Shown here: piece by piece, positions 1-64,000 of the stretch
How positions within the stretch are numbered: the stretch's first letter is position 1
How the letters are laid out: every line of letters starts with the position of its first letter
From: Candidatus Azobacteroides sp.
GTDB taxonomy: Bacteria > Bacteroidota > Bacteroidia > Bacteroidales > Azobacteroidaceae
Reading direction: 5' to 3'
Assembly: GCA_009778655.1 (NCBI GenBank)
Contig: WRFZ01000178.1
Location: 1-64,000, forward strand
DNA length: 64,000 bases
Translations under genes and position numbers: made by a program
The notes under the pieces: generated by a model
The model's input: only the letters and a program-made list of their open reading frames with translations
What the model was told of the DNA's origin: nothing
Databases searched by the model: none

Positions 1-192
1 TGCTAAAAAGAGAAAGTAAATGAATGGGACAACGAAAAGAGCCTGAATCACGCTTACATATTCGAATGCAGGAAATATCCACATTTTTAGGGCAAAAGCT
101 AAAAATAAGAATCCGCATCCCATCAATCCATTGATTATTCTTTTTTTCATCTTCTCGGAATATTTATTCAATTGTTTTTCGCCTATTATCAT
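1..192 (-). CDS. Partial small membrane protein at the left edge
   Basis: An open frame runs from an ATG at 192 off the left edge of the window (64 codons visible, no stop). The N-terminus is basic (residues 1-18, many Lys/Arg), followed by two hydrophobic stretches at about residues 21-35 and 43-64, which look like membrane segments. It lies 61 bp downstream of two double-glycine-leader peptide genes on the same strand, and it does not carry such a leader itself. Small membrane proteins next to class II bacteriocin genes are often immunity proteins, so that is a possible role, but this is inference from position only. I do not recognise the family. Confidence 0.5.
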   Translation of the reverse strand, partial: MIIGEKQLNKYSEKMKKRIINGLMGCGFLFLAFALKMWIFPAFEYVSVIQALFVVPFIYFLFLA

Positions 193-253
193 ATATCTAT
201 AAATCAAGGATTGAATATAAAATCCAATCCTTGATTTATATAAACCGATTGTT

Positions 254-427
254 TTACAATAAGGGGACGTTAGCATCATTCAGAAGCATCTCTGCTTGTG
301 CAAACATACCAAATGCATAACCTGCGAGCCAACACACTGCTTCAGTTACTTCTGACGCCCCTCCATTTATATTTTCACATTCGCGTTGACTCAACTCAAT
401 TATTTCAAAATTACGATTTGTTTTCAT
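254..427 (-). CDS. Double-glycine leader peptide precursor 1 (57 aa)
   Basis: A 57-residue ORF with ATG at 427 and TAA at 254-256. Residues 11-23 read ELSQRECENINGG, which matches the bacteriocin-type double-glycine leader (Leu-Ser, acidic residue, Asn-Ile, Gly-Gly). Cleavage after Gly23 would release a 34-residue peptide, starting Ala-Ser-Glu, with one Cys (Cys32 of the precursor) and a GYAFG (GxxxG) segment at 36-40. GxxxG motifs mediate helix pairing in two-peptide bacteriocins. It lies 37 bp after precursor 2 and downstream of a C39 peptidase-exporter, the enzyme class that cuts such leaders. No maturation enzyme (radical SAM, lanthionine synthetase) is nearby, so an unmodified peptide is likely. 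Toxin versus signal cannot be decided. Confidence 0.75.
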   Translation of the reverse strand: MKTNRNFEIIELSQRECENINGGASEVTEAVCWLAGYAFGMFAQAEMLLNDANVPLL

Positions 428-464
428 AACGATTGATTTTTATGAATAAATTACTTAATTAAAA

Positions 465-650
465 CTAATTAAAAGACGCATTGTATCCTGCCGCAAACGC
501 AGCACCCGATGAAGAAGGGTTTAAGCATATATCAATCGCAATAGCGAGTAAAACTGCTCCAATCGGGCCCCACACGCCACCATTCACGTTTCCCAATTCG
601 GCATTTTCCATTTCCTTTACGCCATAGGCGTTCAAATCTAAATTTTTCAT
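465..650 (-). CDS. Double-glycine leader peptide precursor 2 (61 aa)
   Basis: A 61-residue ORF. Residues 11-25 (VKEMENAELGNVNGG) form a double-glycine leader. The predicted mature part is 36 residues, strongly hydrophobic at first (starting VWGPIGAVLL) and then rich in small residues (Gly, Ala, Ser), with one Cys and no Lys or Arg. This composition fits a membrane-active class II bacteriocin-like peptide or a hydrophobic signal. It shares the leader pattern Asn-[Ile/Val]-Asn-Gly-Gly with precursor 1 (37 bp downstream), so both are probably exported by the same C39 ABC exporter. A TTTG-N19-TAnnTTTG promoter ends 8 bp before the ATG, implying almost no 5' UTR. Mature identity and activity are unknown. 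Confidence 0.8.
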   Translation of the reverse strand: MKNLDLNAYGVKEMENAELGNVNGGVWGPIGAVLLAIAIDICLNPSSSGAAFAAGYNASFN

Positions 651-657
651 ACGACTG

Positions 658-688
658 CAAAATTAATTAATTAATACTATATTTCAAA
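658..688 (-). promoter_or_regulatory. Bacteroidota promoter before precursor 2
   Basis: Read on the minus strand there is TTTG (688-685), a 19-bp spacer, then TAATTTTG (665-658), matching the -33 TTTG / -7 TAnnTTTG consensus. Transcription would start near 654, only a few bases before the ATG at 650. This would let the two peptide genes be transcribed separately from the exporter operon. Confidence 0.55.
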
Positions 689-765
689 CAAATTTTGTTT
701 AAAAATCGCCCGAATTTTTCGCGTGCACTCAAATAACCCGTTTGATGCTGCAAATTTAAGCGCAT

Positions 766-1083
766 TCACGGCACAAAAAAAGCCGTAAATGAAAAATTCG
801 TCAAAAATGTAATTCCCGCCGAAATATTTTTTTGATCTTTGTCGGATAAGCGTTGGAAAGTGCAGGAAATGTCAATTTCAAACGGCTCTTTGTAATAATA
901 GGTTTCGTTCCGCCGGGAGTATTCAATCGGCGCTCCCAAGTCTTTCATTTCAACGATAATTTCCCGTAAATGCCGTTCACTGATTCTCATTCGTCGGGCA
1001 AATTCTTCGGGCGTACCTGTACACGAGGCATTAATTAATCGGTGGATTCGTTGCAACAGTTCGATTTGTTTGAATAGGATCAT
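766..1083 (-). CDS. Small HTH DNA-binding protein with a leader-like tail (105 aa)
   Basis: Residues 1-60 form a helix-turn-helix of the HTH_11/WYL-N-terminal type, with the recognition helix around ISERHLREIIVEMK. A short wing follows with a run of Tyr (YYYKEPFEIDI). The last 30 residues are unusual: RLSDKDQKNISAG, then 15 hydrophobic residues. This tail aligns with the double-glycine leaders of the two peptide genes downstream (Leu-Ser, acidic residue, Asn-Ile, small residue, Gly), with Ala-Gly in place of Gly-Gly. The gene lies between the exporter and the precursors, 33 bp after the exporter stop. It probably regulates the locus. Whether the tail is processed by the C39 peptidase is open. 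Confidence 0.75.
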   Translation of the reverse strand: MILFKQIELLQRIHRLINASCTGTPEEFARRMRISERHLREIIVEMKDLGAPIEYSRRNETYYYKEPFEIDISCTFQRLSDKDQKNISAGITFLTNFSFTAFFVP

Positions 1084-1120
1084 ATGAATTATGAATTATA
1101 AATTATGAATTATGAATTAA
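1084..1120. repeat. ATGAATT/ATAAATT repeat tract
   Basis: A tract of ATGAATT/ATAAATT units fills the gap between the HTH gene and the exporter, and overlaps the exporter stop codon (1117-1119). The same low-complexity unit recurs at about 36178-36240, 36363-36415 and 50091-50147. Confidence 0.7.
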
Positions 1121-3276
1121 AGCGTATTTGTTTGGTTGTTCCATAGTTTCCAATACATTCCTTGGGCTTCCGACAGTTGGGCGTGGGTACCGGTTTCCAC
1201 TACTTTCCCTTCTTGTAAGACAATAATATTATCGGCATGCTTAACGGTGCTTAACCTGTGAGCAATGATAACGATTGTTTTCCCTTCCCGGGCCAAATCC
1301 GTTAAAGTCTGTTTGACGTATTGTTCCGAAAGAGTATCCAAGGAGGAAGTCGCTTCGTCGAAAATCAGTAAATCGGGGTCTTTGTACAAAGCACGGGCAA
1401 TGGCAATTCGTTGCCGTTCGCCGCCGGAAAGCGATGCGCCATGCTCGCCGATAAACGTCCCGTAAGATTGAGGCAGGTTTTCGATAAATTCCCGGATGCC
1501 CAATCGTTCGCACAATGCGATGATTTTTTTCATGTCCGGTTCAAAATCGCCCAATGCAATGTTTTCGGTAACGGTTCCGGCAAACAGTTCAATTTGCTGA
1601 GGTACCGAACCGATTCGTTGCCGCAGACTTTCGTTACTGATTTGCGATAAATTGTAGTTCCCGATATAAATATTTCCCGATCGAATGGGATACAGATTTT
1701 GCAACAGTGAAACCAAAGTGGTTTTTCCGGAGCCGCTTTCTCCGACCACGGCTGTCGTTTGCCCTTTCCGAATAGTTAAAGTCAAAGAATCGAACACTTG
1801 TTTCCGTGAACCGTAGCGAAAAGCAACCGCTTGGAAATGAATGTCGCCGACCTCCGCTTTTTCCAATCGAATTTTTTGCGAATCGTCTTCTTCCCGTTCC
1901 AAATCCAGAATCTGAAACAAGCGGTCGGCGGCAATCAACGCATCCTGTATGGTTTGATTGGAAGCGATCAGTTTGCCGACCGGTCCAAGTACGTATCCGA
2001 CCAATGAATAGAAGAGCATTAACGTACCCGGCGTTATTTCTTGATGAATAACCAAGTTACTTCCCGCCCACAATACGGCAATCGTTATTCCCGTTGAAAC
2101 CAATTCGATTCCATTATTGGCAAGAATGGATCCGTAAATGCTTTGATACGTGTTTTTTAATACGTTAACAAAACGAAATTCCGTTTTCAGATTGGCAAAT
2201 GTTTCAACACCGAATTGTTTGATTGTCGAAACCGAATGGAGCGATTCCACCAAATGAGCTTCCAAATCCGCTCCGCTTTCCATGATTTTCCGTTGGTATT
2301 TTTTATTCAAGCGGTTAAAAAGATAGTAAATCAAGAGAAACAAAGGAGCGGATAACAAAGTGATTATCGCTAATTTCCAAGAAAAAATCAGCATGACACC
2401 GATGGTAAACAGTAAAATTAAAAAATTGACTGCCAAATCCAAAGAAACGTTGTTGATAAATACCCGAATTTTCACGGCGTCGTTGATACGGGAAATAATT
2501 TCCCCGACACGCATCGTATCAAAAAAAGACTGAGGTAAAGTAAGCAAGTGCTTGTAATAGCCCAGTATCAGGGAAGCATCTATCCGTTGTCCGGTTTGCA
2601 ATGCCAAAACGCTTTTCATCACGCCGATAAATATTCGCATGACAAGAATCAAGAGCATCACGATACTCATCAGGTTCAATAAATTCACATTCTGATCCGC
2701 TAATACATAATCGGTAATCTTTCCGACATAAACGGACGTAGAAAGTCCGAGGATACTGTAAATAATCGCGCCGAATAGGGCTTGCGTCATAACGCTCTGG
2801 TGCGGTCGTATCAAATCAATAAAGCTTCGTAAAGCGCTCTTTTTTTGATTTCCTCTTTGAAAAGTTTCGTTCGGAAGCATCAATATCAAAACGCCGGTCC
2901 ATTCTTTTTTAAATTCTTCGTGCGTCTTTTTATGCAATTTCCCGTCGCTCGGATCCATTACCGTAATCGTTTGATCTGTGACCTTGCAAATGACGACAAA
3001 ATGTTGCAATTGCTCTTTGACAATGACATGGGCAATCGCCGGTTTGGGAATTTCTTTTAAACATTCATACGGCCCCTTAACTCCTTTGGCTTCAAAACCC
3101 AATTTTTGAGCGGCTTCGATCATTCCCAAGACGTTGGTTCCTTTTTGGTCGGTAAAAGCGTACTGACGAATGCGGGCAATCGGCATTTTCAATCCGTAAT
3201 GAGCGGCAACCGAAGCCAAGCAAGCGGCGCCGCAATCGGTACTGTCGTGTTGTTTTATTTGAATACCTTTTTTCAT
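1117..3276 (-). CDS. C39 peptidase-containing ABC exporter (PCAT)
   Basis: A 719-residue exporter that removes double-glycine leaders and transports the released peptides across the inner membrane. The peptidase domain (1-135) has the full C39 catalytic set: Gln9, Cys15 in DSTDCGAACL, His92 in QHFVVI and Asp108 in VMDPSDG. The membrane domain (about 160-440) has six hydrophobic helices. The ATPase domain (about 480-719) has Walker A GESGSGKTT near residue 515, the signature LSGGERQR, and Walker B LLIFDEATSSLD. Length is normal for the family. The adaptor gene ends 18 bp upstream and the HTH gene starts 33 bp downstream, so these form one operon. No TolC-type outer-membrane channel is encoded in the window; one would have to be supplied from elsewhere. 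Confidence 0.95.
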   Translation of the reverse strand: MKKGIQIKQHDSTDCGAACLASVAAHYGLKMPIARIRQYAFTDQKGTNVLGMIEAAQKLGFEAKGVKGPYECLKEIPKPAIAHVIVKEQLQHFVVICKVTDQTITVMDPSDGKLHKKTHEEFKKEWTGVLILMLPNETFQRGNQKKSALRSFIDLIRPHQSVMTQALFGAIIYSILGLSTSVYVGKITDYVLADQNVNLLNLMSIVMLLILVMRIFIGVMKSVLALQTGQRIDASLILGYYKHLLTLPQSFFDTMRVGEIISRINDAVKIRVFINNVSLDLAVNFLILLFTIGVMLIFSWKLAIITLLSAPLFLLIYYLFNRLNKKYQRKIMESGADLEAHLVESLHSVSTIKQFGVETFANLKTEFRFVNVLKNTYQSIYGSILANNGIELVSTGITIAVLWAGSNLVIHQEITPGTLMLFYSLVGYVLGPVGKLIASNQTIQDALIAADRLFQILDLEREEDDSQKIRLEKAEVGDIHFQAVAFRYGSRKQVFDSLTLTIRKGQTTAVVGESGSGKTTLVSLLQNLYPIRSGNIYIGNYNLSQISNESLRQRIGSVPQQIELFAGTVTENIALGDFEPDMKKIIALCERLGIREFIENLPQSYGTFIGEHGASLSGGERQRIAIARALYKDPDLLIFDEATSSLDTLSEQYVKQTLTDLAREGKTIVIIAHRLSTVKHADNIIVLQEGKVVETGTHAQLSEAQGMYWKLWNNQTNTL

Positions 3277-3294
3277 TTTTTATTATCTTGTTTT

Positions 3295-4452
3295 CTATTC
3301 TTCCTTTTGGTTTTGCGTCGGATTCATCCAATCGTCCATTTTTTGATACAGGCAATCCAGCAACGATCGTCTTGTAATCCGGAAATGCGCATTCACCGTC
3401 ATTCCCTTTTTCAATAAACCTTTTACACCGTTTTTTCGTATTAAGTAACTCCTGTCCATGCTGCATTTGACTTTGTAGTAGAACTTATTTCCCGTATTGT
3501 CCGTCAAAAAATCGGAGGATATATCCGTTACTTTTCCGGAGATGCTTCCCCATTCATTGTAATTGAATGAACCGACTTGAATGTTTACCGGCATATTCGT
3601 ACTGATATAACCGATATTGGAAGGGGAAACATCAATTTCGGCATACAGCGTGGAATCGGGACTGACAACCGCCAACAAACTGCCGGATTGAATCATGCTG
3701 CCACGATAAATCCCGCTAAACTGGTCTAAAGTTCCGTTTACCAGACTGACAATCACATAACTGTCTTTTTCTTTCAACTGCTGTTTCAATGAATTGGTCA
3801 TTTCTTCCAAAGAATTGGTATAGGAGTTTAGATCATTTTGCCATTGACTGATTCGGTCGTTTTGCAGAGAAGCCGAGGCATTCCGGTCCTTATCATATTC
3901 GTAACGGTAATTTTCGTATTCTTCGGCGGAAATAACTCCTTTTTCAAACAAGATTTGATTTCGTTCCAAATCTTGTTGGGATTTGGCAAGATTCGTCTCC
4001 TGTTCCTGTTTATGCCGGATAAACAGGGCGTATTCCTGTCGGCGGCTTTCCGAAGCAAAGGAATCGGGCTTTAAGCCTTTGGATAGAAAAGTCAAATCGC
4101 TGATATGTTCCCGCAAATCCCGGATACGTTTTTTCTGATATTCGATTTGAAAATCCGGACTCGTTTGAAGAAAAGTTAAAATCGTGTCGCCTTGACGAAG
4201 CGTTTGTCCTTCCTTGACATAGATAGAATCAATCCGTTCCGTAATACTTGATTTAATTTCCGTCTTTTCACTTATCGGGCGGATAATGCCGGCGTCTTGT
4301 ACCGATATATCCACATAAACAAAAGGCAGAGCGCTGATAGCGAGTACAATGAAAGCGATTACAAGCAGGTAGATTTTCCGGGAGGAAGTAACGTATTTGC
4401 TAAGGTACGTGTCAATTCCGTTTAGAATTAACTCAGAGGGTAGTATATTCAT
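3295..4452 (-). CDS. HlyD-family membrane fusion protein
   Basis: A 385-residue periplasmic adaptor for the adjacent exporter. It has a cytoplasmic N-terminus, one membrane helix at about residues 27-48, a lipoyl-like half-motif (IYVKEGQTLRQGDTIL, 77-92), a long charged alpha-helical hairpin (about 105-225) and a beta-barrel region (VVSPDSTLYAEIDVSPSNIG) typical of HlyD/LctQ adaptors. It is the first gene of the export operon. No canonical promoter lies directly before it. The nearest match is at 4761-4791, which would give a transcript leader of about 300 nt containing a large palindromic element. Confidence 0.93.
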   Translation of the reverse strand: MNILPSELILNGIDTYLSKYVTSSRKIYLLVIAFIVLAISALPFVYVDISVQDAGIIRPISEKTEIKSSITERIDSIYVKEGQTLRQGDTILTFLQTSPDFQIEYQKKRIRDLREHISDLTFLSKGLKPDSFASESRRQEYALFIRHKQEQETNLAKSQQDLERNQILFEKGVISAEEYENYRYEYDKDRNASASLQNDRISQWQNDLNSYTNSLEEMTNSLKQQLKEKDSYVIVSLVNGTLDQFSGIYRGSMIQSGSLLAVVSPDSTLYAEIDVSPSNIGYISTNMPVNIQVGSFNYNEWGSISGKVTDISSDFLTDNTGNKFYYKVKCSMDRSYLIRKNGVKGLLKKGMTVNAHFRITRRSLLDCLYQKMDDWMNPTQNQKEE

Positions 4453-4502
4453 AAGTTAAAAAATCATGCTTTCAAGTCCCGAAAAAGCAATTTTTAAAAA
4501 TA

Positions 4503-4665
4503 ATAAAGCGTGGGACTATAACTTTATTCGCTTTCGAGGTCTTAGGATACCATTGCTACAAATAGAGTAAGCCCACGCCGTGAGGCGTGAGCGCCGACTA
4601 CTTACTCTTGTAGCTTTTTGAAATTTCCTAAGTTTCGAAAGCAAAAGTAAAAGCTAACGCTTTAT
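4503..4665. repeat. 163-bp nested palindromic element
   Basis: Five nested inverted-repeat pairs fold the segment into one long hairpin. They are ATAAAGCGT (4503-4511) with ACGCTTTAT (4657-4665), GCTTTCGA (4530-4537) with TCGAAAGC (4635-4642), CTTAGGA (4541-4547) with TCCTAAG (4626-4632), GCTACAA (4555-4561) with TTGTAGC (4608-4614), and GAGTAAG (4565-4571) with CTTACTC (4601-4607). A CACGCC/GGCGTG hairpin (4574-4589) lies inside the apical part. There is no ORF. It may be a MITE or REP-type element, or a structured RNA in the leader of the export operon. I do not recognise it as a named family. Confidence 0.8.
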
Positions 4666-4760
4666 CAAATATGTCTCACTTATATAAAGGCTTTTTACAT
4701 ATTCATTCTTTTTTAATTATTTTTATATTTGAATGAGCCGATACAAAGCTCTTGTGTTTG

Positions 4761-4791
4761 CAAAAGTACATTTTTTTTTGATATATGTCAA
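4761..4791 (-). promoter_or_regulatory. Probable promoter of the peptide-export operon
   Basis: On the minus strand: GTTG (4791-4788, one mismatch to TTTG), a spacer of about 19 bp, and TACTTTTG (4768-4761). A start near 4757 gives a leader of about 300 nt before the HlyD-type gene, running through the palindromic element. It sits just after the stop of the DUF4954 gene. Confidence 0.45.
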
Positions 4792-6785
4792 CGAATATCG
4801 GTAATTAATGATTTCATTTCATTGATCAGCCGGTCTCCCAATTCGGTTTTTTCTTCAATGTGTTGCAGAATCGAAGAAACAAAGGTGTTTTGCTCAAAAA
4901 CGCCTCGCACCTGCTCGAAGTCCAACCGTTGCTCATCATTGTTTCCGTCCGCTCCGAACCCGGTTTGAGCGGAAAGCGAAAATTCTTTTTCGGCATCTTG
5001 ATAAAGAATTTTATCTAATTTTATCACCGCTTCTTTCCAATCTTCAACCAGATGAATAATATCTTCCGGCGTTATCGTATCCGGTTTAAATCCGTAATAC
5101 GATTGAATTTTATCCCAAGCCCATGCCCATTCCAACACATAATAATTTCGGTGAATTTCTTCCAAAATATGATTTATTTCTTTGAGTTTATTGACTTTAC
5201 CCGATTCTATATCGCTTAATAAACGGTCAATTAACATTTTGGGAGCAATTAAACCGGCAATGTCCAACCATTCTCCTAAACCGTCGCTCGTTTCGGGATT
5301 CAATTGTTTTCGGAGCGCTTCGACGGAAGTAAACGGGTGTCCTTTGATTCGGGAAATAATCGAATTACCTAAAAACTTCTTGATAGCAATATGATACAAA
5401 TCAATTCCTTTTTTCAGTGAAGAATTTTTAATGCGGCAACTTTGGTACGAATAATACTCGGAGGTGTATCCGCAAGTTTCCTGTAATCCGTGCAAAATAT
5501 CAATGGCCCGAAACATTTTTTGAATGGTATAGGGACTCAGCAGATTGAAATTGAGTTGATCCAACAGATTCGGATCTTTTCTTTCATCTCTTTTCGGAAA
5601 TTTTTTCGCATCGCGAATCGTTCCTACGCTTCTCAAATTAACACCCGGAACCAAAATGGTTTCGTCTTTACTTTCAATTAAATAGGAAAAAGGCAGATTT
5701 GATGTATCGGAATTTCGGTAATGACGTCCCATAATCAAAGAGAAAGCGCCGATTTTAGCGGGCCATAAAACATAGGAGTCGCTGGTCGTTTTGCCTCCTC
5801 TTTCGATAATTCCTTGATGAATAGGGCCTAATTTGTACATGTGATTGCTTTGATTGGAGCCGGAACCGGCATTCATGAACGAAAACATACCGGCGATCAG
5901 CAGGGTGGACTTGTGATGCGTAACGGTATAAGGTCCGGCGAAAATGGCGCAAGCTTCTCCGTTTTCTCCTTGACAATTACAGAAAAACAAAGAGTCGCGA
6001 GCCGAATACCCATGTCCCAATCGGCAGGATTGTCCCACAAAACAACGGGTTAGCATCGTACCGTCTTCCACATGCGATCCGGAGCAAAGGATAAAATCTT
6101 CGGCGATAACGCCGTATCCCACATGAACCGGGTCGTATTCATTGCTGTTAATGCTTCCGTTTTCCAAACGGCACGCTCCTTCGATGCAGGCATTGTCGCC
6201 TATTTTTACGTTGCGGATGAATCCGGTATTCATAATTTTCACATGGTCGCCGATGGTTCCGATTTCCGAAGCATGTTTATCCGCATAAAAACGAATCATC
6301 TCGCGCAAATGTCGAACCAACTCCGGTCGGTGACGATACAAAGCCAGAATGTAAGCCACATGCGCCGAGAGTTTATCGTTAATCATCACTTCCCGGCCTC
6401 CCGTTTCGTTCAAGACAGCCACTTCCGTACCGTTTCCGAAAGCGGATTTTTCATCCGTAACCAAGCAGTCAAGATTTTGAATTAAAGTGTTATCTCCTAT
6501 CCTGTAATTGGCAATGTAGTTCTGTACGTTTTCTATCAATACATTATCTCCCAATTCGCAATTATGGATGGAAACATTGCGAAGTCCCGCCGTTTTTTTC
6601 AATCCGCCGGAAAAAGTAAATGTTCCGTCGGTTTTTCCGATTTTTATGTTTCCGGAAAAAGATACTTTGCGTATATTCTTCGGGTTAAATTCCGGATGAA
6701 CTTCGATGTCGTTCCAATCGGAAGCCGTACAATCGCGCGATTCCAAAAAGGTAATTTCCTTTGGCGTCAATTTTCTGAATGTCAT
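4788..6785 (-). CDS. DUF4954 family protein with left-handed beta-helix
   Basis: A 665-residue cytoplasmic protein of the DUF4954 type found in Bacteroidales. Residues about 60-330 contain imperfect hexapeptide repeats (NVKIGDNACIEGACRLENG, GDNVLIENV and similar), as in left-handed beta-helix acyl- or nucleotidyl-transferases. The C-terminal third (about 410-665) is alpha-helical and charged. Beta-helix proteins of this kind often act on nucleotide sugars, but the reaction of DUF4954 is not established, and nothing here fixes a substrate. There is no signal peptide. It ends just upstream of the peptide-export operon and starts 56 bp after hflX on the same strand. Confidence 0.85.
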   Translation of the reverse strand: MTFRKLTPKEITFLESRDCTASDWNDIEVHPEFNPKNIRKVSFSGNIKIGKTDGTFTFSGGLKKTAGLRNVSIHNCELGDNVLIENVQNYIANYRIGDNTLIQNLDCLVTDEKSAFGNGTEVAVLNETGGREVMINDKLSAHVAYILALYRHRPELVRHLREMIRFYADKHASEIGTIGDHVKIMNTGFIRNVKIGDNACIEGACRLENGSINSNEYDPVHVGYGVIAEDFILCSGSHVEDGTMLTRCFVGQSCRLGHGYSARDSLFFCNCQGENGEACAIFAGPYTVTHHKSTLLIAGMFSFMNAGSGSNQSNHMYKLGPIHQGIIERGGKTTSDSYVLWPAKIGAFSLIMGRHYRNSDTSNLPFSYLIESKDETILVPGVNLRSVGTIRDAKKFPKRDERKDPNLLDQLNFNLLSPYTIQKMFRAIDILHGLQETCGYTSEYYSYQSCRIKNSSLKKGIDLYHIAIKKFLGNSIISRIKGHPFTSVEALRKQLNPETSDGLGEWLDIAGLIAPKMLIDRLLSDIESGKVNKLKEINHILEEIHRNYYVLEWAWAWDKIQSYYGFKPDTITPEDIIHLVEDWKEAVIKLDKILYQDAEKEFSLSAQTGFGADGNNDEQRLDFEQVRGVFEQNTFVSSILQHIEEKTELGDRLINEMKSLITDIR

Positions 6786-6841
6786 TAGTTTTGTTTAATT
6801 TAGTTTTGTTTTACTTAACGTTTTATTATTTTTTCAATCGT

Positions 6842-8098
6842 TCAATCCTCTATTCCTTCGATTTCTTCATGCGCTTGATAAAGAAAATCGTTATACGGAA
6901 ACCGTTGGACATGAATTTCCCGGACTTTCCGATACAACAGCGATTTCAGTTCTTCTATGTTTTGTTTTTCTTTTGCCGATATAAAAACGCAATTTTCGTG
7001 GAGTTTGTTCATCCAAGTCTGTTTCAGTTCCTCCAGTGAAATATTTTCTTTGGTTTTCGGCGTTAAATCGTCAAATTCTTTTTCGATATAAGAAAAAGCG
7101 TCTATTTTGTTGAAAACGATAAGAAACGGTTTTTCTTCTTTATTTATATCGTTCAAAGTCTGTGTAACCACTTGAATCTGTTCCTCAAATGACGGATGAG
7201 CAATGTCAACCACATGCACCAGCAAATCCGCTTCGCGCACTTCGTCCAACGTAGATTTGAACGATTCGATTAATTCGGTGGGCAATTTACGGATAAAACC
7301 GACGGTATCGGTCAATAGAAAAGCCAGATTGTCAATCGTTACCTTACGAACGGTCGTATCCAAGGTGGCAAACAATTTATTTTCGGCGAAAATGTCCGAT
7401 TTACTCAGTAAATTCATCAGCGTTGATTTTCCGACATTGGTATATCCCACCAACGCTACGCGAACCATTTTTCCACGATTTTGTCTTTGCGTGAATTTTT
7501 GCCGGTCAATTTCTTTTAAATCGCTTTTGAGTTTTGAAATTTTATTCAAGATAATCCGGCGGTCGGTTTCCAACTGAGTTTCACCCGGGCCGCGCATCCG
7601 AAATCCGCTGCTTCCGCCTCCGCTTTGTCGCTCAAGGTGCGTCCACAGTCGTTTCAATCGAGGCAACATATAATTGTATTGCGCTAATTCGACTTGAGTT
7701 TTGGCATGAGCCGTTTGAGCGCGTGCGGCAAAAATATCGAGAATCAAAGCGGTTCGATCCATTACCCGAATTTTCAATGCCGCTTCCAGATTTCGCAATT
7801 GTTTGGGGCTTAATTCATCGTCAAAAATCGCCAAACTGATCGCATGTTCTTCGTTTTCCGTATATTCTTTGATTTCCTGTAATTTACCGGAACCGACAAA
7901 TGTAACCGAGTTAGGCATATCCAATCGTTGAGTAAAACGCTTAACCGCCCGGATACCGGCAGTGGTTGTCAGAAAATCCAATTCATTCAGATATTCTTTA
8001 ACCTTCGACTCATTTTGTTCCGGAGTAATTAAGCCAACCAATACCGCATTTTCGGTTTCCGCTTGAGTAATTATAAAATCTTTCATTTTTGGTTTCAA
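6842..8098 (-). CDS. hflX: GTPase HflX
   Basis: A ribosome-associated GTPase of 418 residues. The N-terminal HflX domain has the glycine-rich segment GGGSSGFRMRGPGETQLETD, followed by a coiled-coil linker. The G domain shows G1 GYTNVGKST (about 215-225), G3 DTVGF and G4 NKID. It acts on the 50S subunit and helps split or rescue stalled ribosomes. The start could be Met1 (8098) or Met5 (8086). A TAATTTTG box at 8119-8112 (minus strand) allows either. It is divergent from the LysC-like protease gene. Confidence 0.96.
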   Translation of the reverse strand: MKPKMKDFIITQAETENAVLVGLITPEQNESKVKEYLNELDFLTTTAGIRAVKRFTQRLDMPNSVTFVGSGKLQEIKEYTENEEHAISLAIFDDELSPKQLRNLEAALKIRVMDRTALILDIFAARAQTAHAKTQVELAQYNYMLPRLKRLWTHLERQSGGGSSGFRMRGPGETQLETDRRIILNKISKLKSDLKEIDRQKFTQRQNRGKMVRVALVGYTNVGKSTLMNLLSKSDIFAENKLFATLDTTVRKVTIDNLAFLLTDTVGFIRKLPTELIESFKSTLDEVREADLLVHVVDIAHPSFEEQIQVVTQTLNDINKEEKPFLIVFNKIDAFSYIEKEFDDLTPKTKENISLEELKQTWMNKLHENCVFISAKEKQNIEELKSLLYRKVREIHVQRFPYNDFLYQAHEEIEGIED

Positions 8099-8166
8099 AA
8101 AATAATCGTTGCAAAATTACAATTTTTCGGGATATAATCGTATCTTTGCATTTTAAAAAATTAGAA

Positions 8167-10410
8167 ATGAGATTCATTCGTTTGTTTTTTGTCCTTTCGA
8201 ATCTGTTTGCCGCTACTTTGGCTTTTTCACAGATCAGCCACGGAGGAACGCCTTATTTTTTGCAACCTTCCATTTTGAGATCCGCTTCTTCTTATTTTAT
8301 TGAAATGCCTTCTTTTAATTTGGATTCGGTATTAAGAGACGATGCGATTAATGAAGGAAATATGCGCGGGAGTTATCGGTTTGCGTATAAATTTTATACG
8401 AATATCAGTATCAATGACGGTATCCAAACGGTTTTGCCCGACGGAACGACCATCAAGCAAATCGGAATTCGTTCGCCCGGCGCTTATTCCATTAATTTAC
8501 TCTTGAATGATTTTGAAATTCCTCCCGGTGGAAAACTGTTTATATACAGCGCCGATCATTCCTACGTAGTGGGAAGTTTTGATTATCGAAATAATTCTTC
8601 CGATCAAATATTACCTATACAGCCCGTAGCCGGTGAATCAATTATCGTCGAGTATTCGGAACCAGCGGATGTTCCGTTTGCCGGTCATTTTACAATTACC
8701 GAAGTAAATCACGACTATCGCGATATTTTAAGATCCGAACCGGGTCGGGATAGAGCCGGGGATTATGATTGTATGCCGGACGTTTTTTGCGAAAATGCAG
8801 CCGAAGAATCCATTCGTTCAACCGTTTTGTTGATTATTAACGGAAGCACTTTATGTTCCGGAGTTTTACTTAACAATACCTCCGACAACGATAAACCGTA
8901 TGTGTTGACCGGCGTTCATTGCATGTGTGATCCTACGCAATATCCTAAAGATATGGATTATTATAATAGTCAAGCGGGTACGATTGTCGCTTTTTTCAAT
9001 TACAATCGTCCGGTTTGCGATGCGAATATAAAAATGAAAGGTACCGAAGAAATGAGTCTTGCCGGCGCTTCCGCTCGCGTGATTCTCGAAAGAAAAGACC
9101 TTGCTTTACTTGAATTTAAAAATTCGCCTCCCGATTATTTCAACGCTTATTATGCCGGATGGAAACGAGATTTGACCGAAACCGGCACAAAACATACCAA
9201 CCTGCATCACCCGTCGGGAGCGGTTAAAAAATACGGAATGACGGACGGAACCATTCGCGTCGTTTCTATTCCGGCCGGCGACCTTCTTGATGCGGATTCC
9301 CATTGGGCAGTTCCTTATTGGACCATCGGTTCGACTTACAGCGGTTCTTCCGGCTCTCCTTTATTTGATGAAAATCAACTCGTTATCGGGGCTTTAACGG
9401 CAGGCTATTCGCAATGTACGGGTACATCGCCGAATGGAATGACGGATTATTTTTCCGTTATCGGTAAAGGCTGGGAAACGGATACTCCGACCAATCAATT
9501 GAAAACGTATTTAGACCCCAAGAACGCCGGTGGAATGAACTATCCCGGAAGAGATCCGAACCGGCTTAATCCCGTCACTCGTCTGGCAAATGCCCGATAT
9601 ACGGCAGGCGATTCGTTGATTACAAGCGAATTGAGTTCACCCAATCAAGGTTTTGTTTTCGGAAACAGTAACTTGAAAACCGTTGAATTTGCCGAAGAAT
9701 TTAACGTAACGAATGACGTCGAAATACTGGGGACGTATTTTCTTCTGCCGGCCTTTAGCGATACAGTCGTCGTAACGGTTTCCGTTTATACCGGTACTAC
9801 TTCTCCGCAGACAAAAATTTATTCCACTGCTTTTGCTCCCAAATACATGAATTATTCGTCTTCCTCCGGATTTAATCTGCAAGATAAAACTTTAAATTCG
9901 GTTCCGACCGAAACATTCGTTGTGTTTGACAAACCGGTTTCCGCAACAAAGAAATTCTTTATTTCCTACGCGATTTCCGGTTCCGCATCGGCCAAATTCT
10001 GTGTGTATAATACGAAATTCGGTAATGCTTCGCATGCGAATACGGCATGGTTGAAAGATGCGACCAAAGGGTGGGTTACGGCTGAGGCCTATGACTACCG
10101 ACCCATGAAAACTTCGCTGGCGATTCAGCCTCTGGCTCGAAACACCAATAATACTTCGATCGAAGCGGTAACGATTCCCGAAAATACCGATTTTTATTAC
10201 GACCGTTCCGGACGAGTGTTAACGTTAAAGGAACCGTTAGACACGCCGGGACAAATCGCCGTTTATTCGGTCGGAGGTCAATTGTTGGAAAAAATACAAA
10301 TTCAACAGGGTCAAACGGCATTTGTTCTCAGCGAAAAACCGAAAGGAACGATTGGTATCGTGAAAATTACCGGCAATTATTTTTTCCGTACCGGAAAATT
10401 TATGTATTGA
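8167..10410 (+). CDS. LysC-like secreted serine endopeptidase
   Basis: A 747-residue secreted protease. I chose the ATG at 8167 because it gives a clean signal peptide (RFIRLFFVLSNLFAATLAFS) and lies 18 bp after a TATCTTTG -7 box at 8141-8148. An upstream in-frame ATG at 8089 would read through the promoter. The chymotrypsin-fold domain (about 215-460) resembles lysyl endopeptidase, with His251 in TGVHC, Asp311 in ERKDLALLEF and Ser395 in GSSGSPLF. A beta-rich region follows. The last 75 residues (VYSVGGQLLEKIQIQ... ending GKFMY) look like a type IX secretion sorting domain. It is therefore probably exported across the outer membrane and surface-attached or released, for protein degradation. 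Confidence 0.88.
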   Translation: MRFIRLFFVLSNLFAATLAFSQISHGGTPYFLQPSILRSASSYFIEMPSFNLDSVLRDDAINEGNMRGSYRFAYKFYTNISINDGIQTVLPDGTTIKQIGIRSPGAYSINLLLNDFEIPPGGKLFIYSADHSYVVGSFDYRNNSSDQILPIQPVAGESIIVEYSEPADVPFAGHFTITEVNHDYRDILRSEPGRDRAGDYDCMPDVFCENAAEESIRSTVLLIINGSTLCSGVLLNNTSDNDKPYVLTGVHCMCDPTQYPKDMDYYNSQAGTIVAFFNYNRPVCDANIKMKGTEEMSLAGASARVILERKDLALLEFKNSPPDYFNAYYAGWKRDLTETGTKHTNLHHPSGAVKKYGMTDGTIRVVSIPAGDLLDADSHWAVPYWTIGSTYSGSSGSPLFDENQLVIGALTAGYSQCTGTSPNGMTDYFSVIGKGWETDTPTNQLKTYLDPKNAGGMNYPGRDPNRLNPVTRLANARYTAGDSLITSELSSPNQGFVFGNSNLKTVEFAEEFNVTNDVEILGTYFLLPAFSDTVVVTVSVYTGTTSPQTKIYSTAFAPKYMNYSSSSGFNLQDKTLNSVPTETFVVFDKPVSATKKFFISYAISGSASAKFCVYNTKFGNASHANTAWLKDATKGWVTAEAYDYRPMKTSLAIQPLARNTNNTSIEAVTIPENTDFYYDRSGRVLTLKEPLDTPGQIAVYSVGGQLLEKIQIQQGQTAFVLSEKPKGTIGIVKITGNYFFRTGKFMY

Positions 10411-10456
10411 TTAAAAAAATAATTGCAATTTTCTTTATATTTTGCTTTATTTATTA

Positions 10457-10464
10457 TATATTTG
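10457..10464 (+). promoter_or_regulatory. -7 box before the TPR lipoprotein gene
   Basis: TATATTTG matches TAnnTTTG. The -33 position has only a weak match (CTTTA). Transcription would start near 10468 and leave a leader of about 60 nt before the ATG at 10531. Confidence 0.45.
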
Positions 10465-10530
10465 CACAAACTTTTACACAGACTTTGTAAAATAAAAAAT
10501 ATATAACTTTTTAATTCACTTTTCAATTGT

Positions 10531-12228
10531 ATGAATAAAAAAATTTCACGCCAAGCTCTCCTTTTATTAGTGACAGCCGTTATTTTTTCAGCCTGTTCAT
10601 CCGGGCTTAAGCCTTTGGCCGCTAATTACATTAAATCTGATCCGCAACCCTTGGAATTGGTAGCGGGGAAAGTTCCGGTAACAATTAATGCCGCTTTCCC
10701 GCCCAAATGGTTTGATAAAAATGCAACATTGACGGTTATTCCCGTTCTTCGTTACGAGGGCGGCGAAGCTTGGGGAACGTCTTATACTTTTCAAGGAGAA
10801 AAAGTAGCGGGTAACGGACAAGTGATTCCTCAAAAATCGGGCGCTAATGTAACAATGACTTCCAATTTCGATTATGTGCCGGCTATGCAAAGTTCGGAAC
10901 TTTATCTTACTTTTTCCGCTCAAGTGGGAAAGAAAGAAATTAAGCTTCCGGAAATTAAAGTGGGAGACGGCGTTTTAGCGACTGCGGCTTTAGTGAATGC
11001 AGCTTCGGAAATCCCGGCGATTGCTCCCGACAAATTCCAACGGATTATAAAAGAAGCTTATGATGCCGATATTATGTTTCTTATCCAACAAGCGGAACTT
11101 CGCGCCGGCGAATTGGGAAAATCGTCTGTGACGGATTGGAAAAATACGGTTACCAATGCAAGCCAAACTCCCAATCAAAACGTGAGTGTTGAAATTTCAG
11201 CATACGCTTCTCCGGACGGCGGTTTCGAATTAAACGAAAAATTAGCTGAAAAGCGAGAACAAAATACCAATACTTATCTCAAACAGGAATTGAAGAATGC
11301 AAAAGCGGATGCGCCGATTTCCGCGCGATATACCGCACAGGACTGGGAAGGATTTAAAGAATTGGTCGAAAAATCGAATATTCAAGACAAGCAGTTAATT
11401 TTAAGCGTGCTTTCGATGTATAACGATTCCGAACAAAGAGAAAAAGAAATCAAGAATATCTCTTCCGTCTTTTCTGTTTTGGCTGAAGAAATTCTTCCTC
11501 AATTAAGACGTTCCCGCTTGACCGCTAATATTGAAATCGTCGGGAAAAGCGATGAAGAAATAACGCAATTGGCCGCCTCTAATCCGAAATCGTTGACAGT
11601 AGAAGAACTGCTGTATGCCGCTTCGTTGGCCGGTAGCAATGCCGCCAAAGAAACCGTTTATCAAAAAGCGACTGAACTTTATTCCACAGATTATCGTGCT
11701 TTTAATAACTTAGGCGCTTTGGATTTTCAAGACGGAAAAATGGCTGCTGCCGAAGCAAACTTTAATAAAGCTTTATCGTTGGCATCCGATTCTCCCGAAG
11801 CAAACTTGAATTCGGGCTTGATTGCATTGACTAAAGGCGATAATGCAAAAGCGCAACAGTTTTTCGGAAAAGCTTCCGGAGTAAGCGAATTAAACAATGC
11901 TATGGGACTTCTGGCGATTGCAAACGGAAATTATACCCAAGCGGTCGCTTCGTTCGGAAATACGGCAAGCAACAATGCCGCATTGGCTCAACTTTTAACA
12001 AAAGATTACAGTAAATCGCAAGCCACTTTAAATGCCGTAAAGAATCCGAATGCCGTCACTTCGTATTTAAAAGCAATTGTTGCGGCGCGAACCAACAATG
12101 TGAATGATGTAGTCTCCAATCTGAAACAAGCGATTCAATCGGATCCTTCGCTGGCTAAAAAAGCGGCTTCCGATTTGGAATTTGTAAAATATTTCACAAA
12201 TCAAAGTTTTATCAATGCTATTCAATAA
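10531..12228 (+). CDS. TPR lipoprotein with OmpA-like region
   Basis: A 565-residue lipoprotein with lipobox Phe-Ser-Ala-Cys (Cys21). Residues about 30-150 are beta-rich. Residues 215-330 resemble an OmpA-type peptidoglycan-binding fold, with VSVEISAYASPDGGFELNEKLAEKR recalling the GYTDSxGxxxxNxxLSxxRA pattern. Residues about 360-480 hold tandem tetratricopeptide repeats (YRAFNNLGALDFQDGKMAAAEANF). The combination suggests an outer-membrane lipoprotein that contacts the cell wall and scaffolds other proteins. Function unknown. It appears monocistronic, closed by hairpins at 12273-12316 and 12357-12390. Confidence 0.82.
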   Translation: MNKKISRQALLLLVTAVIFSACSSGLKPLAANYIKSDPQPLELVAGKVPVTINAAFPPKWFDKNATLTVIPVLRYEGGEAWGTSYTFQGEKVAGNGQVIPQKSGANVTMTSNFDYVPAMQSSELYLTFSAQVGKKEIKLPEIKVGDGVLATAALVNAASEIPAIAPDKFQRIIKEAYDADIMFLIQQAELRAGELGKSSVTDWKNTVTNASQTPNQNVSVEISAYASPDGGFELNEKLAEKREQNTNTYLKQELKNAKADAPISARYTAQDWEGFKELVEKSNIQDKQLILSVLSMYNDSEQREKEIKNISSVFSVLAEEILPQLRRSRLTANIEIVGKSDEEITQLAASNPKSLTVEELLYAASLAGSNAAKETVYQKATELYSTDYRAFNNLGALDFQDGKMAAAEANFNKALSLASDSPEANLNSGLIALTKGDNAKAQQFFGKASGVSELNNAMGLLAIANGNYTQAVASFGNTASNNAALAQLLTKDYSKSQATLNAVKNPNAVTSYLKAIVAARTNNVNDVVSNLKQAIQSDPSLAKKAASDLEFVKYFTNQSFINAIQ

Positions 12229-12272
12229 AAGCAGGAGTAAGATAAGATATGTGTATCAGTTCTATTTTGTCG

Positions 12273-12316
12273 TTTTCAGTTATGCCTTATTTAAAGAAAT
12301 AAGGCATAACTGAAAA
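12273..12316. terminator. 20-bp perfect hairpin after the TPR lipoprotein gene
   Basis: TTTTCAGTTATGCCTTATTT pairs exactly with its complement at 12297-12316 across a 4-nt loop. The A/T flanks allow termination in either direction. Confidence 0.7.
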
Positions 12317-12356
12317 CCTCTATTTCAAAAGAAGAATTAGTTTGCCCTTAATAATT

Positions 12357-12390
12357 AAGGTGGATTCTTGAGATAAGAATCCACCTTTTT
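12357..12390 (+). terminator. Rho-independent terminator
   Basis: AAGGTGGATTCTT (12357-12369) pairs with AAGAATCCACCTT (12375-12387) and is followed by more T. It is a second terminator 40 bp after the first, so the TPR lipoprotein gene is closed by two hairpins in tandem. Confidence 0.75.
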
Positions 12391-12418
12391 CTTAATCGCC
12401 AAACCGATTTATATATGT

Positions 12419-12450
12419 TTTGCATAACCCGCATTTTCTTTATACCTTTG
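12419..12450 (+). promoter_or_regulatory. Promoter of the GH51 gene
   Basis: TTTG (12419-12422), a 20-bp spacer and TACCTTTG (12443-12450). The match to the Bacteroidota consensus is strong. The start near 12454 gives a leader of about 48 nt. Confidence 0.7.
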
Positions 12451-12501
12451 TCATTAAAATAACTATAACTCACGTACACTTAAAAAATTGATTCAATACG
12501 C

Positions 12502-14043
12502 ATGAAAAAAGTAATTCTTATTTTCACAATGGCGATATTCGGCGCCGGTTCGTCGGTATTTGCACAAAATAAATTGGTTATTAGCGCCGATCAAGGCAAG
12601 GAAATTATCAGTAAGCACATCTACGGACATTTTTCCGAACATCTCGGACATTGCATCTACGGCGGTTATTGGGTGGGTGAAAACTCGCCGATTCCCAACA
12701 CACGCGGTATCCGCAATGATGTTGTAAAAGCGTTGAAAGATATTCAAATCCCCAACCTTCGCTGGCCCGGCGGTTGTTTTGCCGATGAATATCATTGGAT
12801 GGACGGCATCGGCCCTCGCGATAAGCGGCCCAAAATGGTAAATACGAATTGGGGCGGCGTAACGGAAGACAACAGTTTCGGCACGCACGAATTTCTTGAT
12901 TTGTGCGAGCAATTGGGTTGTGAACCTTACATCACCGGCAATCTCGGCAGCGGAAGTGTCGAAGAAATGTCGAAATGGATTGAATATATCACTTTCGACG
13001 GCGAAAGCCCGATGGCTAACCTGCGCCGGCAAAACGGTCGCGAACAACCGTGGAAAGTTCGGTTTTGGGGCGTCGGTAACGAAAGTTGGGGTTGCGGCGG
13101 TAATATGACTCCCGATTTTTATGCCGACCAATATCGTCGTTATGCTACGTATTGTCGCGATTACGGTGATAATCGCCTCTATAAAATTGCTTGCGGAGCC
13201 GGCGGAGATGATTACAATTGGACGGAAGTTTTGATGAAAAACATTAATCAACAAATGCAGGGCCTTTCCCTGCATCATTATACTATTCCCACCGGCGATT
13301 GGAGTAAAAAAGGTTCGGCAACCCGATTCGACGAAGCCGAATATTTTAATACCCTATCCAATACGCTTTTTATGAAAGAATTGATTAATAAACATGCTGC
13401 CATTATGGATCAATACGACCCGCAAAAGCAAATCGGATTGATGGTTGACGAATGGGGTATCTGGACGGATGTCGAACCGGGTACCAATCCCGGATTCCTC
13501 TACCAGCAAAATTCGCTACGCGATGCGATTTTAGCCGCCATCAATCTGAATATTTTCAACAACCGGTGCGACCGAGTGAAAATGGCAAATATCGCACAAA
13601 CCGTCAACGTATTGCAAGCGGTTATCTTGACCGATGGGGAAAAAATGTTGCTCACTCCGACGTATTGGGTATATTACTTGTACAAAGTACATCAAGATGC
13701 CACCTTGCTGCCCGTATCCGTTACTTCCGACGCTTACGAGATGAACGGGAAAAAGATAGATGCAATCAACGTTTCGGCGTCCAAAGACGCTTCGGGAAAA
13801 ATCCATATTACTTTGGTGAATATTGATCCTAATAAAGCTCAAACGATTGATACCGAATTGCAAGGTTTTACGGCGAAAAAAGTTACCGGAAAAATTCTGA
13901 CTTCCGCTAAAATCAATGATTGTAACACTTTCGACAAGCCGAATACCGTAAACGTAAAAGATTTCAACGGCGCCGAATTATCCGACGGAAAACTGAATAT
14001 TACCTTACCTTCCCAATCGGTAGTCATGCTTGAAATCGAATAA
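12502..14043 (+). CDS. GH51 alpha-L-arabinofuranosidase
   Basis: A 513-residue exported enzyme with a signal peptide (cleavage near SSVFAQ). It is predicted to remove terminal alpha-L-arabinofuranosyl groups from plant polysaccharides such as arabinan, arabinoxylan or arabinosylated xyloglucan. The (beta/alpha)8 barrel carries the GH51 acid/base Glu194 in [11 protein letters not shown] and the nucleophile Glu317 in MVDEWGIW. The substrate-pocket motif [15 protein letters not shown] is present, and a beta-sandwich follows from about residue 390. Length is normal. It has its own promoter and lies 5 kb from the nearest part of the polysaccharide utilisation locus, so it is a genomic outlier rather than an operon member. 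It may still act on the same plant glycan. Confidence 0.95.
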
Positions 14044-14131
14044 TATTCTGCCAACCGAATCAATAGAATAGCAATTTTCCCTTTGTATGCGGGAGAGGCC
14101 GGGGAATATTGGAAATTTAGATTTTTTTATA

Positions 14132-14139
14132 TAATTTTG
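14132..14139 (+). promoter_or_regulatory. -7 box before a small ORF
   Basis: TAATTTTG matches TAnnTTTG, with a weak TTGG at the -33 position. It lies 26 bp before the ATG of a 52-residue ORF. Confidence 0.4.
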
Positions 14140-14164
14140 CAAACTTTATATAAAAACAGTCAAA

Positions 14165-14323
14165 ATGAAAGAGAAAATCGCATTGTTGTTCTTACTTGTT
14201 CTTCCGATTTTTGGTCATTTAAAGGTATTTCATTTGTTTTCGGATGTTTTGATTCATCCCGTGAATATGAAATTTACGCAAGTTGGAGGAACTGAAGTGC
14301 GGTTTCGGACGACTTGTCAATAA
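14165..14323 (+). CDS. Small hypothetical protein (52 aa)
   Basis: ATG at 14165 and TAA at 14321-14323. The N-terminus (MKEKIALLFLLVLPIFG) looks like a signal or anchor segment and is followed by a short polar tail ending RTTCQ. It lies between the GH51 gene and the next secreted protein, 42 bp before that gene's ATG, with a TAATTTTG box upstream. It may be a genuine small exported peptide or the stub of a decayed gene. No family recognised. Confidence 0.4.
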   Translation: MKEKIALLFLLVLPIFGHLKVFHLFSDVLIHPVNMKFTQVGGTEVRFRTTCQ

Positions 14324-14365
14324 TATATTTGCTAATTTATTACTAATTTATTTAAATTTTATAAG

Positions 14366-16057
14366 ATGAGAAAACTGTTACTTGTTTTGTTAATGTGCAT
14401 TGCCGGTATTTCCGTATCTATGGCGCAATCCATTCGAACGGGAACTGCCGGGAACAAAAAAGCCGCTTCCGTTCAACCGGCGAGGCATCTGTCGTTGGCG
14501 ACCCGGTCAATGAAAAGGGCTGAAATACAAACAGCCGTTCTTTCTCCGCTTGCATTGCATCGAGATGTAAAAATCGTTTCCGCCGTTTCGCGCGGAGATA
14601 AATCGAATAGCCTTGTCGTTCAAGAACCCGGTCCTACCGCATTATACATGCGGCCTCAAGGATATTTCAAAGTAGGCATGACTCCGGAATGGAAGGTTTA
14701 TGAAGCTGATTTGATGTTGGGGCCTGCTTATGAACCGGCGGTTTGGCGAAATCTTTCATCGGAATCGGATGCTTATCGTTGGCAATATGAAAGTCCGGAC
14801 GGTTCGGGTACCGTGTTAACAAGTACGGAAAAAAATCTCAATGTTCTTTATCCGTATGAATGGTTTGAAATCCCGACATTAACAGCTACGGAAGATGGAA
14901 ATTCTTCCGATTATCGCTGGGGAACTTATGCATACAGATATATAATGGCCGGAGGAAATGCGAATATTAATGGGGACGGAGCAATGGTCGGCGTCGGTAA
15001 CTATGACCTTTCTTATGATTTTATTACCTATGCTACCGATTTTGGATATGCTTTTGGTACAACCTATAATAATTCTATAGAAGGGGTGGCGAATTATTTT
15101 GAAAAACCGGTTCATAAATATATTCTAAGCGGTTTATGGGCTGCTGTCTATCCGTTTACTTGTCCGGCCAATACTGAATTTACAATGATTATCCATAGAG
15201 TAGATGATGCCGGTAATTTGACGGATACGATTGCTACCTCTACTTGTCTCGCTGCTGATGTAGCAGATAATATAATGTCTTTTAACGGATTTATAGCAAT
15301 TGATCCGGAAACCGGATTGAAAGTCGGATATGATTATTTGGAAATCGAAGATGCTATTTTGGTTGAAATTAAAGGATTTAATAATATACCCGGAGCGGAA
15401 ATCAATTTCTTAGCTCAAGAATTTGATGCGGATCCTACCGGTGAAAATAATGCTTGCGTCTTATTTGCAGATGGAGAAATAGGTTATTATGACGGATCTA
15501 CTTCACTTATATTTAATTTAAATGTTACTTATTCTTTCTTATTCGCTGATTCCGAAACATTTGACGCTCCCGAAGGAGGCGGCGAAAAAACGTTTAATGT
15601 AACCTCTCTCTTTTCACCGGAGACTTGGTGGCTGGGAGAAGCCCTTCCGGAATGGCTTTCATTTGATCTTGTGTTTAATAGTAATACTTGGGAGATTCGA
15701 TATACTTTAACGGCAGATCCTTTACCGGCAAATATAAGCTATCGTGAAACCGACGTTAAAATTCTGACTTTGGGAGCCGATATGTCTATTCATGTACAAC
15801 AGGGAAAAAATACCGGTCTTTCTGCGGTTGCCGCAACGGATACGAAAGTAGTGAAGAATAACGCCGATTTTGAACTTACTTATGCTTCGGGTTATTCCGA
15901 GGTTTCGGTTTATAACGTTACCGGACAAAAAGTAGCCGGTTATCATTTACCGGCCGGCGGAACATTCACTGTTCCGGATGAGAACTATTCCAAAGGCGTT
16001 TATCTTTTCAATTTCACCGGAGCCAAAGGCGTTTCTACGGTTAAAGTGATGAAATAA
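14366..16057 (+). CDS. Secreted protein with type IX sorting domain
   Basis: A 563-residue protein with a signal peptide (cleavage near VSMAQS). The central region is beta-rich and acidic, with many aromatic residues (GYFKVGMTPEWKVYEADL). I recognise no catalytic motif. The last 75 residues form a Por-secretion-type C-terminal domain (EVSVYNVTGQKVAGY, then SKGVYLFNFTGAKG and a Lys-containing end). In species with type IX secretion such domains direct export across the outer membrane. Its function beyond that is unknown. A strong terminator follows at 16074-16120. Confidence 0.8.
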   Translation: MRKLLLVLLMCIAGISVSMAQSIRTGTAGNKKAASVQPARHLSLATRSMKRAEIQTAVLSPLALHRDVKIVSAVSRGDKSNSLVVQEPGPTALYMRPQGYFKVGMTPEWKVYEADLMLGPAYEPAVWRNLSSESDAYRWQYESPDGSGTVLTSTEKNLNVLYPYEWFEIPTLTATEDGNSSDYRWGTYAYRYIMAGGNANINGDGAMVGVGNYDLSYDFITYATDFGYAFGTTYNNSIEGVANYFEKPVHKYILSGLWAAVYPFTCPANTEFTMIIHRVDDAGNLTDTIATSTCLAADVADNIMSFNGFIAIDPETGLKVGYDYLEIEDAILVEIKGFNNIPGAEINFLAQEFDADPTGENNACVLFADGEIGYYDGSTSLIFNLNVTYSFLFADSETFDAPEGGGEKTFNVTSLFSPETWWLGEALPEWLSFDLVFNSNTWEIRYTLTADPLPANISYRETDVKILTLGADMSIHVQQGKNTGLSAVAATDTKVVKNNADFELTYASGYSEVSVYNVTGQKVAGYHLPAGGTFTVPDENYSKGVYLFNFTGAKGVSTVKVMK

Positions 16058-16073
16058 TGATTTAAAAGTACGC

Positions 16074-16120
16074 AAAAAAAGCCTGTCATTGCAGTTAAAC
16101 TCGCAATGACAGGCTTTTTT
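16074..16120. terminator. Bidirectional terminator between convergent genes
   Basis: A-run, then GCCTGTCATTGC (16081-16092), a 10-nt loop, GCAATGACAGGC (16103-16114), then a T-run. The 12-bp stem is perfect. It serves the sorting-domain gene on the plus strand and the metallopeptidase gene on the minus strand. Confidence 0.9.
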
Positions 16121-16133
16121 ACGCTGAAAAGAA

Positions 16134-18158
16134 TTACATCGCACTATTTCGTACAGCTTCCAACAACGGCTCTACCGAGAGCGGTTTGCCGGTTGCTTGA
16201 ATCATCCATTGATTAGGGGTTAATTTTCCCAAGCGGAAAATACGATCAATTTCTTTGGCGAAATCTTTTCCCGTCAAGTATTGTTCCAACTGAAATTCAA
16301 TGATTTGACCGAATGAATAGGCCGACAAATACAAAGGATAGCTGATCATGTGCGAATAAACGGCTAAAATCGGCTCGTCTTTTATGCCGAAAACCGGAGC
16401 GTAGTACTCGTTCCATATTTCTTTCGCTAAACGGATAACCGCTTCCTTCAATTCTTCGGGAGTAGCGTTCGGGTTAGCATACAACCATTTCCAAACATTG
16501 ATGTCAAGTAAGGAAACTCCGGCTATTTCATACAATTGCCAAGCTTTATCGCAAACATCCATAGCCTCTTTTTTCGGATCATTGTCTTTAATTCCCAGCA
16601 AATCCAAATCCCGTTTTTGGAAAACAAAAGCCAAAGCTTCGGTGAAAGCGGTATTCGGTACGCCGCTCATCAAGTAATAATCCACATCGTAAAGCGAAAG
16701 CGTTTGCTCCACATTATGCCCAAATTCATGAATGGCAATGTTATACCCTTTATAATCCATTCCTCCCGGAGGGATACGGGTTCGCAAATGCGAGTGTTGT
16801 CCTTTCATAGAAGCGCCCCAAGCGTGTCCGGATCCGCGAGCCGCGTCAACGTTTATTTTATCGGCCAAATAATTCGCGCGTTCGGAAGTAAATCCCAATT
16901 TCATCAAAATAGTCGGCAGCTGTTTCTTCAACGCATCGGCATTCGGATAGAGTTTTCGGGTTTGTTCACTTAACTTATCTTCATTCAGATTGCTTCGGGC
17001 CTTGAATCCGTCGTACCAAATATCGAAAGCCTCCATATTTCGTCCCAAACGTTGAGTAATCAAACGAGCAATGGTTTGAATTTCAGGCGCGGAGAGGTAG
17101 GATTTGAATAAAGCTTCCGCATCGTCAACGGAAATTTCCATATCTTCCGAAAAACTGCGGTCAATGAAAGTATTGCCGGCATACGGATCAATCGCTCGCA
17201 CGGCTTTGAAGTTATTCAAAAATTTTTCGTAACGAACCGTGTTTTCCGCCTTTCCGGCAACGGGTTTCCCTGCTTGGAAAATGCTATCGGTGAACGGATT
17301 CCAATCGTAATCGCCCGAATTGATTACTTCTTTCGGAATTTCCTGCGAGATAATCCGTTTCATCACTTCATAGATCGTCCGTTGTTTTTGAAGTCCTTCA
17401 TTTCCTTTATTGTAATCGGCTTTAATCTCGTCGCGCAAATTCCAGTGCGACAATAGAACCATATCTTCCGGAAAGATTTTCTCTCCTTTCTCGTTAAGTA
17501 AATGACCGGCATAAATATTGTATTTGGAAATATACACATCGGCATCGTTTATGGTTTGACTGTAAGCTTGTTGAAGATTAGCCGGAATACGCTTCGTAAA
17601 CAGATCGCCCAGCCGGGCATACGCCCAAGCCAATCGGTCGTTTCCCAACGATTCTTTTTCTTCCAACGACATTTGAGGAAAATTGAGAGCAATGGTAAAT
17701 GCTAATTTATTGGCATAAAAGTCGTCGGAGAAATGCGCATTGGGATTGTAGGCGGAGAAAACTTCATCAATGGCAGACAAAGGCCCCGTCGCTTCCTGTA
17801 CGTTCCGTTGCAAACGGAGCGTCATTTCATTGAAGTTTCCGAAAATAGCTTCCAAATAATCGCTGATTTTCAAGAATGTCTGTTTCTTTTCTTCCGGATC
17901 GGCAATGAAATTATCCCCGCAAAAGCGGCTGAAATCTTCTTCCGATCCGTCTTGCGATTCCCATAGTTTGGCAACCTGACGAACTCCTTTTTCAATTAAA
18001 GCCTTATCTGCATTCGCATTTTCGGAAGTAAGCGTAGCGATTGTTTTATCAACGACTTGCGCAGAAATAAAACCGGCGCTTTTTTCCGCGTTGTTTGTTT
18101 TTGTCGTACATCCGATCATAAAAAAAAGAAGAGCAAAAATTAAAATTTTGCTCTTCAT
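16134..18158 (-). CDS. HEXXH zinc metallopeptidase lipoprotein
   Basis: I chose the ATG at 18158 rather than the upstream in-frame one at 18206. It begins the signal sequence MKSKILIFALLFFMIGC, with a lipobox Cys, and leaves 10 bp after the alanine dehydrogenase stop. The product has 674 residues. HEFGH near residue 474 supplies two zinc-ligand His and the catalytic Glu. The Glu of AFTEALAF, about 32 residues later, is a likely third ligand, as in gluzincins. It is probably a periplasmic or outer-membrane peptidase. The motif is HEXXH, not the HEXXGH of dipeptidyl peptidase III. The overall helical character recalls M2/M3-type peptidases, but the exact family is uncertain. Confidence 0.8.
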   Translation of the reverse strand: MKSKILIFALLFFMIGCTTKTNNAEKSAGFISAQVVDKTIATLTSENANADKALIEKGVRQVAKLWESQDGSEEDFSRFCGDNFIADPEEKKQTFLKISDYLEAIFGNFNEMTLRLQRNVQEATGPLSAIDEVFSAYNPNAHFSDDFYANKLAFTIALNFPQMSLEEKESLGNDRLAWAYARLGDLFTKRIPANLQQAYSQTINDADVYISKYNIYAGHLLNEKGEKIFPEDMVLLSHWNLRDEIKADYNKGNEGLQKQRTIYEVMKRIISQEIPKEVINSGDYDWNPFTDSIFQAGKPVAGKAENTVRYEKFLNNFKAVRAIDPYAGNTFIDRSFSEDMEISVDDAEALFKSYLSAPEIQTIARLITQRLGRNMEAFDIWYDGFKARSNLNEDKLSEQTRKLYPNADALKKQLPTILMKLGFTSERANYLADKINVDAARGSGHAWGASMKGQHSHLRTRIPPGGMDYKGYNIAIHEFGHNVEQTLSLYDVDYYLMSGVPNTAFTEALAFVFQKRDLDLLGIKDNDPKKEAMDVCDKAWQLYEIAGVSLLDINVWKWLYANPNATPEELKEAVIRLAKEIWNEYYAPVFGIKDEPILAVYSHMISYPLYLSAYSFGQIIEFQLEQYLTGKDFAKEIDRIFRLGKLTPNQWMIQATGKPLSVEPLLEAVRNSAM

Positions 18159-18168
18159 CGGTATTTGT

Positions 18169-19266
18169 TCAGATTGCTTCATATTTAAGACCGAAAGTAT
18201 CCGCAACCGCTTTATACGCTATTTTTCCGTTCACGACGTTCAATCCGGCTTTTAAGTCGGGATGTTGAGCGCAAGCTTTTTCCCAACCGTTGTTTGCCAA
18301 AGCCAAAGCATAAGGAAGCGTGGCATTGGTAAGCGCCAAGGTGGAAGTCATCGGAACGGCTCCGGGAATATTGGCTACGCAATAATGAACCACGTCGTTC
18401 ACTTTATAAATCGGATCGGCATGGGTAGTCGCATGAGAAGATTCAAAACAGCCGCCCTGGTCAATGGCTACGTCCACCAAGACCGATCCGGGCTCGATTA
18501 ATTTCAACATATCGTTCGTAATCAAATAAGGCGTTTTGGCTCCGGGTATTAGTACGGCGCCAATCACCAAGTCCACGGAAGGCAACATCTTTTCGATGTT
18601 GTATCGGCTTGACATTACGGTATCAACATTCGCCGGCATAATTTCGCTCAAATAACGCAAGCGAGGCAAAGAAATATCCATAATGGTCACGTGAGCGCCC
18701 AAGCCGGCAGCCATGAAAGCGGCTTGCGTGCCGACAATACCGCCTCCCAGAATCAGAACACTTGCCGGTTTTACTCCCGGAACGCCTCCCAAAAGGATGC
18801 CTTTTCCGCCTTGCGGTTTTTCGAGGTATTTGGTACCTTCCTGTACCGACATTCTTCCGGCAACTTCCGACATCGGAATCAGCAAGGGAAGCGAATGATC
18901 TTTTTCTACGGTTTCGTAGGCAAGACAAACTGCATTCGTCTGAAGCATTGCATCGGTTAATTCCCGGTCGGCTGCAAGATGGAAATAAGTAAACACCAAT
19001 TGATTGGGACGAATCAAATTGTATTCGACGGGAATCGGTTCTTTTACTTTCATAATCATGTCTGCGGTAGCAAATACTTCTTTTGCTGTCGGCAGTATTT
19101 TCGCTCCGGCACGGATATAAGCTTCGTCGCCAAAACCGCTGTTTTTTCCGGCTTGCGTTTCAATATACACTGTATGCCCATGCTGCGTAAGCGTTTGAGC
19201 TCCTCCGGGCGTTAACGAAACCCGGTTTTCATTGTTTTTGATTTCTTTTGGAATACCTATTTTCAT
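18169..19266 (-). CDS. ald: Alanine dehydrogenase
   Basis: A 365-residue NAD-dependent enzyme interconverting L-alanine and pyruvate plus ammonia. The N-terminus MKIGIPKEIKNNENRVSLTPGG is diagnostic. Catalytic Lys is in MKVKEP and His in YFHLAADREL. The Rossmann motif is LILGGGIVGTQAA, and the conserved VDVAIDQGGCFE follows. Length fits the family. On the minus strand a TAACTTTG box (19296-19289) lies 23 bp upstream of the ATG. The metallopeptidase gene follows 10 bp later, so the two may share a transcript, linking peptide breakdown to alanine use. Confidence 0.97.
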   Translation of the reverse strand: MKIGIPKEIKNNENRVSLTPGGAQTLTQHGHTVYIETQAGKNSGFGDEAYIRAGAKILPTAKEVFATADMIMKVKEPIPVEYNLIRPNQLVFTYFHLAADRELTDAMLQTNAVCLAYETVEKDHSLPLLIPMSEVAGRMSVQEGTKYLEKPQGGKGILLGGVPGVKPASVLILGGGIVGTQAAFMAAGLGAHVTIMDISLPRLRYLSEIMPANVDTVMSSRYNIEKMLPSVDLVIGAVLIPGAKTPYLITNDMLKLIEPGSVLVDVAIDQGGCFESSHATTHADPIYKVNDVVHYCVANIPGAVPMTSTLALTNATLPYALALANNGWEKACAQHPDLKAGLNVVNGKIAYKAVADTFGLKYEAI

Positions 19267-19389
19267 AATTTTATTTTTTAAATATGCACAAAGTTACAAT
19301 ATTTTACCGAATGAAAATAGAAAAATGATAGAAAAATGACGATTATTTTTGAAATGGCATTTTATAATGAGAATAATAGGTTTAAAACC

Positions 19390-22300
19390 TCATTTTGCCC
19401 TGTCTTTTTTATATTCGTTCGGCGTTACGCCAAATTCTTCCTTGAAATATTTGCGGAAATATTTCGGTTCGTTGAATCCTACTTGATAGGCAATTTCGTT
19501 GACAAACAATTGGCTTTTTTCGAGTAAGTCGGCAGCGCGTTTCAAGCGAATGAAGCGAATCAATTGCGAAGGAGTTTTGTCGGTCAAGGCAAGCGTTTTC
19601 TTGTAGAAATAAACGCGGCTCATACCCATTTCTTTACACAGATCTTCAACCAAAAAATCCGGATTACTTATGTTTTTTTCTACGATGGATACCGCTTTCC
19701 GGACAAATTTTTCGTCCATCGAAACGACTTCCACATCGCTTGTCGCTATTTTGATTTTCTTTTTGAATTTATTTTGGAACGCCTTTTGTTTCTCGATAAT
19801 TTTGGCGATCTTCAATTTCAACATATCTATGTTGAAAGGTTTGGAAATATAATCGTCGGCTCCGGCTTCGATGCCCGAATATTTGCTTTCTTCCGACGAT
19901 TTGACTGTGAGCAGGATAATCGGAATATGCGATATGCGTATGTCTTCTTTTACTTTGCGGCAAAATTCATATCCGTCCATTCGGGGCATCATCACGTCGC
20001 AAATGATTATATCCGGCAGAAGGTTGAGTACGGAACGGTAACCTTCTTCTCCGTCGTTCACTGTAATAACTTGGTAATCGTTAATAAATAAATCAGTTAT
20101 GAATTTACAAAAATCTTCGTTATCATCTATTGCCAGAAGCAACGGCAAATGAGAAGGATGCGTCTGTTTTAAATCCTCTTTTTTTTGTGGGGAAGACGTC
20201 TGATCTGCCGGATAAATGATTTCTTGATTTTTCAATTTCTTAACGACAGAGTTTTGTACGGGTATCAAGATTGTGAATACCGATCCTTTTCCCACAGCGC
20301 TTTCCAGCAAAACTTCACCTCTGTGCAGTTTTACGTATTCGCTGACTAAATGTAATCCGACGCCGATGCCGGCCCGGATATTTTTATCTGTCTGTTCGAT
20401 ACTGAAAAAACGGTCGAATATTTTATCATGATATTCCGCTTCGATTCCGATGCCGGTATCCGATACTTTCAAGCGCATTTGTTTCAACGGTTGCGTATCT
20501 TGCATTTGTTCGGAAATATCAACGCTTACGTCAATATGCCCTTCTTCGGTATATTTGAAAGCATTAGAAATCAGATTGGTAATTATCTTGTGCATTTTCT
20601 CTTTGTCGAACTCCATTTGTAATTCCTGTAAATCAGTGGTGAAAGTCAGTTTTATGGATTTTTCGGCGGCTAACGAAGAAAACGACAAACAGATGTCTTT
20701 CACAAATTCGATGATATCGCCTCGCGAGCGGTTCAATGTCATTTTATTCAAGTCAAATTTTCTGAAATCCAATATTTCACTTACCATGTCATACAAGCTG
20801 TGCGCATTTTTATACATAATATCTAAGGTAGATTTATGTTCTTGGTAAACAGGCGATTTCATCAGCATTTCCAGTGGATTGATAATCAATGCTATCGGCG
20901 TTTTAAATTCGTGGCTTATGTTGGTGAAGAATTTAAACTTGAGTTCGTCAACTTCATGTATCTTATTGATTTCCATCATTTTTTGCACTTGTTCGTATTT
21001 TTCTTCCTGTTGATTCAATTTAAATTTTAAGAACAACCATATCAATGAAATCAGCAGGATACAATAAATGATATACGCCCATAGCGACAACCAAAAGGGA
21101 GGATTTACCGTTATTTTAAGCGTTGCGGGAACGGCGCTCCAAATAGTATCGTTGTTGTTGCTTGCATAAACGACAAGGTTATACGTTCCGGGATTCAGAT
21201 TGGAATAAGAAGCCGCGCCTGTTCTATCGGTGATTTCCGTCCATTGTTTATCTAATCCTTCAAGCATGTATTTGTACCGGTTTTTTTCCGGGTGAATGAA
21301 GTTGAGCGCCGAAAACTGTACGACAAAATTTGTTTCTCCGTGTTTTAATATGATTTCATTCAAATCAACAATGGATTTATTGAGAACGACACGTCCGTTG
21401 TATTGACGATTCGGCTGTATAGTCTGACCGGCTATTAACAGGTCGGTAAACCGGACTTGAAGATTGAGTTTGTCAAAAGTAATTTCTTTCGGATTAAAAG
21501 CTACATATCCTCTTGTGGTTCCTACATAAATGATATTGTTATTATCTTTAAAGATAGCGTTGGTATTACACACCGAGCCGGGTAAACCGTCGGTTGTATC
21601 AAAACAGGTCAGAGAATATTCCGGTTTTTGCCTCGTATATTGACAACAGATGCGGACTAAACCGTTGCGGGTTCCGGCCCAAATATTTCCTTCGTTGTCT
21701 TCAATTAATGATACCGCTTCGTCTCCCGGCAAGCCGTTGCCGCTTGTGATGTATGAAAATTGTTTGGTAACGGGATTGTAAATATTGATTCCTTTATCGG
21801 TAGCTATCCACAGCCATCCTCTTGAATCGGTCAGCGGATAGGGAGTTATTGCCGTAGTGAGCGAATCCAAGAAACTTGTTTCCGAGAAATAGGGTAAAAT
21901 TGTTTTACTGTTTCGGTTGATGACATACACGCCTTTGTCGGAACCGAAATAAATGTTTTTATGAATATCCATGGTAGCGGACAGAATATAGTTCGACAGC
22001 AACGGACTGTTTTCCGTATTGTAGTGCGTAAATTGATTCCGCTCCGGATTCAGACAATCGAGTCCTCCACCCAACGTGGCAATCCACAATCGGTTATCTT
22101 CGTCTTCAATAATATCGTAAACGCTTTTATCGGCTAACGAATTGGCATTGTTTTCATCCCTCTGATAATGTGTAAACCGCTTTCCGTCGAAAGCGTTCAT
22201 CCCTCCGAGAAAAGTACCTACCCAAAGTATCCGTTCCCGATCTTCGAAAATAGCGGTAACAATGTCGGACGATAGGCTTTGCGGATTATTCGGGTCATTG

Positions 22301-23490
22301 CGAAACCGTTGTATATCCCCGTTTTTCGGATTATATTTTATTAAACCTTCCCCGTCGGTTCCTATCCACAGATTGCCGCTTTTGTCCATGCACAGCCGGT
22401 TGCAGTCGAAAATTTCGGCATTACGATTAAACAAGTAAAACAGTGGAGGTTTTTTAAATTTAAATAGATTGGGATGATAATATGAAATTCCGTTTTTGTA
22501 AGTTCCTATCCACACCGAACCGTTGTCTTCACACAACATACTGGTAATGGAATTTTGACTGACGGAATTTGGGTTATATACGTTATTTTCAATCGCTTCA
22601 ATTGTGTTTTGTTTTTTGTCGAAGATATTTATTCCGCCGTGGTCAATGCCGATCCAAATCCGGCCGGCGTTATCTTGTCCCATACACCTTACAAAGTTAT
22701 TTGAAAGCGCCGGTTTGGTGTCCGTGTTCATCAATGTCCACCGGTTTTGTTTCTTGTCGAGATAAGCTACGCCTTTATCGTCAATGCCCGGATATATCCA
22801 TATTTGTTTATCGGAATCAATAAATATTGACTTTTGAACAGTGGCATTTTCCTTGAAGAAAGTATTTCGGAAATCCACCGAGCCGGTTTCGGTATTGACG
22901 CGTTCCAATATTCCGTTTCGATGCAGTACCCAGAAAAAATTTTCCTGCGCTTTTATCTTGATAATATCAGACAGATCAAGGCCGTTATTGCTTTCCGATT
23001 GTTCATAACGGGAAATATTTCCGGATTGTGCTTCCCGTTTATAAACCCCTTGTTTACGAATGGCAATAAAAATATTTTTGTCCTTATCTATCTCGATTAC
23101 ATTGGGAGACGGCGGCAATCCCATTGCAATCAGAACGGAATCCACGTTATTTATAAACCGTTCATTTTTCCAATCATACAATAGGTAGGTATCGCTTTGT
23201 ATCCATAAATTACCGTTTATATCTTCTTGAATACCCGTAAACCTATCGTACAAAGGAGTTTGCGAGTCGTTCTTGTCGTGTTTGTAGATTTTGAAATTGG
23301 CGCCGTCGTAACGGTTTAATCCCATGTTGGTGCCTATCCAAAGAAATCCGCGACTGTCTTTGAAGATACATTCGATTTGATTGCTTGATAATCCGTCGGT
23401 ATTGTCCAATCGCGTAAATTCGTATGGTTGGGCGCAAATGGAAGCGGTTATGAAACAAAAAATGAAAAACAGAATGATTTGATTTCTCAT
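19390..23490 (-). CDS. Hybrid two-component system regulator (HTCS)
   Basis: A 1366-residue one-protein sensor-regulator. In order: signal peptide (1-20); two seven-bladed propellers built from repeats such as DSRGFLWIGTNMGLNRYD (about 25-700); a Y_Y_Y domain; a membrane helix (about 795-820); a histidine kinase domain with His near 855 in FFTNISHEFKTP, plus HATPase motifs (NLISNAFKYT, GIGVGLHLV); a receiver domain with phospho-acceptor Asp near 1164 in IIICDVMMP; and an AraC-type HTH (about 1265-1365). Such proteins bind oligosaccharides in the periplasm and switch on the linked utilisation operon, here the GH31-SusCD operon just upstream. It has its own canonical promoter. Confidence 0.97.
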   Translation of the reverse strand: MRNQIILFFIFCFITASICAQPYEFTRLDNTDGLSSNQIECIFKDSRGFLWIGTNMGLNRYDGANFKIYKHDKNDSQTPLYDRFTGIQEDINGNLWIQSDTYLLYDWKNERFINNVDSVLIAMGLPPSPNVIEIDKDKNIFIAIRKQGVYKREAQSGNISRYEQSESNNGLDLSDIIKIKAQENFFWVLHRNGILERVNTETGSVDFRNTFFKENATVQKSIFIDSDKQIWIYPGIDDKGVAYLDKKQNRWTLMNTDTKPALSNNFVRCMGQDNAGRIWIGIDHGGINIFDKKQNTIEAIENNVYNPNSVSQNSITSMLCEDNGSVWIGTYKNGISYYHPNLFKFKKPPLFYLFNRNAEIFDCNRLCMDKSGNLWIGTDGEGLIKYNPKNGDIQRFRNDPNNPQSLSSDIVTAIFEDRERILWVGTFLGGMNAFDGKRFTHYQRDENNANSLADKSVYDIIEDEDNRLWIATLGGGLDCLNPERNQFTHYNTENSPLLSNYILSATMDIHKNIYFGSDKGVYVINRNSKTILPYFSETSFLDSLTTAITPYPLTDSRGWLWIATDKGINIYNPVTKQFSYITSGNGLPGDEAVSLIEDNEGNIWAGTRNGLVRICCQYTRQKPEYSLTCFDTTDGLPGSVCNTNAIFKDNNNIIYVGTTRGYVAFNPKEITFDKLNLQVRFTDLLIAGQTIQPNRQYNGRVVLNKSIVDLNEIILKHGETNFVVQFSALNFIHPEKNRYKYMLEGLDKQWTEITDRTGAASYSNLNPGTYNLVVYASNNNDTIWSAVPATLKITVNPPFWLSLWAYIIYCILLISLIWLFLKFKLNQQEEKYEQVQKMMEINKIHEVDELKFKFFTNISHEFKTPIALIINPLEMLMKSPVYQEHKSTLDIMYKNAHSLYDMVSEILDFRKFDLNKMTLNRSRGDIIEFVKDICLSFSSLAAEKSIKLTFTTDLQELQMEFDKEKMHKIITNLISNAFKYTEEGHIDVSVDISEQMQDTQPLKQMRLKVSDTGIGIEAEYHDKIFDRFFSIEQTDKNIRAGIGVGLHLVSEYVKLHRGEVLLESAVGKGSVFTILIPVQNSVVKKLKNQEIIYPADQTSSPQKKEDLKQTHPSHLPLLLAIDDNEDFCKFITDLFINDYQVITVNDGEEGYRSVLNLLPDIIICDVMMPRMDGYEFCRKVKEDIRISHIPIILLTVKSSEESKYSGIEAGADDYISKPFNIDMLKLKIAKIIEKQKAFQNKFKKKIKIATSDVEVVSMDEKFVRKAVSIVEKNISNPDFLVEDLCKEMGMSRVYFYKKTLALTDKTPSQLIRFIRLKRAADLLEKSQLFVNEIAYQVGFNEPKYFRKYFKEEFGVTPNEYKKDRAK

Positions 23491-23510
23491 AATCAGCTGT
23501 GTTTAATCTA

Positions 23511-23541
23511 CAAAGATAATCTTTTTTATTTTTACGTCAAA
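23511..23541 (-). promoter_or_regulatory. Promoter of the HTCS gene
   Basis: On the minus strand: TTTG (23541-23538), a 19-bp spacer and TATCTTTG (23518-23511). This is an exact consensus. The start near 23507 leaves about 16 nt before the ATG. Confidence 0.75.
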
Positions 23542-23600
23542 AACAGAATGTTTTCATACTTTCCCGTTGATTCGTTGTCCCGGTTTTCACGGACAAAACA

Positions 23601-23660
23601 GGCGCCTCGCTCTCCCCCCTCCGGTTTTATTGGCAGGAATGGATAGCGGAGCGCCTTTTT
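23601..23660. terminator. Imperfect hairpin between the SusCD operon and the HTCS gene
   Basis: GGCGCCTCGCT (23601-23611) pairs with AGCGGAGCGCC (23645-23655), apart from a 2-nt mismatch, across a 33-nt loop. It lies just after the end of the operon. The T-run is on the plus strand, so a role as terminator for the minus-strand operon is uncertain. Confidence 0.35.
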
Positions 23661-23712
23661 GCTTTATCATTGCCGTTTTCGTCCAATCGCCCGGCGTGAC
23701 GTCAATTATTCA

Positions 23713-25659
23713 TCATGGCGCTAATACATAATGAAATATAGTTACTTCATCGTTAGAATCGCCCGCAGCCGTAGATTGGGAGAATCGTCCCAACCAGAAA
23801 CCTTGCGTATCAATGTTCGACAGATTGTTGCCGCCATGCGAAACGAAATACCAGTCATTGATATTTCCCGTGGACGATTTGTCATTGACCGTACCCAGCC
23901 ACGAGGCGACTGTTCCCGCATAATCAACTAACGGAATACTGAAATTTAATATGCCGTTATCGGGATCTATAGTCACGTCTCCGGATGCCGTATAATTAAC
24001 GCCTTCTTTTATCTGGGTCAGCGTAACTTTCAACTTGTCGCCGTTTGCTTCAAATTTGAGACTTGCGCTTTCGGCTACCGCTCTTACATCGGCGTCCCAT
24101 ACCCAACCGTTGGAAGTGAAGTCGTTTCCAAACGTGGATGCGGTTGTCCACCCGCCGCTGAAATCGGGAGGGCCTCCTACCCAGTCCACGAACCAATTCA
24201 CGTCGGGTTTAAATGTTTTTCCTGCAAAAGCGTTTACCCATGCCTTTTTCGTATCGGTAGTCGAACCGCCGGAACTCAGAATAAAGTGATAAACCATGTA
24301 CTCGTCTTTTTCCGTAGAGCGTTGTCCCAACCACATATCTGTGATAGAACCCATTACGTCGGCTGCCGTTTTCACGATGCGAAGTTTGTTTTGAGCGGTA
24401 GTACTTAATCTCATTGTACTTATCCATCCGAAATCGCTTTGGCTGATAACTGCGTCTAAGGCTTGTCCGAAATCAATATCATTGTTCGCGTCAATTGTGT
24501 ATGCGCCTTCTATATCGTCATTGTCATAAGACGAGAAAACGAATTTGCCGCCCGAAGCCGATGTAGAGGTAAATGTAAACTTAGTAGCTGCAATCATGTC
24601 GGCGTCATAAGCTGCCCAACCTGTGGATAAATAATCGTCTTTACCGGTAAAACCATTCATCAAGTCTCCGGTTAAGGTCGCCCAATCGTAGGGCGATTCA
24701 AGCGAAAGCGTCCAAGTTTTAGTGGTCGTTGTCGTCAATATTTCATTGCCGTTTCCGCCGATGTCGGGAACCGGGTCGGGTTCATTTGTCGGCACGTAAT
24801 TGTCGGCGTATTCTTTTGAAACATAATTCCAAACCATCCACCATTCAGCTTGGCCCGAAACCAATTCGCGTAAAACGGCAACCCGCAATTGGTTTTCGGT
24901 AAGCGTAAGAATCTTCAAACCTTTGCCCCAATTGGTTGTTTGATAATCCCAGCTTTGCGGGTGCATAATATTTGCGTCGGTAAACGTAATGGTATGGTCA
25001 TCCGTATTCAGCATAAAAGTTCCCGATTCGTCTTCTTCTCCCGTAGAAAAAGTATTGTGTACATTTACGTAAGCTCCGCCGTTGAGAGAGAAAGTCATCG
25101 TACTTCCCCAAATTTGGTCGTCGCCGGTATATCCTTTGCCCGGATTCCAGTTTGTTGTGAAATTGTTGTATTCGACAACGGTTGCCGGGTCGGCATAATC
25201 CATTTCATCGGAGGCTAAACCGTATTCTCCGTTATCATATATCCATGTTTTCGAATTTCCTACGCCGCCTGTCAAATTGGTCCACATTTCATCATTGACA
25301 AAATCGGCATAAAAATTGTCTATCGAAAATGTTACCGGGTTGCCGTAAACGGCTCCGCCGCGCGTTTCCACGCCGAATTGTACGACATAAGTCCCGGCGA
25401 AAGGCATTTTCAAAGTAACTTTCTGTTCTTGGCTGCGTCCTTGCGGGTGATTCCACAACGGCGTATATTGATTGCCCAACAGGCTTGTCAAGTAAACAAT
25501 ATTCGGATTGGAGGCGTCGTGTTCTATTTTAAACGCGATACCTTCTACAAGGTCGCTCTGTTTTATATCTTTTATGCCAAGCGTGTAGTCTTCGGGCGAG
25601 CAAGCGGAGAAAAACAGCGCAATGCTTGCTATTATTGTATATATGCAATTGATTTTCAT
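23713..25659 (-). CDS. Surface glycan-binding lipoprotein (SusE/F position)
   Basis: A 648-residue lipoprotein with lipobox Phe-Ser-Ala-Cys, last gene of the GH31-susC-susD operon (30 bp after susD). After an Ig-like N-terminal domain (about 20-125) it appears to carry three related modules, at about 137-280, 313-458 and 481-646. Each opens with a Lys-Thr-[Trp/Phe] strand and closes with an aromatic run (EWWMVWNYV; MWLGQRS...MVYHF; FWLGRFS...IFHYV). Many exposed Trp and Tyr fit a glycan-binding platform at the cell surface. It lies where SusE/SusF-like proteins are found, but I see no firm family match, so the name rests on position and composition. Confidence 0.78.
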   Translation of the reverse strand: MKINCIYTIIASIALFFSACSPEDYTLGIKDIKQSDLVEGIAFKIEHDASNPNIVYLTSLLGNQYTPLWNHPQGRSQEQKVTLKMPFAGTYVVQFGVETRGGAVYGNPVTFSIDNFYADFVNDEMWTNLTGGVGNSKTWIYDNGEYGLASDEMDYADPATVVEYNNFTTNWNPGKGYTGDDQIWGSTMTFSLNGGAYVNVHNTFSTGEEDESGTFMLNTDDHTITFTDANIMHPQSWDYQTTNWGKGLKILTLTENQLRVAVLRELVSGQAEWWMVWNYVSKEYADNYVPTNEPDPVPDIGGNGNEILTTTTTKTWTLSLESPYDWATLTGDLMNGFTGKDDYLSTGWAAYDADMIAATKFTFTSTSASGGKFVFSSYDNDDIEGAYTIDANNDIDFGQALDAVISQSDFGWISTMRLSTTAQNKLRIVKTAADVMGSITDMWLGQRSTEKDEYMVYHFILSSGGSTTDTKKAWVNAFAGKTFKPDVNWFVDWVGGPPDFSGGWTTASTFGNDFTSNGWVWDADVRAVAESASLKFEANGDKLKVTLTQIKEGVNYTASGDVTIDPDNGILNFSIPLVDYAGTVASWLGTVNDKSSTGNINDWYFVSHGGNNLSNIDTQGFWLGRFSQSTAAGDSNDEVTIFHYVLAP

Positions 25660-25689
25660 ATATTTATTGATTTTAATGATGATTAAATA

Positions 25690-27384
25690 TTACCAGCCTT
25701 GATTTTGTTTCAGCACATTGTTTGAAAGTATAATCTGGTTATACGGAATCTGCGACAAGCCTTTGGTTGCCTTGACTTTATCCGCGCTAATGATAATTTG
25801 GTCGGGATCGCCGCCGCTCAGCACGTTCACGCCGCTTTCGGCAATCTGAGTTGCGGCATAATCAACGCCTTGACGCAACAAGTCCCAGTAACGCTGTCCT
25901 TCAAAGGCAAATTCCAACATTCTTTCTTTCATAATATTATCTTTCGTAGCCGGAACTTCCCTGTAATTGGAGTTGAGCGTTCCGTTTATAGTATATGCAC
26001 GCTGACGTACCCGATTCAGATAGGTTTGCGCATTAGGACTGCCCAGTTCAGCCGCCATAAGCAGAACGTCGGCATATCGCATAACAATAAAATTCTGATA
26101 CTGAGAATATTGAAAATCACCGTCTCCCAGCCCTACCACGGCATTCACTTCGTTCCATTCGCCTGAAGTTTCGTTTTTGCGCCATTCGCTCATCGGGGTA
26201 TATTTTTTTACCATATAGCCCGTATATTCGCGTTGATCTTCGATACTTATTTTTTCAAAATCCGGTTTGGAAGTAATTCCTTCGCTTGCCAAATTTACTA
26301 TTGAAGCGGTCAAGCGACTATCGCCGTCGCTATATGCGCTTATCATTTTCGGATGGACCGTGCAAGCGCCCCATCCTTGACCGTAAGGTACGGAGATGAA
26401 ATTCCGAATTCCCATCATAACCAACCAACGGTTGCCGTCTAAATCACCGTTGTAATTTTGCGTATAATTGAACTTCTGCGCCAAAACGGTCTCTTTGTTC
26501 CCATCGCCGGCATAGGTGTTGGTTTGCACATAAGCCGAATCCTGCTTTGTCCAGGATGAAGAAGCGGCCGGCCATAAATTTTTGTATTCTTCCACCAGCC
26601 CGTATCCTTGATTTTCGGCTTTCGAGATGAAATCTTCCAATCCCTGCAACACTTCGCTTTTGGTTACGTTTGAAGGTTCTTTTCCGTAATATCCTGTATA
26701 ATAAAGATATACGCGAGCAAGTAACGCTTTGGCGGCATACGGAGTAATGTGTCCGTCGTTAGTTGCCGCCTGCGATTTAGGGAAGGCCGTTTCCGGAATA
26801 TTGGCGGCGGCATATTTCAAATCTTCAAATATGACGTTATACACGTCGTCGGGGTCGGCCTGCTCTCTGTTTTCGTTAACCGGCTCAGTGAAAAGCGGGA
26901 TATTGCCCCAGAGACGTACCATATCGAAATAGCAGAGGGCGCGCAAGGCGCGACATTCGCCGATATACGTTCCATGGATTTCGTCGCTTTTCCAATCTAT
27001 TTGTTCTTCATGCGCCAATAATTCATTACAACGATACACCGCGGCATAATAGTTTTTCCACTCCGTTTCGTAAAGATTCAAGTCGGACGAGGAATAACTG
27101 ATGTCGAAACGGTCTATTACGCGGTAGTTGTATGGGTCGGTCTGCCCTGTGCCGGAAAAACATTCGTCCGCCATCATTTCGGAAGCCAGATAAAAACTGA
27201 CAGACTGATTGGAGGTGGTACATTGCCAGCCGTCGTAGCAGCCGAGCAGCGCACGGTAGGCGTCGTTTTCGGTCTTGTAGAAATTTCCTGTCGTAGAGGT
27301 CGTCTTCGATTCCGTATCCAAAAAACTTTCGGAACAGGCGCTTAAACTCGCGCAAAGTATCAGTATAACAGATATATTTTTCAT
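25690..27384 (-). CDS. SusD/RagB family glycan-binding lipoprotein
   Basis: A 564-residue outer-membrane lipoprotein with lipobox Leu-Ser-Ala-Cys (Cys17). It forms the lid over the SusC channel and binds oligosaccharides. Features of the family: N-terminal FLDTESKTTSTTGNFYKTENDAYRAL, TPR-like helices including ECRALRALCYFDMVRLWGNIPLF, and a C-terminal RMLEFAFEGQRYWDLLRQG. The gene starts 24 bp after susC. The glycan specificity cannot be read from the sequence. Confidence 0.96.
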   Translation of the reverse strand: MKNISVILILCASLSACSESFLDTESKTTSTTGNFYKTENDAYRALLGCYDGWQCTTSNQSVSFYLASEMMADECFSGTGQTDPYNYRVIDRFDISYSSSDLNLYETEWKNYYAAVYRCNELLAHEEQIDWKSDEIHGTYIGECRALRALCYFDMVRLWGNIPLFTEPVNENREQADPDDVYNVIFEDLKYAAANIPETAFPKSQAATNDGHITPYAAKALLARVYLYYTGYYGKEPSNVTKSEVLQGLEDFISKAENQGYGLVEEYKNLWPAASSSWTKQDSAYVQTNTYAGDGNKETVLAQKFNYTQNYNGDLDGNRWLVMMGIRNFISVPYGQGWGACTVHPKMISAYSDGDSRLTASIVNLASEGITSKPDFEKISIEDQREYTGYMVKKYTPMSEWRKNETSGEWNEVNAVVGLGDGDFQYSQYQNFIVMRYADVLLMAAELGSPNAQTYLNRVRQRAYTINGTLNSNYREVPATKDNIMKERMLEFAFEGQRYWDLLRQGVDYAATQIAESGVNVLSGGDPDQIIISADKVKATKGLSQIPYNQIILSNNVLKQNQGW

Positions 27385-27408
27385 ATTTATTTACGTTTTA
27401 AATGATTA

Positions 27409-30400
27409 TTAAAATGAAAGGTTTATTCCGAAAAGTACGGTACGCGGACGCGGATAGTAACCGACGTCTAATCCCGAAACCCAACTGTCCGTTTCCGTGC
27501 CATAGCCGATTTCCGGGTCCATTCCGTCATATTTCGTGAATGTGAAAGCGTTTTGCACTTGCGCATACAGGCGCGCTTTGCCGATTGCCTTGCAGCGGAG
27601 CAGTTTTGCAAAATCGTATCCCAGCGTAATGTTGCTGATGCGCAGAAGATCGCCGTCATGAATATATAAATCCGAGAATTGCCAGTTGATATTTGTTTCC
27701 GTTACACGCGGAATGCGATTGGAAGTGCCTTCGCCTGTCCATCGCGCGAGGAACGATTCGGAATAATTGGCGTATTTGTTGGAGTGGTTGCGGTAGCTCT
27801 GTACAATTTTATTACCAACCATTCCGTAGGCATTCAACGAGAAATCAATACCTTTATAGTCGAAGCCCAGATTGAAACCGCAGGTAAAATCCGGCATACC
27901 GTTTCCCAGATTTGTTTTATCAAGGTCGTTGATGAGGCCGTCGCCGTTTTGGTCAACGTAGATAACATCTCCGGGCTGCGGCGAGGCTTGCAGTATTCCG
28001 TGTTTGCCGTCGCTGTTCCACGAGGCGATTTGTTCTTTATTCTGAAATACTCCGGCAGTCTGATATCCCCAGAAGTAACCGATGGGAAACCCGTTCTGCG
28101 CGCGGTAAAACTCCGGCGTATTGTCGTACAACTGGTTGGTCAATCCGTGAATAATGCCGTCTTCGTTTGGAATATTTCCGACCCTGTTTCTGTTGTAAGC
28201 GCCGTTAATGCCAAGGTTGTACCGGAAATCGCCGATATTGTCGTTCCAATTCAGCGCCAATTCCACGCCTGTATTTTTCACATTCCCGCCGTTGATATAC
28301 GGACCGTCGGTTCCTGCCGTTGCCAAAATGGGAGCCTGTACCAGCCAATCTTTAGTCGTTTTGATGTAAAAATCGAAGTTCATATTGAGGCGGCCTTTAA
28401 GAAATCGCGCGTCCAAGCCCAGATTGGTTTGTTCGGACGTTTCCCATTTGATATTTTCGTTTGCCCAACGACTCGGATAGGCGCCCCAATAGCCCGCTTG
28501 CGCTTCCGCGCCATAAGTAGTTCCGAAGATGTAATGTGTATGGTCGGATTTGATAGGCGCCGTAAACTGGTAATTATCAATATTTGCATTACCTACTTGT
28601 CCCCAACTGGCGCGAATTTTCAGAAAATCCATGTAATCTTTCCAATTTTCCGCAAATTTCTCATTGGTAAGTACCCAGCCGACTGAAACGGAGGGAAAAT
28701 ATCCGAAACGATGTCCGCGTGCAAATTTGGATGAGCCGTCGGAACGAAGGGTTGCATTAGCCAAGTAGGTTTCTTTCCAATTCCATCCGATTCGTCCGAA
28801 ATAAGATACCGAGCGAACTTCGTCGTACGGGTGGCCGCTGGCCGAGAGACCATTGTCTATACCGGTAGCCGTACCATTGTCAATATAAGCGTGTTCCCAA
28901 TCGTCGAAACCCTCTTTGAGGGAGCCGGTTCCGCCACCTAAATAATCGCCGCTGTAACGGTACGATTCCATACCAAGCAGGGCGTTAAAAGTCTGTTCGC
29001 CGAGTTTCAAGTCGTATGAAGCCGTGTTTGTCCACGTCATTCCGAGGCTTGTGTTCATATTTTGTAAAACGATAGTGCGCGTCGTATTATATATATAATT
29101 GGAAAATTGATACAGCGGCGTGAAACTGCGGTATTTCGACGAACCGTAAACAGCGCCGAATACGGTTTTGAATTTCAGATTGGCTATCGGTTGCAGTTCG
29201 GCATAGACGTTGCCTGCAAAGGTGGCATTGTTGTTTTTATTGTTGGTGTTTGTCATCATATAGCCGTAGGGATTTCCGTCGTTATTGTACCAGTCTGAAT
29301 GGGAAGTGTCGTTGAATGGCGAATCATAAATGTTGTTATCGCTGTATATCGGCGATAAGGGAGACGTATTGAAAGCGTCGTGCAAAGTATTGTCGTACTG
29401 ATTGCCGACGCCGATTCCGGTGTTTTTCGCGTATATGAAAGTGATCTGTTCGCCCACTTTCAGAACGTTTTTAAAAACATTCTGTTCGGCATTGGTGCGG
29501 AAATTGTAACGCTCGTAATTGGAAATATTTTTTCCGCCGACAATCCCTTCTTGATTCATATAGCTTAACGACACCGCATAAACGGAAAAAGCAGAGCCGC
29601 CGGTAACTCCAAGCGTATAATTTTCCGTTTGCGCATTGTCTTTGAACATTGCGTCAATCCAGTCGGTGTCAATCAATTTTCCGCTTGCGTCATAGATGCT
29701 GCTATACGAATCCCAGTTAAATGCCGCACCGCCCGAATTGAGCGATTGTTCATCCATCAGCGTTTTATATTCTTCGGCATTCAGCATGTGAGCTTTGCGG
29801 ACTACGTTCTGAACGCCGTAGTAAGCGTCAAAAGTTACATTTGCCTTGCCCTCTTTACCCCGTTTGGTTGTAACCAAAACAACGCCGTTGGCAGCCGACG
29901 CTCCGTAGATAGCGGCTGAAGCGGCGTCTTTGAGAATGTCTATTGATTCGATATCGGCAGGATTTAATGTAGATATATCTCCGCCGACACCGTCAATCAG
30001 ATAAAGCGGTTGTGAATTGCCGACCGTTCCCAGACCGCGAATTGTTACTTTCATATTCGAGCCGGGCTGTCCCGAAGTGGAAATGATTGACACGCCGGGC
30101 GTTTGTCCTTGCATTGCTTGCAAAGGATTCAGCGTATTCAGTTTCACTAAATCGTCGCCTTTCACTTGAACGGTGGCGCCGGTGTTGAGTTTCTTTTTCT
30201 GCACGGCATATCCGATGGCGACCACTTCGTTCAAGACGTTCAATTCCTCTTCGAGCGTGATCTTAAATTCGCGAGTTTGTCCCACGTTCAATGCCTGCGT
30301 TTTATATCCGATGTAGAAAATTTCAACGGTTGCATTCTCTTTTACGTTTAAGGTAAATTGACCGTTGGCATCCGTAACCGTTCCGTTAGAAGTACCTTTT

Positions 30401-30570
30401 TCGGTTACGGATGCTCCGATAAGCGGTTCGCCCGTAACGTCCGAGATTGTACCTGAAATTTCGTGAACCGACTGAGCCGTAAGCCCGACCGCCGATAATA
30501 AGCCGAGGATGAGTATCAGACCTATTTTCCGAAAGTAGTTTTTTGATAACAATTTAGATTTTACATTCAT
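27409..30570 (-). CDS. SusC/RagA family TonB-dependent transporter
   Basis: A 1053-residue outer-membrane importer for oligosaccharides, powered by TonB. It has a signal peptide (about 1-32), a carboxypeptidase-regulatory-like domain (about 37-115, GEPLIGASVTEKGTSNGTVTD), and a plug with the SusC signatures QGQTPGVSI, IRGLGT, LYLIDGV, IDILKDAASAAIYGA and NGVVLVTTKRG. A 22-strand barrel follows, ending in an aromatic residue (GINLSF). It starts 19 bp after the GH31 stop and 24 bp before susD, so all four genes form one operon. Confidence 0.97.
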   Translation of the reverse strand: MNVKSKLLSKNYFRKIGLILILGLLSAVGLTAQSVHEISGTISDVTGEPLIGASVTEKGTSNGTVTDANGQFTLNVKENATVEIFYIGYKTQALNVGQTREFKITLEEELNVLNEVVAIGYAVQKKKLNTGATVQVKGDDLVKLNTLNPLQAMQGQTPGVSIISTSGQPGSNMKVTIRGLGTVGNSQPLYLIDGVGGDISTLNPADIESIDILKDAASAAIYGASAANGVVLVTTKRGKEGKANVTFDAYYGVQNVVRKAHMLNAEEYKTLMDEQSLNSGGAAFNWDSYSSIYDASGKLIDTDWIDAMFKDNAQTENYTLGVTGGSAFSVYAVSLSYMNQEGIVGGKNISNYERYNFRTNAEQNVFKNVLKVGEQITFIYAKNTGIGVGNQYDNTLHDAFNTSPLSPIYSDNNIYDSPFNDTSHSDWYNNDGNPYGYMMTNTNNKNNNATFAGNVYAELQPIANLKFKTVFGAVYGSSKYRSFTPLYQFSNYIYNTTRTIVLQNMNTSLGMTWTNTASYDLKLGEQTFNALLGMESYRYSGDYLGGGTGSLKEGFDDWEHAYIDNGTATGIDNGLSASGHPYDEVRSVSYFGRIGWNWKETYLANATLRSDGSSKFARGHRFGYFPSVSVGWVLTNEKFAENWKDYMDFLKIRASWGQVGNANIDNYQFTAPIKSDHTHYIFGTTYGAEAQAGYWGAYPSRWANENIKWETSEQTNLGLDARFLKGRLNMNFDFYIKTTKDWLVQAPILATAGTDGPYINGGNVKNTGVELALNWNDNIGDFRYNLGINGAYNRNRVGNIPNEDGIIHGLTNQLYDNTPEFYRAQNGFPIGYFWGYQTAGVFQNKEQIASWNSDGKHGILQASPQPGDVIYVDQNGDGLINDLDKTNLGNGMPDFTCGFNLGFDYKGIDFSLNAYGMVGNKIVQSYRNHSNKYANYSESFLARWTGEGTSNRIPRVTETNINWQFSDLYIHDGDLLRISNITLGYDFAKLLRCKAIGKARLYAQVQNAFTFTKYDGMDPEIGYGTETDSWVSGLDVGYYPRPRTVLFGINLSF

Positions 30571-30589
30571 TGTAATTGGATTTTAAATT

Positions 30590-33406
30590 TTATTTTTTTA
30601 TAATCACTTTATTCCCTGTATATTTAATTTTTGATGAATTCGTTTTTTTGTCTTTAGCAATCCATTCCATGGTAAAAGTTCTTTCTTCCGGCATGCCTTG
30701 AAATCGGCCTTTTCGATCGTCAATCGTCAAGTTTCCGGACGCTTCGTCGTATGAAAATCGGATGGTAGAATAGGCGCCTTTTTCGTAATTATAGTTTACG
30801 CCTTCGTCTTCGTAAAGCGTAAATTCGCCGTTAGCGCCGGTATAGACTTTTAAAGTCAGATCGGTTTGCGCCTCTTTGGTTGATTGAATGTCTTTTCCCT
30901 CCGGCAAAATCGAACCTTCTCGGATAAATAACGGGATTCGTTCATAAGGAGCGGGAATTGTCAACGTTTGTCCGCCGGCGATGTATTGATTCGTTTCATA
31001 ATCGTACCAATTCGTTCCGACGGGGAAATAAACCGCTCTGGAAGTTGCCTGATAAGTATAGACCGGACAAACCATCAGCGCGGGACCAAACATGTATTGG
31101 TCGCTTATATTGTGCGTCTTATTATCGGCTGCGAAGTCCATAACCAAAGCCCGCATAATGGTATAATCATTGAAATAAGTCATTCCCGCCAACGAATAAA
31201 TATAAGGCATCAGACGGTAACGAAGTCGGTCGTAATACGCCATGCTTTTGTAGGTCGGAGTTCCTTCGGGCGACAAGTTGTAGATTTCCCGGTAAGGGTA
31301 TTCTCCGTGACTGCGGAACAAAGGACAGAACGCGCCAAACTGAAACCAGCGGGTATTCAACTCGCGCCATTCCTTCAAATCTTCCGACCCCTCTTTGGCT
31401 TGTTGGTAACGTTTTTCCACACAAAATCCGCCGATGTCCATTGTCCAATAGGGAATACCCGACATCGCATAATTTAAGCCGGCAGATATTTGCGCTTTCA
31501 TATCTTCCCAACGGGTACCGATGTCGCCGCTCCATGTTGCCGTAGAATAGCGTTGAAGTCCGGCAAAACCCGAACGGGTAAGCAAAAACACGCGGTCATC
31601 GGGATTTACCGAACGCTGTCCTTCGTATATGCCCTTTGCATTCATCAATGCGTAGGCATTGAAATATTCGGTGGAAGAACCTAAAGCATTGGGATTTGCC
31701 AATTCTTTTCTGTATTGCATGGAGGCATTGGAAAGGATATCCGGTTCGGAAGCGTCCATCCACCATGCGTCTATGCCTTTGGAATAGAGTTTGTCGTTGA
31801 TTTGGTTCCAGAACAATTTACGCGCTCCGTCGCTGTAAGCGTCGTAGAAACCGCCGATGTATCCTTTGCCGATCCAGTCGCGGATACTGTCTTTCACGGC
31901 GCGGTTGTACATCCATCCTTTTTCGTCGAAAGCTTTGTAATTATCTGTGGTATAGTAAAATTTAGGCCATACTGAAATCATGATACGAGCGTTCATCGCA
32001 TGAATACTGTCCACCATTCCTTTCGGATCGGGGAATCGTTCCGCGTCAAATTCATGGCTGCCCCAAGCGTCGGTCGGCCAGTATGACCAGTCTTGTACTA
32101 TGTTATCAATCGGTATATTCCGTTTACGGTATTCTCGCAAGGCATCCACTATTTCATATTGCGTTTTGTAGCGTTGGCGGCTTTGCCAGAACCCCATCGC
32201 CCATTTGGGCATAATCGGGGATTTCCCCGTTATTGTGCGGTAGCCTTTAATTACTTCATCCGGGTTATTGCCGCGAATGAAATAATAATCAATTTGTTCG
32301 CCCATTTCCGACCAAAGCGACAATTTGTTCTGCTCTTCGTTGGGACTGAGGGCTTTCAGTCCGATGTAGGAGACGCCGCCGTCGGGTCTCCAGTCGAGTT
32401 TGATTTTGCGGCGCTCGCCGACTGTCATATATACGGCGTATTTGTAACTGTTCGGATTCCATGCTGTTCGCCATCTTTCGGGAACGATTACCCGGTCGTC
32501 CATATATACAGTGGTATAGCCGGCATAATAAAGTATAAAATGATATTGCCCGGTTTCCGAAGCTTCCAGTTCGCCTTCCCAAATAATACGTGAATGGTCG
32601 AAAGGAAAATCCGCCGGAAATTTTTTTACCGTTTCCAAGTTTTCGTAATCAATCTGTGACTCGGTTCTTTCAACGAATACGTTTTTGGGGTCGGCATTAA
32701 CTAAGTAAGTAGCGGTCAACCCGCCTTCCTTTCCGTTTTTGTCGTAGAGTTTGAATTGGTCTATATTGGCGTAGGAGCGACTGTCGCCGAATTTAGTCAG
32801 CGAATAGTTGTCCCAAAGGATTCCGTAGTTTTTGCTTGACAGCACGAAAGGAACCGATACTTTCGTATTATATTGGTAAAGCTCTTCGTTTTTACCTTTA
32901 TAATTAAATTCGTCGGATTGATGTTGTCCTAATCCGTAAAAAGATTCATCATCGGGAGATTCGAAAACCTGTTGCAGGGAATAGGCTTTTTTACCGTCAA
33001 TTTCAATCGGGGAAAACGATTTTCCGCCGCCTTTGCTTTCGGCAAGAAGAATATTTCCGTTGTTGTCCGAAAAAGATACTTCGCCGGTAACAAGCGAAAC
33101 GACGGCTGTCGTAGTTGCCGTTTTTAACGTTACTTTGTTGTTCTCTTCCGAAATGCTCCATCCCTCCGTTTGGGTTTGTTTATAAACTGTAATCAAACTT
33201 TTCTTTTCGGAAAATTGTTGATTCGGAGTTACCGAAACTCGGATTACATCATCGTTGATTACCTGTAAACGGATTTTCTTTGCCGCATTGCTTTCTTTCG
33301 CCCGTAATGTAACGACGATTCCGTCGCTTTGTTTCTCATACCGATTGCTCCGGCAGCCGGTAAATAAAATTGCGGAGATTATAACCGCAAAAGTAGTGTA
33401 TTTCAT
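30590..33406 (-). CDS. GH31 family glycosidase with PA14 insert, probable alpha-xylosidase
   Basis: A 938-residue lipoprotein (lipobox Phe-Thr-Gly-Cys). After an N-terminal beta-sandwich there is a PA14-like insert at about 255-350 (SETGQYHFILYYAGYTTVYM). The catalytic barrel follows, with nucleophile Asp near 548 in WWMDASEPD and acid/base Asp near 626 in WSGDIGTRW. GH31 enzymes with a PA14 insert include the alpha-xylosidases of xyloglucan utilisation loci, so alpha-xylosidase is the best guess; alpha-glucosidase remains possible. It is first in the operon. On the minus strand a TACTTTTG box (33436-33429) lies 22 bp before the ATG. Confidence 0.93.
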   Translation of the reverse strand: MKYTTFAVIISAILFTGCRSNRYEKQSDGIVVTLRAKESNAAKKIRLQVINDDVIRVSVTPNQQFSEKKSLITVYKQTQTEGWSISEENNKVTLKTATTTAVVSLVTGEVSFSDNNGNILLAESKGGGKSFSPIEIDGKKAYSLQQVFESPDDESFYGLGQHQSDEFNYKGKNEELYQYNTKVSVPFVLSSKNYGILWDNYSLTKFGDSRSYANIDQFKLYDKNGKEGGLTATYLVNADPKNVFVERTESQIDYENLETVKKFPADFPFDHSRIIWEGELEASETGQYHFILYYAGYTTVYMDDRVIVPERWRTAWNPNSYKYAVYMTVGERRKIKLDWRPDGGVSYIGLKALSPNEEQNKLSLWSEMGEQIDYYFIRGNNPDEVIKGYRTITGKSPIMPKWAMGFWQSRQRYKTQYEIVDALREYRKRNIPIDNIVQDWSYWPTDAWGSHEFDAERFPDPKGMVDSIHAMNARIMISVWPKFYYTTDNYKAFDEKGWMYNRAVKDSIRDWIGKGYIGGFYDAYSDGARKLFWNQINDKLYSKGIDAWWMDASEPDILSNASMQYRKELANPNALGSSTEYFNAYALMNAKGIYEGQRSVNPDDRVFLLTRSGFAGLQRYSTATWSGDIGTRWEDMKAQISAGLNYAMSGIPYWTMDIGGFCVEKRYQQAKEGSEDLKEWRELNTRWFQFGAFCPLFRSHGEYPYREIYNLSPEGTPTYKSMAYYDRLRYRLMPYIYSLAGMTYFNDYTIMRALVMDFAADNKTHNISDQYMFGPALMVCPVYTYQATSRAVYFPVGTNWYDYETNQYIAGGQTLTIPAPYERIPLFIREGSILPEGKDIQSTKEAQTDLTLKVYTGANGEFTLYEDEGVNYNYEKGAYSTIRFSYDEASGNLTIDDRKGRFQGMPEERTFTMEWIAKDKKTNSSKIKYTGNKVIIKK

Positions 33407-33428
33407 TCGCTGTATTTTTTACAAATTA

Positions 33429-33436
33429 CAAAAGTA
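33429..33436 (-). promoter_or_regulatory. -7 box of the GH31-susCD operon
   Basis: TACTTTTG on the minus strand, without a good TTTG at -33. A weak -33 is compatible with a promoter that needs activation by the hybrid regulator. Confidence 0.5.
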
Positions 33437-33547
33437 ATTCCGATTGAAAATACAGATGTGATAAAATGTTTCAAAAACGAGGCTGTTTTGATAAAAATTC
33501 GCGTATTAACATTACAGCACGTATCACGAAACATTTAATCATCTCGT

Positions 33548-33958
33548 TCACTGTAAAGTAATATTTATCTCCGTATCTTCTTCAACATTAAACATACAGT
33601 CTTGAAATGTCGGAGGCCCCATATTGACGCGGGCATTATTACTGAATCCGTATTTTTCAACGGGAATGTCGTAAGAACCCGTGTCTAATCGGTTGTTGTC
33701 GTTTTCGTCGTGGAAAAGCGAAACGGCGTATTTTCCCGATGCAACATTGTCAATAACAATCGTTACCTCTTCCCGGCCCGGTTCGACTTTCGCCAATCCG
33801 GAATACAAAGGTTGTTTCAGAAAATTAATCGAATCGTAAACGGCAACTAATACTTTACCGTTTGATTTTTCGATACCGTCCACTACTACAGTGAGTTTGT
33901 TTTGCGCGCAGACCACATTTGCTGCAAGCGCCATCGCTAAAAATAAAATAGTTCGCAT
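33548..33958 (-). CDS. DUF2141 domain secreted protein
   Basis: A 136-residue exported protein. The signal peptide is MRTILFLAMALAANVVCA; an apparent Cys at its end is not a good lipobox. The remainder is one DUF2141 domain: KLTVVVDGIEKSNGKVLVAVYD, FHDENDNNRLDTG and a final beta-strand, resembling an Ig-like or transthyretin-like fold. Function unknown. It follows the TonB-dependent receptor gene by 30 bp on the same strand, so the two are probably co-transcribed. Confidence 0.9.
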   Translation of the reverse strand: MRTILFLAMALAANVVCAQNKLTVVVDGIEKSNGKVLVAVYDSINFLKQPLYSGLAKVEPGREEVTIVIDNVASGKYAVSLFHDENDNNRLDTGSYDIPVEKYGFSNNARVNMGPPTFQDCMFNVEEDTEINITLQ

Positions 33959-33988
33959 GATTGTAAATTTTTTAAATGAATAATTGTA

Positions 33989-36133
33989 TTAAAGTGATTT
34001 TAATTGATTTAAATTTTTCGCTTTACTGAGCGTAATAAAAACGCCAACAAAGACAAAGCGTTCGGAAGACTCTGTAATTGCTCTTCGCAATCCGGGATTA
34101 ATATCCGAATATTCGTATCCGTAAATATTTTTCCGCCCCAATACGTTTATACAACCGAAATGAACGATTATCCATTGTTTCGGAAGATACGACCACGATA
34201 CGTCCAAGCGGCTGTGATAGGGCGTTACGCCTAATTTTTTGTACGGGAAAACCGGACTGTAATGCGGCGAACCGGACGAAATGTACGGACCCGCCGACAG
34301 CATTGATTTTAACGACGCTATCCAATATTTCAGCGTAAGATTGAACGAATTGGCGGCAACCTGCGGCGGAGCGACCGCTTCGGGAAAATAGTCGAATTTT
34401 TTCCGGGTATGGTTGAACGAATAAGTCGCCCAATATTCCAAAGTTTTGAAATTGCTTCTCCAAAACACGTCGGCGCCGTAGCCGTAGCCGTTTCCGGAAT
34501 GGTTAATCGTTTGTTCTTCCGAATACGCGGCAAGATTACGATATTTTTTATAATAAGCGTCCAATTGGAAGGTACCGGTCTTTTTGACATAATTGTATGC
34601 CGCCGAGACTTTACGAACCGAAGCAAAATCAAGATTATCCGTCATTTTCAAGTAATCCATTGACGGTAATTGAAAATAGTCTCCCAACGCCACCGAAAAA
34701 ATATTGCCGACAACGGGCTGATAAGCCAGATACAAACGAGGCGCAATGTTCGCTTTTTTCAGATATGCGGAATATTCTCCGCGCAAACCGACGCTGGCGG
34801 TGAGATTGCCCGACAGAAATATTTTTGTGTCGTTATACACGCTTGCCAGATTGTTTTGTATTTTTCGCCGATAATCGGCGTTCAGCGAATACGTTTCAGT
34901 ATGAGGATTCGTAATCCATTCCGCTCCGGTTCGGTTCGTAACTCGATAGGCTTTATATTGCAACGTCATTTTGTTATGATTCCAAACATTTTCTATAACC
35001 AATTTATCGTCGGGATATTGCACGTCGGTTCCCGAAGTTTTATAAATCTCTATATTGCTTGCCGCCGACAAAGAAAATTGTTTATTGAACGTATGGTAAA
35101 AGTTGATTTGTCCGTACAAATAGGTCTGTGCAAATTTGTTCTTCAATTCCACGCCGTCTATGTTTTTACCCGAATATATGCCGTCGGAATAACTGTCGTT
35201 CAATTGCGCCGTTATTTTGGTCGCCGGTGAAAACTCTTTTGTCAGAAAAATATCGGAAGAAACGGACTGAAACGGCTTTTTCCAATCATATTCCGAACCG
35301 ATCAGTTGGTCGGTCAAAAAAAGATTGCCGTAACTGACATTTGCCCGATAAGCATACGACGGTTTTTTATCAATATGCGTTAAGTCAATAAATACCGACG
35401 AAAGGGAAATGTCGGTTTTCGCTATCATTTCATCTCGTTCTTTGGTATTCAGATTGACAATGCCCGATAGCGCCTGTCCGAACTCTGCATTGAATCCGCC
35501 CGATTGCAACACGATTCCCGAAAACAAGTCGTTTCTGAAACGATTGCGCGTGCCGCTGTTTTTTGAAGACAATGTATAAGGATTCGCCACAATCAAGTCA
35601 TTGATATAAACTTGCGACTCATCGGAATTTCCGCCTTGAATAATCAGCCGTCCGTCGTTGTCGTTGGTTTGCACGCCGGGTAAGACGCGCATACCTCCGA
35701 TAATATCTGCCATAGCCGCCGGATTGGTCACAATATCGAAAGTGGTCATTTGGATGGTTTGCGCCGAATAGTCGCTGAAACGTCCGTTGCGAGGAGTCGA
35801 AACCGTCACACCCCCCAATTGATAAATGCTGTCTAACAAAACGACTTTCAAAAATTTCTGTCCTTTGTTTACCGACACGCTTTTTGTTTTGTAACCGAAA
35901 AGCCGGAAATTCAATCGGCGGTTTTTCAACGTATCGGGATAACTTATCGTAAATTTTCCGTCATTATCGCCGGTTGTTTTCACCCGGCCGTTACTGAAAT
36001 CAATCAGAACTCCGGCCACCGGTCGGTCGTCTTTATCTACAACCGCTCCGTTTAATCGGATTTGCGCCGTCAGATTTAATCCGCATCCGACCCAAACCAA
36101 TAATAAAATACACAGTAAATCTCTTGTTCTCAT
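33989..36133 (-). CDS. TonB-dependent receptor with carboxypeptidase-like domain
   Basis: A 714-residue outer-membrane receptor, not of the SusC class. It has a signal peptide (about 1-23), a carboxypeptidase-regulatory-like domain (25-105), a plug (about 110-225, with IIGGMRVLPGVQTNDNDGRL and IIQGGNSDESQVYIND) and a barrel of about 490 residues. It is shorter than SusC proteins and has no SusD partner. Only a DUF2141 protein follows. Substrate unknown; iron chelates or peptides are options. No canonical promoter is seen immediately upstream, where AT-rich repeats begin. Confidence 0.93.
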   Translation of the reverse strand: MRTRDLLCILLLVWVGCGLNLTAQIRLNGAVVDKDDRPVAGVLIDFSNGRVKTTGDNDGKFTISYPDTLKNRRLNFRLFGYKTKSVSVNKGQKFLKVVLLDSIYQLGGVTVSTPRNGRFSDYSAQTIQMTTFDIVTNPAAMADIIGGMRVLPGVQTNDNDGRLIIQGGNSDESQVYINDLIVANPYTLSSKNSGTRNRFRNDLFSGIVLQSGGFNAEFGQALSGIVNLNTKERDEMIAKTDISLSSVFIDLTHIDKKPSYAYRANVSYGNLFLTDQLIGSEYDWKKPFQSVSSDIFLTKEFSPATKITAQLNDSYSDGIYSGKNIDGVELKNKFAQTYLYGQINFYHTFNKQFSLSAASNIEIYKTSGTDVQYPDDKLVIENVWNHNKMTLQYKAYRVTNRTGAEWITNPHTETYSLNADYRRKIQNNLASVYNDTKIFLSGNLTASVGLRGEYSAYLKKANIAPRLYLAYQPVVGNIFSVALGDYFQLPSMDYLKMTDNLDFASVRKVSAAYNYVKKTGTFQLDAYYKKYRNLAAYSEEQTINHSGNGYGYGADVFWRSNFKTLEYWATYSFNHTRKKFDYFPEAVAPPQVAANSFNLTLKYWIASLKSMLSAGPYISSGSPHYSPVFPYKKLGVTPYHSRLDVSWSYLPKQWIIVHFGCINVLGRKNIYGYEYSDINPGLRRAITESSERFVFVGVFITLSKAKNLNQLKSL

Positions 36134-36177
36134 TTTGTAAATTAGTTTATGTTATAAACCGAAATAGGCAAAAAAAA

Positions 36178-36240
36178 TTATGAAATATGAATTATAAAAT
36201 ATGAATTATAAAATATGAATTATGAATTATGAATTATTTA
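36178..36240. repeat. ATGAATT/ATAAAAT repeat tract
   Basis: Tandem ATGAATTATAAAAT and ATGAATT units upstream of the TonB-dependent receptor gene. Together with the palindromes at 36282-36360 and the tract at 36363-36415, they fill the gap of 272 bp between this gene and the winged-helix gene. Confidence 0.75.
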
Positions 36241-36281
36241 ATTGTATCTATTTGTATATGATATGATTAATCTATTTCCTC

Positions 36282-36360
36282 TGTCCCGTTAGGGACAAAA
36301 TATGGGTAGAAAAAATCCACCAACTCTTCTTCTTGTCCCGGCAGGACAAAATATTGGTAC
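36282..36360. repeat. Two REP-like GTCCC palindromes
   Basis: Copy 1 (36282-36308) is TGTCCC-GTTA-GGGACA followed by AAATATGGGTAG. Copy 2 (36334-36360) is TTGTCC-CGGCA-GGACAA followed by AATATTGGTAC. The copies are 52 bp apart in the same orientation and share both the palindrome and its 3' flank, so they look like units of a dispersed intergenic repeat. Confidence 0.7.
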
Positions 36361-36362
36361 CT

Positions 36363-36415
36363 TTTAATTTATAATTTATAATTCATAATTCATAATTCAT
36401 AATTCTTAATTCTTA
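36363..36415. repeat. AATTCATAATT repeat tract
   Basis: The inverted orientation of the ATGAATT tract seen at 36178-36240. It overlaps the stop codon of the winged-helix gene (36406-36408). The two tracts flank the GTCCC palindromes. Confidence 0.7.
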
Positions 36416-36693
36416 TTAATGTACCCTTGCAACGCCTTCACGTAATTATCGAACGCTAAGATTCCATTTTTTGTGATTTTACAAATGGTACAAGGCATTT
36501 TTCCCTTGAATGTTTTTGTAACCGAAATATAACCGGCTTCGTTCAACTTATCAATTTGGACGCTGAGATTGCCCGAAGTCGCTCCGGTTTTTTCTTTCAG
36601 AAAAACAAAATCGGCTTCTTCCACGCCTATCAGCAACGACATTACCGCCAGGCGCAATTGCGAATGTAACAACGGATCGAGTTCTTTAAACAT
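36406..36693 (-). CDS. Winged-helix transcriptional regulator (95 aa)
   Basis: A 95-residue DNA-binding protein with one winged-helix domain: HSQLRLAVMSLL at the start, then helix-turn-helix FLKEKTGATSGNLSVQIDKLNEAGYI and a wing VTKTFKGKMPCTICKIT. It resembles MarR/ArsR-like proteins of the HTH_34 group, common in Bacteroidota next to a membrane protein gene. Its start overlaps the end of the membrane protein gene by 8 bp, so they are translationally coupled. It probably represses or tunes that operon; the signal is unknown. Confidence 0.9.
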   Translation of the reverse strand: MFKELDPLLHSQLRLAVMSLLIGVEEADFVFLKEKTGATSGNLSVQIDKLNEAGYISVTKTFKGKMPCTICKITKNGILAFDNYVKALQGYINKN

Positions 36694-37321
36694 TTTCTTC
36701 TTTTGCTAATTTGTTTAATTGATACCCCGGAACTACAAATCCGAGAATCATGCAAAGCGCCAGAATCAGAAATTGAACATCGCCTCTTTTTAACACAAAA
36801 TAAGTAAAAAAGCAACAAAGTAAAGCGCCCGTCCAAAAACCGACCGCTCCCCAAAAAAACGGTTTGAACCGATAAACTTTTGCCATTCCATATTCTGTGA
36901 GCGCGACTATAATCATGATGATTGGCGTAAATACGGCAAAATAATACCAAGTATGATGAACTAAAGCCATTGAGAATAAAATAGACAATAGTAAGACAAT
37001 CGAGATGCTGAATCCTCTCCACAATGTACTGACAATACTGTCAATATGGGTTTTAACAATTGCAGAACGGTCAATGCGACTTTGTATGTAACGCGATACA
37101 AAAAAGGAAGGAATCATTAGCCACCAAACCGAAAACGACCAATTCAGTTCGGATTCGGGTAATACATTTAAGAGAATAAAATTGAGAATAGCCGTAAAAG
37201 CTACGGCATATCCGTTGTAAACTAAACTATTGGCGCTTCCTTTTTGTACGTTGTTCCGCGCTTGAATAATCATTTCGTTAATGATAGCTAAACTTTCCTG
37301 TTCCGTTAATTTTGTTTCCAT
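36686..37321 (-). CDS. Polytopic membrane protein paired with a winged-helix regulator
   Basis: A 211-residue inner-membrane protein. A cytoplasmic N-terminal helix (1-35, LTEQESLAIINEMIIQARNN) is followed by about six hydrophobic segments between residues 38 and 200. No catalytic motif is visible and I do not recognise a named family. The overlapping winged-helix gene downstream suggests a sensor-effector pair, or a membrane protein under its own regulator. A canonical promoter lies 38 bp upstream. Confidence 0.8.
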   Translation of the reverse strand: METKLTEQESLAIINEMIIQARNNVQKGSANSLVYNGYAVAFTAILNFILLNVLPESELNWSFSVWWLMIPSFFVSRYIQSRIDRSAIVKTHIDSIVSTLWRGFSISIVLLLSILFSMALVHHTWYYFAVFTPIIMIIVALTEYGMAKVYRFKPFFWGAVGFWTGALLCCFFTYFVLKRGDVQFLILALCMILGFVVPGYQLNKLAKEENV

Positions 37322-37358
37322 AATTTTATATCAACAAATTCGTTTTGTAATTATGCTG

Positions 37359-37390
37359 CAAATGTAAAGTAGTTTATAATATAAACCAAA
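37359..37390 (-). promoter_or_regulatory. Promoter of the membrane protein-regulator operon
   Basis: On the minus strand: TTTG (37390-37387), a 20-bp spacer and TACATTTG (37366-37359). The start near 37355 leaves about 34 nt before the ATG. Confidence 0.7.
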
Positions 37391-37524
37391 TAAAGTGTCA
37401 ATTATTTTTGTTAATAATTGTTAAATCTCTGATTTGCAAGTTATAGGAGATTGTCAAAAATCTTCTTTGACAGGGCGGACTTGAAACGTCATTCCTTCAT
37501 AATCAACGTTCGGTTTTTTAAAGG

Positions 37525-37557
37525 ATTGCGGGCTTTCGCTATGCTATTGCCCGCAAT
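37525..37557. repeat. ATTGCGGGC inverted repeat after pfkA
   Basis: ATTGCGGGC (37525-37533) pairs with GCCCGCAAT (37549-37557) across a 15-nt loop. The ATTGCGGGC arm also occurs at 63132-63140, so this is likely a dispersed repeat, possibly working as a pfkA terminator. The rest of the gap at 37322-37571 holds only the promoter above and a weak TGTCAAA/TTTGACA hairpin (37452-37472). Confidence 0.6.
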
Positions 37558-37571
37558 AATACGGTCTTTCC

Positions 37572-38552
37572 TTAAATTGACAGAATCCGCAAGATATTCA
37601 ACAAATCCCGGTTGATGGGTTTGTCCATTTTAATTGCCTTGGAAAAAGGTACATAGACAATGGTATCATTTTGAATACCGATCATCACATTGCGCTGATC
37701 TTCCAAGAGGGCGTCAATAGCGGCAGCGCCCATGCGACAAGCTAAAATCCGATCGTGGGCTGTTGGCGAGCCGCCCCGTTGGATGTGCCCGAGAATAGTT
37801 ACCCGAACATCGTAGTTCGGATATTCTTTCTTAACTCGATCGGCCATTCCCATTGCGCCGCCCGTGACTTCACTTTCGGCCACCAAAACAATACTGCTGT
37901 TTTTGGATTTACGAAAACCGTTTTTAATCAGCTCTTCCAATTGGTCAACTTCCGTTGAGATTTCCGGAATAATAGCAGCTTCGGCTCCGACGGCAATCGC
38001 GCCGTTCAAAGCCAGAAAGCCCGCATCGTGTCCCATTACTTCGATAAAGAACAAGCGTTCGTGCGAAGTGGCGGTATCACGGATTTTATCAACTGCTTCC
38101 ATGATCGTATTCAAAGCGGTATCGTATCCGATAGTTGTGTCGGTGCCGTAAAGGTCATTATCAATTGTTCCGGGCAAACCGACGATAGGAACGTCGTATT
38201 CCTGCGCAAAAAGGCGCGCTCCCGTTAATGAACCGTCGCCTCCGATGACGACCAAAGCATCAATTCCTTCTCTCTTCATTGTTTCGAAAGCGGTTTGACG
38301 TCCATCCGGTTCTTTAAATTCGTCGCAACGGGCGGTTTTCAATATTGTACCGCCTTGTTGAATAATATTACTGACGTTGTTTGTTTTGAAAGGAACGACT
38401 TCTCCGGTTATCAATCCTTTGTATCCTCTGTAAATTCCTTTGACTTCTAAACCATTGTAAATTGCAGAGCGTGTAACTGCCCGAATAGCAGCGTTCATAC
38501 CGGGAGCGTCTCCTCCTGAAGTGAGTATCCCCACACAATTAATATTTGCCAT
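37572..38552 (-). CDS. pfkA: ATP-dependent 6-phosphofructokinase
   Basis: The glycolytic enzyme phosphorylating fructose 6-phosphate. I chose the ATG at 38552 ([20 protein letters not shown]), giving the usual 326 residues. An upstream in-frame ATG at 38591 lies within the -7 region. Motifs: [12 protein letters not shown] (ATP site), [12 protein letters not shown] with the Gly-Gly-Asp-Gly typical of ATP-dependent enzymes, [19 protein letters not shown] (catalytic Asp), [10 protein letters not shown], and [22 protein letters not shown] box lies at 38588-38581 on the minus strand. Confidence 0.97.
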
Positions 38553-38685
38553 AGCATCTAATTTTGTATTAAAAATGCTGCAAAAGTACAATTTCTTTTT
38601 GATATTGGAGCAAACTTCGTCGGGCCGGTTATCAAATAAGGGTTTTTATATTTATTTACTCGCCAGTATGAGGCTATAAATCAGA

Positions 38686-38729
38686 TATGCGGCGCACGAC
38701 CAAACCGTCTGTATCGTGCACCGCGCATA
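38686..38729. terminator. Hairpin after the BlaR1-like gene
   Basis: TATGCG and GCACGA (38686-38699) pair with TCGTGC and CGCATA (38714-38729), with a small internal bulge and a 14-nt loop. There is no clear T-run, so termination is only a suggestion. Confidence 0.4.
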
Positions 38730-38730
38730 C

Positions 38731-40014
38731 TTATTTAACCGGTTTTTCAGCCGGTTGTAATCGAAATACAATCGGTAGCGAATAATAAACATATACCGGG
38801 TTTCCATCTTGTTTTCCCGGAATCCATTGCGGCATTGTTTTCACTACCCGTAGGGCTTCGTTATCACAGAGCGGGTCCAAGGATTTCTTTACTTCAATAT
38901 CTTCAATTGATCCGTCCGGAGTGACAACGAATCGCACAACTACCCGTCCTTGAATACATTTTTGGGCGGCTTCCGTCGGGTAAACTATATTTTCCTGCAA
39001 CCATTTCAATAATGCAGCTGTTCCGCCGGGAAATTGCGGCATAGCTTCTACATGATCGAAAATTTTCCGGTTAGGCTCGTCTTGAGTCGTTACGGGGTTC
39101 TGCCGATTGTAGTTCATTTCATTGACCGGCGCCGCTTGGGTTTGAAACATGCTATTGAAAAACAAAAGCAATGCAATAACCGGAAGAATCAAAGCATATT
39201 TCCATAAGCTTCGATAGGAAGTTTCTTTTTTGTTCATCATAAAAATTCGTTTTTTTAGAAGTGATACATTGAAATTATTTGTAATTTTTGCTGCAGCCTT
39301 AGGATAAGTTAAACGCAAGAGGTGAAATTGGTAATGTTCCGCTCCGCAACCCGAAGCGAGAACCGAGTGGTCCGCTGAAAACTCCAAATTCATCCGGATT
39401 TCTGTTCTCAATAACCAAGCAAAAGGATTGAACCAACAGAGAATGCACATTAATTCCGCCGCTATCGTGTCCACCGAATGTTTTTGTTTAACATGTGCCG
39501 TTTCATGCAACAGGATTTCCCGTAATTCCGTTTCGGAATATCGCGAAGGATCTAAAACAATCCACCGGAAAAAAGAAAACGGCGTTTTCATTCCCCGACT
39601 TTCGTAAACCGTTTGTCCAAATAAAACCTTTCGGGTTGTGTGACGCAGTTTAACCGGTATCGTTCCGATTTGAAACAACATACGAATAAATAATAAAGCA
39701 AATATCAAGATATAAATTGCTATGATAACTTTCGGAAAAAGATTAATATCGGCATTCGCATTCCCTGTGATCACTGCTTCCGGCAGGTAGTAAACCGGAA
39801 TATGAACGGTTTCCAACACGTTTTTCAGTTCTTGATTGGCAATCAATTGACGGGGAAGGTCTATCGCCGGATACAGAAAGGAAATGAAAATAATCGCAAG
39901 CAAAACCGGCCGTTTCCATTGAAAGAATGTATCTTGTCGGAATAAGAAATAATAGGTTCCGTAAAACAACACAAGGGCTATATTTACCTTTAATAAATAA
40001 ATAATGAGTTCCAT
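38731..40014 (-). CDS. BlaR1-like M56 sensor peptidase fused to a TonB C-terminal domain
   Basis: A 427-residue membrane protein. Four hydrophobic helices in the N-terminal 280 residues surround an M56 metalloprotease site, HETAH near residue 170 (LLHETAHVKQKHSVD). In BlaR1/MecR1 this domain cuts the partner repressor after ligand binding. The C-terminal 95 residues are not a penicillin-binding sensor but a TonB-type domain (IVYPTEAAQKCIQGRVVVRFVVT), as in many Bacteroidota homologues. The start is 11 bp after the BlaI-type repressor gene. The inducing signal is unknown; an envelope signal rather than a beta-lactam is likely. Confidence 0.92.
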   Translation of the reverse strand: MELIIYLLKVNIALVLFYGTYYFLFRQDTFFQWKRPVLLAIIFISFLYPAIDLPRQLIANQELKNVLETVHIPVYYLPEAVITGNANADINLFPKVIIAIYILIFALLFIRMLFQIGTIPVKLRHTTRKVLFGQTVYESRGMKTPFSFFRWIVLDPSRYSETELREILLHETAHVKQKHSVDTIAAELMCILCWFNPFAWLLRTEIRMNLEFSADHSVLASGCGAEHYQFHLLRLTYPKAAAKITNNFNVSLLKKRIFMMNKKETSYRSLWKYALILPVIALLLFFNSMFQTQAAPVNEMNYNRQNPVTTQDEPNRKIFDHVEAMPQFPGGTAALLKWLQENIVYPTEAAQKCIQGRVVVRFVVTPDGSIEDIEVKKSLDPLCDNEALRVVKTMPQWIPGKQDGNPVYVYYSLPIVFRLQPAEKPVK

Positions 40015-40025
40015 GGCGCAACGAG

Positions 40026-40382
40026 TTAACGGTGTTTAATCATTTCGATAATTTCCTTCAAATCCTGCTCCGAAAGTTTTTCTTCCTTGGCAAAGAAACT
40101 GACCATTTCTTTGTAGGAATTTTGAAAATAATTGTTTACGATGCCCGAAACGCGTTGACTTTTGTATTTCTCGGATTTGATTTTCGGGCGATACTCGTAA
40201 GTGTTTCCATACAATTTGGAGCTGAGATAACCTTTGGCTTCCAATTTTTTGATAATCGTGGCGACTGTGGTGTAAGGCGGTTTCGGATCGGGATACATTT
40301 CACGGTAGTCCTTGACAAACCCTTTTCCGAATTGCCATACATACAGCATTAATTGCTCTTCTTGAGGAGTTAACTGTTCCAT
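40026..40382 (-). CDS. BlaI/MecI/CopY-family repressor
   Basis: A 118-residue winged-helix repressor. I chose Met at 40382 (MEQLTPQEEQLMLYVW). The other in-frame ATG at 40406 sits at the predicted transcription start and adds eight residues with no counterpart in the family. The recognition region is PPYTTVATIIKKLEAKGYLSSK, and the C-terminal dimerisation helices contain the region cut by M56 partners (YKEMVSFFAKEEKLSEQDLKEIIEMI). It should repress its own operon with the M56 gene. A perfect TACGCA-CTT-TGCGTA palindrome overlaps its promoter. Confidence 0.92.
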   Translation of the reverse strand: MEQLTPQEEQLMLYVWQFGKGFVKDYREMYPDPKPPYTTVATIIKKLEAKGYLSSKLYGNTYEYRPKIKSEKYKSQRVSGIVNNYFQNSYKEMVSFFAKEEKLSEQDLKEIIEMIKHR

Positions 40383-40410
40383 CTCTTTTGAATTATTTAC
40401 GTTCATTGCG

Positions 40411-40442
40411 CAAATCTACGCACTTTGCGTAATATATCCAAA
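40411..40442 (-). promoter_or_regulatory. Promoter and candidate operator of the BlaI-M56 operon
   Basis: On the minus strand: TTTG (40442-40439), a 20-bp spacer and TAGATTTG (40418-40411). The inverted repeat TACGCA-CTT-TGCGTA (40417-40431) covers the spacer and touches the -7 box, where a bound repressor would block RNA polymerase. TTGCGCAA (40407-40414) is a second short palindrome at the start point. Confidence 0.6.
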
Positions 40443-40480
40443 TGATTTGCAAATAATTTTACAGAATTAACACAGTTTAA

Positions 40481-40508
40481 CAAAAAATGGCGAGTCAAAC
40501 TCGCCATT
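40481..40508 (-). terminator. Terminator of htpG
   Basis: On the minus strand AATGGCGAG and CTCGCCATT form a 9-bp stem with a 5-nt loop, followed by TTTTTT. It lies about 60 bp after the htpG stop. Confidence 0.85.
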
Positions 40509-40565
40509 ACAGGGTTTTAAGACATTCGGGGTAGGGTAGTCGGTTTCCCGCTTACCCGTTATACA

Positions 40566-42431
40566 TTACAGTTGTTCAAAGCTGCGCTTGATGAATTTAC
40601 TTAAAGCTTCGCCTTTCAACAGTCCGTTGGATAATAAAGCCAAATCCACCATTTGACAGATCGTGTCTTTTGAATTTTCTTTGTCGGCTGTGACTTTTGT
40701 GACCAAAGGCGAATCCAAGTTAACCGTTAAATTATACGACAACGGTAAATCGCCGTAAAAATTCATTCCTCCTTGCATTTCGGACATTTCTTTCATCCGG
40801 CGCATAAATTCGTTTTGCGTAATGGTTACCGGATTTCCTTTTTCACTTAAGTGTTCGAAACCGACAATAAAATCGGTTTTTTCGATGGTCGGAATCGCTG
40901 CTTTGAAAAGTTCGACTAAGGCATTGCGTTCCTCATCGCTCAAGCTGACTGCTTTGTTGTCGCTTTTCTTAATCAGATTATCAATCACATCGCTGTCCAC
41001 CCGGACAAAACGCGATTTTTGAAATTCCTGCTCCAATTTATTCACTAAATGAACATCTAATTGTCCGTCCATCAGTAATACGTCATAGCCACGCTCTTTG
41101 GCTTGTTCGATATAGGCGTATTGCTCGTCTTTATTAGTAGCATACAGATAGATGCAATTTCCGTCTTTATCGGTTTGATTGGCTTCAATCAGCGCTTTGT
41201 ATTCATCAAGCGTGAAAAAAGTATTATCCGTATTCTTCACCAAAGTGAATTTGGACGCCCGTTCGTAGAACTTTTCTTCCGTGATGATTCCGTATTCGAT
41301 AAAGATTTTCAAACTGTCCCATTTATTTTCGAATTGCGCACGGTCGTTTTTGAAAATATCTTCCAAGCGATCGGCTACTTTTTTGGTAATATAAGAAGAT
41401 ATTTTCTTTACATTACTGTCGCTTTGCAAGTAAGAACGGGAAACATTCAAAGGAATATCGGGCGAATCAATGACGCCGTGCAACAAAGTCAGAAATTCCG
41501 GAACGATTCCTTCGACCGAATCCGTGACATAGACTTGATTGCAATACAATTGGATTTTATTTTTTTGCAAGTCAATTCCGCTTTTTACTTTCGGGAAATA
41601 CAGAATACCCGTCAGATTGAACGGATAGTCCACATTTAAATGTATCCAAAATAAAGGATCTTCACTGAACGGATAGAGATCTTTGTAGAAACGAATATAA
41701 TCGTCGTCGGTCAGTTCCGAAGGTTTGCGCGTCCATAAAGGATTCGTTTCATTCAAAATGTTGTCTTCTTCCGTTTCGACGGATTTGCCGTCTTTCCATT
41801 CTGTTTTTTTACCGAAGACGATGGGTACGGGAAGAAAACGACAATATTTTTTCAATAACGATTCGATACGTGATTTTTCAAGAAACTCTTTATTTTCGTC
41901 GTCAATGTGAAGAATAATATCGGTACCGCGATCCGCTTTTTTTGTTTCGCTAAGCGTATATTCGGGCGAACCGTCGCATTCCCATTTGATAGCCGCAGCT
42001 CCTTCTTGATAAGACTGAGTGATGATTTCCACTCGCTTGGATACCATAAAAGCCGAATAAAAACCCAAGCCGAAATGGCCGATCATCGCATTCGCATCTT
42101 TTTTGTATTTATCCAAAAAATCGTTGGCGCTTGAAAATGCAATCTGGTTAATATATTTTTCAATTTCTTCGGCGGTCATTCCTATGCCCCGGTCGGAGAT
42201 TGTCAGTGTTTTTTTCTTTTCATTGAGGCTTATTCGGATGCTTACATCACCGATTTCACCTTTTAATTCACCGACCGACGCCAAGGTTTTCAATTTTTGA
42301 GTGGCATCAACTGCATTTGAAACTAATTCGCGAAGAAAGATTTCGTGATCGCTGTATAAAAACTTTTTAATAATCGGAAAAATGTTCTCGGTCGTAACTC
42401 CGATATGACCGCTTTGCTTCTCTGTACTCAT
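40566..42431 (-). CDS. htpG: Molecular chaperone HtpG (Hsp90)
   Basis: A 621-residue cytosolic ATP-dependent chaperone. The N-terminal ATPase domain shows FLRELVSNAVDAT, SDRGIGMTAEEIEKYINQIAFS and GHFGLGFYSAFMV; the middle domain has the conserved Arg loop LNVSRSYLQSD; the C-terminal dimerisation domain ends the protein. Length is within the bacterial range. Its start is 75 bp after the clpC stop on the same strand, so heat-shock or protein-quality genes are adjacent. Confidence 0.97.
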   Translation of the reverse strand: MSTEKQSGHIGVTTENIFPIIKKFLYSDHEIFLRELVSNAVDATQKLKTLASVGELKGEIGDVSIRISLNEKKKTLTISDRGIGMTAEEIEKYINQIAFSSANDFLDKYKKDANAMIGHFGLGFYSAFMVSKRVEIITQSYQEGAAAIKWECDGSPEYTLSETKKADRGTDIILHIDDENKEFLEKSRIESLLKKYCRFLPVPIVFGKKTEWKDGKSVETEEDNILNETNPLWTRKPSELTDDDYIRFYKDLYPFSEDPLFWIHLNVDYPFNLTGILYFPKVKSGIDLQKNKIQLYCNQVYVTDSVEGIVPEFLTLLHGVIDSPDIPLNVSRSYLQSDSNVKKISSYITKKVADRLEDIFKNDRAQFENKWDSLKIFIEYGIITEEKFYERASKFTLVKNTDNTFFTLDEYKALIEANQTDKDGNCIYLYATNKDEQYAYIEQAKERGYDVLLMDGQLDVHLVNKLEQEFQKSRFVRVDSDVIDNLIKKSDNKAVSLSDEERNALVELFKAAIPTIEKTDFIVGFEHLSEKGNPVTITQNEFMRRMKEMSEMQGGMNFYGDLPLSYNLTVNLDSPLVTKVTADKENSKDTICQMVDLALLSNGLLKGEALSKFIKRSFEQL

Positions 42432-42506
42432 ATTTTTATCTTTTTAATTTTGTCGTTTATAAAATAATGAAACGCAAAGAAGCAAACAAAAAAAATGCCG
42501 GTCCGA

Positions 42507-45056
42507 TTATACTGACATTTTGTCGTGAACAAGTTCTGTTTTCATTTTTTTATTTTCTTCATCATAATCAATGCGAATAGTATCGCCTTCTTTGGCAGAA
42601 GATTGAATAATCATTTCCGCTAATTCGTCTTCGAGGTATTTTTGAATCGCCCGTTTCAGCGGACGTGCGCCAAATTGTATGTCATAGCCTTTGGATGCAA
42701 TAAACGCTTTGGTTTTTTCCGTAATTTCGAGAGAATATCCCAACGATTGCACCCGTTGATAAAATTCGCTTAGTTCAAGATCTATTATCTTATAAATGGC
42801 TTCTTTATCCAATTGATCGAAATAAATAACATCGTCCACGCGGTTCATAAATTCGGGAGCAAACGTTTTGCTGAGCGCTTTTTGAATCACTCCGCGTGAA
42901 AATTCTTTATCGTCGGTTACCGAAGTATTAGTCGTAAAACCGATTCCTCGACCGAAATCTTTCAATTGACGGGTTCCGACATTGGAAGTCATGATAACAA
43001 GGGTATTCTTGAAATCAATCCGACGCCCGAAACTGTCTGTCAAACGACCTTCATCCATCACCTGCAATAAGAGGTTAAATACATCGGGATGCGCTTTTTC
43101 GATTTCATCCAAAAGTACTACCGAATACGGTTTACGGCGTACTTTTTCGGTCAATTGTCCGCCTTCTTCATAGCCGACATAGCCCGGAGGAGCTCCGATC
43201 AAGCGCGAGACGGTGAATTTTTCCATAAATTCGCTCATATCAATGCGTATCAAGGCATCTGCCGAATCAAACAGGTATTCGGCTAAGATTTTTGCCAAAT
43301 ACGTTTTTCCGACGCCGGTCGGTCCTAAGAACATAAATGTTCCGATGGGTTTTTTGGGATCTTTCAATCCGATACGGTTTCGTTGGATGGCTTTAACCAC
43401 TTTGTCAACCGCTTCATCTTGGCCGATAATTTTAGATTTGAGTACGTTACCCATTTCTTTCAATTTTTGATTTTCGGCTTGAGCGACTCGCTGTACGGGA
43501 ATGCCCGACATCATGGCAACTACTTCCGCTATTTTTTCTTCATCCACAATTTGACGATTTTCCTGCAATTCCTCTTCCCATTTTGTTTTTGAAGATTCCA
43601 ATCGGAGTAATAATTGCCGTTCTTTATCGCGATAGCCCGCGGCTAATTCAAAATTTTGCGATTTAACTGCCTGTAATTTATTTTGTTTAACCGCTTCAAT
43701 CTGCACTTCCAATTCTTCAATGGTTTTAGGGACGACAATATTGGAAATGTGCATACGCGAACCCGCTTCGTCCAATGCATCAATCGCTTTGTCCGGAAAA
43801 TTTCGGTCGCTGATGTAGCGATCGGTCAAATAGACGCAAGCGCGAATAGCATCGGGAGTATAAACCACATTGTGGTGTTCTTCGTATCGTTCTTTAATAT
43901 TTTCAAGGATTTGCAGGGTTTCTTCCACCGTGGTCGGATCAACCACTATTTTCTGAAAACGACGTTCCAAAGCGCCGTCTTTTTCAATGCTTTTGCGATA
44001 TTCGTCAAGCGTAGTCGCGCCGATACATTGAATTTCTCCCCGTGCAAGCGCCGGTTTCAGCATGTTGGCGGCATCCATCGAACCGGACGCCCCTCCGGCG
44101 CCGACAATGGTATGCAATTCATCTATAAAAAGAATAACATTCGGATTTTTTGATAATTCATTCAAAATGGATTTGATGCGTTCTTCGAATTGTCCTCTGT
44201 ATTTGGTGCCGGCGACAATAGCCGCCATATCCAAGTTAACGACTCGTTTGTCGAACAAGATACGCGATACTTTCCGTTGGGTGATACGCAATGCCAAACC
44301 TTCGACAATAGCGGATTTTCCTACGCCCGGTTCGCCGATTAACACCGGATTGTTTTTTTTCCGACGACTCAAAATTTGCGCCAATCGTTCGATTTCCTTT
44401 TCCCGTCCGACAATCGGATCCAAGCGGTTTTCTTCCGCAGCTTTTGTTAAATCCGTACTGAAACTGTCAATAATGGGCGTATCGCTGTTTTTGTTTCCTT
44501 GAGGAGTGTTGGTTCGGGAAGTTTCTTTCTTTTGAGCAAAATTATCAAAATCCTCGTCATCCTCGTCTCCCGTAAAGCCGGCGCCCATTTTGGGCTGAGT
44601 CGTGATTTTTTGTTTATTATTGGTTACGTTTTCCGTAAGCAAATCATACACCTTTTGATAGTTGATCGAATGTTGTTCCAGAATCCGAAAAGCAATTGAC
44701 TTGGTATCTTTCAGAATAGCAAGCAATAAATGCTCGGTATCGGTTTCGTGACTGTTCAAGTTAATTGATTCCAAAACACTGATGCGAAGTAAATTTTCAA
44801 CGCTTTTATCAATGGTTAATTGATTTTCGGAAATCGGACCGCTTTCTTCGAACAACTCCTTGTCAATCGCCAATTTCAATTCATTAGTATCAATCCCTAA
44901 CAAATGAATAATGTGTGACGCGTTGTTGTGTTTGTCACGTAATATTCCCAGTAAAATATGTTCGATTCCTACGCAAGTATTATTCAAACGACCTGCTTCT
45001 TCTCGGCTGAACAGGAGAATATTTTTTACGCCGGTGGAAAAATTTTTCTTAATCAT
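42507..45056 (-). CDS. clpC: ClpC-type AAA+ unfoldase
   Basis: An 849-residue hexameric unfoldase that feeds substrates to ClpP or disaggregates proteins. The N-domain (1-145) has two Clp_N repeats. AAA1 has Walker A GEPGVGKSA and Walker B LFIDELH. A UVR motif (LQAVKSQNFELAAGYRDKE), typical of ClpC rather than ClpB, follows. AAA2 has GPTGVGKT and VVLLDEIEKAH. No McsA or McsB partner is present in the window. On the minus strand a TATCTTTG box (45087-45080) lies 24 bp before the ATG. Confidence 0.95.
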   Translation of the reverse strand: MIKKNFSTGVKNILLFSREEAGRLNNTCVGIEHILLGILRDKHNNASHIIHLLGIDTNELKLAIDKELFEESGPISENQLTIDKSVENLLRISVLESINLNSHETDTEHLLLAILKDTKSIAFRILEQHSINYQKVYDLLTENVTNNKQKITTQPKMGAGFTGDEDDEDFDNFAQKKETSRTNTPQGNKNSDTPIIDSFSTDLTKAAEENRLDPIVGREKEIERLAQILSRRKKNNPVLIGEPGVGKSAIVEGLALRITQRKVSRILFDKRVVNLDMAAIVAGTKYRGQFEERIKSILNELSKNPNVILFIDELHTIVGAGGASGSMDAANMLKPALARGEIQCIGATTLDEYRKSIEKDGALERRFQKIVVDPTTVEETLQILENIKERYEEHHNVVYTPDAIRACVYLTDRYISDRNFPDKAIDALDEAGSRMHISNIVVPKTIEELEVQIEAVKQNKLQAVKSQNFELAAGYRDKERQLLLRLESSKTKWEEELQENRQIVDEEKIAEVVAMMSGIPVQRVAQAENQKLKEMGNVLKSKIIGQDEAVDKVVKAIQRNRIGLKDPKKPIGTFMFLGPTGVGKTYLAKILAEYLFDSADALIRIDMSEFMEKFTVSRLIGAPPGYVGYEEGGQLTEKVRRKPYSVVLLDEIEKAHPDVFNLLLQVMDEGRLTDSFGRRIDFKNTLVIMTSNVGTRQLKDFGRGIGFTTNTSVTDDKEFSRGVIQKALSKTFAPEFMNRVDDVIYFDQLDKEAIYKIIDLELSEFYQRVQSLGYSLEITEKTKAFIASKGYDIQFGARPLKRAIQKYLEDELAEMIIQSSAKEGDTIRIDYDEENKKMKTELVHDKMSV

Positions 45057-45185
45057 TTTTTATTCCTTCTTTTTCGTTACAAAGATATAAATCTTCTCTT
45101 AAATTATCTTCAAAATATATGCCAATTATATATAAATTGTCTAAATGGCATAGAAATAAAAGTAAAAGGGTTCAGAAAAAATTTG

Positions 45186-45193
45186 TAAATTTG
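45186..45193 (+). promoter_or_regulatory. -7 box of the subtilase-xseA operon
   Basis: TAAATTTG, 17 bp before a GTG start codon. There is no clear -33 TTTG. The promoter is divergent from that of clpC. Confidence 0.45.
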
Positions 45194-45209
45194 CACGAAA
45201 ATAAGAATA

Positions 45210-46832
45210 GTGAAACTGATTTCATTTTTTTTACCGTTTGTCCTCCTTTTCTTTGCTGATTCTTTGCAATCGCAAGAAACAAAGATGTATCGCTTGTATT
45301 TGAAAGACAAGGGTAATCCGTCTTTTTCACCGGCAAAACCGGACGATTTTCTTTCATTGAAATCCATCGAACGCCGGAAGCGGCAAAATTTATCGGTTGA
45401 TGATTTTGACCTTCCTTTAGATATTGCCTATTTGGAGGCGATTACAGAAACCGGAGCAACGATTCGAACTTTCAGCAAATGGGTGGAAACCGTTGTGGTT
45501 CAATTGACAGACTCGGAAACGCTTTCCCGCGTGGAAAATTTACCTTTCATTGACTCCTTGTGTTGCGTTTGGGAAGGAACTTTACCGGAAAGAACGGATA
45601 TTCGACCGGATATTCGGTTCGATTCGGATGTTCGGCAAAATACGATTAACAGCTACGGAGTCGGTTTCACCCAAGTTGCTTTGAATAACGGGCATCTGTT
45701 GCACGATGCGGGTTTTCGGGGAAAAGGAATGACTATCGCAGTTCTGGACGGCGGTTTTCTCCATGCAGATGAAATCGAATATTTCAATCGGGAACAAATT
45801 AAAGAAGTTAAGACCTTCAGCCACGAAGTAAACGATGCTTTACGCGACGGTTCCGATCACGGTACCCGAGTGCTTTCCTGTATGCTGTCCGATAAATCCG
45901 GAGAATTGATCGGAACGGCGCCGGAAGCGGATTATTATCTCTTTCGAACAGAAGTGGTGAACGGAGAATATCCGGTAGAAGAAGATTATTGGATAGCCGC
46001 GCTTGAATATGCCGATAGTATCGGAGTTGATGTCGTTACCAGTTCATTGGGATATTTTGAGTTCGATGATTCCGAGATGAACCACAATCAAGGGCAATTA
46101 GATGGAAGGACCGCTTCGATCAGCCGAGCTGCCGATAGGGCCGCTTCAAGAGGACTGTTATTATTTAACTCGGCAGGGAACGAGGGGGCAAACAGTTGGA
46201 AGAAAATAAATTTCCCGGCCGATGCAGAGCATATTATTACTGTAGGAAGCGTTGACGGCGATTCGGTTCGTTCTTCATTTTCATCGCTGGGTCTTACTGC
46301 CGACAATCGGATAAAACCCGATTTGATGGCGATGGGTTCTCAAGCTTGCGTCGTGGACGGTTCCGGCCAAATTATTCAATCGAACGGCACTTCGTATTCA
46401 ACGCCGATTCTGGCCGGTTTAGCCGCTTGCCTGTGGGAAGCGTCGTCCGATTTAAATAGTTATGCAATGTTGGATTTGCTTCGCGAAACAGGGAATCATT
46501 TTCAAAATCCGGATTCGTTGACGGGCTACGGAATCGCGGATGTATATAAGGCTTATCTTCAACAACGAACCGGTATTCAACCGATAGCCGGTTTAACTGA
46601 TCCGATTTATATTTCGATCAATCCTTTCGATAATCGTTTGTATGTTAACTTAGCCGATTCGGAACAATACAATCGGTGCGTATTGAATATTTATACCACT
46701 TTGGGTAATCGAATATTAACGGTTTCGAATTTATCGGGTTCAATTGATATTTCTTCTTTACCGAAAGGAGTTTATATTGTTTGTTTGCGAATCGGAGATA
46801 AACAATGGGTACGAAAATTCGTTAAAAACTGA
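45210..46832 (+). CDS. S8 subtilisin-like secreted protease with sorting domain
   Basis: A 540-residue secreted serine protease starting at GTG 45210, which gives the signal peptide MKLISFFLPFVLLFFADSLQ. The catalytic triad is Asp180 in IAVLDGGF, His217 in GSDHGTRV and Ser395 in NGTSYSTPILAG, with the oxyanion Asn in NSAGNEG. A propeptide-like region (about 25-160) precedes the domain. The last 75 residues (LNIYTTLGNRILTV ... SLPKGVYIVCLRIGDKQWVRKF) match a type IX secretion sorting domain. The stop lies 3 bp before xseA, so transcription is shared. Confidence 0.93.
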   Translation: MKLISFFLPFVLLFFADSLQSQETKMYRLYLKDKGNPSFSPAKPDDFLSLKSIERRKRQNLSVDDFDLPLDIAYLEAITETGATIRTFSKWVETVVVQLTDSETLSRVENLPFIDSLCCVWEGTLPERTDIRPDIRFDSDVRQNTINSYGVGFTQVALNNGHLLHDAGFRGKGMTIAVLDGGFLHADEIEYFNREQIKEVKTFSHEVNDALRDGSDHGTRVLSCMLSDKSGELIGTAPEADYYLFRTEVVNGEYPVEEDYWIAALEYADSIGVDVVTSSLGYFEFDDSEMNHNQGQLDGRTASISRAADRAASRGLLLFNSAGNEGANSWKKINFPADAEHIITVGSVDGDSVRSSFSSLGLTADNRIKPDLMAMGSQACVVDGSGQIIQSNGTSYSTPILAGLAACLWEASSDLNSYAMLDLLRETGNHFQNPDSLTGYGIADVYKAYLQQRTGIQPIAGLTDPIYISINPFDNRLYVNLADSEQYNRCVLNIYTTLGNRILTVSNLSGSIDISSLPKGVYIVCLRIGDKQWVRKFVKN

Positions 46833-46835
46833 TCC

Positions 46836-48083
46836 ATGGATTTTTTAACGCTTTCCCAATTAAATACCCGTATCGGAAGAGAAATAAAGGATGCTTTTCC
46901 GGCAACTTATTGGGTAATGGCAGAAACGTCTGACGTTCGCGTTAATAACGGGCATTGTTATCTGGAACTCATAGAAAAAAGTCCGATAAACAACAGTTTG
47001 ATTGCCAAAGCGCGGGGGTATATTTGGGCAAACACGTTTGAATTGATAAAGCCGTATTTCGAACAAATCACCGGCCGAGATTTCACCTCCGGCTTGAAGA
47101 TATTGGTTAATGTTTCCGTTGATTTTCACTCGGTTTACGGTTACGGATTGAATATTTGCGATATTGAACCGAGTTACACTTTGGGCGATTTACAAGCGCG
47201 AAGACAAGCCATTCTTCGACAATTGGAAGAAGAAGGGATTCTTACGTTAAACAAAGAATTGGAAATGCCTTATTTTCCGCAGCGAATTGCCGTTATTTCT
47301 TCGGCGACGGCTGCCGGATATGAAGATTTTTGTCGCCATTTGACGGATAATCGTCAAGGTTTTGTATTTTATTCGCGACTTTTTCCTGCCGTTATGCAAG
47401 GAGAACAAACTGCGTCGTCAATAATATCGGCTTTGGATAAATTATTTGAATACAAAGATTTATTTGATGTTGCCGTTATTATTCGAGGAGGTGGCGCCAC
47501 TTCCGATTTATCGGCTTTCGATTCGTATGAATTAGCCGCCAACTGCGCTCAGTTTCCGTTGCCGATTATTACCGGAATCGGCCACGAACGGGATGATACC
47601 GTTTTGGATTTTATTGCGTTTCACCGAGCGAAAACGCCTACGGCTGTTGCCGATTTTCTGATTGAACAAATGGAAGAGACGGCATCCGTTTTATTCGATT
47701 GCCAAGAAAGTATCCGAAAGAATACGCTTGTTATTTTAGAATCTTTCAATGAAAAGCTGAAAATGTTGACCGCTCATTTACCGTTTTTTGCACGGAATCT
47801 GCTCGAAAAGGAACAATCATCCATGGAAATGCTTCGGTTGAAAATTCGTAACGACGCAGTACAAATGATTTTGAATCAAGAAGCGCAACTCAAAGAAAAA
47901 GAATCATTCTTTCGATTCTCTTCGCCGGATTATATTCTCGCCAAAGGCTATTCAATCACATTAAAAAACGGAAAAGCGGTTAAATCGGCAAAAGAATTAT
48001 TTCATGGCGACGTTGTTGAAACGGTTTTAGCGGAAGGAAGAGTGAAAAGCGTCGTAACAAATACCTTGCCCGTCAGTCTTTAA
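46836..48083 (+). CDS. xseA: Exodeoxyribonuclease VII large subunit
   Basis: A 415-residue nuclease subunit that degrades single-stranded DNA from both ends and works in mismatch and crosslink repair. It has an N-terminal OB fold (about 5-100), the catalytic domain with IAVISSATAAGYEDF, VIIRGGGATSDLSAFDSYELA and GIGHERDDTVLDFIA, a helical stalk (about 275-350), and the usual end motif LAKGYSITLKNGKAV. The small-subunit gene xseB does not follow. Instead the next gene is convergent and overlaps the xseA end by 11 bp. Confidence 0.96.
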   Translation: MDFLTLSQLNTRIGREIKDAFPATYWVMAETSDVRVNNGHCYLELIEKSPINNSLIAKARGYIWANTFELIKPYFEQITGRDFTSGLKILVNVSVDFHSVYGYGLNICDIEPSYTLGDLQARRQAILRQLEEEGILTLNKELEMPYFPQRIAVISSATAAGYEDFCRHLTDNRQGFVFYSRLFPAVMQGEQTASSIISALDKLFEYKDLFDVAVIIRGGGATSDLSAFDSYELAANCAQFPLPIITGIGHERDDTVLDFIAFHRAKTPTAVADFLIEQMEETASVLFDCQESIRKNTLVILESFNEKLKMLTAHLPFFARNLLEKEQSSMEMLRLKIRNDAVQMILNQEAQLKEKESFFRFSSPDYILAKGYSITLKNGKAVKSAKELFHGDVVETVLAEGRVKSVVTNTLPVSL

Positions 48084-49185
48084 ACTGCAAATAGCACCAA
48101 AGCGGATAATGGTCGGAACTTTTCAGCTTTCCTACCGTACAATTGTAGGATTGGATATTTTTACTGTGCAAAATATAGTCAATACGGAACAAAAAACGGT
48201 ATTTATTGTAAGTTATTCCCAATCCGAAACCGCTGTCAACAAAAGCGTCGCGAAGATTACCTTTGATTTTATGGCGGGCGTATGAAATGGGGGTATCGTT
48301 AAAATCTCCGCACACAATAATATAGGGATTTTCGTTTTCTTTGATGATTTGAGATATAATCTGCGCTTGACCGGCTCGGGCTTTAAACGCCGGCGTCAAG
48401 CGTTTAGTCATCGTTTGAGTGAAAGCGTCTAACGACTGAGTATCCGGTTCTTTGGTCAGTTGATAATAATTGCTTCGTTCTTCCCTTGATAATTTATTGG
48501 ATTCCAAATGATTATTAATTAAAGTCACTCGCTTTCCCCGTATGTCCAATTCGGTTATAAACGATCCGTTGTAAGCGCTCTCATAAGGGACTTTTTGCAT
48601 TGACAAAATCGGAAATCGGGAAAAAATGGCCAAACCGAAATCTTGACTTTTATAAGGAAATTGCAAAGGATAAGCATAATAGTAGGGATATTTCTCCATC
48701 GCATTCTTTATATTATCTTCCGTCAATAAAGTCGTATTGCTTTTTGAAGCGCCAAACTCTTGAATGCAAACAATATCGGCGTCGTTTTCTATGATGTATT
48801 GGATAATTTTATTCGGCGGATCTCCCGGATCGTTTTTCGACAAATTATTAAAACGCATAACATTATATGTCAGAATTTTAATAGCGTCTTCCGGAATCTT
48901 TTCGGTTTGTTTGTGCAAGGGACAATACGTATAAACGGCGCCTCCGCAGATGCAAAAAACGACCAAGTGCAACAAAGCCTGTTTCCACTGTTTGAAAAAT
49001 AGCCAAGCCAAAAATACAGCGATATTCCCGATAAAAATAAATGGGAAAAATAAACCCAAATACGAGGGAAGGACAAAGCGATAAGGAGAAATATATCCCG
49101 AAAAAGCGGATAATAATAAACACATAAGCACAAGTGCATTAAGTGTTTGAAGAACGATCCAAAAAAATTTTTTCAAAGGTTTCAT
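48073..49185 (-). CDS. Membrane-anchored EEP-family phosphatase/nuclease
   Basis: A 370-residue protein. Three hydrophobic helices occupy residues about 8-105. The C-terminal domain (about 110-370) belongs to the endonuclease/exonuclease/phosphatase superfamily: ILTYNVMRFN, IVCIQEFGAS (metal-binding Glu), LINNHLES, IVCGDFNDTP (Asp-Phe-Asn) and SSDHYPLWCYL (catalytic His). The catalytic domain is probably periplasmic, with a phosphodiester substrate not identifiable here. It converges on xseA with an 11-bp overlap and starts 5 bp after the rhomboid stop, so it is co-transcribed with that gene. Confidence 0.9.
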   Translation of the reverse strand: MKPLKKFFWIVLQTLNALVLMCLLLSAFSGYISPYRFVLPSYLGLFFPFIFIGNIAVFLAWLFFKQWKQALLHLVVFCICGGAVYTYCPLHKQTEKIPEDAIKILTYNVMRFNNLSKNDPGDPPNKIIQYIIENDADIVCIQEFGASKSNTTLLTEDNIKNAMEKYPYYYAYPLQFPYKSQDFGLAIFSRFPILSMQKVPYESAYNGSFITELDIRGKRVTLINNHLESNKLSREERSNYYQLTKEPDTQSLDAFTQTMTKRLTPAFKARAGQAQIISQIIKENENPYIIVCGDFNDTPISYARHKIKGNLRDAFVDSGFGLGITYNKYRFLFRIDYILHSKNIQSYNCTVGKLKSSDHYPLWCYLQFKD

Positions 49186-49190
49186 TTTCG

Positions 49191-50057
49191 TTATTTTTTA
49201 CTTGCATCAAAAAGTTTCTTTTTTTCTTCTTCCGACAGGCTGTTGTATCCGGAATATTTGATTTTCTCCAAAATATGATCAATTTTTTTACTCTCTTCGG
49301 CTTTTCGTGCATTGTAATCCCAATCATTTTCCGGTCGTTTATGCACGGTCATTTTGGGTTTCTTGTTAAAAAAATCCTTTATCTTTTTCGTCCACGATCG
49401 GTTTCCCGAATTTCCCGATCGGAAATTACCGTTGTTTTTTCTCCAATAAAGAATCAAAATAATACCGAACAACATTCCGCCCAAATGAGCGAAATGCGCG
49501 ACATTGTCTCCCGAACGATCGGCAATGCCCATTGACAATTCAAGCAATCCGTAGCCGATTACCAAATATTTGGCTTTAATCGGGAAAGGGATGGGAATAA
49601 TCATCAAAGGCGCATTCGGAAAAATCATACCGAATGCCAGCAAAATACCGAAAACCGCTCCCGATGCACCGATTGTAACGGAATAAATATCTTGAAAATA
49701 GCAAACAGCCAATTGAATCAATCCGGCGCCGATGCCCGTTACCATATAATAAGTAAAAAAACGCGAGGGGCCCCAGTAGCTTTCCAACACTCTGCCGAAC
49801 ATATACAAGGCAAACATATTGAAAAATAAATGAAAAAACTCGGTATGCGTAAATTGATAAGTAATCAATTGATAAAAAGAAAAGCGTTGATAAAAATAAA
49901 AGCCTCCGTGATTTAAATCGTGCAACCCTAAAATATCGGCAAGCGGCAGTTGCTTAAAAAGATTGCAAGCCGCCCATACAATAAGATTGATAATCAGAAG
50001 GTTTCTTGTAACAACCGGGATTCCGCCGTAAAAGCTGTTATTGGAATTATTAAACAT
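49191..50057 (-). CDS. Rhomboid-family intramembrane serine protease
   Basis: A protein of about 288 residues with six membrane helices. I chose Met at 50057 over an in-frame ATG at 50081, because the latter lies inside the TATCTTTG -7 box (50086-50079, minus strand). Catalytic Ser is in IGASGAVFG and catalytic His in HFAHLGGMLFG. HTEFFHLFFNMFAL carries the conserved loop His and Asn. The C-terminal 70 residues are charged and helical, a cytoplasmic extension. It cleaves membrane proteins within the bilayer; targets unknown. Confidence 0.93.
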   Translation of the reverse strand: MFNNSNNSFYGGIPVVTRNLLIINLIVWAACNLFKQLPLADILGLHDLNHGGFYFYQRFSFYQLITYQFTHTEFFHLFFNMFALYMFGRVLESYWGPSRFFTYYMVTGIGAGLIQLAVCYFQDIYSVTIGASGAVFGILLAFGMIFPNAPLMIIPIPFPIKAKYLVIGYGLLELSMGIADRSGDNVAHFAHLGGMLFGIILILYWRKNNGNFRSGNSGNRSWTKKIKDFFNKKPKMTVHKRPENDWDYNARKAEESKKIDHILEKIKYSGYNSLSEEEKKKLFDASKK

Positions 50058-50090
50058 ATTGCTATTTAATTTTGCCGGCAAAGATACAAT

Positions 50091-50147
50091 AATAATTATG
50101 AATTATGAATTATAAATTATGAATTATAAATTATAAATTATGAATTG
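50091..50147. repeat. ATGAATTATAAATT repeat tract
   Basis: Another copy of the AT-rich tract, here between the divergent rhomboid gene and glycan operon, immediately upstream of the operon's -33 element. Confidence 0.75.
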
Positions 50148-50178
50148 TTTGTGAGACCAAATAAATATTGTACTTTTG
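50148..50178 (+). promoter_or_regulatory. Promoter of the sugar-transferase operon
   Basis: TTTG (50148-50151), a 19-bp spacer and TACTTTTG (50171-50178). This is an exact consensus. The leader is about 25 nt. Confidence 0.75.
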
Positions 50179-50207
50179 CCGCAAATAAAAAATGTTTTGC
50201 ATAGCTT

Positions 50208-50813
50208 ATGTATAAACGCTTTTTCAAACGTCCGGCAGACATTGTAATTTCCGTTACAGGGCTTCTGATTACATTGCCGTTCCTTGTTCCGCTTTTACTT
50301 CTTATTTATTGGGAAACAAAGGAAAATCCGTTTTTTATTCAAAAGAGAACCGGATTGAACGGACAAATTTTTACCTTATTTAAAATGCGTACAATGACGA
50401 ATACCCGCGATTCCGAAGGAAACCTTTTGCCGGACAAAGACCGAATCACCCGTTGGGGAAAATTTCTGCGGGAAACTTCCATAGATGAAATTCCTCAATT
50501 AATCAATGTTTTGAAAGGAGATATGAGCTTAATCGGGCCTCGTCCGCTGTTGCCGGAATACTTACCGCTTTATTCGGACTTTCACAGGCGGCGACATCTG
50601 GTTCGTCCCGGAATTACCGGCTGGGCGCAAATCAACGGAAGAAACTCCATCACGTGGCAACAAAAATTTGATTTAGACGTTTGGTATGTAGAACATATAA
50701 GTCTGAAAACGGATGTACGGATTTTCCTGCAAACCCTTGAGAAAATATTCGAGAAAGCGGATATTAATCGTTCGGAAGGAGTTACAATGCCGTTTTTTGA
50801 CGGAACGAATTAA
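50208..50813 (+). CDS. Initiating sugar-phosphate transferase (PglC/WcaJ-C type)
   Basis: A 201-residue monotopic membrane enzyme of the bacterial sugar transferase family. It moves a sugar phosphate from a UDP-sugar to undecaprenyl phosphate, starting a surface glycan. It has an N-terminal membrane segment (about 12-34), the amphipathic motif KRTGLNGQIFTLFKMRTM, and catalytic ETSIDEIPQLINVLKGDMSLIGPRPLLPEY (Asp-Glu pair). It is the short form lacking N-terminal helices. An aminotransferase follows 5 bp later, which suggests the sugar may be an amino or bacillosamine-type sugar. Confidence 0.94.
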   Translation: MYKRFFKRPADIVISVTGLLITLPFLVPLLLLIYWETKENPFFIQKRTGLNGQIFTLFKMRTMTNTRDSEGNLLPDKDRITRWGKFLRETSIDEIPQLINVLKGDMSLIGPRPLLPEYLPLYSDFHRRRHLVRPGITGWAQINGRNSITWQQKFDLDVWYVEHISLKTDVRIFLQTLEKIFEKADINRSEGVTMPFFDGTN

Positions 50814-50818
50814 AAGCT

Positions 50819-51967
50819 ATGGAGAAACCTCAAATATATTTATCTATCGCGCATCCTTCGGGAAAAGAAAAACAATATATTTCCGAAGCGATTGATTCTA
50901 ATTGGATTACTACGGCAGGTCCGCAGATTGTCCGATTTGAAAAAGCGCTGGAGTCATATCTCGATACGCCGAATCCGGTTGTAACCTTGAGTTCCGGAAC
51001 CGCCGCCCTGCATCTCGCTCTGATTGATTTGGGTATTGAACCCGGCGATGAGGTTATTTGCCAAGATTTGACTTTTGTTGCGACCATCAATCCGGTAAAA
51101 TACGTTCGAGCGATTCCGATTTTAGTGGACAGCGAAAAAGATACATGGAATATTTCTCCCGATGTATTGAAGGAAACCATCGCCGATCGAATAAAGAAAA
51201 CCGGTAAAAAACCGAAAGCCATCATTGCCGTTGATTTATACGGAATGCCGGCCCGATTACCGGAAATAATCCGGATTGCCGCCGATTATGAAATTCCGGT
51301 TATTGAAGATGCGGCCGAAAGCTTGGGTTCTTACATAACCATAAATAATCGGCGGAAATTCTGTTCTACGTTCGGCGATTGCGGCTATTTGTCGTTCAAC
51401 GGGAATAAAATAATTACTGCTTCAACCGGCGGAGCTCTGATTTGCCGGGATGAAGCGCAAGCCGCTCGAATTCGTTTTTTGTCGGGACAAGCCAAAGATT
51501 CGGCTCCGCATTATCAACATTCGCAATTGGGATACAATTATAATTTGAGTAATATTTGCGCCGCTGTCGGTTTAGCGCAAATGGAAGTTTTGCAAAAACA
51601 TGTCGAGCGGAGGCGGGAAATTCGGTTTCGTTACCAATCGGAATTGTCATTGTTCCCGGAATTGGAATTTCAAAACGAACTGCCAAATTATGTTTCCAAT
51701 TATTGGTTAACTTGCGTTTTATTTCCGAGTGAAACTTTGCGGGATGAAATAAAAAAACACTTGGAAATGAATCGGATAGAATCACGACCGATATGGAAGC
51801 CCATGCATTTGCAACCTTTATATAAAGATTCGCCATACTATGGCACGAAATTTGGAGAATATCTTTTTGAGAGGGGACTGTGTTTACCGTCAAGCTCAAT
51901 TTTGAAAGATGATGATATTACTAACATTGCCGCTTTAATAAATAATTATTTGAAAAATCACGGATAG
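50819..51967 (+). CDS. DegT/DnrJ/EryC1 PLP-dependent aminotransferase
   Basis: A 382-residue sugar aminotransferase. Motifs: TLSSGTAALHLALIDLGI, the PLP-phosphate region GDEVICQDLTFVATINPV, VIEDAAESLG, and the Schiff-base Lys in SFNGNKIITASTGG. Relatives such as PglE convert a UDP-4-keto sugar to the 4-amino sugar. Next to a PglC-type transferase, a role in making a diacetamido-type sugar is plausible. The dehydratase and acetyltransferase for that route are not in the window. Confidence 0.93.
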   Translation: MEKPQIYLSIAHPSGKEKQYISEAIDSNWITTAGPQIVRFEKALESYLDTPNPVVTLSSGTAALHLALIDLGIEPGDEVICQDLTFVATINPVKYVRAIPILVDSEKDTWNISPDVLKETIADRIKKTGKKPKAIIAVDLYGMPARLPEIIRIAADYEIPVIEDAAESLGSYITINNRRKFCSTFGDCGYLSFNGNKIITASTGGALICRDEAQAARIRFLSGQAKDSAPHYQHSQLGYNYNLSNICAAVGLAQMEVLQKHVERRREIRFRYQSELSLFPELEFQNELPNYVSNYWLTCVLFPSETLRDEIKKHLEMNRIESRPIWKPMHLQPLYKDSPYYGTKFGEYLFERGLCLPSSSILKDDDITNIAALINNYLKNHG

Positions 51968-51978
51968 AAACTGTAAGA

Positions 51979-53055
51979 ATGGATAAAAAAGGAAAAATAT
52001 ATGTAGCCGGTCATACGGGTTTAGTGGGTTCTGCATTATTAAAGAATTTACAATCAAAAGGATACGAAAATTTTGTTTTGAAAGATATATCCGAATTGGA
52101 TTTACGGAATCAAGCGGATGTTTTTGATTTTTTTGAAAAAGAAAAACCGGACTACGTAATTCTTGCGGCTGCCAAAGTGGGCGGAATTATTGCCAATATG
52201 ACTTATCGCGGTCAATTTATCTATGAAAACCTGCAAATTCAAAACAACGTTATTCATGCCTCTTGGTTGAACGGCGTCAAGAAATTGCTTTTCTTGGGTT
52301 CTACGTGCATTTATCCTTGCGATGCGCCTCAGCCCATGCCGGAAAATTGTCTTTTAACTTCGCCTTTGGAATATACCAATGAACCGTATGCCATTGCGAA
52401 AATTGCCGGAATAAAAATGTGCGAAAGCTATAATATTCAATACGGAACCAACTTTATTGCCGTGATGCCCACCAATTTATACGGGCCGAACGACAATTTT
52501 GATTTGGAAAAATCGCATGTTTTGCCGGCGCTTTTACGGAAAATTTACTTGGCAAAAAACGTAATGAATAACGATTGGAACGCCATTCGGAAAGATTTTG
52601 ACCGTTTGCCGGTGGAAGGAGTTTCCGGAAAAGATTCGGAAACCGCCATCCTTGCCAAATTGACAAAATACGGAATTAATGGGGATAGTGTGGAAATTTG
52701 GGGAACAGGAAATCCCATGCGTGAATTTTTGTGGAGTGAAGAAATGGCAGATGCTTGCATATATATAATGGAAAATGTGGATTTCAAGGATTTGATACTG
52801 AAAGGAAATGAAATTCGGAATACCCATATTAATATAGGAACCGGAAAAGAAATATCCATTGCCAATTTGGCAAAGCTGATTGCAAAAATCACGGGCTACA
52901 AAGGAAAATTTGTTTTTAATACGGACAAACCCGACGGAACCATGCGAAAATTAACCGATCCTTCTCAATTGCATCGTTTGGGCTGGAAACACCAAATAGA
53001 CATCGAAGAAGGGGTGGTAAAATTATATGAGTGGTATTTGAAAAATAAGAATTAA
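51979..53055 (+). CDS. fcl: GDP-L-fucose synthase
   Basis: A 358-residue short-chain dehydrogenase/epimerase that converts GDP-4-keto-6-deoxymannose to GDP-L-fucose with NADPH. It has the Rossmann start VAGHTGLVGSALL, KVGGIIANMTYR, catalytic Ser in LGSTCIYP, and Tyr-XXX-Lys in EPYAIAKIAG. The insert near residues 185-235 makes it longer than the Escherichia coli enzyme, as is common in Bacteroidota. The gene precedes gmd by 15 bp, the reverse of the biochemical order but normal for the cluster. Confidence 0.96.
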   Translation: MDKKGKIYVAGHTGLVGSALLKNLQSKGYENFVLKDISELDLRNQADVFDFFEKEKPDYVILAAAKVGGIIANMTYRGQFIYENLQIQNNVIHASWLNGVKKLLFLGSTCIYPCDAPQPMPENCLLTSPLEYTNEPYAIAKIAGIKMCESYNIQYGTNFIAVMPTNLYGPNDNFDLEKSHVLPALLRKIYLAKNVMNNDWNAIRKDFDRLPVEGVSGKDSETAILAKLTKYGINGDSVEIWGTGNPMREFLWSEEMADACIYIMENVDFKDLILKGNEIRNTHINIGTGKEISIANLAKLIAKITGYKGKFVFNTDKPDGTMRKLTDPSQLHRLGWKHQIDIEEGVVKLYEWYLKNKN

Positions 53056-53070
53056 GAATTATAATAAAGC

Positions 53071-54222
53071 ATGTCAAAGACAGCGTTAATTACCGGTATT
53101 ACAGGACAAGATGGCGCATATTTGTCGGAATATCTGATAAAAAAAGGTTATACGGTGCATGGAATAAAGAGGCGTTCCTCTTTATTTAATACGAATCGTA
53201 TTGATCATTTGTATCAAGATCCGCATCAAGAAAATCGTAACATGATCCTGCATTACGGAGATATGACCGATTCGATGAATATTACGCGCATTATAGCCGA
53301 AGTTCAACCGGACGAAATCTACAATTTGGCTGCTCAAAGTCATGTTAAAGTCAGTTTCGATACGCCCGAATATACGGCAAACGTTGACGGATTGGGAACA
53401 TTACGTGTTCTCGAAGCGGTCCGGCTGTTGAATCTGGTTTCTAAAACCCGTATTTATCAAGCATCCACTTCGGAATTATACGGTTTGGTACAAGAAATAC
53501 CGCAAAAAGAAACCACGCCCTTTTATCCGCGAAGCCCGTATGCCGTAGCAAAAATGTATGCTTATTGGATTACGGTTAACTACAGAGAGGCTTACCAAAT
53601 GTTCGCTTGCAACGGAATTTTATTCAATCATGAATCGCCGCTTCGGGGAGAAACTTTTGTGACGCGAAAAGTGACGCGCGCTATTTCCCGGATTGCTTTG
53701 GGGATACAAAATGAAGTATATATGGGTAATCTTTCCGGCAAACGCGACTGGGGACATGCAAAAGATTACGTCAAAGCCATGTATTTGATTTTACAACAGG
53801 ATATGCCGGACGATTATGTAATTGCAACCGGCGTAACCACCACGATTCGGGATTTTATTTGCAAATCGTTCGATAAAATCGGAATCGCCGTCGAATTTAC
53901 CGGCGCCGGCGTTAATGAAACCGGAAAAATTGCCGGAATCCGGTCGGAGGTATTTGTCGAAAGAGTAGGGGAGACGTATCTGAAAAGGATACAAAATCGA
54001 ATCGGAGAAACCATCGTTAAAGTTGATCCCGAATATTTTCGTCCGACGGAGGTAGAACTGTTAATCGGCGATGCAACCAAAGCTCGCACCAAACTTTCGT
54101 GGGAACCTCGGTATGATTTGGATGCATTGATTGAAGATATGATGCAAAGCGATATAAAGGAGATGAAGAAAGAAGCTTACGTGAGTGAAGCGGGATACCG
54201 GATACTGAATTATTTTGAATAA
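53071..54222 (+). CDS. gmd: GDP-mannose 4,6-dehydratase
   Basis: A 383-residue NADP-dependent enzyme that makes GDP-4-keto-6-deoxymannose, the substrate of Fcl. Motifs: [34 protein letters not shown], catalytic Thr/Ser-Glu in STSELYG, Tyr-XXX-Lys in [12 protein letters not shown], and [19 protein letters not shown]. Together with Fcl it supplies GDP-L-fucose, used in Bacteroidales for fucosylated capsules and glycoproteins. Confidence 0.97.
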
Positions 54223-54319
54223 AACAGACAATAAAAAGTAAACGGACGGCGCTGATCTTAGGTAAAGAAAGTATTGTTAAGGCAAAAAAAACGTTTTTTT
54301 TAGGAATTTTTATTTAATT

Positions 54320-54351
54320 TTTGTTTATATAATAAATTCTCCGTATATTTG
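54320..54351 (+). promoter_or_regulatory. Promoter of the OmpA-family gene
   Basis: TTTG (54320-54323), a 20-bp spacer and TATATTTG (54344-54351). The start near 54356 gives an AT-rich leader of about 78 nt, longer than most in this window. Confidence 0.75.
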
Positions 54352-54433
54352 AGGCGAATTTTGATGCAAGTAAATAAGATGTTTTAAGAGAGAAATTTTG
54401 ATATTAATTTAATAATTTGATTAATTTATAATT

Positions 54434-55624
54434 ATGAGAACAAAAATTTTTTTACTTAGTCTGTTAATGGGATTTTCTGCCCATATATTTGCGCAGCAAA
54501 CCCAAGTTTTCGAGAGCCAATTACCCGGCTACAGAACGGCTTTTAAGCACAATAACGCCGGCGATAATTGGTTTATTAATGTCAGTGGCGGTGTCCAGGT
54601 ATATAACATTGATGAAAGCTATGACGGGGTGAATTTCGGAGACCGCATTACATTCATACCTGCTTTGGCCGTCGGTAAATGGTTTAGCCCTTATTGGGGC
54701 GTTCGCTTGAAAGGTCAAGGCCTTCGGGCATTCAGCTTTATTGATCAATTGAGCGGAGACGCTTATAAGGCGAAAAATGACTATCTCAATGTGCACTTGG
54801 ACGCTATGTGGAATTTGGCAAACTACTGGGGAGTATATTCTCCCACCAGACTTTTCAATTTCACTCCGTATGTGGGTTTAGGTTGGGCGCATAGATTCAA
54901 ACTTGACGATGACGCCGTTCGTCCGAATACGCCCAATGCAGGTGATGATTATCGTCATTATTCGGATGCGTTCTCGATTAACGGAGGTATTCAATTCGGA
55001 TTCCGTTTGAGTAATCGCGTCAACTTGGATTTTGATTTTGGCGTAACTTACCTCGGCGATTATTTTGATCGTTTGAATCAAAAAGGTGAAAACGACAACA
55101 TCATTAGCGCTATGGGCGGTTTCACTTTCAAATTGGGCAAAACCACATTTGAAGCGGTTGAACCGATGGATTTCGCATTAATTGACGACTTGAACGGAAA
55201 AATCAATGCTTTACGTCAAGAAAACGATTTGTTATCCAAACGTCCGGTTTCTTGTCCCGAATGTCCGCCGGTAGCTCCGACCGTAGTAAAGAACGAAATC
55301 AATTACGTACCGAATGTAGTATTCTTCCGTTTGAACAGCTCGAAAATTGACGACAATCAACAGATAAGCGTTTATAATACAGCTACGTTCATGAAAGAAA
55401 CCGGTGAAAAAATTAAAGTTGTCGGTTATGCCGATAAAGGTACAGGTACCGGTACATACAACTTGGGTCTTTCTGAAAAACGTGCAAAAGCGGTTGCTAA
55501 AGAACTTACTACAAAGTACAACGTTCCTTCCGAAAAGATTGTGGTTGAATGGAAAGGTTCCAACGAACAACCGTATCCGGAAAATAATTGGAATCGCGTG
55601 GTAATTATGAGCGCTCCTCAATAA
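54434..55624 (+). CDS. OmpA-family outer membrane protein
   Basis: A 396-residue porin-like protein. It has a signal peptide ending near SAHIFAQ, an eight-stranded barrel (about 40-235), a linker with a Cys-Pro-rich stretch (SCPECPPVAPTV) and an OmpA C-terminal peptidoglycan-binding domain (VVFFRLNSSKIDDNQQ ... GYADKGTGTGTYNLGLSEKRA). It resembles the major OmpA-like proteins of Porphyromonas and Bacteroides, which anchor the outer membrane. It has its own promoter and terminator, so it is independent of the glycan genes on either side. Confidence 0.95.
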   Translation: MRTKIFLLSLLMGFSAHIFAQQTQVFESQLPGYRTAFKHNNAGDNWFINVSGGVQVYNIDESYDGVNFGDRITFIPALAVGKWFSPYWGVRLKGQGLRAFSFIDQLSGDAYKAKNDYLNVHLDAMWNLANYWGVYSPTRLFNFTPYVGLGWAHRFKLDDDAVRPNTPNAGDDYRHYSDAFSINGGIQFGFRLSNRVNLDFDFGVTYLGDYFDRLNQKGENDNIISAMGGFTFKLGKTTFEAVEPMDFALIDDLNGKINALRQENDLLSKRPVSCPECPPVAPTVVKNEINYVPNVVFFRLNSSKIDDNQQISVYNTATFMKETGEKIKVVGYADKGTGTGTYNLGLSEKRAKAVAKELTTKYNVPSEKIVVEWKGSNEQPYPENNWNRVVIMSAPQ

Positions 55625-55641
55625 GTTTTGATGGAAATATT

Positions 55642-55672
55642 AAAAAAGCGTCCTATTGGACGCTTTTTTTTT
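55642..55672 (+). terminator. Terminator of the OmpA-family gene
   Basis: AAAAAAGCGTCC, loop TATT, GGACGC and a 9-base T-run. The end of the T-run doubles as the -33 TTTG of the next promoter. Confidence 0.9.
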
Positions 55673-55700
55673 GAAATTTCCTTAATATGAACTAAATTTG
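55670..55700 (+). promoter_or_regulatory. Promoter of the second sugar-transferase gene
   Basis: TTTG (55670-55673), a 19-bp spacer and TAAATTTG (55693-55700). It is fused to the preceding terminator. The leader is about 50 nt. Confidence 0.7.
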
Positions 55701-55753
55701 TATTCCAAATTGGGAAAAAATGACCGGTCAAAGAAAATTGATATAAAAAAGAT

Positions 55754-57157
55754 ATGGTTAGCAAAAGCAGATACGGATTTTTAATAAAATGGTTAATCAT
55801 TTTAGGTGATTTGCTGTTAATCAATATCCTGTTTTTTTTAGTATATCAGTGGTTGAAAATTTATGAAACGGAATATACGGACATCAATTGGAGATTTATT
55901 TATTTACTGCTTAATTTCAGTTATATCTTTGCGGTCTATTTTGTTCCCATCCGGATTTACCAACCGGTAATGTTTACGGATAAAGTGATTCAGCGTTCTT
56001 TGTCGCTTATAGCCTTACATTCTATCATTTTTACCGCTTGTCTTTTTTTCTTAAGATTGCAAAGCCACGCTTTTCCGCTTTATTTTATCGTTTATTATTA
56101 TTTACTGTTATTTATTCTTTTTACCGCATGGCGGGTATTAGCCAGAGAATCGCTGAAAATTTATCGCAAAAAAGGACATAATTATAAACGTGTAATTATT
56201 GTCGGCGCCGGAAAAAACGGAATGGATCTTTATGCGGAAATGAAAAAAGAAATGGCTTACGGATATAATATTTACGGTTTTTTTGATGATAACGTTTTAT
56301 TAAAAAATACATTACCGAATTATTTGGGAATGACGCATGAAGTAGAAAATTTTGTACTGAAAAACAACATTGACGAAATTTATTGTACGTTGCCTAATTC
56401 ACAAGATGAGAAAATTATCCGATTATTTAATTTTGCGGAGAAAAATATGATTCGTTTTTATATAGTTCCGGAATTTTCACGTTACGTAAAGAAGCGGTTG
56501 GATTTGGAAAGTATCGAGTCCGTTCCGATTATGGCCGTGCGGTCTGAGCCGCTTCAATTCGTTCATAATCAAATAATAAAAAGAATATTTGATGTTGTAT
56601 TTTCTTTCTGCTTCTTAGTCACTCTGTTTCCGATTATGTATATTATTTTAGGACTTCTGATCAAATTATCTTCATCGGGGCCGATCATTTTTAAACAAAC
56701 TCGAACCGGAATCTACGGTAAAAATTTTGATTGCTACAAATTTCGTTCCATGAAATTGAGCGACGACGCCGACGAAAAGCAAGCGGAAAAAGATGATCCA
56801 CGTACAACCAAAATCGGGCACTTTTTACGGCGTTCCAACTTAGACGAAATTCCTCAGTTTTATAATGTGTTAAGGGGCGATATGAGCGTAGTCGGTCCGC
56901 GACCGCACATGTTGAAACATACCGAATTGTATTCGGCCTTTATTGATAAATATATGGTGCGCCATTTGATTAAACCCGGAATCACCGGATGGGCGCAGGT
57001 AAACGGATACCGAGGCGAAACAAAGACTACGGAACAAATGGAAGGTCGGGTGCGATGCGATGTCTGGTATCTCGAAAATTGGACTTTCATTTTGGATATG
57101 AAAATTATAGTGATAACTATTTTGAATATGTTTAAAGGAGAGAAAAATGCCTATTGA
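55754..57157 (+). CDS. Undecaprenyl-phosphate glucose phosphotransferase (WbaP/WcaJ type)
   Basis: A 467-residue polyprenyl glycosylphosphotransferase. Four membrane helices (about 12-125) precede a CoA-binding-like Rossmann region (VIIVGAGKNGMDLYAEMKK), another membrane segment near 280-305, and the C-terminal transferase domain with KQTRTGIYGKNFDCYKFRSM, RRSNLDEIPQFYNVLRGDMS, VVGPRPHMLKHTE and KPGITGWAQVNGYRGET. It starts lipid-linked glycan assembly, so the window has two such initiators. The stop codon overlaps the next gene's start (TGATG). Confidence 0.95.
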   Translation: MVSKSRYGFLIKWLIILGDLLLINILFFLVYQWLKIYETEYTDINWRFIYLLLNFSYIFAVYFVPIRIYQPVMFTDKVIQRSLSLIALHSIIFTACLFFLRLQSHAFPLYFIVYYYLLLFILFTAWRVLARESLKIYRKKGHNYKRVIIVGAGKNGMDLYAEMKKEMAYGYNIYGFFDDNVLLKNTLPNYLGMTHEVENFVLKNNIDEIYCTLPNSQDEKIIRLFNFAEKNMIRFYIVPEFSRYVKKRLDLESIESVPIMAVRSEPLQFVHNQIIKRIFDVVFSFCFLVTLFPIMYIILGLLIKLSSSGPIIFKQTRTGIYGKNFDCYKFRSMKLSDDADEKQAEKDDPRTTKIGHFLRRSNLDEIPQFYNVLRGDMSVVGPRPHMLKHTELYSAFIDKYMVRHLIKPGITGWAQVNGYRGETKTTEQMEGRVRCDVWYLENWTFILDMKIIVITILNMFKGEKNAY

Positions 57158-58173
57158 TGTTTAAAATCCTGTCGCTTGACCAAAAAGACCGGTGGAACGC
57201 CATTGTCCGCTCCATGAACCGATATGATTTCTATCATTTGGCTGAATATCATCTGTTAGCACATTCGGGACAATCGCTGTTGCTTTATTTTTCGTCGGGA
57301 AAAACGTCGCTGGCTCTTCCGGTTATTTTACGTCCCGTTGAAGGAACCGAATATAACGATTTTACTTCGGTTTATGGATATGCCGGACCGTTGTCCGATC
57401 GGGAAAATCCGGATGAACAAGCGATAATAGATTTTCAAAACGAACTGTTGCATTTTTTCGATCATCATAAAATTGTTTCCGGATTTTCCCGATTGCATCC
57501 GCTTTTGGATAATCAAGAATTTCTTTTATCCGGTTTGGGAAAAGTTGTTGAAACCGGCCGAACGGTCGGCATTGATTTGAGTTTGCCGGAACCAGAACAA
57601 AAAAGACAATATGCCCATTCCGTCAAAAACCATATCAATCGGTTGAAACGAAAAAACGTGGTTGTGAAAAAGGCGCAAACGCACGAAGCAGTTGATTCTT
57701 TTGTTGATATATACCGTGAAAACATGAAGCGGGTAAATGCTTCGGGAATGTATTATTTCTCGAATGATTATTTTTATCGGTTTTTGGAAGAATTACCTTC
57801 CGCTCTGTTCGTAGCTTATCATGAAGAAAAGGCAATCAGCGGGTCACTTGTTACAACTTGTAACGGCATTGTTCAACCCCATTTGAGCGCCACTTTGGAT
57901 GATTACCTTCGGTGGAGTCCGCTGAAATTGGTTTGGGATTGCGTCCGGAAAGACGCCGTCGAAAGAAATGAAAAATGGTTGCATTTGGGAGGCGGTGTAG
58001 GCGGTGCAGATGATACCTTGTTTCAATTCAAAGCGCAATTTTCGGATTTGCAATTTTCGTTTAAAACTTGGCGGTACATTCACAACGAAGAAGCGTATGC
58101 ACAACTGGTTTCCGAGAAATATGCAAATCAAATTCCCGACTCATCCTATTTTCCGCTCTACCGGCTCGACTGA
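57157..58173 (+). CDS. FemAB-like/GNAT-fold acyl or peptidyl transferase
   Basis: A 338-residue protein. I chose the ATG at 57157, which overlaps the stop of the previous gene by one base; a TTG at 57154 is the only alternative. The fold resembles FemAB/GNAT transferases: N-terminal FYHLAEYHLLAH, then HSVKNHINRLKRKNVVVKKA, SGMYYFSNDYFYRFLEELPS and a C-terminal LHLGGGVGGADDTLFQFK, typical of enzymes acting in polysaccharide or cell-wall pathways. Translational coupling to the sugar transferase points to acylation or aminoacylation of the lipid-linked glycan. Substrate unknown. Confidence 0.85.
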   Translation: MFKILSLDQKDRWNAIVRSMNRYDFYHLAEYHLLAHSGQSLLLYFSSGKTSLALPVILRPVEGTEYNDFTSVYGYAGPLSDRENPDEQAIIDFQNELLHFFDHHKIVSGFSRLHPLLDNQEFLLSGLGKVVETGRTVGIDLSLPEPEQKRQYAHSVKNHINRLKRKNVVVKKAQTHEAVDSFVDIYRENMKRVNASGMYYFSNDYFYRFLEELPSALFVAYHEEKAISGSLVTTCNGIVQPHLSATLDDYLRWSPLKLVWDCVRKDAVERNEKWLHLGGGVGGADDTLFQFKAQFSDLQFSFKTWRYIHNEEAYAQLVSEKYANQIPDSSYFPLYRLD

Positions 58174-58176
58174 AAC

Positions 58177-59829
58177 TCAGCTATCCGGGAAATATTTTTC
58201 GATTATTTTGCCTAATTCTTCTGTTTCTTCGGGCGTAAGCGTTTTCATATAATACCCTTTGCGAATACAGGCCGGGTCTTTCATTTGAGGAAAAATTCCA
58301 TGATCGCGGTATAGTTTTAATTCTATTTTTCTAAAAGCGGGCGGCGGCGTATCATAATTATAGATACGGGAAGAAATATAAAAAGGCAGATTCCCGAAAT
58401 TTTCCTTTGCGTATTTTTGTGTGGCGTAATTTTCCGGAATGAACAGGGATTTTTTTGTAAATCCGATCATCCATCGGGTTAATTGAAAAGCGGGAATGCT
58501 TTGCTTCAACAGCGGAGGATAACCGAGTAAAACCAGAAGCAAAAGAGAATATAACAGACCGGGAACAAAAATTTTTGTTCGGCCGATTCGAATCGGACAG
58601 AGTATCAAAAATAACAACGGATAAATGCCGTCAAGTATAAACCTGTATTGTCCGGAAAAACTGAAAACGACAACAGCCTTTATAATAATAATCAGCCACA
58701 GCGACAGATACAAGAGATTCTTTTTGAAAAAAGAAAAAATACCGAAGGCGACAATCGTTAACGTTATAAAACAGTTGATGATTGTTTGTAATTTATCAAT
58801 TGATAACCAATAATAAAACCTTTGGAAAAAAGTCATCCGGCTTATTTCATCTCCGGTGAAGCGCATGTCAAAGGTGTATGCCGATGCTCTCAGATCGGAT
58901 ATTGCTAAAATTTGCGAATTGGGGAGCCAATAAGTATCTAATTGCGTGAAAGAAACGGGATAAAACAAAGTTGAAGACGCCATTCCGTTCTTTATCATAA
59001 AAATAACAACGAACAGCATTGGATATAAATAAATTCGGTAATCCTTTAATTCTTTCTTATTAAGGAAAAACCCGGCAACAAGAACCCAAGCGGGCAGCCA
59101 AAAAGCAACCGGTTTGATTATAAAGGTAAAAACTGAAATAAGTAACAAAATGGAATAATTATCAACTCGGTAGTTGAAACACAATTCGTTGACGACAACC
59201 AAAGAAAGAAAAACAATCGCCACATCCGGAGAAGGAGTTTGAATAAAAAGAAAATAGAACGGAATAACAAACAGCAACAGATAGGCTTTTCTTTCAAAAA
59301 TATAAACTAAAAACCAGATGGTAATAAAAACAGCGATTCGTTGAAAAGGGTCAATCGTTTGATCCAAACCGGCCTGCATGATATGAAAGACAGACATTTG
59401 TCCTAAATTCCAATCAATATTGGCTACGCCGATTATCAAACCGTACCGGTTCAGCCATTGGATGGTCGGTTCATAATAGATGAAGTGGTCGGGACGAAAA
59501 GGATGAAAAGAACCGGCTAAAATGATGATCAGACCCAAAAGCCAAAACCAAACCGATTTCAGCAATGGTTTGGGGAATGGTGTCGTATAAATCCGCAATT
59601 TCTTGAAGAAAAAAGGGATCAAAGAAAAAATCAGTAAAATCAATTCGACAAACAAATTCAGTGCAGTAAAAAACGACAACAGACAGGTTCCGATACCGAA
59701 AAAAGAAAGGCCTAAAAGAATGGTTAAAGAAAAAGAATCGGTTTTGTTTCCGGTAAGTATCTTTGCCCAAGCTCCCCAACCGGCGAACGAAACGAATAAA
59801 CAAAAAACAAGAAGAAATTCGACTATCAT
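58177..59829 (-). CDS. Polytopic membrane protein, LIC_10190-like
   Basis: I chose Met at 59829 (MIVEFLLVFCLFVSFAGWG), giving 550 residues. The longer frame from 60036 would run through its own promoter and into the divergent ruvX gene. There are about 12 membrane helices, with conserved-looking polar loops early on (SFHPFRPDHFIYYEPTIQW) and a soluble C-terminal tail (about 455-550). The architecture resembles glycosyltransferase-C or O-antigen-type membrane enzymes, and LIC_10190-like proteins in particular. It converges on the FemAB-like gene with a 3-bp gap. On the minus strand a TATATTTG box (59857-59850) lies 20 bp upstream. Confidence 0.8.
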   Translation of the reverse strand: MIVEFLLVFCLFVSFAGWGAWAKILTGNKTDSFSLTILLGLSFFGIGTCLLSFFTALNLFVELILLIFSLIPFFFKKLRIYTTPFPKPLLKSVWFWLLGLIIILAGSFHPFRPDHFIYYEPTIQWLNRYGLIIGVANIDWNLGQMSVFHIMQAGLDQTIDPFQRIAVFITIWFLVYIFERKAYLLLFVIPFYFLFIQTPSPDVAIVFLSLVVVNELCFNYRVDNYSILLLISVFTFIIKPVAFWLPAWVLVAGFFLNKKELKDYRIYLYPMLFVVIFMIKNGMASSTLFYPVSFTQLDTYWLPNSQILAISDLRASAYTFDMRFTGDEISRMTFFQRFYYWLSIDKLQTIINCFITLTIVAFGIFSFFKKNLLYLSLWLIIIIKAVVVFSFSGQYRFILDGIYPLLFLILCPIRIGRTKIFVPGLLYSLLLLVLLGYPPLLKQSIPAFQLTRWMIGFTKKSLFIPENYATQKYAKENFGNLPFYISSRIYNYDTPPPAFRKIELKLYRDHGIFPQMKDPACIRKGYYMKTLTPEETEELGKIIEKYFPDS

Positions 59830-59921
59830 AATGGTAAAATAAAACGGTGCAAATATACGTTGAAAATAAAATAAAGATGTCGGAATTTTAAAAATATTAT
59901 TATTTAAGTTTAAAAAAACAG

Positions 59922-59929
59922 TATCTTTG
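59922..59929 (+). promoter_or_regulatory. -7 box of the ruvX-def-TPR operon
   Basis: TATCTTTG only 7 bp before the ruvX ATG at 59937, so the mRNA would have almost no leader. No good -33 TTTG is seen. Confidence 0.5.
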
Positions 59930-59936
59930 CAAAAAT

Positions 59937-60353
59937 ATGGGAAGAATTGTTGCTCTTGATTATGGAAAGAAACGAACCGGTATTGCCGTTTCCGATCCGC
60001 TAAAGTTGATAGCGGGCGGATTAACTGCTTTACCAAGTAAGGAAATCATCGGTTTTTTGAAACAATATGTTGCCGAAAATGCAGTTGAGCTGTTCATCGT
60101 AGGCGATCCTCGCCAAATGAATTACACGCCTTCCGAAAACAGAGAACGAGTGTTGAGATTTAAAGAAGATTTGCATCGAACTTTTCCGGGTATTGAGATT
60201 CAAATGGTTGATGAGCGTTTTACCTCTCTTTTGGCGCATCAAGCGATGCTTCAAGGCGGGTTAAAGAAAAAAGACCGTCAAGATAAAGCCTTAGTGGATG
60301 AATTGAGCGCAACGATTTTATTACAATCTTTTTTAGAAACCGATAAAGTATGA
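59937..60353 (+). CDS. ruvX: Putative Holliday junction resolvase RuvX/YqgF
   Basis: A 138-residue RNase H-like nuclease, proposed to act on Holliday junctions or on 16S rRNA precursor processing. Motifs: RIVALDYGKKRTGIAVSDP (metal-binding Asp), LFIVGDPRQMN, VDERFTSLLAHQ and KDRQDKALVDELSATILLQ (catalytic acidic residues). The stop overlaps the def start by 4 bp (ATGA), so translation is coupled. In Bacteroidales this gene commonly precedes def. Confidence 0.96.
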   Translation: MGRIVALDYGKKRTGIAVSDPLKLIAGGLTALPSKEIIGFLKQYVAENAVELFIVGDPRQMNYTPSENRERVLRFKEDLHRTFPGIEIQMVDERFTSLLAHQAMLQGGLKKKDRQDKALVDELSATILLQSFLETDKV

Positions 60354-60910
60354 TTTTACCGATATATTTATACGGACAACCGATTCTCCGGAAAAAAACA
60401 AAGGATATTTCTCCGGACTATCCGGATTTGAAAATCTTGTTGGATAATATGTTCGAAACGATGTATAAAGCCGATGGAGTCGGGTTGGCTGCTCCGCAAA
60501 TCGGGCGGGAAGACCGGATTCTGGTCATTGATCTCAGCCCTTATGCGAAAGACGATCCCTCGTTCATGGGTTATAAAAAAGTATTTATCAATGCGCGCAT
60601 CATCGAACGGGACGGCGAAGAAGCCAATGTGGAAGAAGGTTGCCTCTCTGTTCCGGGTATTCACGAAAATGTGCCGAGAAAGAACAGAATCCGTATTCAA
60701 TATCTGGATGAAAATCTTCATCCGCGCGATGAAGTTTACGAAGGATTCAGAGCCCGCGTCATCCAGCATGAATATGACCACTTGGAAGGAATAGTGTTTG
60801 TTGATCATCTGTTAGGAATCCGGAAACAAATGATTCGTTCCAAATTGAACAAAATTATAAAAGGAGAGGTCAATTGTTCTTACAAAGTGAAAGCGGTTTC
60901 GAAGAAATAG
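60350..60910 (+). CDS. def: Peptide deformylase
   Basis: A 186-residue metalloenzyme that removes the N-formyl group from new proteins. All three motifs are present: GVGLAAPQIG, EEGCLSVPG (metal-binding Cys) and HEYDHLEGIVFVDHL (two His ligands and catalytic Glu). Length is normal. It sits between ruvX and a TPR-protein gene, 23 bp before the latter. Confidence 0.98.
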   Translation: MILPIYLYGQPILRKKTKDISPDYPDLKILLDNMFETMYKADGVGLAAPQIGREDRILVIDLSPYAKDDPSFMGYKKVFINARIIERDGEEANVEEGCLSVPGIHENVPRKNRIRIQYLDENLHPRDEVYEGFRARVIQHEYDHLEGIVFVDHLLGIRKQMIRSKLNKIIKGEVNCSYKVKAVSKK

Positions 60911-60933
60911 AAATCAGAAAAACGAAAGATTGA

Positions 60934-63078
60934 ATGATCGGACGGAAAAAAATAGTTTGGACGTTGCTGTTGATAAGCTTCGGATTGATTTCGATACAAG
61001 CGCAAATTAATACGGATCGCGTGCTTACGATCGGTAGAAACGCGCTGTATTTTGAAGACTATATGCTTTCCATTCAATATTTTAACCAAGTAATCCGATC
61101 TAAGCCGTATTTGGCGGAACCCTATCTTTATCGCGCAATGGCTAAATTGAATCTGGACGATTACCAAGGTGCGGAAGACGATTTATCGCATTGCATCGAG
61201 ATCAATCCTTTTTTGGTTTATTCCTATTTATATCGCGGCATTGCCCGTCAGTATCAAAACAATTACCAAGGAGCAATTGAAGATTACGATACGGGATTGA
61301 CGTTTCGTCCGGAAGACAGGCAATTGCTTTTAAATAAAGGAATTGCTTATGTGCAAGACAAAAATTACGATGATGCGATTGCCACCTTAGATTTGTTGAT
61401 AAAATACCAACCGAAATATACGCAAGCCTATAACACACGGGGAGCGGTATATGCCGAAAAAGGGGATACGATTCAAGCTTTGGACGATTTTAATAAATCG
61501 CTGGAATTGGATAAATATTTTGCGCCGACCTACGCTCAACGCGGAATGCTCTATTATCAACAGGAAAAATACAAAGATGCGCTGGCCGACTACAATGAAG
61601 CGATTCGATTAGAACCGAAACAAATCGGATATTACATTAATCGAGGATTGATTAAATATAATTTAAACGATTTGCGCGGAGCGATGGCGGATTATGATGC
61701 GGTAGTCATTCTGGATGCACGAAATACCATCGGCCGATTTAATCGCGGACTTCTTCGGGCGCAAGTCGGCGACGAACAACATGCCGTCGAGGATTTTAAC
61801 GTAGTCGTCGAAAATGAACCCGATAATTTTATGGCTATCTATAACCGGGCCATTTTAAATAACGAATTGCATAACTATAGGGCTGCGGTAGCGGATTTGG
61901 ATTCGGTTTTAGCCGAATATCCCTATTTTGTTCCGGGCTATTATTTCCGCTCCGAAGTGAAACGGGCCATGAACGACGCCAAAGAGGCCGATAAAGATTA
62001 TTGGTATGCATACGATTTGGAACAGAAGCTGAAACAAGAAAGAGCAAAAGGAAAAACAGTGACTGGAAAAGGTATTTTTGATACGCCTCCTTCGTCGGAG
62101 AACGAATCGGATGCGAACGAAAAAAATACGCGGGAACGCTCCGATAAAAGCATTGAAAAATTCAATCGGTTGGTCATGTACGATAAAGAAGACGAAGTTA
62201 AATCATCGTATAAAAATGAAATTCGGGGACGAGTTCAAGACCGGCAAGTCAGAGTGGACTTAGCGCCGCAATTCGTGATTACCTATTATGAAAAACCGGA
62301 AGACATTGATAAAACGATTACCCGTTACGATAAAACCATTTCGGATTACAATGCTCGGATGATTCTTAAGCTTCAGTTGAAAGTCGTCAATAAAGAAGCT
62401 GCGATTTCCGACGAGCAGGCGCAATACCACTTTCAATCCATTGACGATTATTCGTTAATCATTGATAAAAATCCGAACGATGCCGACGCCTATTTCGGCA
62501 GAGCGCTGGATTTTATGGTTTTGCAAGATTTAACGGAAGCGTTGAACGATTTTTCACAAGTAATCGAGCTGCGTCCCGATTTTATTTTGGCGTATTTTAA
62601 CCGGGCGGTCGTTCGTTCCAAACTGATGCAAATTGAAAATTATGATGAAAGCGTTTCCGGTAACGATATACAAAATTTAAGTTTAAATCTTCAAACCAAA
62701 GCGAACAGACCCTTTCAATCGCCAACCGCTCCGTATCCCCAACCCTCTGTGGAATCCGATAAAGAAAGTCAACGCGCTATTGAATACGATCAAATCATAC
62801 AGGATTATGACAAAATCATTCAATTGAATCCCGATTTTGTGTTTGCTTACTACAATCGCGCCAACATCCGATGTTCTCAAAAAGACTTTCGTCAAGCTTT
62901 AGTTGATTACAACGAAGCCGTCAACCGGAATCCCGAATTTGCGGAAGCTTATTACAATCGCGGACTTACTCGCTTGTACTTGGGTGATACCGCAAAAGGT
63001 ATTGCCGATTTGAGTAAAGCCGGCGAATTAGGCATTGTCGAAGCCTACAGCATTATCAAGAAAATGACAACGGATTGA
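60934..63078 (+). CDS. Secreted tetratricopeptide-repeat protein
   Basis: A 714-residue periplasmic or outer-membrane-associated protein with a signal peptide (cleavage near SIQAQ). Two TPR arrays are separated by a charged linker: about ten repeats in residues 25-360 (YLYRGIARQYQNNYQGAIED), a Lys/Glu-rich spacer (about 365-475), and several more repeats in 490-714 (FAYYNRANIRCSQKDFRQAL). TPRs scaffold protein complexes. Its function is unknown. The ruvX-def-TPR order is typical for Bacteroidales, where thrS usually follows. Here it does not, and repeats begin. Confidence 0.92.
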   Translation: MIGRKKIVWTLLLISFGLISIQAQINTDRVLTIGRNALYFEDYMLSIQYFNQVIRSKPYLAEPYLYRAMAKLNLDDYQGAEDDLSHCIEINPFLVYSYLYRGIARQYQNNYQGAIEDYDTGLTFRPEDRQLLLNKGIAYVQDKNYDDAIATLDLLIKYQPKYTQAYNTRGAVYAEKGDTIQALDDFNKSLELDKYFAPTYAQRGMLYYQQEKYKDALADYNEAIRLEPKQIGYYINRGLIKYNLNDLRGAMADYDAVVILDARNTIGRFNRGLLRAQVGDEQHAVEDFNVVVENEPDNFMAIYNRAILNNELHNYRAAVADLDSVLAEYPYFVPGYYFRSEVKRAMNDAKEADKDYWYAYDLEQKLKQERAKGKTVTGKGIFDTPPSSENESDANEKNTRERSDKSIEKFNRLVMYDKEDEVKSSYKNEIRGRVQDRQVRVDLAPQFVITYYEKPEDIDKTITRYDKTISDYNARMILKLQLKVVNKEAAISDEQAQYHFQSIDDYSLIIDKNPNDADAYFGRALDFMVLQDLTEALNDFSQVIELRPDFILAYFNRAVVRSKLMQIENYDESVSGNDIQNLSLNLQTKANRPFQSPTAPYPQPSVESDKESQRAIEYDQIIQDYDKIIQLNPDFVFAYYNRANIRCSQKDFRQALVDYNEAVNRNPEFAEAYYNRGLTRLYLGDTAKGIADLSKAGELGIVEAYSIIKKMTTD

Positions 63079-63142
63079 TTCTTCAACGGTTGATTATCAT
63101 TAATTGAGGCTGTCTTAAAACTGCCGTGTCATTGCGGGCGTA

Positions 63143-63213
63143 GCGTAGCGAAGACCCGCAATCCCTCATAATTAATAATTGATTTTCCGGGAGACGGCGG
63201 GTCTTCGCTACGC
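63143..63213. repeat. 17-bp inverted repeat (MITE/REP-like)
   Basis: GCGTAGCGAAGACCCGC (63143-63159) and its exact complement (63197-63213) flank a 37-nt segment. The left side is preceded by ATTGCGGGC, which is also found at 37525. It may act as a terminator of the ruvX-def-TPR operon. Confidence 0.75.
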
Positions 63214-63227
63214 AAAGATAATAAATG

Positions 63228-63286
63228 AGAAGAAGATAGATAAAGACCAAAAGAAATATCTTTCAATCTGTTATCTATCTTCTTCT
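63228..63286. repeat. 16-bp inverted repeat
   Basis: AGAAGAAGATAGATAA (63228-63243) is perfectly complementary to 63271-63286, with a 27-nt loop. It immediately follows the previous inverted repeat. The whole gap 63079-63348 has no ORF and consists mainly of these two structures. Confidence 0.75.
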
Positions 63287-63348
63287 ATTGTCTCAAATAT
63301 TTGCTTATCGCCAGACAAAGGCTCTCAGCTTTCATCGGGCAAATAGAT

Positions 63349-63879
63349 TTATTTTTCTTCCACAAAAATCTCAAAAATTGAGCTTAGTAATCCTCCATAT
63401 AGTATTTCAAAATCTCTCTTTTGTTCTTTTTTTACTTTACACCTATACATAACAAATAATTCGTTTTTTCCGTAAACACACCAAGATTTTTTTATTTTGA
63501 CTTTATATGTTTTCGAATAAATACTGTGAGGCTCAAGTAATACTAAGTTATCATAATTCGAAAATGCATTCAAAATTGTAAAATTCATATCAAAAACAAA
63601 AACACCGTGTGTTTCTCTATTTAAAGAGATTAACCCGTCAGGATGAAAATAAAAACCGGTATTTGTTTTATTTTTGAAAATGACTGTTAAAGAAAGTTCA
63701 TTATTTAAAATAACAGTATCTTGGCTCGGATCAATAACAACATTTAAATCAAAATAGGAGCTGATAGATTTGTATTCAATATTGTTAGTGGAATTACTAT
63801 GTATCGTATTACACTTAGCAAAAAAAACTGATACAAATATCAATATCCATATATATATTTTTTTATTTTCCTTTACCAT
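63349..63879 (-). CDS. Hypothetical small lipoprotein
   Basis: A 176-residue protein from Met at 63879, chosen because it overlaps the stop of the upstream gene by 7 bp; a Met at 63912 would add eleven residues. The N-terminus is basic, then hydrophobic (YIWILIFVSVFFAKC) with a lipobox-like Phe-Ala-Lys-Cys. The rest is beta-rich with Phe/Tyr and Asn, resembling an Ig-like fold (LTVIFKNKTNTGFYFHPDG). Base composition is AT-richer than that of the neighbouring ruvX-def-TPR operon. No family recognised. Coupling to an unidentified upstream gene suggests a working pair, possibly effector and immunity. Confidence 0.65.
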   Translation of the reverse strand: MVKENKKIYIWILIFVSVFFAKCNTIHSNSTNNIEYKSISSYFDLNVVIDPSQDTVILNNELSLTVIFKNKTNTGFYFHPDGLISLNRETHGVFVFDMNFTILNAFSNYDNLVLLEPHSIYSKTYKVKIKKSWCVYGKNELFVMYRCKVKKEQKRDFEILYGGLLSSIFEIFVEEK

Positions 63880-64000
63880 CTTCTTGGAATTTTGTATATG
63901 AAGTGCCACCAATCCGCTTTAAACAATTCACTCTCTGTTCCATACAATGAGGCATTGATACCATATCCATTAATTCGCTGTATCCAGTCTATTCCACTAT
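63873..64000 (-). CDS. C-terminal end of an unidentified protein, cut by the window edge
   Basis: An open frame enters from the right edge and ends at TAA 63873-63875. The visible 41 residues contain GYGINASLYGTESELFKADW and end IPRRW, with several Trp. The start of the lipoprotein gene overlaps its end by 7 bp (ATGGTAA). Too little is visible to name the protein. The coupling to a small lipoprotein resembles toxin-immunity layouts, but this is only inference. Confidence 0.5.
   Translation of the reverse strand, partial: SGIDWIQRINGYGINASLYGTESELFKADWWHFIYKIPRRW

Follow-up and report, generated by a model that had tools for sequence, protein, structure and literature searches.

A 105-residue protein encoded on the minus strand of a Bacteroidales genome (766-1083 of the 64,000-nt stretch of DNA analysed, here called the window) joins a winged helix-turn-helix (wHTH) domain to a tail that resembles the double-glycine leaders of the peptide precursors encoded next to it. 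We propose that it is a leader-tagged one-component repressor that would be docked by a C39 exporter, with export capacity feeding back on precursor transcription; judged from sequence comparison, this scheme has about an even chance of being right. Slightly short of even is the generalization that such proteins form a widespread, undescribed class of Bacteroidota regulators that bear the tag recognised by an exporter and control that exporter's cargo. No description of an HTH protein with a double-glycine tail was found in the literature searched, which leaves most subscription journals outside it, and one paper only raises the question of the substrate for the C39 exporter HetC (PMC10986499).

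The HTH gene, which starts with ATG, has a C39 exporter gene on one side and two double-glycine precursor genes on the other, in a minus-strand operon ordered HlyD adaptor, C39 ABC exporter, HTH protein, precursor 2 and precursor 1. The exporter (1117-3276) scored above the cut-off for TIGR01193 (551 bits), matched Peptidase_C39 and contains the candidate catalytic residues Cys15, His92 and Asp108; its HlyD-family adaptor (3295-4452) was identified by profile matches. Precursor 2 (61 residues, 465-650) and precursor 1 (57 residues, 254-427) carry the leaders KEMENAELGNVNGG and IELSQRECENINGG. Both matched the cerein 7B family model TIGR03949 (class IIb bacteriocins) weakly, with E values of 0.0014 for precursor 2 and 0.009 for precursor 1, the pair falling below its cut-off (15.8 and 18.4 bits vs. 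21.5). Directly after the precursors, the start of a small membrane protein, possibly an immunity protein, is cut by the contig end (1-279, minus strand), and a near-perfect AT-rich hairpin behind precursor 1 (198-240; TATAAATCAAGGATTG...CAATCCTTGATTTATA) is probably a bidirectional terminator. At the other end of the operon, a long-hairpin element of about 200 nt (4502-4667, minus strand; folding z-score -5.5) stands immediately 5' of the HlyD gene. This element is a dispersed repeat with at least 16 matches in each of four related genomes, and copies occur just before HlyD, before HTH genes and before many genes whose starts resemble signal peptides. An Rfam search of 1-6000, long-hairpin element included, returned nothing above the gathering score. 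The named relatives of the window genome comprise a Candidatus Symbiothrix and a Dysgonamonadaceae MAG, along with other Bacteroidia genomes.

The HTH open reading frame, which contains TFQRLSDKDQKNISAG, comprises the wHTH domain and the tail RLSDKDQKNISAG. AlphaFold predicted a confident wHTH core at residues 2-64 (892-1080), with pLDDT of about 90-95 over residues 11-70, secondary-structure elements in the order H-H-H-E-E and a recognition helix at residues 36-48 (from SERHLREIIVEM), then a short helix at residues 81-88 that ends just before Ala-Gly, and disorder from residue 90. The best Foldseek matches were BirA, NiaR and TM1602, the first two with probabilities of 0.97-1.0 but E values of 0.07-0.2, and the protein missed the Pfam gathering cut-off for HTH_11 (PF08279; 15.8 bits vs. 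25, E = 0.013). Aligned at its last Gly, the leader-like segment QRLSDKDQKNISAG (residues 77-90; 814-855) has Leu at -12, Ser at -11, an acidic stretch around -9, Ile at -4, Ala at -2 and Gly at -1. Against the leader pattern of C39/PCAT substrates (hydrophobic residues at -12, -7 and -4, Gly or Ala at -2, Gly at -1), it differs only in having Gln at -7. Its departures from the commonest leader, Ala at -2 and Gln at -7, are both commoner in homologous tails (9/39 and 10/39) than in precursor leaders (2/61, P = 0.003, and 5/61, P = 0.02), an enrichment that may reflect slower cutting.

Profile searches in samples drawn at family, order, class and phylum level yielded the neighborhoods of 131 distinct homologues in Bacteroidota; one profile scan of genome contigs gave six loci. 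The evidence is comparative throughout, many of the sampled genomes being MAGs with short contigs; the tail and operator thresholds were chosen within this analysis, and some labels were revised after the data were seen. A strict leader test, which required at least 6 residues after the glycines, was passed by 55 of the 131 homologues, compared with a mean of 4.65 and a maximum of 12 when the post-core residues were shuffled (500 rounds); the frequency of 55/131 is inflated because the first search profile (A1) included the tail, the second (A2) being confined to the core. Gly-Gly fell exactly 22 residues past the HTH core in 31 of the 55. Aligned at Gly -1, the tails showed Leu or Ile at -12, Ser at -11, Glu at -8, Ile at -4, Gly or Ala at -2 and Gly at -1, the same position-specific consensus as the precursor leaders of the same loci. 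Precursor leaders scored on average 4.7-5.5 against the tails and -7.1 against HTH-core windows. Tails had no measurably greater similarity to own-locus leaders than to the leaders of other loci (weak trend, P = 0.13), and own-locus matching at residue -3 was likewise a weak trend (P = 0.09). The first-pass annotation, made from the window alone, had described the tail as a copy of the precursor leader motif, and both the alignment at the last Gly and the shuffling control confirm that description. On these comparisons, selection has very probably kept the leader tail.

The tail was also associated with the genes expected of a double-glycine system. A double-glycine precursor lay within 900 nt downstream at 45/59 tailed and 14/67 untailed loci (P = 4e-10), with reverse-strand controls of 0 and 2, and C39 lay directly upstream at 19/53 tailed and 4/71 untailed loci (P = 3e-5). 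One of the four untailed loci with an upstream C39 gene is truncated by the end of its contig, and two others do have tails, overlooked by the strict test, leaving L204; with the two obvious tails relabelled and the truncated case dropped, the counts became 21/55 and 1/68. C39 was not found in the fetched DNA at 17 of the 55 tailed loci, in a few of which the contig or the fetched stretch ends. The order HlyD-C39-HTH-precursors recurred at L101, L102, L104, L115, L062, L064, L066 and L082 and, with an extra gene, at L063; L071 also shares it, though without precursors directly behind the HTH gene, and L192 and L205 have the order HTH-precursors-HlyD-C39. The tail is broken by TAA in L105 and L106, where no C39 gene was found in the DNA stretch fetched. 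The reading of the tail as a conserved C-terminal leader that co-occurs with C39 exporters and double-glycine precursors is supported. Homologues that keep the HTH domain and have no tail, which the first-pass annotation had named as refuting its reading, do occur (76/131), but mostly where the downstream gene does not encode a double-glycine peptide.

Several tailed genes occupy other settings. At L074, tailed HTH genes lie among LanA-, LanC- and LanB-like genes, and at L122 they lie beside apparent class I lanthipeptide precursors and LanC-like genes, all of these identified by eye. The tailed genes of L086, L125 and L126 neighbour a family of repeated proteins that share the motif LRKAEQCIIDEKLDSSLYYYQQAL.

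When the five closest loci were aligned, the 3' end of the HTH gene and the spacer behind it proved to be conserved as DNA, the last HTH codons (TAFFVP-stop) forming an inverted repeat, ACGGC-N9-GCCGT. The repeat of L102 and L104 is ACTGC-N9-GCAGT, in which compensating substitutions replace Pro by Gln. This candidate operator (TTTACGGC-N9-GCCGTGAA; 765-789, no strand assigned) contains the HTH gene's TGA stop and spans the precursor promoter's -33 region; it is the only perfect match in the window, and the exact combination of operator and -7 box occurs once in the genome. Its dyad centre, 777, is exactly 19 bp before the -7 box of that promoter (TAAATTTG; 751-758, minus strand), the Bacteroidota consensus being TAnnTTTG (PMC7366714). 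A scan of all loci found the 19-bp geometry before a TAnnTTTG-like box at 46 (27/55 tailed and 19/76 untailed), compared with 0-4 loci at each of the other dyad-to-box distances from 8 to 35. With a stricter symmetric score, 16 tailed and 14 untailed loci lay above the 99% level of a null drawn from the other distances. The half-sites align by distance from the dyad centre, with the consensus G-[GC]-A-[CG]-[GT]-G-A-A at k5-k12. The spacer that follows the -7 box (651-760, minus strand; GAGTGCACGC ... TTGCAAGCAA/TTGCTTGCAA) is itself conserved between loci, including L265 and L266, and also precedes genes without an upstream HTH gene, as a shared 5' leader of some promoters.

To relate the recognition helix to the half-sites, 96 helix-by-base tests were made on 19 lineages with core identities below 60%, with P values from permutation or Fisher tests. 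Residues 36, 37, 39 and 40 ranked top, and the four tests that reached P <= 0.005 (about 0.5 expected) all fell in the recognition helix. Arg or Lys at residue 36 paired with C at k8 (8/1 vs. 1/9, P = 0.001), and Arg or Lys at residue 40 paired with C at k7 (4/1 vs. 1/13, P = 0.006), both values being uncorrected for the 96 tests. The residue-40 rule is obeyed by the window (R40, C7) and by its neighbours L102 and L104 (H40, Y40, A7). An alternative view of the repeat as a terminator or RNA hairpin is disfavoured by the fixed 19-bp distance, the dyad-centred alignment of the half-sites and the covariation with the helix. Since the operator geometry is fixed and helix and half-site covary, the HTH protein very likely regulates the precursor promoter by binding DNA, in agreement with the role first assigned to it, and it very probably binds the operator at 765-789. 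The placement over the -33 region most likely indicates repression and is still compatible with activation. From this operator code, which links residues 36 and 40 to bases of the half-sites, regulator-target pairs can be predicted by sequence.

The operator also bears on the nature of the 15 residues after Ala-Gly (ITFLTNFSFTAFFVP; 769-813), which by the locus alignment, the operator scan and the substitution pattern are partly operator DNA in translation. Pooled pN/pS over 48 related pairs, which share sequences and offer few sites, was 0.34 in the core, 0.50 in the leader and 0.81 after the glycines, and pS was lower after the glycines (0.50 vs. 0.71). This pattern suggests that the leader is held as protein and the part behind it largely as DNA. 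Across lineages the dyad is read in all three frames (16, 6 and 2 cases), and in L200 the reading frame stops right after Gly-Gly while the repeat is kept outside it; these observations argue against a conserved cargo peptide and for a leader-tagged regulator. A fused precursor, offered as the alternative by the first-pass annotation, would make the wHTH domain an oversized leader or a pheromone-joined regulator, with C39 exporting a 15-residue signal or bacteriocin cut after Ala-Gly. The complete leader, the adjacent exporter, the 8-43 residues that follow the glycines in the 55 strict cases (although the test itself demanded at least 6) and the ending FxFTA[FC]FV[PQ] common to close relatives would all fit such a precursor. 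However, the common ending is itself translated operator, its P/Q swaps tracking ACG/ACT pairing, and the reduced synonymous change, the differing frames and L200 weaken the idea further, so that we consider it unlikely. The endings FxFTAFFVP and F[LR]P..LDG were also considered as peptide pheromones and rejected as the main reading, both being the translated inverted repeat in frames that differ between lineages.

A little less likely again is that the tail acts without C39, its leader-like helix tuning DNA binding by packing on the HTH domain or on some other partner, for instance a modification enzyme or a leader already cleaved free. Several tailed members have no C39 gene in the fetched DNA, among them L074 with its Lan-like neighbours, and the HTH offset fixed at 22 residues in so many homologues would suit a packed helix; yet the tail matches the C39 leader consensus down to the glycines, for which a packing helix would have no use, and it tracks double-glycine targets. 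It is improbable that the tail is the relic of an old HTH-leader fusion, kept only because the reading frame runs to the TGA inside the operator. Two findings would fit a relic: some untailed homologues, such as L112, have a separate double-glycine gene beside them, and the tail label switches seven or more times on the supported branches of a tree that is poorly resolved. Yet the leader residues are conserved at the protein level, with constant spacing, in distant lineages, and tail loss is found mainly where the target is something other than a double-glycine peptide.

Under the docking scheme, the HTH protein would be a one-component regulator of the adjoining double-glycine precursor genes, sitting as a dimer on the inverted repeat and most likely repressing; we infer this sign of regulation. 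Its tail would mimic the precursor leaders, so that the exporter from the gene just upstream could dock the regulator through its C39 domain, perhaps also cutting it slowly at Ala-Gly. With ample free exporter, the regulator would be held or altered and precursors would be made; once precursors filled the exporters, the regulator would be freed and the promoter shut. Motif identity and gene association suggest that C39 probably does recognise the tail, and negative feedback on export load is a more tentative step, with somewhat less than an even chance. C39 cutting after Gly-Gly would leave the HTH domain and leader in the cell and release only a short C terminus. Docking is therefore a likelier signal than export, since the DNA-binding part would stay inside, and cutting need not alter DNA binding.

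If the scheme is true, exporter occupancy would be read directly at the promoter, the 3' end of the gene would double as its own operator, and the leader-tagged regulator would be a one-protein feedback device. How toxic-peptide synthesis is matched to export capacity is poorly known outside two-component bacteriocin systems. In Bacteroidota, the tail also offers a new way to find double-glycine peptide loci.

In predicted fold and in the position of the recognition helix, the HTH protein resembles wHTH regulators of the HTH_11 type, such as the N-terminal domains of BirA and NiaR, but it is a single small domain without a ligand domain, has a secretion leader after the wing and scores below the Pfam cut-off. 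Double-glycine leader peptides of C39/PCAT exporters include class II bacteriocins, ComC-type pheromones and microcin V. Like them, the tail has a position-specific leader and is encoded beside a C39 ABC exporter with its HlyD partner; unlike them, its leader ends a DNA-binding domain rather than beginning a protein, and mostly operator DNA follows. NHLP and Nif11 precursors have a folded domain that acts as a long leader with Gly-Gly at its end. The HTH protein likewise has a folded domain before Gly-Gly, but no modification enzyme was seen in the window operon, and because the operator code is kept, its HTH domain is taken to be a regulator, unlike the NHLP and Nif11 leaders. FlgM and ExsE are secretion-coupled regulators that leave the cell whole. 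The proposed logic is similar, in that an export machine would inform transcription through a regulator that it recognises, as the motif and gene association here suggest, whereas C39 chemistry would keep the DNA-binding part of the HTH protein inside the cell.

Follow-up and report, generated by a model that had tools for sequence, protein, structure and literature searches.

Structured leaders and palindromic elements described so far

Several described systems can be compared with the nested palindrome found at positions 4503 to 4665 of the window, by which we mean the whole stretch of 64,000 nt that was analysed. The DUF805 RNA motif (Rfam RF03081, clan CL00115) is likewise a structured RNA, placed by Rfam in the class Cis-reg, and probably stems from the work of Weinberg in 2017; its 68-nt model, however, resembles our element neither in sequence nor in fold. 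Riboswitches of the translation type whose pseudoknot lies close to the start codon, such as preQ1 and SAM-II, share with the element the position in the 5' leader, the structured domain and a pseudoknot strand just before the AUG, but the element is a single long hairpin of about 160 nt, matches no Rfam family and, in Bacteroidia, has no Shine-Dalgarno (SD) sequence to sequester. The c-di-GMP riboswitches, as generally known, also occur in many copies per genome ahead of diverse surface and secretion genes, but they differ in fold, and the element is far more numerous in some genomes.

The palindromic candidates HMP2_4205 and HMP2_4078 of the human microbiome, of 109 to 132 bp and mostly from Bacteroidetes, are presented in PMC8040213; they are shorter than the element and are described near TPR or phage genes, a distinction drawn from these descriptions and not from compared alignments. 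Most of the Bacteroidetes RNA motifs reported in PMC2864571 have Rfam numbers and are thus covered by our cmscan comparison, whereas the GUCCY-hairpin, given there without an Rfam number, lies outside it. Two later papers on RNA discovery, searched as text, do not mention Bacteroidetes hosts.

With cmscan and Rfam 15, no family reached its gathering threshold on the element of the window or on the copies in 36 other loci, and permissive Rfam searches gave sub-threshold matches alone on the element. RF03081 was found beside the element but never on it, namely downstream of it in three loci (L065, L096 and L107), where it follows about 40 to 190 nt past the element and before the ORF, giving two structured leaders in tandem; in L107 a second DUF805 RNA occurs further downstream. 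The genome of the window has one RF03081 match above the cut-off, the copy in L065. In our best judgement the class to which the element belongs is unreported so far, the nearest palindromic candidates having been compared by description. Its kind, a cis-regulatory leader RNA, is known, while the class and its architecture appear to be new.

Fold and covariation of the element

The earlier note on this DNA had described a large nested palindrome of 163 nt, closed by a perfect 9-bp terminal inverted repeat and made of nested stems with an internal apical hairpin, and each of these features was recovered. The minus strand of 4503 to 4665 folds at -63.7 kcal/mol (z of -7.15, with none of 200 shuffles equally good). 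For the plus strand the value is -61.9 kcal/mol (z of -6.76 against shuffles), both strands folding well because the sequence is nearly palindromic. Read on the minus strand, the core is a long irregular hairpin with several nested stems, the helices P1 to P5, and a GC-rich apical hairpin. The terminal repeat constitutes the closing helix P1, whose 5' arm AUAAAGCGU (4657 to 4665) pairs perfectly with the 3' arm ACGCUUUAU (4503 to 4511), the latter being followed by a U-rich stretch. The palindrome is real, and the functional unit runs past 4503 to a further hairpin at 4468 to 4488.

The covariance analysis of the copies that had been proposed revealed compensatory changes in two alignments, of 28 and 71 copies. 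In the former, made with MAFFT on the minus strand and used to build the covariance model R1, 30 of the 54 base pairs are changed on both sides, and 90.8% of the cells pair, compared with 33.9 to 46.5% when the partners are slid. In the set of 71 divergent copies, non-redundant at 80% and aligned by fitting to the model, hence biased towards it, two-sided changes are seen in 45 of the 54 pairs; the two-sided cells number 626 against 187 ± 15 in shuffled controls and collapse when the partners are shifted by one column. P1 is paired in 90% of the cells over the 71 copies. Furthermore, the wobble count on the minus strand gives 395 G-U against 105 A-C combinations, an excess which indicates that the minus strand is the functional one, since the ratio would be reversed for the opposite strand; in agreement with this, the copy of the window scores 151.8 bits with R1 on the minus strand and 37 on the plus strand. 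Conserved unpaired positions are present as well. Read on the minus strand, the element belongs to a class of structured RNAs that covary.

In the flanks of six loci (L009, L019, L026, L035, L096 and L102) we could notice, by eye, a possible additional outer helix, with the 5' strands ACGCACA, ACACACA and ACGCGCA facing the co-varying 3' strands TGTGCGT, TGTGTGT and TGCGCGT.

Promoter, orientation and spacing to the start codon

The element has the position of a leader, with a same-strand gene directly 3' and a promoter box 5', in many species. For the 122 copies whose flank was long enough, the closest ORF downstream shares the strand of the element 114 times and has the opposite strand once. 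A Bacteroidetes-type -7 box (TAnnTTTG) is found in the upstream 130 nt of 55 out of 69 non-redundant copies, against 7.5 ± 2.6 in first-order shuffles, mostly at 50 to 100 nt from the element, whereas only 4 of 68 downstream flanks contain it; in copies from outside Bacteroidales a similar box is often seen, by eye, about 20 to 35 nt ahead of the element. The box of the window reads TACTTTTG (4761 to 4768, minus strand), at the 3' edge of the promoter-like sequence (4761 to 4791) that had been thought to read through the palindrome into the HlyD-type gene, as transcription from the box would indeed do. Transcription would start near 4750 to 4758 as judged from the box, and so probably upstream of the element rather than downstream of 4503. 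A generic sigma-70 scan did not pick up the promoter of the window, as expected for a box of the Bacteroidetes type. The gene ahead of the leader encodes a DUF4954/DUF6819 protein (4788 to 6785, minus strand) and stops some 20 nt short of the -7 box.

The further hairpin, P6 (4468 to 4488, minus strand, GCUUU-UUCGGGACUUG-AAAGC), displays in its loop the sequence GGGACU (4475 to 4480), complementary to AGUCCC (4512 to 4517), which lies immediately 5' of the 3' arm of P1. Across the family P6 begins about 13 nt past the element, and its stem is free to change in sequence while remaining complementary, as in CCATGT/GCATGG, CTCACT/AGTGAG, TACCAA/TTGGTA and TTGCC/GGCAA. Because several rows of a MAFFT alignment of the 3' region had the GGGAC loop in the wrong place, the statistics of P6 and the pseudoknot were computed by script: both occur together in 40 of 67 non-redundant copies, compared with 12.4 ± 2.6 in shuffled, 26.9 ± 2.1 in species-swapped and 6 in reverse-complement controls, the height of the swapped control showing that the pseudoknot signal is in part plain sequence conservation. 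The pseudoknot core was found in 20 of 31 cases, against 12.9 swapped and 4.1 shuffled, and covariant forms of it exist (TTTTGTCC/GGACAAAA and CTGTCCC/GGGACGG). By the criterion used, 27 of the 67 copies have no P6, among them the copies L062 to L066 of the genome of the window. The geometry is that of an H-type pseudoknot, with the 3' arm of P1 adjoining the pseudoknot strand; the pseudoknot is less strongly supported than P1 to P5.

The end of P6 is also set at a rather fixed distance from translation starts. In 25 of 31 divergent copies, a set selected from the P6-positive ones, the first AUG lies 13 to 20 nt past P6 (median, 17 nt), where 3.4 would be expected; in the window the AUG of the HlyD-type gene (4452) follows P6 by 15 nt. 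Just ahead of it, the sequence AUG AUU UUU UAA (4456 to 4467, minus strand) is a weak candidate for a 3-codon upstream ORF. In some symbionts the AUG at the position fixed by P6 opens an upstream ORF of 3 to 8 codons (MQNKS*, MKHIKKI*) and not the main gene, and termite symbionts like G015 have their main ORF 200 to 430 nt downstream, with other hairpins or an upstream ORF of 3 to 8 codons intervening.

Copies and distribution of the family

The palindrome is multi-copy, with hundreds of relatives across a major class of gut and environmental bacteria, and covarying; it is not the single-copy sequence without covariation that would have told against the earlier note. The DNA search of its own genome and of relatives, which the earlier note had recommended, found a second copy in the own genome at 88% identity and copies in 14 of 41 relatives. 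With R1, seven copies were identified in the own genome, at most 88% identical by the DNA search and the remaining ones detected by the structure model alone, and copies were present in 34 of the 41 genomes of the genus. In Bacteroidales the search found copies in 155 of 393 genomes and in 94 of 206 genera; across the phylum sample they occur in 55 of 393 genomes, being sparser in other Bacteroidia and Bacteroidota.

With lax filters, the R1 counts per genome rise within the genus to 120 in G012, 105 in G002 and 78 in G015; G002 and G015 we take to be termite-gut symbionts. Under the same filters cultured genomes hold few copies, namely 7 in Alistipes muris, 6 in Dysgonomonas sp. 216, 4 each in Alistipes sp. 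dk3624 and Sunxiuqinia indica, 3 in Pedobacter jejuensis and 2 in Draconibacterium orientale. Two genomes of the genus (G003 and G024, of 1.0 to 1.2 Mb and 99% complete) gave no copies in the R1 search, an absence that would fit a loss alongside reduced surface biology.

In G015 and G049 many contigs stop 40 to 600 nt past the element, which indicates that the region downstream is repetitive, and surface proteins of the GLLLP or Fib_succ_major type are strongly expanded in these two genomes. One copy is found on the IMG/VR contig IMGVR_UViG_3300029995_000342 (12311 to 12483), ahead of a gene of the RteC family (Pfam RteC, 6.3e-43); a mobile, or misclassified, element can thus carry the leader. 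The plasmid and phage collections gave no DNA match to the element.

Genes downstream of the leader

In the window the first gene behind the leader encodes an HlyD-type membrane fusion protein (3295 to 4452; Pfam HlyD_3, 9.4e-14), followed on the same minus strand by a Peptidase-C39 ABC peptide exporter (1117 to 3276; Pfam Peptidase_C39, 4.2e-37, with ABC_membrane and ABC_tran) and by a small HTH-like protein (766 to 1083), both likely co-transcribed; the small protein has no Pfam match and resembles, by eye, the HTH protein under the second own-genome copy. A further minus-strand ORF (465 to 650), also free of Pfam matches, has the features of a double-glycine-type peptide precursor (ELGNVNGG) and likely encodes the cargo of the exporter. 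The own genome has another peptide operon behind a copy of the leader, at 4121 to 6727 (minus strand) of the locus G000:C182:42000-50000, with an HTH protein, a MKKMNFEQMETINGG... peptide (QMETINGG) and an ABC permease and ATPase; the leader is thus common to two unlinked peptide operons. G045 and strain PG1894_155 likewise have HlyD genes behind the leader, the protein of the latter being 63% identical to that of the window.

In the family as a whole, the majority of the downstream genes encode secreted proteins or lipoproteins, alongside peptide exporters, HTH regulators and SusC-like receptors. By a crude hydrophobicity rule, 37 of 59 downstream proteins have signal-peptide-like starts, compared with 38 of 180 background ORFs, and the Pfam domains include BspA-type LRR, BACON, Fib_succ_major, OMP barrel, TonB plug, CsgG, HlyD, HTH, RteC and LytTR. 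The gene content behind the leader indicates no clear ligand.

Additional hairpins accompany some copies. In three loci (L263, L265 and L268) another conserved hairpin, GGCCCTCTA...TAGAGG(A)CC, stands between the element and a SusC-like gene, with no obvious P6. In copies of G002, G015, G016 and G049 (for example L033, L067, L069, L071 and L085) a long hairpin, GGTAAAGACAACT...GGTTGTCTTTACC, follows the leader, and in G002, G016 and G049 a short upstream ORF of the MQNKS* or MKHIKKI* kind also precedes the surface-protein gene. The extra hairpin and upstream ORF of these symbionts look like a second attenuation stage.

Proposed function and alternative explanations

The earlier note had left a MITE, a REP element, a cis-regulatory RNA and an independent ncRNA side by side; the cis-regulatory option is strongly supported by the covariation, the fixed orientation, the upstream promoter box and the fixed AUG spacing, while the others fit poorly. 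We consider it probable that the element acts in cis, as a 5' leader RNA through which the peptide-export operon is controlled at the initiation of translation, and that it belongs to a family spread over the class. The promoter at about 4761 to 4791 would give an mRNA beginning with some 300 nt of leader, which would fold into the long hairpin P1 to P5, backed by covariation, and the second hairpin P6, whose loop could pair through GGGACU with AGUCCC beside the base of P1 to form the pseudoknot. P6 ends about 17 nt before the first AUG, where the edge of the 30S footprint on an mRNA is expected, and the forming or opening of the P1/pseudoknot/P6 fold may set the ease with which ribosomes start at this AUG, the trigger being perhaps a metabolite, a protein, temperature or the state of the ribosome. 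Initiation in Bacteroidia does without SD pairing and favours adenines upstream as well as low structure (PMC9976891), and it is from this, together with the end of P6 and the pseudoknot where the 30S footprint should begin, that a control of initiation can be hypothesized. The genes brought under common control by the leader would then be chiefly those for surface proteins, secreted proteins, peptide exporters and their regulators.

The main alternative would be a transcription attenuator, in which P1 and the U-rich run terminate transcription unless the fold is altered by a ligand, a protein or leader translation, so that the length of the mRNA is controlled instead of initiation. Five or more T in a row stand behind the 3' arm of P1 in 50 of 70 non-redundant copies, and P1 is conserved and paired at the high rate given above; P1 is, however, short and A-U rich, with an insert of 145 nt, a terminator scan gave no terminator-like site at the element, and termination would leave P6 and its fixed spacing to the AUG unexplained, for which reasons we regard this as rather unlikely. 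Only a little more doubtful is a ribosome-docking leader, in which hairpin, pseudoknot and P6 would bind the 30S subunit or position it at a set distance from the AUG, as a small IRES-type element; the anti-Shine-Dalgarno of the host ribosomes would be hidden, and the leader would license the translation of a surface- and secreted-protein regulon.

A trans-acting small RNA, transcribed and released on its own and lying before genes by chance, would be in keeping with the own promoter box, a possible terminator and up to 120 copies per genome, but it would need neither the 114-to-1 preference for same-strand genes nor the fixed AUG spacing, and we hold it to be improbable. More improbable still is an insertion near genes of mobile palindromic DNA, be it a MITE or a REP element, or of a site for recombination at the DNA level: the perfect 9-bp terminal repeats, the many dispersed copies per genome and the flanks common to copies in some termite symbionts are what such DNA would show, but compensatory base-pair changes, a wobble bias on one strand and the nearly uniform orientation are not, the copies are divergent (the best of the own genome at 88%, others reached by the structure model alone), and the plasmid and phage collections hold no match at the DNA level. 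Target-site duplications were not noticed in the flanks of some copies, inspected non-systematically. REP elements, moreover, are clustered palindromes of 20 to 40 nt with a RAYT gene, whereas the present unit measures about 160 nt and is mostly single. An integron attC site, suggested by the nested palindrome and its GTTAGC-like end, was set aside on the context of the copies: they are dispersed, mostly one per contig, each ahead of an ORF and with its own promoter box.

Returning to the proposed leader RNA, a covarying leader with tens to more than 100 copies in one genome, spread across Bacteroidia and outside Rfam, would fill a large gap in what is known of gene control in a phylum that dominates the gut. 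With its constant distance from the AUG it offers a handle on start-site choice and control where Shine-Dalgarno pairing is unused, and the leader unites unlinked genes, for surface adhesins, SusC-like receptors, peptide exporters and regulators, in one testable regulon.
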